From the NCBI GenBank assembly GCA_046759145.1, contig JBHIBR010000078.1, positions 1 through 7,678 of the forward strand: a stretch of DNA of 7,678 nucleotides. Direction: 5' to 3'. This DNA is from JBHIBR01 sp046759145 [NCBI: Nitrospinota bacterium] (GTDB taxonomy: Bacteria > UBA8248). Under the pieces are notes generated by a model. It saw nothing but the letters and a program-made list of their open reading frames with translations, was not told the DNA's origin and made no database searches. The translations under genes and the position numbers were made by a program. Positions 1-7,678 of the stretch are shown here, piece by piece; position 1 is the stretch's first letter; each line of letters opens with the position of its first letter.

Positions 1-90
1 CGGGGGGGGGGGGTCCGCGAGCGCCCCCCCCTGCGGGAGGGCGGGTTGCAGGCCGTGGTGGCGAAGGGGGAGGTGCGCGAGGGGGGGTGA
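1..90 (+). CDS. 3' end of an unidentified gene (partial)
   Basis: A frame open from the window edge runs to a TGA at 88-90 and encodes a 29-residue tail rich in Gly, Arg, Val and Glu, ending VAKGEVREGG. The stop overlaps a GTG start by four bases (GTGA, 87-90), the arrangement of a translationally coupled gene pair, and this is the main reason to believe the frame. Against it, bases 1-30 are almost pure G and C runs, which are error-prone, and frame 3 is also open here. No family can be recognised. Confidence 0.25.
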   Translation, partial: RGGGVRERPPLREGGLQAVVAKGEVREGG

Positions 91-209
91 AAGGGGGAAG
101 TGAGCCCTGGGAGCAGAAGGGCTTCGTGGAGAGCATCTTCGAGCTCCTCACGGGCCGTCTCATCCATCGCGAGCGGGAGGGAAAATTCCCTCCCGGCTAC
201 TGGGATTGA
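87..209 (+). CDS. Small protein of unknown function, about 40 aa
   Basis: A GTG at 87 opens a 40-codon frame ending in TGA at 207-209. The segment from EPWEQKGF to GKFPPGYWD looks like real protein: it has an amphipathic centre (FVESIFELLTGRL), a basic stretch (HREREGK) and an aromatic C-terminus. GGGGGAGGTG at 66-75 is a good ribosome binding site about 11 bases upstream, and the start overlaps the preceding stop as GTGA. The same frame is open back to base 3, so this could instead be the C-terminus of a longer protein entering from the left. I do not recognise a family and assign no function. Confidence 0.35.
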   Translation: MKGGSEPWEQKGFVESIFELLTGRLIHREREGKFPPGYWD

Positions 210-397
210 CCTCGGGGAGGGCGCGGAAGGAAGAAAAAGCCGAGGTGCTGGCGGAAGGATGGCCTGGTCCTCTTCGCCGCCACCAGGACGGGCGAGGGCC
301 CCTACAGCAAGATGATCTGGGACCTCCTGCGGCGGATGGTCTCCGGGGGGGCAGCCTTTCGCCGGGCCGCGGCCCGGAGGAGTATCCCAGGAAGTGA
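206..397 (+). pseudogene. Short gene with two apparent frame changes, unknown function
   Basis: A TTG at 206 overlaps the previous stop and starts a frame reading TSGRARKEEKAEVLAE. Near base 257 the protein-like reading moves to frame 3, as DGLVLFAATRTGEGPYSKM then IWDLLRRMVSGG. It returns to the first frame by about base 374, as PEEYPRK, with a TGA at 395-397. Removing one G at 257-258 and restoring one base within about 343-373, which includes a run of seven G, would give one protein of about 63 residues. The stop lies inside a perfect hairpin, which supports it as a genuine gene end. This is either sequencing or assembly error near a GC-rich edge or a decayed gene. The product is not recognised. 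Confidence 0.35.
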
Positions 398-407
398 GGC
401 TTCCTGG
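387..407 (+). terminator. Terminator-like hairpin at the end of the small-gene cluster
   Basis: CCAGGAAG at 387-394 pairs perfectly with CTTCCTGG at 400-407 across a five-base loop that contains the TGA stop. No T-run follows, so it may act as a transcript-end or stability hairpin rather than a classical intrinsic terminator. Its position fits the end of the transcription unit. Confidence 0.4.
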
Positions 408-412
408 AACGC

Positions 413-421
413 TGTTATAAC
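413..421 (+). promoter_or_regulatory. Candidate extended -10 promoter for the GalT-like gene
   Basis: TGTTATAAC fits TGn followed by a five-of-six match to TATAAT. No good -35 hexamer lies 16-18 bases upstream, as expected for extended -10 promoters. It sits just after the hairpin at 387-407 and would place transcription start near 428, giving a leader of about 60-80 bases. Confidence 0.35.
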
Positions 422-484
422 GAGGATTGCGGAGCTAGGGGAGGGGCGCCCCACTTTTCCCCTGGCGGGCCGCTCGCGCGAGGG

Positions 485-1666
485 ATGTCCACACGGAAGG
501 GGTTGTCGGTGGAGAAGACATCTTCTTGGCTGGAGATCGAGGAAGGGAGCCTGGCCGAGCGCCTCTCCCGAGAAGCAGACGCCCCTGGCAAGCCTCCCTG
601 GCGGCGCCGGGCCCTTGACTTCGAGAGGAACCTCCGAGCGATCCTCGCACCCGAGCTGGAGGTCCGCCGCCAGGGCGAAGAGGGCGTGGCGCTCCGCTGG
701 AGGGCTGGCGTTTACGAGCCCGAAGGGACCCCCCGGGTTTTTGAGGCCGTGGTGCGGAGGGACCCCCTCCTCTCCATCACCACCTCCAATAACCCCGCCC
801 GGGCGCGCCGCCCTCGGAAACTCTATAGCGCCTCGCGCCTGTCCCCCGCCCTGGCGGGCGTTGACCAGGTTTGTCGGCCCGAGGAGTGCCCTTTCCATTC
901 CACCCGCATCGGCACTGACCCCGCCGGCTACCTCCTGGTCCCGGGCCACTGCCTCCGCTTGGGGGAGGAGGTGGTGCGCTTGCGCGTCACCTCGGCCAAG
1001 GTCAACCTCTACCCTTCCCTGCCGGGTCAGTTCGTTGTGCTGGCCGCACTGGACCACCACCGGCGTCTGGCCCACCGGCCGGTGGAGGAGACGCGTGAGA
1101 CCCTCCGCGCGCTCCAATGGTTCCACCGCGTCGCGCGAGAGGAAGGTACGGCCAAGGGGCTCGACCTGTGGGTCAACGAGGGGGCGCTCGGCTTCGCCAC
1201 CCTGCCCCACCCGCACTGGCAGGTGCGCCCCCGCTTCGACTGGGAAAGGCATTTCATCGAGCCCTTCCCGGAGCCCGGGATGGGGGCCGCCCTGGTGCGG
1301 GAGACCCTCTGGTCGGGGAGGGGGTTCGCCCTGGCGCTCGAGCCGAGCCTGGCCGAGCTACGCCTCCTCGCCCGCGAGCCTGCTCCCTTCGACGCCCTGG
1401 ATGCGGTCGAACTGGCGGAGGTCCTCCGGCGGGTGGACCTGGCCTTCGAGCGGCTGGGGGTGAGCAGCTACAACTTCATGGTGTGCGCGGCCGACTTCGA
1501 CCGCGAGGCGGGTCGGCTCGCCCTCATCCGCATCCAGGCCCGGGAGGAGCCTTACACCTCCTCCAACCAGGCGGGCCTGGAGTTCCTCCACAACGGCCGC
1601 TTCCGCATGGTGGCGCTCGACCTGGAGCGGCTGAGGGAAGCGGTGGTGGCCGAGCTCAACCGCTAA
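485..1666 (+). CDS. GalT-like nucleotidyl transferase, HIT superfamily
   Basis: A 393-residue protein resembling galactose-1-phosphate uridylyltransferase and related phosphorylases, which transfer nucleotidyl groups through a nucleotidyl-histidine intermediate. Visible features: C130-x4-C135 in a CPF context like the GalT zinc region; NLYPSLP at 174-180 followed by DHH at 190-192, matching the GalT N.FPAL...DH segment; and PHPHWQ at 241-246, equivalent to the active-site HPHGQ, making H244 the likely nucleophile. Tryptophan replaces the glycine of HPHGQ. The SSYNF stretch at 367-371 and the C-terminal beta-rich half also fit GalT. The native substrate is unknown; no galactose genes are nearby. 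The ATG at 485 has its AGGG directly adjacent, whereas GTG at 509 has GGAAGGGG 7 bases upstream, so the true start may be 509. It probably stands alone and ends in a hairpin shared with the convergent gene. Confidence 0.75.
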   Translation: MSTRKGLSVEKTSSWLEIEEGSLAERLSREADAPGKPPWRRRALDFERNLRAILAPELEVRRQGEEGVALRWRAGVYEPEGTPRVFEAVVRRDPLLSITTSNNPARARRPRKLYSASRLSPALAGVDQVCRPEECPFHSTRIGTDPAGYLLVPGHCLRLGEEVVRLRVTSAKVNLYPSLPGQFVVLAALDHHRRLAHRPVEETRETLRALQWFHRVAREEGTAKGLDLWVNEGALGFATLPHPHWQVRPRFDWERHFIEPFPEPGMGAALVRETLWSGRGFALALEPSLAELRLLAREPAPFDALDAVELAEVLRRVDLAFERLGVSSYNFMVCAADFDREAGRLALIRIQAREEPYTSSNQAGLEFLHNGRFRMVALDLERLREAVVAELNR

Positions 1667-1673
1667 CGGGGTA

Positions 1674-1697
1674 CCCCAGCGCGCCTGCGCGCTGGGG
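1674..1697. terminator. Strong hairpin between convergent genes
   Basis: CCCCAGCGCGC at 1674-1684 is perfectly complementary to GCGCGCTGGGG at 1687-1697, giving an 11-base inverted repeat; in practice the loop would open to about four bases. It overlaps the palindrome GGGGTACCCC at 1668-1677, an alternative pairing. It lies in the 35-base gap between two convergent stop codons and could serve both strands. No T-run is present, so termination efficiency is uncertain. Confidence 0.45.
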
Positions 1698-1701
1698 GCC
1701 C

Positions 1702-2568
1702 CTAGCGCCGCCGCCGCATCTCCCGCGCCACGCGGCCCACCGTCTCGGGCACGAGCTGGGTCCGGTACCAGCGGCGGTACTCTTCCATCCGGACCCGCTT
1801 CTGGATCTCCCCCTCAGGTAGCCCCTGCCGCACGAGCGCCCCCACCCGGGCGCGCAGGGTGCGCCAGTACTGGAGCATCTCCTCGATCTGGACCTTACCC
1901 CGCCCGACCGGGCCGTGGCCGGGAACGGCGTAGCGCGCCTCCACCCGCAGGAGCTGCCCCAGGAGCTTGAGCCAACTCTCGGTGTTGGCCAGGCGCGCCA
2001 CGGGGTGGGTGCGGCCGAACACGAGGTCGCCCGTGAAGAGGACCTTCTGCTGGGGGAAATAGACGATGCTGTCCCCCTTGGTGTGGCCGTGGCCCATGTG
2101 GGTGAGCTCGACCGTCCGCCCCCCGAGCCGCATGGTGAGGCTTCCGCGGAAACACACCTGGGGCGGGTAGATGTCTCTCTTGCCGATGTACTGCTTGACC
2201 GAAGGACCCCGGCCCGCCATCTGCTGGAACCAGAAGGGCCGCTCCCGCTCCATCTCCTGGGCGATGGGCTCGGCGCCGATGACGGCGGCCCCCTGGGCGG
2301 CGTAGAACTCGTTGTCCGAGGTGTGGTCGAAGTTGTGGTGGGTGTTGAGGACAAGGCGCACCTTGGCGCGGGTGATCCTCCGCATCCCTTCCACGAAGGG
2401 CTTCCGCGCCCGGATGTCGTTGTCGATGACGATGGCCCCCTCCTTCGTGAGGACGAAGCCGAAGTTGGTCCGGCCCTCTCCCCCAATGAAGACGTGGATG
2501 CCGTCCGCCACCTCCTGGAAACCCTGGGTTTTTGCGGGCCCGGGAAGGGCTTTGGGCGCGCGTGCCAT
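1702..2568 (-). CDS. Metallo-beta-lactamase-fold hydrolase, altered zinc motif
   Basis: A 288-residue cytoplasmic-looking MBL-fold hydrolase. Such proteins use one or two metal ions to hydrolyse esters, thioesters, lactams or related bonds; the substrate here is unknown. The usual order is visible: IVIDND at 47-51, the metal loop THHNFDH at 76-82, GHTKGD at 161-166, FTGD at 178-181 and PGHG at 216-219. The canonical loop is HxHxDH; here the second histidine is N79 (codon AAC), while H77, D81, H82, H162, D181 and H218 are kept, so only the first metal site loses a ligand. The start is fixed by AAGGGAGGT five bases before ATG at 2568, although the frame extends 15 codons upstream without a better start. 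The C-terminal 70 residues are Arg-rich and helical. It is a single-gene unit, convergent with the GalT-like gene. It is not a recognisable true beta-lactamase, and no lipoprotein or Sec signal is seen. Confidence 0.9.
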   Translation of the reverse strand: MARAPKALPGPAKTQGFQEVADGIHVFIGGEGRTNFGFVLTKEGAIVIDNDIRARKPFVEGMRRITRAKVRLVLNTHHNFDHTSDNEFYAAQGAAVIGAEPIAQEMERERPFWFQQMAGRGPSVKQYIGKRDIYPPQVCFRGSLTMRLGGRTVELTHMGHGHTKGDSIVYFPQQKVLFTGDLVFGRTHPVARLANTESWLKLLGQLLRVEARYAVPGHGPVGRGKVQIEEMLQYWRTLRARVGALVRQGLPEGEIQKRVRMEEYRRWYRTQLVPETVGRVAREMRRRR

Positions 2569-2603
2569 AGCTGACCTCCCTTGAAAAGGGGCAAGCGAGG
2601 CGG

Positions 2604-2632
2604 AGCCTAGCACAGGCCGGGAGGCCGGGCAA
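2604..2632 (-). promoter_or_regulatory. Candidate promoter for the MBL-fold gene
   Basis: On the minus strand TTGCCC (2632-2627) and TAGGCT (2609-2604) are 17 bases apart, with a TGC immediately before the -10 that could act as an extended -10. The match is moderate. It would give a leader of about 30 bases before the ATG at 2568. A tandem AGGCCGGG duplication at 2614-2629 fills the spacer. Confidence 0.3.
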
Positions 2633-2678
2633 GGGGAAGGGCGAGGAGGGGCGAAGGGGGTTGCCTCCCCAAAGCAGC

Positions 2679-2707
2679 TTGACAGCAGCCACGCAGCCTC
2701 TTAGCTT
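2679..2707 (+). promoter_or_regulatory. Candidate promoter for the pterin operon
   Basis: A perfect TTGACA at 2679-2684 lies 17 bases from TAGCTT at 2702-2707, a three-of-six -10. Transcription would begin near 2714, immediately before the terminator hairpin at 2716-2738, which would then form the extreme 5' end of the transcript. The strong -35 in a GC-rich context is suggestive; the poor -10 lowers confidence. Confidence 0.35.
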
Positions 2708-2715
2708 TATGGGTT

Positions 2716-2738
2716 GGGGCCGGCGAGGCCCCTTTTTT
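2716..2738 (+). terminator. Intrinsic terminator facing right, no gene directly upstream
   Basis: GGGGCC (2716-2721), loop GGCGA, GGCCCC (2727-2732) and six T (2733-2738) make a textbook rho-independent terminator on the plus strand. The nearest upstream plus-strand gene ends more than 1 kb away, and the gene just to the left is on the minus strand. It must therefore act on an unannotated transcript, as an attenuator for the pterin operon, or as a barrier to read-through. Confidence 0.65.
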
Positions 2739-2811
2739 GTGGCACAGCGGGCGACGTGCGAACCCACTGCCGAGGAAGCCACATCGTGGAGCGCGATTGG
2801 CTCCGGGAGCC
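2739..2811 (+). other. Possible structured leader of the pterin operon
   Basis: Two foldable segments lie between the terminator and the first pterin gene. TGTGGC (2738-2743) pairs with GCCACA (2778-2783), enclosing CAGCGGG (2745-2751) opposite CCCACTG (2763-2769) with one mismatch. GGCTC (2799-2803) pairs with GAGCC (2807-2811). A CCCCGGGG palindrome follows at 2822-2829. I cannot match this to a known riboswitch. In GC-rich DNA some of this pairing is expected by chance. Confidence 0.25.
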
Positions 2812-2879
2812 CGAGCGTTCTCCCCGGGGCCATCGGACCGAATGCCGACGGTGCAGGGGGTGGGAGGGGAGAACCTAGC

Positions 2880-3290
2880 GTGCTCTACCTCACCCGCCGG
2901 GAGGAGTTCTGCGCGAGCCACCGCCTGTTCAGCCCCGATCTCAGCCCTGAGGAGAACGACCTTCTCTTCGGCAAGTGCAACAACCCCCACGGCCACGGGC
3001 ACAACTACCTCGTCGAGGTGACCGTGCGGGGCGAGGTCGAGGGGAGAACCGGCATGGCCTTCAACCTCACCACCCTCAAGGAGCTGATGCGCCGGGAGGT
3101 GGTGGAACAGCTCGACCACAAGAACCTCAACATGGACGTGGACTTCCTCCGCGGCCTCAATCCCACCGCGGAGAACCTCTGCACCGCCGTCTGGCGGCGT
3201 CTCGAGCCGCACCTGGGGGCCGGGCGACTGCACCGGGTGCGGATCTACGAGAACGAGCGGAACTGGGTGGACTACTACGGGGAGAAGTGA
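2880..3290 (+). CDS. ptpS: 6-pyruvoyl-tetrahydropterin synthase, animal-like type
   Basis: A 136-residue enzyme converting 7,8-dihydroneopterin triphosphate to 6-pyruvoyl-tetrahydropterin, the second step of tetrahydrobiopterin synthesis. Visible residues: zinc ligands H14 (FCASHRL), H39 and H41 ([11 protein letters not shown]), catalytic C33, the D79-H80 relay in LDHKNLNMD, and E124 in YENE, which anchors the pterin ring. These sit at a constant offset of nine from the mammalian enzyme's His23, His48, His50, Cys42, Asp88, His89 and Glu133, with GKCNNP, GHGHNY, TGM.xNL and DHKNL all kept. This favours PTPS over QueD, which shares the fold but normally has a much more divergent cysteine-to-HGH segment. 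Start: GTG at 2880, with GGGAGGGGAG ending eight bases upstream; the frame is open further upstream but that part is not protein-like. Its stop overlaps the folE start as TGATG, so it heads a coupled operon. Confidence 0.92.
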
Positions 3291-3877
3291 TGGATAACCT
3301 GGCGCGCGTGCGGGCGGCCCAGCGGGCCGCAGAGGCGGAGGCGCACATCCGCGAAGTGCTCGCCCACCTGGGCGAGGACCCCGACCGGGAGGGGCTGCGC
3401 AAGACGCCGGCCCGGGTGCGGGAGGCTCTTGAGTTCCTCACGGCGGGATACCGGAGCGACCCTCAGGAGGTGCTGAACGGGGCGGTGTTTGACTCGGATA
3501 ACGACGAGATGGTGCTCGTCAGGGACATCGACATGTTCAGCCTCTGCGAGCACCACCTGTTGCCCTTCTTCGGCAAGGCCCACGTGGCTTACATCCCCGC
3601 GGGCCGGATCGTGGGCATCTCCAAGCTGGCCCGCCTGGTGGATGTCTACGCCCGCCGCCTCCAGGTCCAGGAGCGGCTCACCCAGCAGGTGGCGACCGCG
3701 CTGGAGGAGGCCCTCCTCCCCCGGGGGGTAGCGGTGGTGGTGGAGGCCCAGCACCTGTGCATGATGATGCGGGGGGTGGAGAAGCAAAACTCCCTCACCG
3801 TCACCAGCTGCATGCTGGGGGCCTTCCGCGACCAGGCGAGCACCCGCCAGGAGTTCATGTCCTACATCAAGCCCTGA
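3290..3877 (+). CDS. folE: GTP cyclohydrolase I
   Basis: A 195-residue, full-length type I GTP cyclohydrolase, a zinc enzyme that converts GTP to 7,8-dihydroneopterin triphosphate, the shared precursor of folate and tetrahydrobiopterin. Zinc ligands are C86 and H89 in [18 protein letters not shown] and C157 in [12 protein letters not shown]88 is the catalytic histidine of CEHH. Other family signatures are [20 protein letters not shown] at 109-128 and the C-terminal block from [12 protein letters not shown] to RQEFMSYI. The N-terminal helix and [12 protein letters not shown] (32-43) are also typical. ATG at 3290 shares one base with the preceding stop (TGATG), which implies translational coupling with the PTPS gene and hence direct hand-over of its product. 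It may also feed folate synthesis, but no other fol genes are in view. Confidence 0.96.
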
Positions 3878-3904
3878 GAGGCGCACCCCCGAGGAGAGGT
3901 GGCC

Positions 3905-4621
3905 GTGGGCGGGCTGGAAGGGAAAGCAGTCTGCGTCACGGGCGCCTCCCGTGGGATCGGCCGCGCCATCGCCCTGCGGCTCGCCCGGGAGGGGGCTAGC
4001 CTGCTCCTCGCAGCCCGCAACCGCCCCCTCCTGGGGCTGGTGGCGGAGGAGGCGCGCGCCCTGGGGGGGCGGCCCCGGGCGGTGGTGTGCGACGTGCGGC
4101 GGCCGGCCCAGACTCGGCGCCTGGCCCGCGCGGCCGAAGGCCTCGCGGGGGGGTTGGACGCGCTGGTCAACAACGCCGGCGCCGGCTCCTTCGCCCCCCT
4201 GGAGGAGCTGGACGAGCAGGGGTGGGAGGAGACCCTGGGCACCTGCCTTAAGGGTGCCTACCTCTGCACCCGGGCCCTCCTCCCCCTGCTGGAGCGGCGG
4301 GGCGGCCACGTGATCAACATCTCCTCGACGGCGGCCCTGGTGGGTTTCGCGGGCTCGGCGGCCTACTGCGCCGCCAAGGCGGGCCTCGAGGGTTTCAGCC
4401 GCGCCCTCGCCGAGGAGCTCCGCCCCCGGGGGATGCGGGTGAGCGTGGTGCGGCCGGGCCCGACCCGGACCGACATCTGGGACGCCATCCCTGGGGAGTA
4501 CGACCGCTCGCAGATGATGGAGGCCGAGGTGGTGGCCGAGAGCGTGGCCCACATCCTGTGCCAGCCCCCAAGCGCAGTGGTGGGCGACCTCACCCTGCTG
4601 CCGGCCTCGGGCAGGCCCTAA
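3905..4621 (+). CDS. Short-chain dehydrogenase/reductase, candidate pterin reductase
   Basis: A 238-residue classical SDR that reduces or oxidises carbonyl or alcohol groups with NAD(P). Visible: TGASRGIG at 12-19 for the nucleotide; an AARN turn after the second strand, whose Arg, with R16, suggests NADPH; NNAG at 89-92; and catalytic S141, Y154 and K158 in an YCAAK context. The tetrad Asn, normally in an NLxG segment, is Cys at 114 (TCLKG). The PGPTRTD stretch near 185-191 is the usual loop after the sixth strand. By sequence alone it looks FabG-like and could be annotated 3-oxoacyl-ACP reductase. Its place 27 bases after folE in a PTPS-folE operon makes sepiapterin reductase or another pterin reductase plausible; this is inference from context. 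GTG at 3905 is preferred because GAGGAGAGG (3891-3899) is correctly spaced for it; GTG at 3899 is also in frame. Confidence 0.85.
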   Translation: MGGLEGKAVCVTGASRGIGRAIALRLAREGASLLLAARNRPLLGLVAEEARALGGRPRAVVCDVRRPAQTRRLARAAEGLAGGLDALVNNAGAGSFAPLEELDEQGWEETLGTCLKGAYLCTRALLPLLERRGGHVINISSTAALVGFAGSAAYCAAKAGLEGFSRALAEELRPRGMRVSVVRPGPTRTDIWDAIPGEYDRSQMMEAEVVAESVAHILCQPPSAVVGDLTLLPASGRP

Positions 4622-4633
4622 TCCCGGCTCTCC

Positions 4634-4663
4634 TTGATTGGGGGCACGGGCAGTTCCTATAAT
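4634..4663 (+). promoter_or_regulatory. Sigma-70-type promoter for the PilZ-domain gene
   Basis: TTGATT at 4634-4639 and a perfect TATAAT at 4658-4663 are separated by 18 bases. This is the best housekeeping promoter in the window. It begins 12 bases after the SDR stop codon and makes the PilZ gene independent of the pterin operon. The predicted start near 4670 leaves a leader of about 114 bases. Confidence 0.6.
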
Positions 4664-4693
4664 TTCCTCGCGGAGACCGACCCCAGGTGGCGC

Positions 4694-4729
4694 CCACTCC
4701 CGCCAACCGGGTCGAAGACCGGCGGGTGG
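4694..4729 (+). other. Hairpin in the leader of the PilZ-domain gene
   Basis: CCCGCC at 4699-4704 pairs with GGCGGG at 4721-4726, and inside it GGTC (4710-4713) pairs with GACC (4717-4720) across a GAA loop. The flanking bases CCAC (4694-4697) and GTGG (4726-4729) could extend or compete with it. It lies more than 40 bases before the ribosome binding site. I see no match to a c-di-GMP riboswitch. Confidence 0.25.
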
Positions 4730-4783
4730 AGATCATCATCTTGCGCGAGGGCGTTAACGGCTGAGCGCCCGGAGAGGTGGACC

Positions 4784-5398
4784 ATGCCTAAGAAGACCCA
4801 AAGGGTGGGTGCCCCCAGCGGGGCCGACCTCCGCCGCCACGCCCGCACGCAGGAGTCCTTCCCCCTGCGCTTCCTCCCCATCAGCGAGGAGGAGTTCGCC
4901 TCCCTACGGGAGCTCTACGCCACCCGCCGGACCCGGGATAGGGACGAGGGGCCGGAGACCCGCGAGGGGTTCATCGCCGAGCGGGAAACAGGCCTGGACC
5001 CGTTGCTCCTGCGCATGTTCGAGCGCATCGAGCGCAAGCTGGACCAGATCCTGGAGATCCAGCTCAAGGGCAAGGACCACCGCAAGAGCTCCGGCTGGGA
5101 GAACGCCGCCTGCGTGGACATCTCAGGGGGTGGGGTGCGGTTCACCGCGCGCTGGCCCGCCTCGGTGGGAACGTATCTCAAGCTCGTCCTCCCCCTGCCC
5201 CGCATCCACCCGGTCACGGTGGTGGCTGCGGGTCGGGTGGTTCGCGCCGTGAAAATGTCCGACGCCGCGGAGGGCGCCTTCTGGGACATGGCCTGCCAGT
5301 TCGATGCCATCCACGAGGATGACCGGGAGGAGATCATCGGCTACAATTTCGAGCGACACCGGCAGCTCATACGAAGTCAGGCCGCTATGGCGGACTGA
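4784..5398 (+). CDS. PilZ-domain protein with a helical insertion
   Basis: A 204-residue protein with both parts of a PilZ c-di-GMP-binding signature: R17-x3-R21 in RRHAR and DISGGG at 112-117 (DxSxxG), the latter followed by beta-strand-rich sequence (VRF, YLKLVLPLP, VTVVAAGRVVRAV). In standard PilZ domains the two motifs are about 20-30 residues apart; here they are about 90 apart. The insert is charged (about 45-70) and then strongly helical (71-96, DPLLLRMFERIERKLDQIL), suggesting a coiled-coil or oligomerising segment. PilZ proteins pass the c-di-GMP level to motility, adhesion or polysaccharide machinery; the output partner is not in the window. ATG at 4784 has GGAGAGGTGG (4771-4780) just upstream, so a longer frame back to 4634 is not needed. 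No signal peptide or membrane segment is seen. Binding is likely but unproven. Confidence 0.8.
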   Translation: MPKKTQRVGAPSGADLRRHARTQESFPLRFLPISEEEFASLRELYATRRTRDRDEGPETREGFIAERETGLDPLLLRMFERIERKLDQILEIQLKGKDHRKSSGWENAACVDISGGGVRFTARWPASVGTYLKLVLPLPRIHPVTVVAAGRVVRAVKMSDAAEGAFWDMACQFDAIHEDDREEIIGYNFERHRQLIRSQAAMAD

Positions 5399-5486
5399 GG
5401 CGCGAGTGCGGGCCATTCCCAAGGACCATCTCGAGACCGTCGGCCGCGCTGGCGGCGCGCTCCGGCTTCCCGGTTTTACACCGTCC

Positions 5487-5786
5487 ATGGCCAAGATCCG
5501 CATCTCGAACCTCAAGGTCGGCTACGAAGCCCGGCCGGGCGACAGCCTGCTGGACCTGAACCTTGACGGTGGAGTAGACGCGACCTTCGACTGGGGGGGC
5601 AATTGCGCCTGCTCCACCTGCAAGGTTGTGGTTCAGTCGGGGAGGGAGTGCCTCTCCCCCCAGGGGCCGGACGAGCGCGAGACGCTCGAGGCATACGGGT
5701 GGGACCCGGACGAGTACCGGCTCTCCTGCCAGGCGAGGCTGGAGCGGGAGGGGGAAGTGGTCCTCTTCATGCCCGACCCGGAGTAG
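5487..5786 (+). CDS. [2Fe-2S] ferredoxin-like protein lacking the first cysteine
   Basis: A 99-residue protein with the plant/adrenodoxin-type ferredoxin fold, normally an electron carrier binding a [2Fe-2S] cluster through four cysteines. Three ligands are clear: C42 and C45 in CACSTCKV and C81 in YRLSC. The first, expected at position 36 in an adrenodoxin-like C-x5-C-x2-C pattern, is Trp (codon TGG at 5592-5594, inside a TGGGGGGG run). C40, a non-ligand position in E. coli Fdx, is present and might substitute. The family start MAKIRIS at 5487 has no visible Shine-Dalgarno; an in-frame GTG at 5406 has GAGG (5396-5399) upstream and would add 27 residues unlike a ferredoxin. It follows the PilZ gene by 88 bases and may be co-transcribed. 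No reductase or redox partner is nearby, so its role is open. Confidence 0.82.
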   Translation: MAKIRISNLKVGYEARPGDSLLDLNLDGGVDATFDWGGNCACSTCKVVVQSGRECLSPQGPDERETLEAYGWDPDEYRLSCQARLEREGEVVLFMPDPE

Positions 5787-5794
5787 GGGGAGGG

Positions 5795-5831
5795 GGGCGG
5801 CGGCGGGCTTCCCGCTAGGGTTCCGCCGCCC
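5795..5831. terminator. Long hairpin between convergent ferredoxin and tsaC
   Basis: GGGCGGCGG (5795-5803) is perfectly complementary to CCGCCGCCC (5823-5831). Inside, CGGG (5804-5807) pairs with CCCG (5811-5814) across a CTT loop, leaving an eight-base bulge that contains the tsaC stop codon (5815-5817). Its position, after the ferredoxin stop and over the tsaC end, fits a terminator serving both strands. There is no T-run on either side. Confidence 0.4.
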
Positions 5832-6471
5832 GCAGAACCTCCTCCCAGGCCACCGCCCCCTCCCGGATGAGCTCCGGCCGCTCGCCCCGCACGTCCACCA
5901 CCGTCGAGGGGTTGGCCTCCGCCCCCTCCGCCCCTGGAGGAGGGAGAGGGCCCGCGTCCAGGATGAGCGCCAATCTCTCCCCGAACGCCTCCTCGATGGC
6001 GGCAGCCTCCCGGAGGGGGGGCTCGCCCGAACGGTTGGCGCTCGTGGCGGTGATGGGAAAGCGCGCCTCCCGGCAGAGCGCCTGGCAAAGGGCATGGCGA
6101 GGGAGGCGCACCCCCACACCGGCCCCCGGCCCCAGGACGGAGGGCGCAAGGTCGGCCCGCCCGTGCACGATGAGGGTGAGGGGGCCCGGCCAGAGGCGCC
6201 CCAGGAGGCGGCGCGCGCGAGGGGGGACCTCCGCGGCGAGGAGCCCGAGCTGGTCCTCTTCCCCGATCAGGAGGGGCGGGGGTTTCTCCGGGGGCCTCCC
6301 TTTGAGGGCGAAGAGGCGCGCCAGGGCAGCCGGGTCCGCCGCGTTTACACCCAGCCCGTAGAGGGTGTCGGTGGGATAGGCGATGACCTCTCCCGCCCGG
6401 AGAGCCTCCGCGGCCCGCCGCAGCAGCGAGAGGTCCGGCCGCTCAGGGTTGACCGGGAAGGTTCGCCACAT
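5815..6471 (-). CDS. tsaC: Threonylcarbamoyl-AMP synthase (TsaC/YrdC type)
   Basis: A 218-residue YrdC-domain protein that makes threonylcarbamoyl-adenylate from threonine, bicarbonate and ATP, the first step of the t6A37 modification of ANN-decoding tRNAs. Visible: YPTDTLYGLG at 32-41; the KxR pair K57 and R59 in LKGRP, part of the positively charged nucleotide pocket; WPGPLTLI at 94-101; SANRSGEP at 144-151; and STVVDV near 189-194. The length fits the short TsaC form without the extra Sua5 domain. ATG at 6471 is the only reasonable start and lies inside purE, overlapping it by 29 bases with no clear Shine-Dalgarno, so translation probably depends on ribosomes finishing purE. Last gene of the ridA-purE-tsaC operon. 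YciO paralogues are the alternative; the kept K/R and SAN motifs favour TsaC. Confidence 0.9.
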   Translation of the reverse strand: MWRTFPVNPERPDLSLLRRAAEALRAGEVIAYPTDTLYGLGVNAADPAALARLFALKGRPPEKPPPLLIGEEDQLGLLAAEVPPRARRLLGRLWPGPLTLIVHGRADLAPSVLGPGAGVGVRLPRHALCQALCREARFPITATSANRSGEPPLREAAAIEEAFGERLALILDAGPLPPPGAEGAEANPSTVVDVRGERPELIREGAVAWEEVLRAAEP

Positions 6472-6982
6472 CCAGGGCGACGCGCCGCGAGGCGGCCTCC
6501 ACCCGTTCCGCCTGCTGGCGCATGTAGGCCTGGTAGCGGCGGGCCAGCTCGGCGTCCCCGAGGGCGAGGATGCGCAGGGCGAGGAGGGCGGCGTTGGTCG
6601 CCCCCGCCTTCCCGACCGCCATGGTGGCAACGGGCACCCCGCCGGGCATCTGGGCCGTGGAGAGGAGGGCGTCCAGACCGTTGAGGGGGGTGGACTGGAT
6701 GGGCACCCCGATGACGGGAAGGGGCGTGAGGGCGGCCAGCACACCCGCCAGGTGGGCGGCCCCTCCCGAGCCTGCGATGATGACCTGCAGGCCCCGCTTC
6801 TTGGCTCCCGCGGCGTAGGCGTGGCATCGGTCCGGGGTCCGATGTGCGCTCATGATCTGCAATTCATAGGGGACTCTGAACTCGGCCAGGAGCTCCGCGG
6901 CGGAGCGCATGAGGGGGAGGTCCGTCTCGCTCCCCATCACAATCCCCACGCGCGCCGCCTTGCTCTTGGTCCTCTCTGCCAC
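6443..6982 (-). CDS. purE: N5-carboxyaminoimidazole ribonucleotide mutase
   Basis: A 179-residue class I PurE that interconverts N5-CAIR and CAIR in de novo purine synthesis. Signatures: GIVMGSETD at 13-21 with the phosphate-binding S18 and D21, the active-site SAHRTP at 45-50 (H47), GGAAHL at 73-78, GVPIQS at 92-97 and the MPGGVPVATMAVGKAG loop at 112-127. The C-terminal helices are complete, and the last about 20 residues are less conserved. GTG at 6982 has AGGGGGAGGG six bases upstream, a very strong site. It normally needs PurK to supply N5-CAIR; purK is not in the window and would have to lie elsewhere. It starts 28 bases after ridA and overlaps tsaC. Confidence 0.96.
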   Translation of the reverse strand: MAERTKSKAARVGIVMGSETDLPLMRSAAELLAEFRVPYELQIMSAHRTPDRCHAYAAGAKKRGLQVIIAGSGGAAHLAGVLAALTPLPVIGVPIQSTPLNGLDALLSTAQMPGGVPVATMAVGKAGATNAALLALRILALGDAELARRYQAYMRQQAERVEAASRRVALDVANLPGQP

Positions 6983-7010
6983 GCCCGTCCCTCCCCCTGC
7001 GCCGCGCCCC

Positions 7011-7397
7011 TCAGGCGGAGCAGCGGCAGATGAGCTCGATCTCCACCCGGCCCCCTCGCACCAGCTCCTTGACCGCCAGGGTCGTTCGTGCGGGCGGATC
7101 CTTCGGGAAGTACTCGCTAAAAACGGCGTTCATCTCCATGAGCTCGGAGAGGTCCGCCATGAAGATGGTCACTTTCAGGGCGCGGTCCAGGGAGGAACCC
7201 CCTGCCTCCACCACCGCCTTGAGGTTCTCGAGCGCCTGGCGCGTCTCGGCGGCGATGCCGCCGGGTACGAGGGCGTTCGTCTTGGGGTCCACCCCCAATT
7301 GCCCCGAGCAAAACAGCAGGTCCCCATCCCGGATGGCCTGGGAGAGGGGCACCTTGCCCGAAGCCGCCTTGTCGGTGTGGATGACCTCTCGCGCCAC
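7011..7397 (-). CDS. ridA: RidA family enamine/imine deaminase
   Basis: A 128-residue member of the YjgF/YER057c/UK114 family. RidA proteins hydrolyse reactive enamine and imine intermediates from PLP enzymes, releasing ammonia and a keto acid and so protecting other enzymes from damage. Visible: LLFCSGQLGVDP at 27-38, R104 in PPARTTL (the carboxylate-binding arginine of active members) and E121 in VEIELI, both expected for deaminase activity. The family works as a trimer with active sites between subunits. GTG at 7397 has GGGAGGG six bases upstream and fits the family N-terminus; the frame extends 17 codons further but without protein-like sequence. It is the first gene of a minus-strand operon with purE 28 bases downstream. 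Confidence 0.93.
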   Translation of the reverse strand: MAREVIHTDKAASGKVPLSQAIRDGDLLFCSGQLGVDPKTNALVPGGIAAETRQALENLKAVVEAGGSSLDRALKVTIFMADLSELMEMNAVFSEYFPKDPPARTTLAVKELVRGGRVEIELICRCSA

Positions 7398-7419
7398 GTA
7401 TGACCCTCCCGTGGTTCGG

Positions 7420-7448
7420 ACCTTACCACAGCCGGATCGGGCAGCCAA
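7420..7448 (-). promoter_or_regulatory. Candidate promoter for ridA-purE-tsaC
   Basis: On the minus strand TTGGCT (7448-7443) and TAAGGT (7425-7420) are separated by exactly 17 bases. The -35 matches four of six positions and the -10 three of six. The start would fall near 7413, giving a short leader ending in the GGGAGGG site of ridA. It is back-to-back with the rarA promoter. Confidence 0.4.
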
Positions 7449-7488
7449 GGCGGGGGGTGCAGAGACGCATCATCCCTCCCGCCGCGCG

Positions 7489-7497
7489 TGCTATGAT
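7489..7497 (+). promoter_or_regulatory. Extended -10 promoter for rarA
   Basis: TGCTATGAT fits TGn followed by a five-of-six TATAAT match. No recognisable -35 lies 16-18 bases upstream, which extended -10 promoters tolerate. Transcription would start near 7504, giving a leader of about 36 bases to the rarA ATG. Confidence 0.5.
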
Positions 7498-7539
7498 GGG
7501 CGAAAGGGATACGTAAAGGTCCCATCGGGGGAACCCTTC

Positions 7540-7678
7540 ATGGAGCTCTTCGAACCTCCCCGCGAGGCGGCCGCCCCGGGAGGGGCGGCGTCCCGCCGCC
7601 CAAGCCGGCCAGAGGCCGGCGCTCCCCTCGCCGCCCGGATGCGCCCCCGGACTTTGGCCGAGATGGTGGGCCAGGAGC
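7540..7678 (+). CDS. rarA: Replication-associated recombination protein A, N-terminus only
   Basis: The first 46 codons of a RarA/MgsA-type AAA+ ATPase, a clamp-loader relative that acts at stalled replication forks. Recognition rests on the MELFEPP start and the conserved APLAARMRPRTLAEMVGQE, which closely matches the family's N-terminal block just before the Walker A region. Everything catalytic lies beyond the window. GGGGGA at 7527-7532 is a suitable Shine-Dalgarno seven bases before ATG at 7540. Residues about 10-28 are a Pro/Ala/Arg/Gly-rich linker encoded by a highly palindromic segment that may be an inserted repeat. Divergently transcribed from ridA. Confidence 0.85.
   Translation, partial: MELFEPPREAAAPGGAASRRPSRPEAGAPLAARMRPRTLAEMVGQE
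7570..7626. repeat. Multi-hairpin palindromic repeat inside the rarA linker
   Basis: Three perfect inverted repeats stand side by side: GCCGCCCC/GGGGCGGC (7570-7577/7582-7589, loop GGGA), GGGCGGCG/CGCCGCCC (7583-7590/7594-7601, loop TCC) and GCCGGCC/GGCCGGC (7604-7610/7614-7620, loop AGA). The last two form a double hairpin flanked by GGGAG (7578-7582) and CTCCC (7622-7626). This double-hairpin plan with short terminal inverted repeats resembles REP-like dispersed elements of GC-rich genomes. It keeps the reading frame. No second copy is visible in the window. Confidence 0.5.

What the first reader, a model, noticed from the sequence alone, without database searches (positions are those of the whole stretch)
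2880..4621. A compact candidate tetrahydrobiopterin operon with an animal-type PTPS
Seen: PTPS, GTP cyclohydrolase I and an SDR are consecutive, with a TGATG overlap and a 27-base gap. All seven metal and catalytic residues of mammalian PTPS occur at a constant offset of nine, along with the surrounding motifs. Known: GTP cyclohydrolase I, PTPS and sepiapterin reductase (an SDR) are the three enzymes of BH4 synthesis. Inference: the operon makes BH4 or a related tetrahydropterin rather than only queuosine or folate precursors. No pterin-dependent hydroxylase is in the window, so the consumer is unknown.
Basis: partly seen in the sequence, partly recalled or inferred. Interest (0 to 1): 0.65.

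Follow-up and report, generated by a model that had tools for sequence, protein, structure and literature searches.

The report
Bacterial tetrahydrobiopterin-type cofactor operon
Three neighbouring bacterial genes look like the pathway animals use to make the cofactor tetrahydrobiopterin; the arrangement recurs in several bacterial phyla and belongs to a known kind, but what uses the product is usually unclear.

Summary
In detail: PTPS (2880-3290), GTP cyclohydrolase I (3290-3877) and an SDR (3905-4621) form a compact unit. The seven-residue argument does not discriminate, since E. coli QueD has all seven. Better tests support the BH4-type reading: PTPS-II spacing CxxxxxHGH; 51% identity without gaps to rat PTPS; a 99/98 branch with animal PTPS, away from QueD. 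In relatives FolE adjoins PTPS in 76 of 80 loci, a similar SDR in 29 of 80. In 41 of 50 genomes another PTPS copy lies outside the operon; of 25 read, 23 have the queuosine motif, with the folate-hybrid Glu in 15 of 15 genomes lacking FolB and 0 of 8 having it. The SDR is sepiapterin-reductase-like only within a wide SDR group. Aromatic amino acid hydroxylase occurs in 4 of 50 operon genomes, NO synthase in 1 of 50; carbinolamine dehydratase (46 of 50) proved uninformative after a control. The window's own genome is not held, so product and consumer stay inferred. New member of a known kind.

The parts
2880..3290 (+). PTPS-II type 6-pyruvoyl-tetrahydropterin synthase, GTG start, 136 aa
   Evidence: PF01242; 51% identity to rat and human PTPS without gaps; CxxxxxHGH motif; with animal PTPS in the tree
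3290..3877 (+). FolE, GTP cyclohydrolase I, 195 aa; start overlaps the PTPS stop (TGATG)
   Evidence: TIGR00063 261.5 bits against cut-off 181.6
3905..4621 (+). Classical SDR, candidate sepiapterin reductase; GTG at 3905 preferred over 3899 (searches used the 3899 start)
   Evidence: near full-length match to C. tepidum sepiapterin reductase (2bd0), second in the Foldseek list; S143, Y156, K160 (numbered from 3899) invariant in the 16 rows
2716..2738 (+). Intrinsic-terminator-like hairpin plus T run upstream of the operon
   Evidence: stem 2716-2732, 6 G-C pairs, then TTTTTT; 2 such sites in the region, 0.9 expected by shuffling
4634..4663 (+). Promoter-like site just after the SDR, possibly the start of a separate PilZ/ferredoxin unit
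   Evidence: TTGATT-18-TATAAT, 10 of 12; 2 found against 0.1 expected; suggests that the operon ends at the SDR (inference)

Best explanation
A three-gene operon for a tetrahydrobiopterin-type pterin. FolE turns GTP into 7,8-dihydroneopterin triphosphate; the PTPS-II enzyme turns that into 6-pyruvoyl-tetrahydropterin; the SDR, probably NADPH-dependent (inferred), reduces the side-chain carbonyls to tetrahydrobiopterin or a close isomer. Shown here: gene content and order, the subfamily of the PTPS, recurrence in other phyla, and separate PTPS copies with the queuosine motif in most relatives tested. Inferred: the chemistry of each step in this organism, the SDR's substrate, the stereochemistry, any later conjugation, and the use of the product.
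For: PTPS: CxxxxxHGH, the published PTPS-II signature (PMC5041015 passages); 67 of 132 identical to rat PTPS without gaps, QueD matches much weaker; tree split 99/98 with 55 rows (window, animals, operon copies) against 25 QueD-side rows (80 of 177 rows used). Linkage: FolE beside PTPS in 76 of 80 loci, and the other 4 loci end at or within 130 bases of their PTPS gene(s); a similar SDR in 29 of 80, from six phyla by record title. Queuosine: in 41 of 50 genomes a PTPS copy lies outside the operon, in 20 of 50 within 2 kb of queC. Folate: CExxHGH hybrid copies in 15 of 15 read genomes without FolB, plain CxxxHGH in 8 of 8 with FolB. SDR: operon SDRs, C. tepidum sepiapterin reductase and clavaldehyde dehydrogenase separate from FabG (91/81); E. 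coli FolM is far off. Inside one phylum (that of G044) AAAH is enriched with strong PTPS-II matches, 16 of 36 against 4 of 36, p = 0.003, kinship not corrected.
Against: No own genome. The PTPS reaches the cut-off of neither NCBIfam model: TIGR00039 (PTPS/QueD subfamily) 87.6 against 125.5 bits, QueD 71.9 against 89.25. A similar SDR is adjacent in only 29 of 80 relatives; 43 of the 47 FolE-bearing loci without it have 1.8 kb or more of sequence left. The SDR's best structural match is clavaldehyde dehydrogenase and the 50 rows shown lie within Z 32.8-36.1. AAAH is in only 4 of 50 and NOS in 1 of 50 operon genomes. In 9 of 50 genomes no PTPS copy lies outside the operon locus, and 4 of these (G005, G009, G011, G015) have a strong QueC, so there the operon PTPS may also serve as QueD, or the assembly is incomplete. 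In two of 25 genomes read the outside copy is itself CxxxxxHGH.
Confidence: 0.75

Rival explanations
1. The PTPS is this organism's QueD: FolE and PTPS feed queuosine (or also folate), and the SDR is an unrelated fatty-acid-type reductase.
For: E. coli QueD keeps all seven residues; 4 of 50 relatives have a strong QueC and no PTPS copy outside the operon; the NCBIfam PTPS/QueD subfamily model is not reached either.
Against: Motif, tree and alignment place it with PTPS-II; in 23 of 25 genomes read the outside copy has the CxxxHGH motif, and in 20 of 50 an outside copy lies within 2 kb of queC. FabG cut-off not reached (139.7 against 297.75 bits).
Confidence: 0.12
2. The operon makes a conjugated or specialised pteridine (for example a glycosylated tetrahydropterin, or a secreted pteridine such as the pepteridines), not a free cofactor. 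This overlaps with the best explanation: the first steps are the same.
For: In 54 of 80 loci (53 of the 60 Acidobacteriota and the one labelled Betaproteobacteria) a gene of one glycosyltransferase cluster ends within about 150 bases of the PTPS start (Pfam checked for two of them); pteridine glycosides are known from Chlorobium and cyanobacteria; a Photorhabdus island with FolE, PTPS and a pteridine reductase makes pepteridines.
Against: None of the ten window proteins scanned matches a glycosyltransferase or peptide synthetase family (the protein at 485-1663 matches nothing there); the Chlorobium enzyme belongs to another glycosyltransferase group.
Confidence: 0.2
3. PTPS and FolE work together, but the SDR is a bystander, so that 6-pyruvoyl-tetrahydropterin is reduced by another enzyme. 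This too overlaps with the best explanation.
For: A similar SDR is adjacent in only 29 of 80 loci; the SDR structures compared are nearly tied.
Against: Where present it follows FolE (PTPS in Brevibacillus) in six phyla, and these SDRs group together and with C. tepidum sepiapterin reductase, away from FabG.
Confidence: 0.1

Closest known systems
Mammalian BH4 pathway (GTPCH1, PTPS, sepiapterin reductase)
   Same: Same three enzyme families; PTPS 51% identical without gaps
   Different: Genes in one operon; the SDR is closer to bacterial SDRs; mammalian sepiapterin reductase does not appear in the rows shown (60 of 708; 50 each)
Bacterial PTPS-II, e.g. Synechococcus PCC 7942 (PMC5041015, passages)
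   Same: CxxxxxHGH motif of the subfamily; PTPS activity reported there in vitro
   Different: Activity of the window PTPS untested; the Synechococcus sequence was not compared here
Chlorobium tepidum sepiapterin reductase 2bd0 and its pteridine glycosyltransferase (PMC5683033, part 1 of 2 of the text)
   Same: SDR 37% identical over 225 residues, including the C-terminus
   Different: Not the single best match; no glycosyltransferase found in the window; the Chlorobium product is L-threo-BH4, the window's is unknown
Single- and dual-domain bacterial PTPS (Kong et al. 2006, title only, seen in a reference list)
   Same: Relatives here include fused dual-domain forms in Brevibacillus and Armatimonadota
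   Different: The window has one domain
E. coli QueD and FolM
   Same: Same superfamilies
   Different: QueD falls on the other side of the PTPS tree; FolM is distant from the SDR (27% over 172 residues)
Photorhabdus pepteridine island (PMC5384830, passages)
   Same: FolE, PTPS homologue and pteridine reductase together
   Different: No peptide synthetase or pyruvate-dehydrogenase-like genes among the window proteins scanned

Membership tests
PTPS-II (BH4 branch of COG0720) | CxxxxxHGH spacing of catalytic Cys and zinc-binding HGH | tested here: met
   C33-NNPHG-H39 G40 H41; signature from PMC5041015
PTPS-II (BH4 branch of COG0720) | Groups with animal PTPS and apart from QueD | tested here: met
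   99/98 split; 137 columns only, place inside the branch unresolved
PTPS-II (BH4 branch of COG0720) | Reaches NCBIfam TIGR00039 (PTPS/6-carboxytetrahydropterin synthase subfamily, not specific to PTPS-II) | tested here: not met
   87.6 against 125.5 bits; the model spans PTPS and QueD alike, so this does not separate the two; Pfam PF01242 is far over its cut-off
PTPS-II (BH4 branch of COG0720) | Makes 6-pyruvoyl-tetrahydropterin | not testable with these tools
   Needs an assay
QueD (PTPS-I) | CxxxHGH spacing | tested here: not met
   N35 stands where the Cys would be
QueD (PTPS-I) | Reaches the NCBIfam QueD cut-off | tested here: not met
   71.9 against 89.25 bits
PTPS-III (folate) | ExxHGH motif | tested here: not met
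   P36 stands where the Glu would be
GTP cyclohydrolase I FolE | NCBIfam TIGR00063 over cut-off | tested here: met
   261.5 against 181.6 bits
Sepiapterin reductase (SDR) | Classical SDR core with catalytic Ser, Tyr, Lys | tested here: met
Sepiapterin reductase (SDR) | Groups specifically with a characterised sepiapterin reductase | tested here: inconclusive
   with the C. tepidum enzyme but also with clavaldehyde dehydrogenase; long branches
Sepiapterin reductase (SDR) | Reduces sepiapterin / 6-pyruvoyl-tetrahydropterin | not testable with these tools
   Needs an assay
FabG (acyl-ACP reductase) | Reaches the NCBIfam FabG (TIGR01830) cut-off | tested here: not met
   139.7 against 297.75 bits
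BH4 pathway with known consumer | AAAH, NOS or other pterin-dependent enzyme in the same genome | not testable with these tools
   No whole genome held for the window; in relatives AAAH 4 of 50, NOS 1 of 50

The most novel reading that the evidence does not exclude
The operon makes a tetrahydropterin for an enzyme or function not yet described: of 50 related genomes that carry it, 46 show no aromatic amino acid hydroxylase and 49 no NO synthase. Lineage-specific partners (a glycosyltransferase in Acidobacteriota, a peroxiredoxin in Ignavibacteriota-like loci) hint at a glycosylated or redox-protective pterin.
Probability: 0.3. Interest if true: 0.6.

Novelty: new member of a known kind. Interest (0 to 1): 0.3.

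Why it matters
Bacterial BH4 synthesis is in print for cyanobacteria, green sulfur bacteria and some gut Actinobacteria, and a 2016 review put the bacterial PTPS-family members likely to serve BH4 at about 50. A compact PTPS-FolE(-SDR) unit in several phyla, mostly from environmental metagenome assemblies by record title and mostly without the classic consumers, makes the question of what bacteria do with such pterins testable by expression and knock-out.

Tried and rejected
Seven-residue argument for PTPS over QueD: rejected, since E. coli QueD has all seven.

Carbinolamine dehydratase (PCD) as a sign of a pterin hydroxylase: 46 of 50 operon genomes have it, but in the phylum of G044 it is as common without a strong PTPS-II match (33 of 36) as with one (34 of 36); dropped. 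Genes around PCD in 20 fetched stretches: apart from PCD itself no cluster was shared by more than 4 of the 20.

FA_hydroxylase (AGMO-like) family: 26 of 50 at E 0.001, 25 over the cut-off, too broad to name a consumer. An association test in the phylum of G005 was abandoned, because 197 of 198 genomes match the PTPS query.

Placing the window's organism: no genome held. The protein at 485-1663 has only 4 weak matches in 297 genomes of the phylum of G001, an Acidobacteria record; the SDR tree joins the window to two Gemmatimonadota rows at 84/82; the phylum stays unknown. Defence-system scan of five window proteins: nothing. Rfam: one sub-threshold radC RNA match.

Structure comparison of the SDR: model pLDDT 95, but the 50 rows shown lie within Z 32.8-36.1, so it does not decide the substrate. 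Mammalian sepiapterin reductase is not in the rows shown; this proves nothing.

Literature searches. Searches (Acidobacteria with tetrahydrobiopterin or biopterin terms) returned 0 papers; this covers only the open-licence library held.

Rows dropped before counts: the PTPS tree used 80 of 177 domain rows. L112, L113 and L116 were missed by my motif pattern, are not in the tree, and were read (L116 CKNLHGH; L113 CxxxxxHGH; L112 of the same kind, read from a partial alignment). L122 and L123 repeat genomes already read; L117 lies in the operon locus. Labels PTPS1/PTPS2 follow gene order and are swapped for a few loci (L026, L040). Searches used 50 genomes reached through 50 of the 80 loci. Searches used 72 of the 200 genomes: 36 of the 37 best-scoring (G044 left out, being in the first set), and all 36 with no match or a best E of 1e-24 or weaker. 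In one search the PTPS start was estimated as ORF end minus 410. Phylum names are from record titles; L020 and L032 have none there and were grouped with Ignavibacteriota by me.

Full report
Check of the observation. On the + strand the window holds a PTPS-family gene (2880-3290), FolE (3290-3877) and a classical SDR (3905-4621, or from 3899). The PTPS stop and the FolE start share TGATG; the FolE-SDR gap is 27 bases with the GTG at 3905, which has the better-spaced GAGGAGA. A terminator-like hairpin lies upstream at 2716-2738 and a promoter-like site follows the SDR at 4634-4663, so the three genes look like one unit that ends before the PilZ gene (inference). Third-position GC of all three is 93-94% in a window of 70% GC, as expected of real genes.

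What the PTPS is. The best solved relatives are rat and human PTPS (E 1.6e-40 and 8.6e-40), then a nematode chain (2.6e-26), 2oba (3.4e-13), and chains named 6-carboxy-tetrahydropterin synthase from about 2e-7. The alignment to rat PTPS runs 132 residues without a gap, 67 identical. The published subfamily signatures do (PMC5041015, passages): PTPS-II CxxxxxHGH, QueD CxxxHGH, folate-type ExxHGH. The window has CxxxxxHGH. It reaches the cut-off of neither NCBIfam model, the PTPS/QueD subfamily (87.6 against 125.5) nor QueD (71.9 against 89.25). A tree of 80 of 177 domain rows splits the window, animal PTPS and operon PTPS (55 rows) from QueD-type copies (25 rows) with support 99/98; the window's place inside its branch is open.

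Relatives. One genome scan gave 80 loci, the best of at least 575 relatives, at 49-59% identity. FolE is beside PTPS in 76 of 80; the other four loci end at or within 130 bases of their PTPS gene(s). An SDR similar to the window's is in the cluster in 29 of 80: Acidobacteriota 17 of 60, Ignavibacteriota-like 7 of 8, Bacteroidota 1 of 7, Gemmatimonadota 2 of 2, Bacillota 1 of 1, Armatimonadota 1 of 1, one locus labelled Betaproteobacteria 0 of 1. Of the six best hits fetched from the phylum of G044 all six have FolE beside PTPS and four show the SDR within short flanks.

Is it queuosine or folate? In 50 of these genomes PTPS-family genes were counted. In 41 of 50 a copy lies outside the operon locus; in 20 of 50 it is within 2 kb of queC. 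Motifs were read for 25 genomes with such a copy. In 15 the copy is CExxHGH, the queuosine/folate hybrid signature, and all 15 lack FolB; in 8 it is CxxxHGH without the Glu, and all 8 have FolB. In the other two, both Gemmatimonadota, it is of the CxxxxxHGH kind. Against this reading, 9 of 50 genomes have no copy outside the operon locus, and 4 of those have a strong QueC (E under 1e-60); completeness of these assemblies was not given. So in most relatives tested the operon PTPS has a third job (inference).

The SDR. It matches C. tepidum sepiapterin reductase nearly over its whole length (37% over 225 residues; E 3e-35), but other SDRs score alike. In a 38-row tree the operon SDRs, the C. tepidum enzyme and clavaldehyde dehydrogenase separate from FabG (91/81), and E. 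coli FolM is far away. The predicted model (pLDDT 95) finds clavaldehyde dehydrogenase first and the C. tepidum enzyme second by Foldseek, and is tied with many SDRs by VIA-align (C. tepidum enzyme Z 33.8, rank 10). Sepiapterin reductase is a good guess from context, not a demonstrated identity.

Consumer. AAAH is in 4 of 50 operon genomes, NOS in 1 of 50. PCD is in 46 of 50, but a control inside the phylum of G044 shows no link with PTPS-II (34 of 36 against 33 of 36), whereas AAAH is enriched (16 of 36 against 4 of 36, Fisher p = 0.003; 16 of 36 against 2 of 32 if four genomes with intermediate matches are left out; kinship not corrected). So a hydroxylase may use the pterin in some lineages and something else in most Acidobacteriota examined. 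There a gene of one glycosyltransferase cluster ends within about 150 bases of the PTPS start in 53 of 60 loci (54 of 80 in all); in 7 Ignavibacteriota- or Bacteroidota-type loci a peroxiredoxin-cluster gene does (families confirmed on examples).

Novelty. Bacterial PTPS-II, its linkage to FolE (PMC5445326, passages), single- and dual-domain forms (title only) and BH4 production by bacteria (PMC5227711, passages) are in print. The window is a new member of that kind. Searches for tetrahydrobiopterin or biopterin terms with Acidobacteria returned no paper in the library held.

Noticed in passing
L001:4910-6004 and 53 further loci: A family 2 glycosyltransferase gene (Pfam checked for L001 and L054) ends within about 150 bases of the PTPS start, in some cases overlapping it, in 53 of 60 Acidobacteriota loci and one other: a candidate pterin glycosyltransferase unlike the Chlorobium one.
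   Followed up: partly
L020:5538-5996, L032:2192-2671, L048:5532-5996 and 4 more loci: A peroxiredoxin (AhpC/TSA; Pfam checked for L020) gene directly upstream of PTPS in Ignavibacteriota- or Bacteroidota-type loci.
   Followed up: partly
L001:6001-6869 and 64 more loci; L070:2609-3535; L080:2348-3235: Two PTPS genes close together in 65 of 80 loci, and fused dual-domain PTPS in L070 and L080. By alignment, second copies lack the catalytic His in 17 of 65 rows, and the first domain of L080 lacks Cys, Asp and His. Perhaps a hetero-oligomer with one degenerate partner.
   Followed up: partly
L085-L094, L106-L111, L114-L116, L118-L121: In 23 genomes, lack of FolB goes with a CExxHGH PTPS copy (15 of 15) and presence of FolB with a copy that lacks the Glu (8 of 8).
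   Followed up: yes
window 485-1663 (+): 393-aa protein without Pfam or NCBIfam match at E 0.001; weak similarity to HIT / AP-4-A phosphorylase proteins (E 0.026-0.2).
   Followed up: partly
window 1705-2568 (-): Metallo-beta-lactamase-fold protein nearest to the 'quinoprotein relay' models, below their cut-offs.
   Followed up: no
L070:4268-6293: In Brevibacillus the FolE-PTPS-SDR genes are followed by an HATPase-domain protein and an alpha/beta hydrolase, which may point to a signalling link.
   Followed up: no
window 7126-7279 (-): Sub-threshold radC RNA match (27.3 against 40 bits) inside the RidA gene; probably chance.
   Followed up: no
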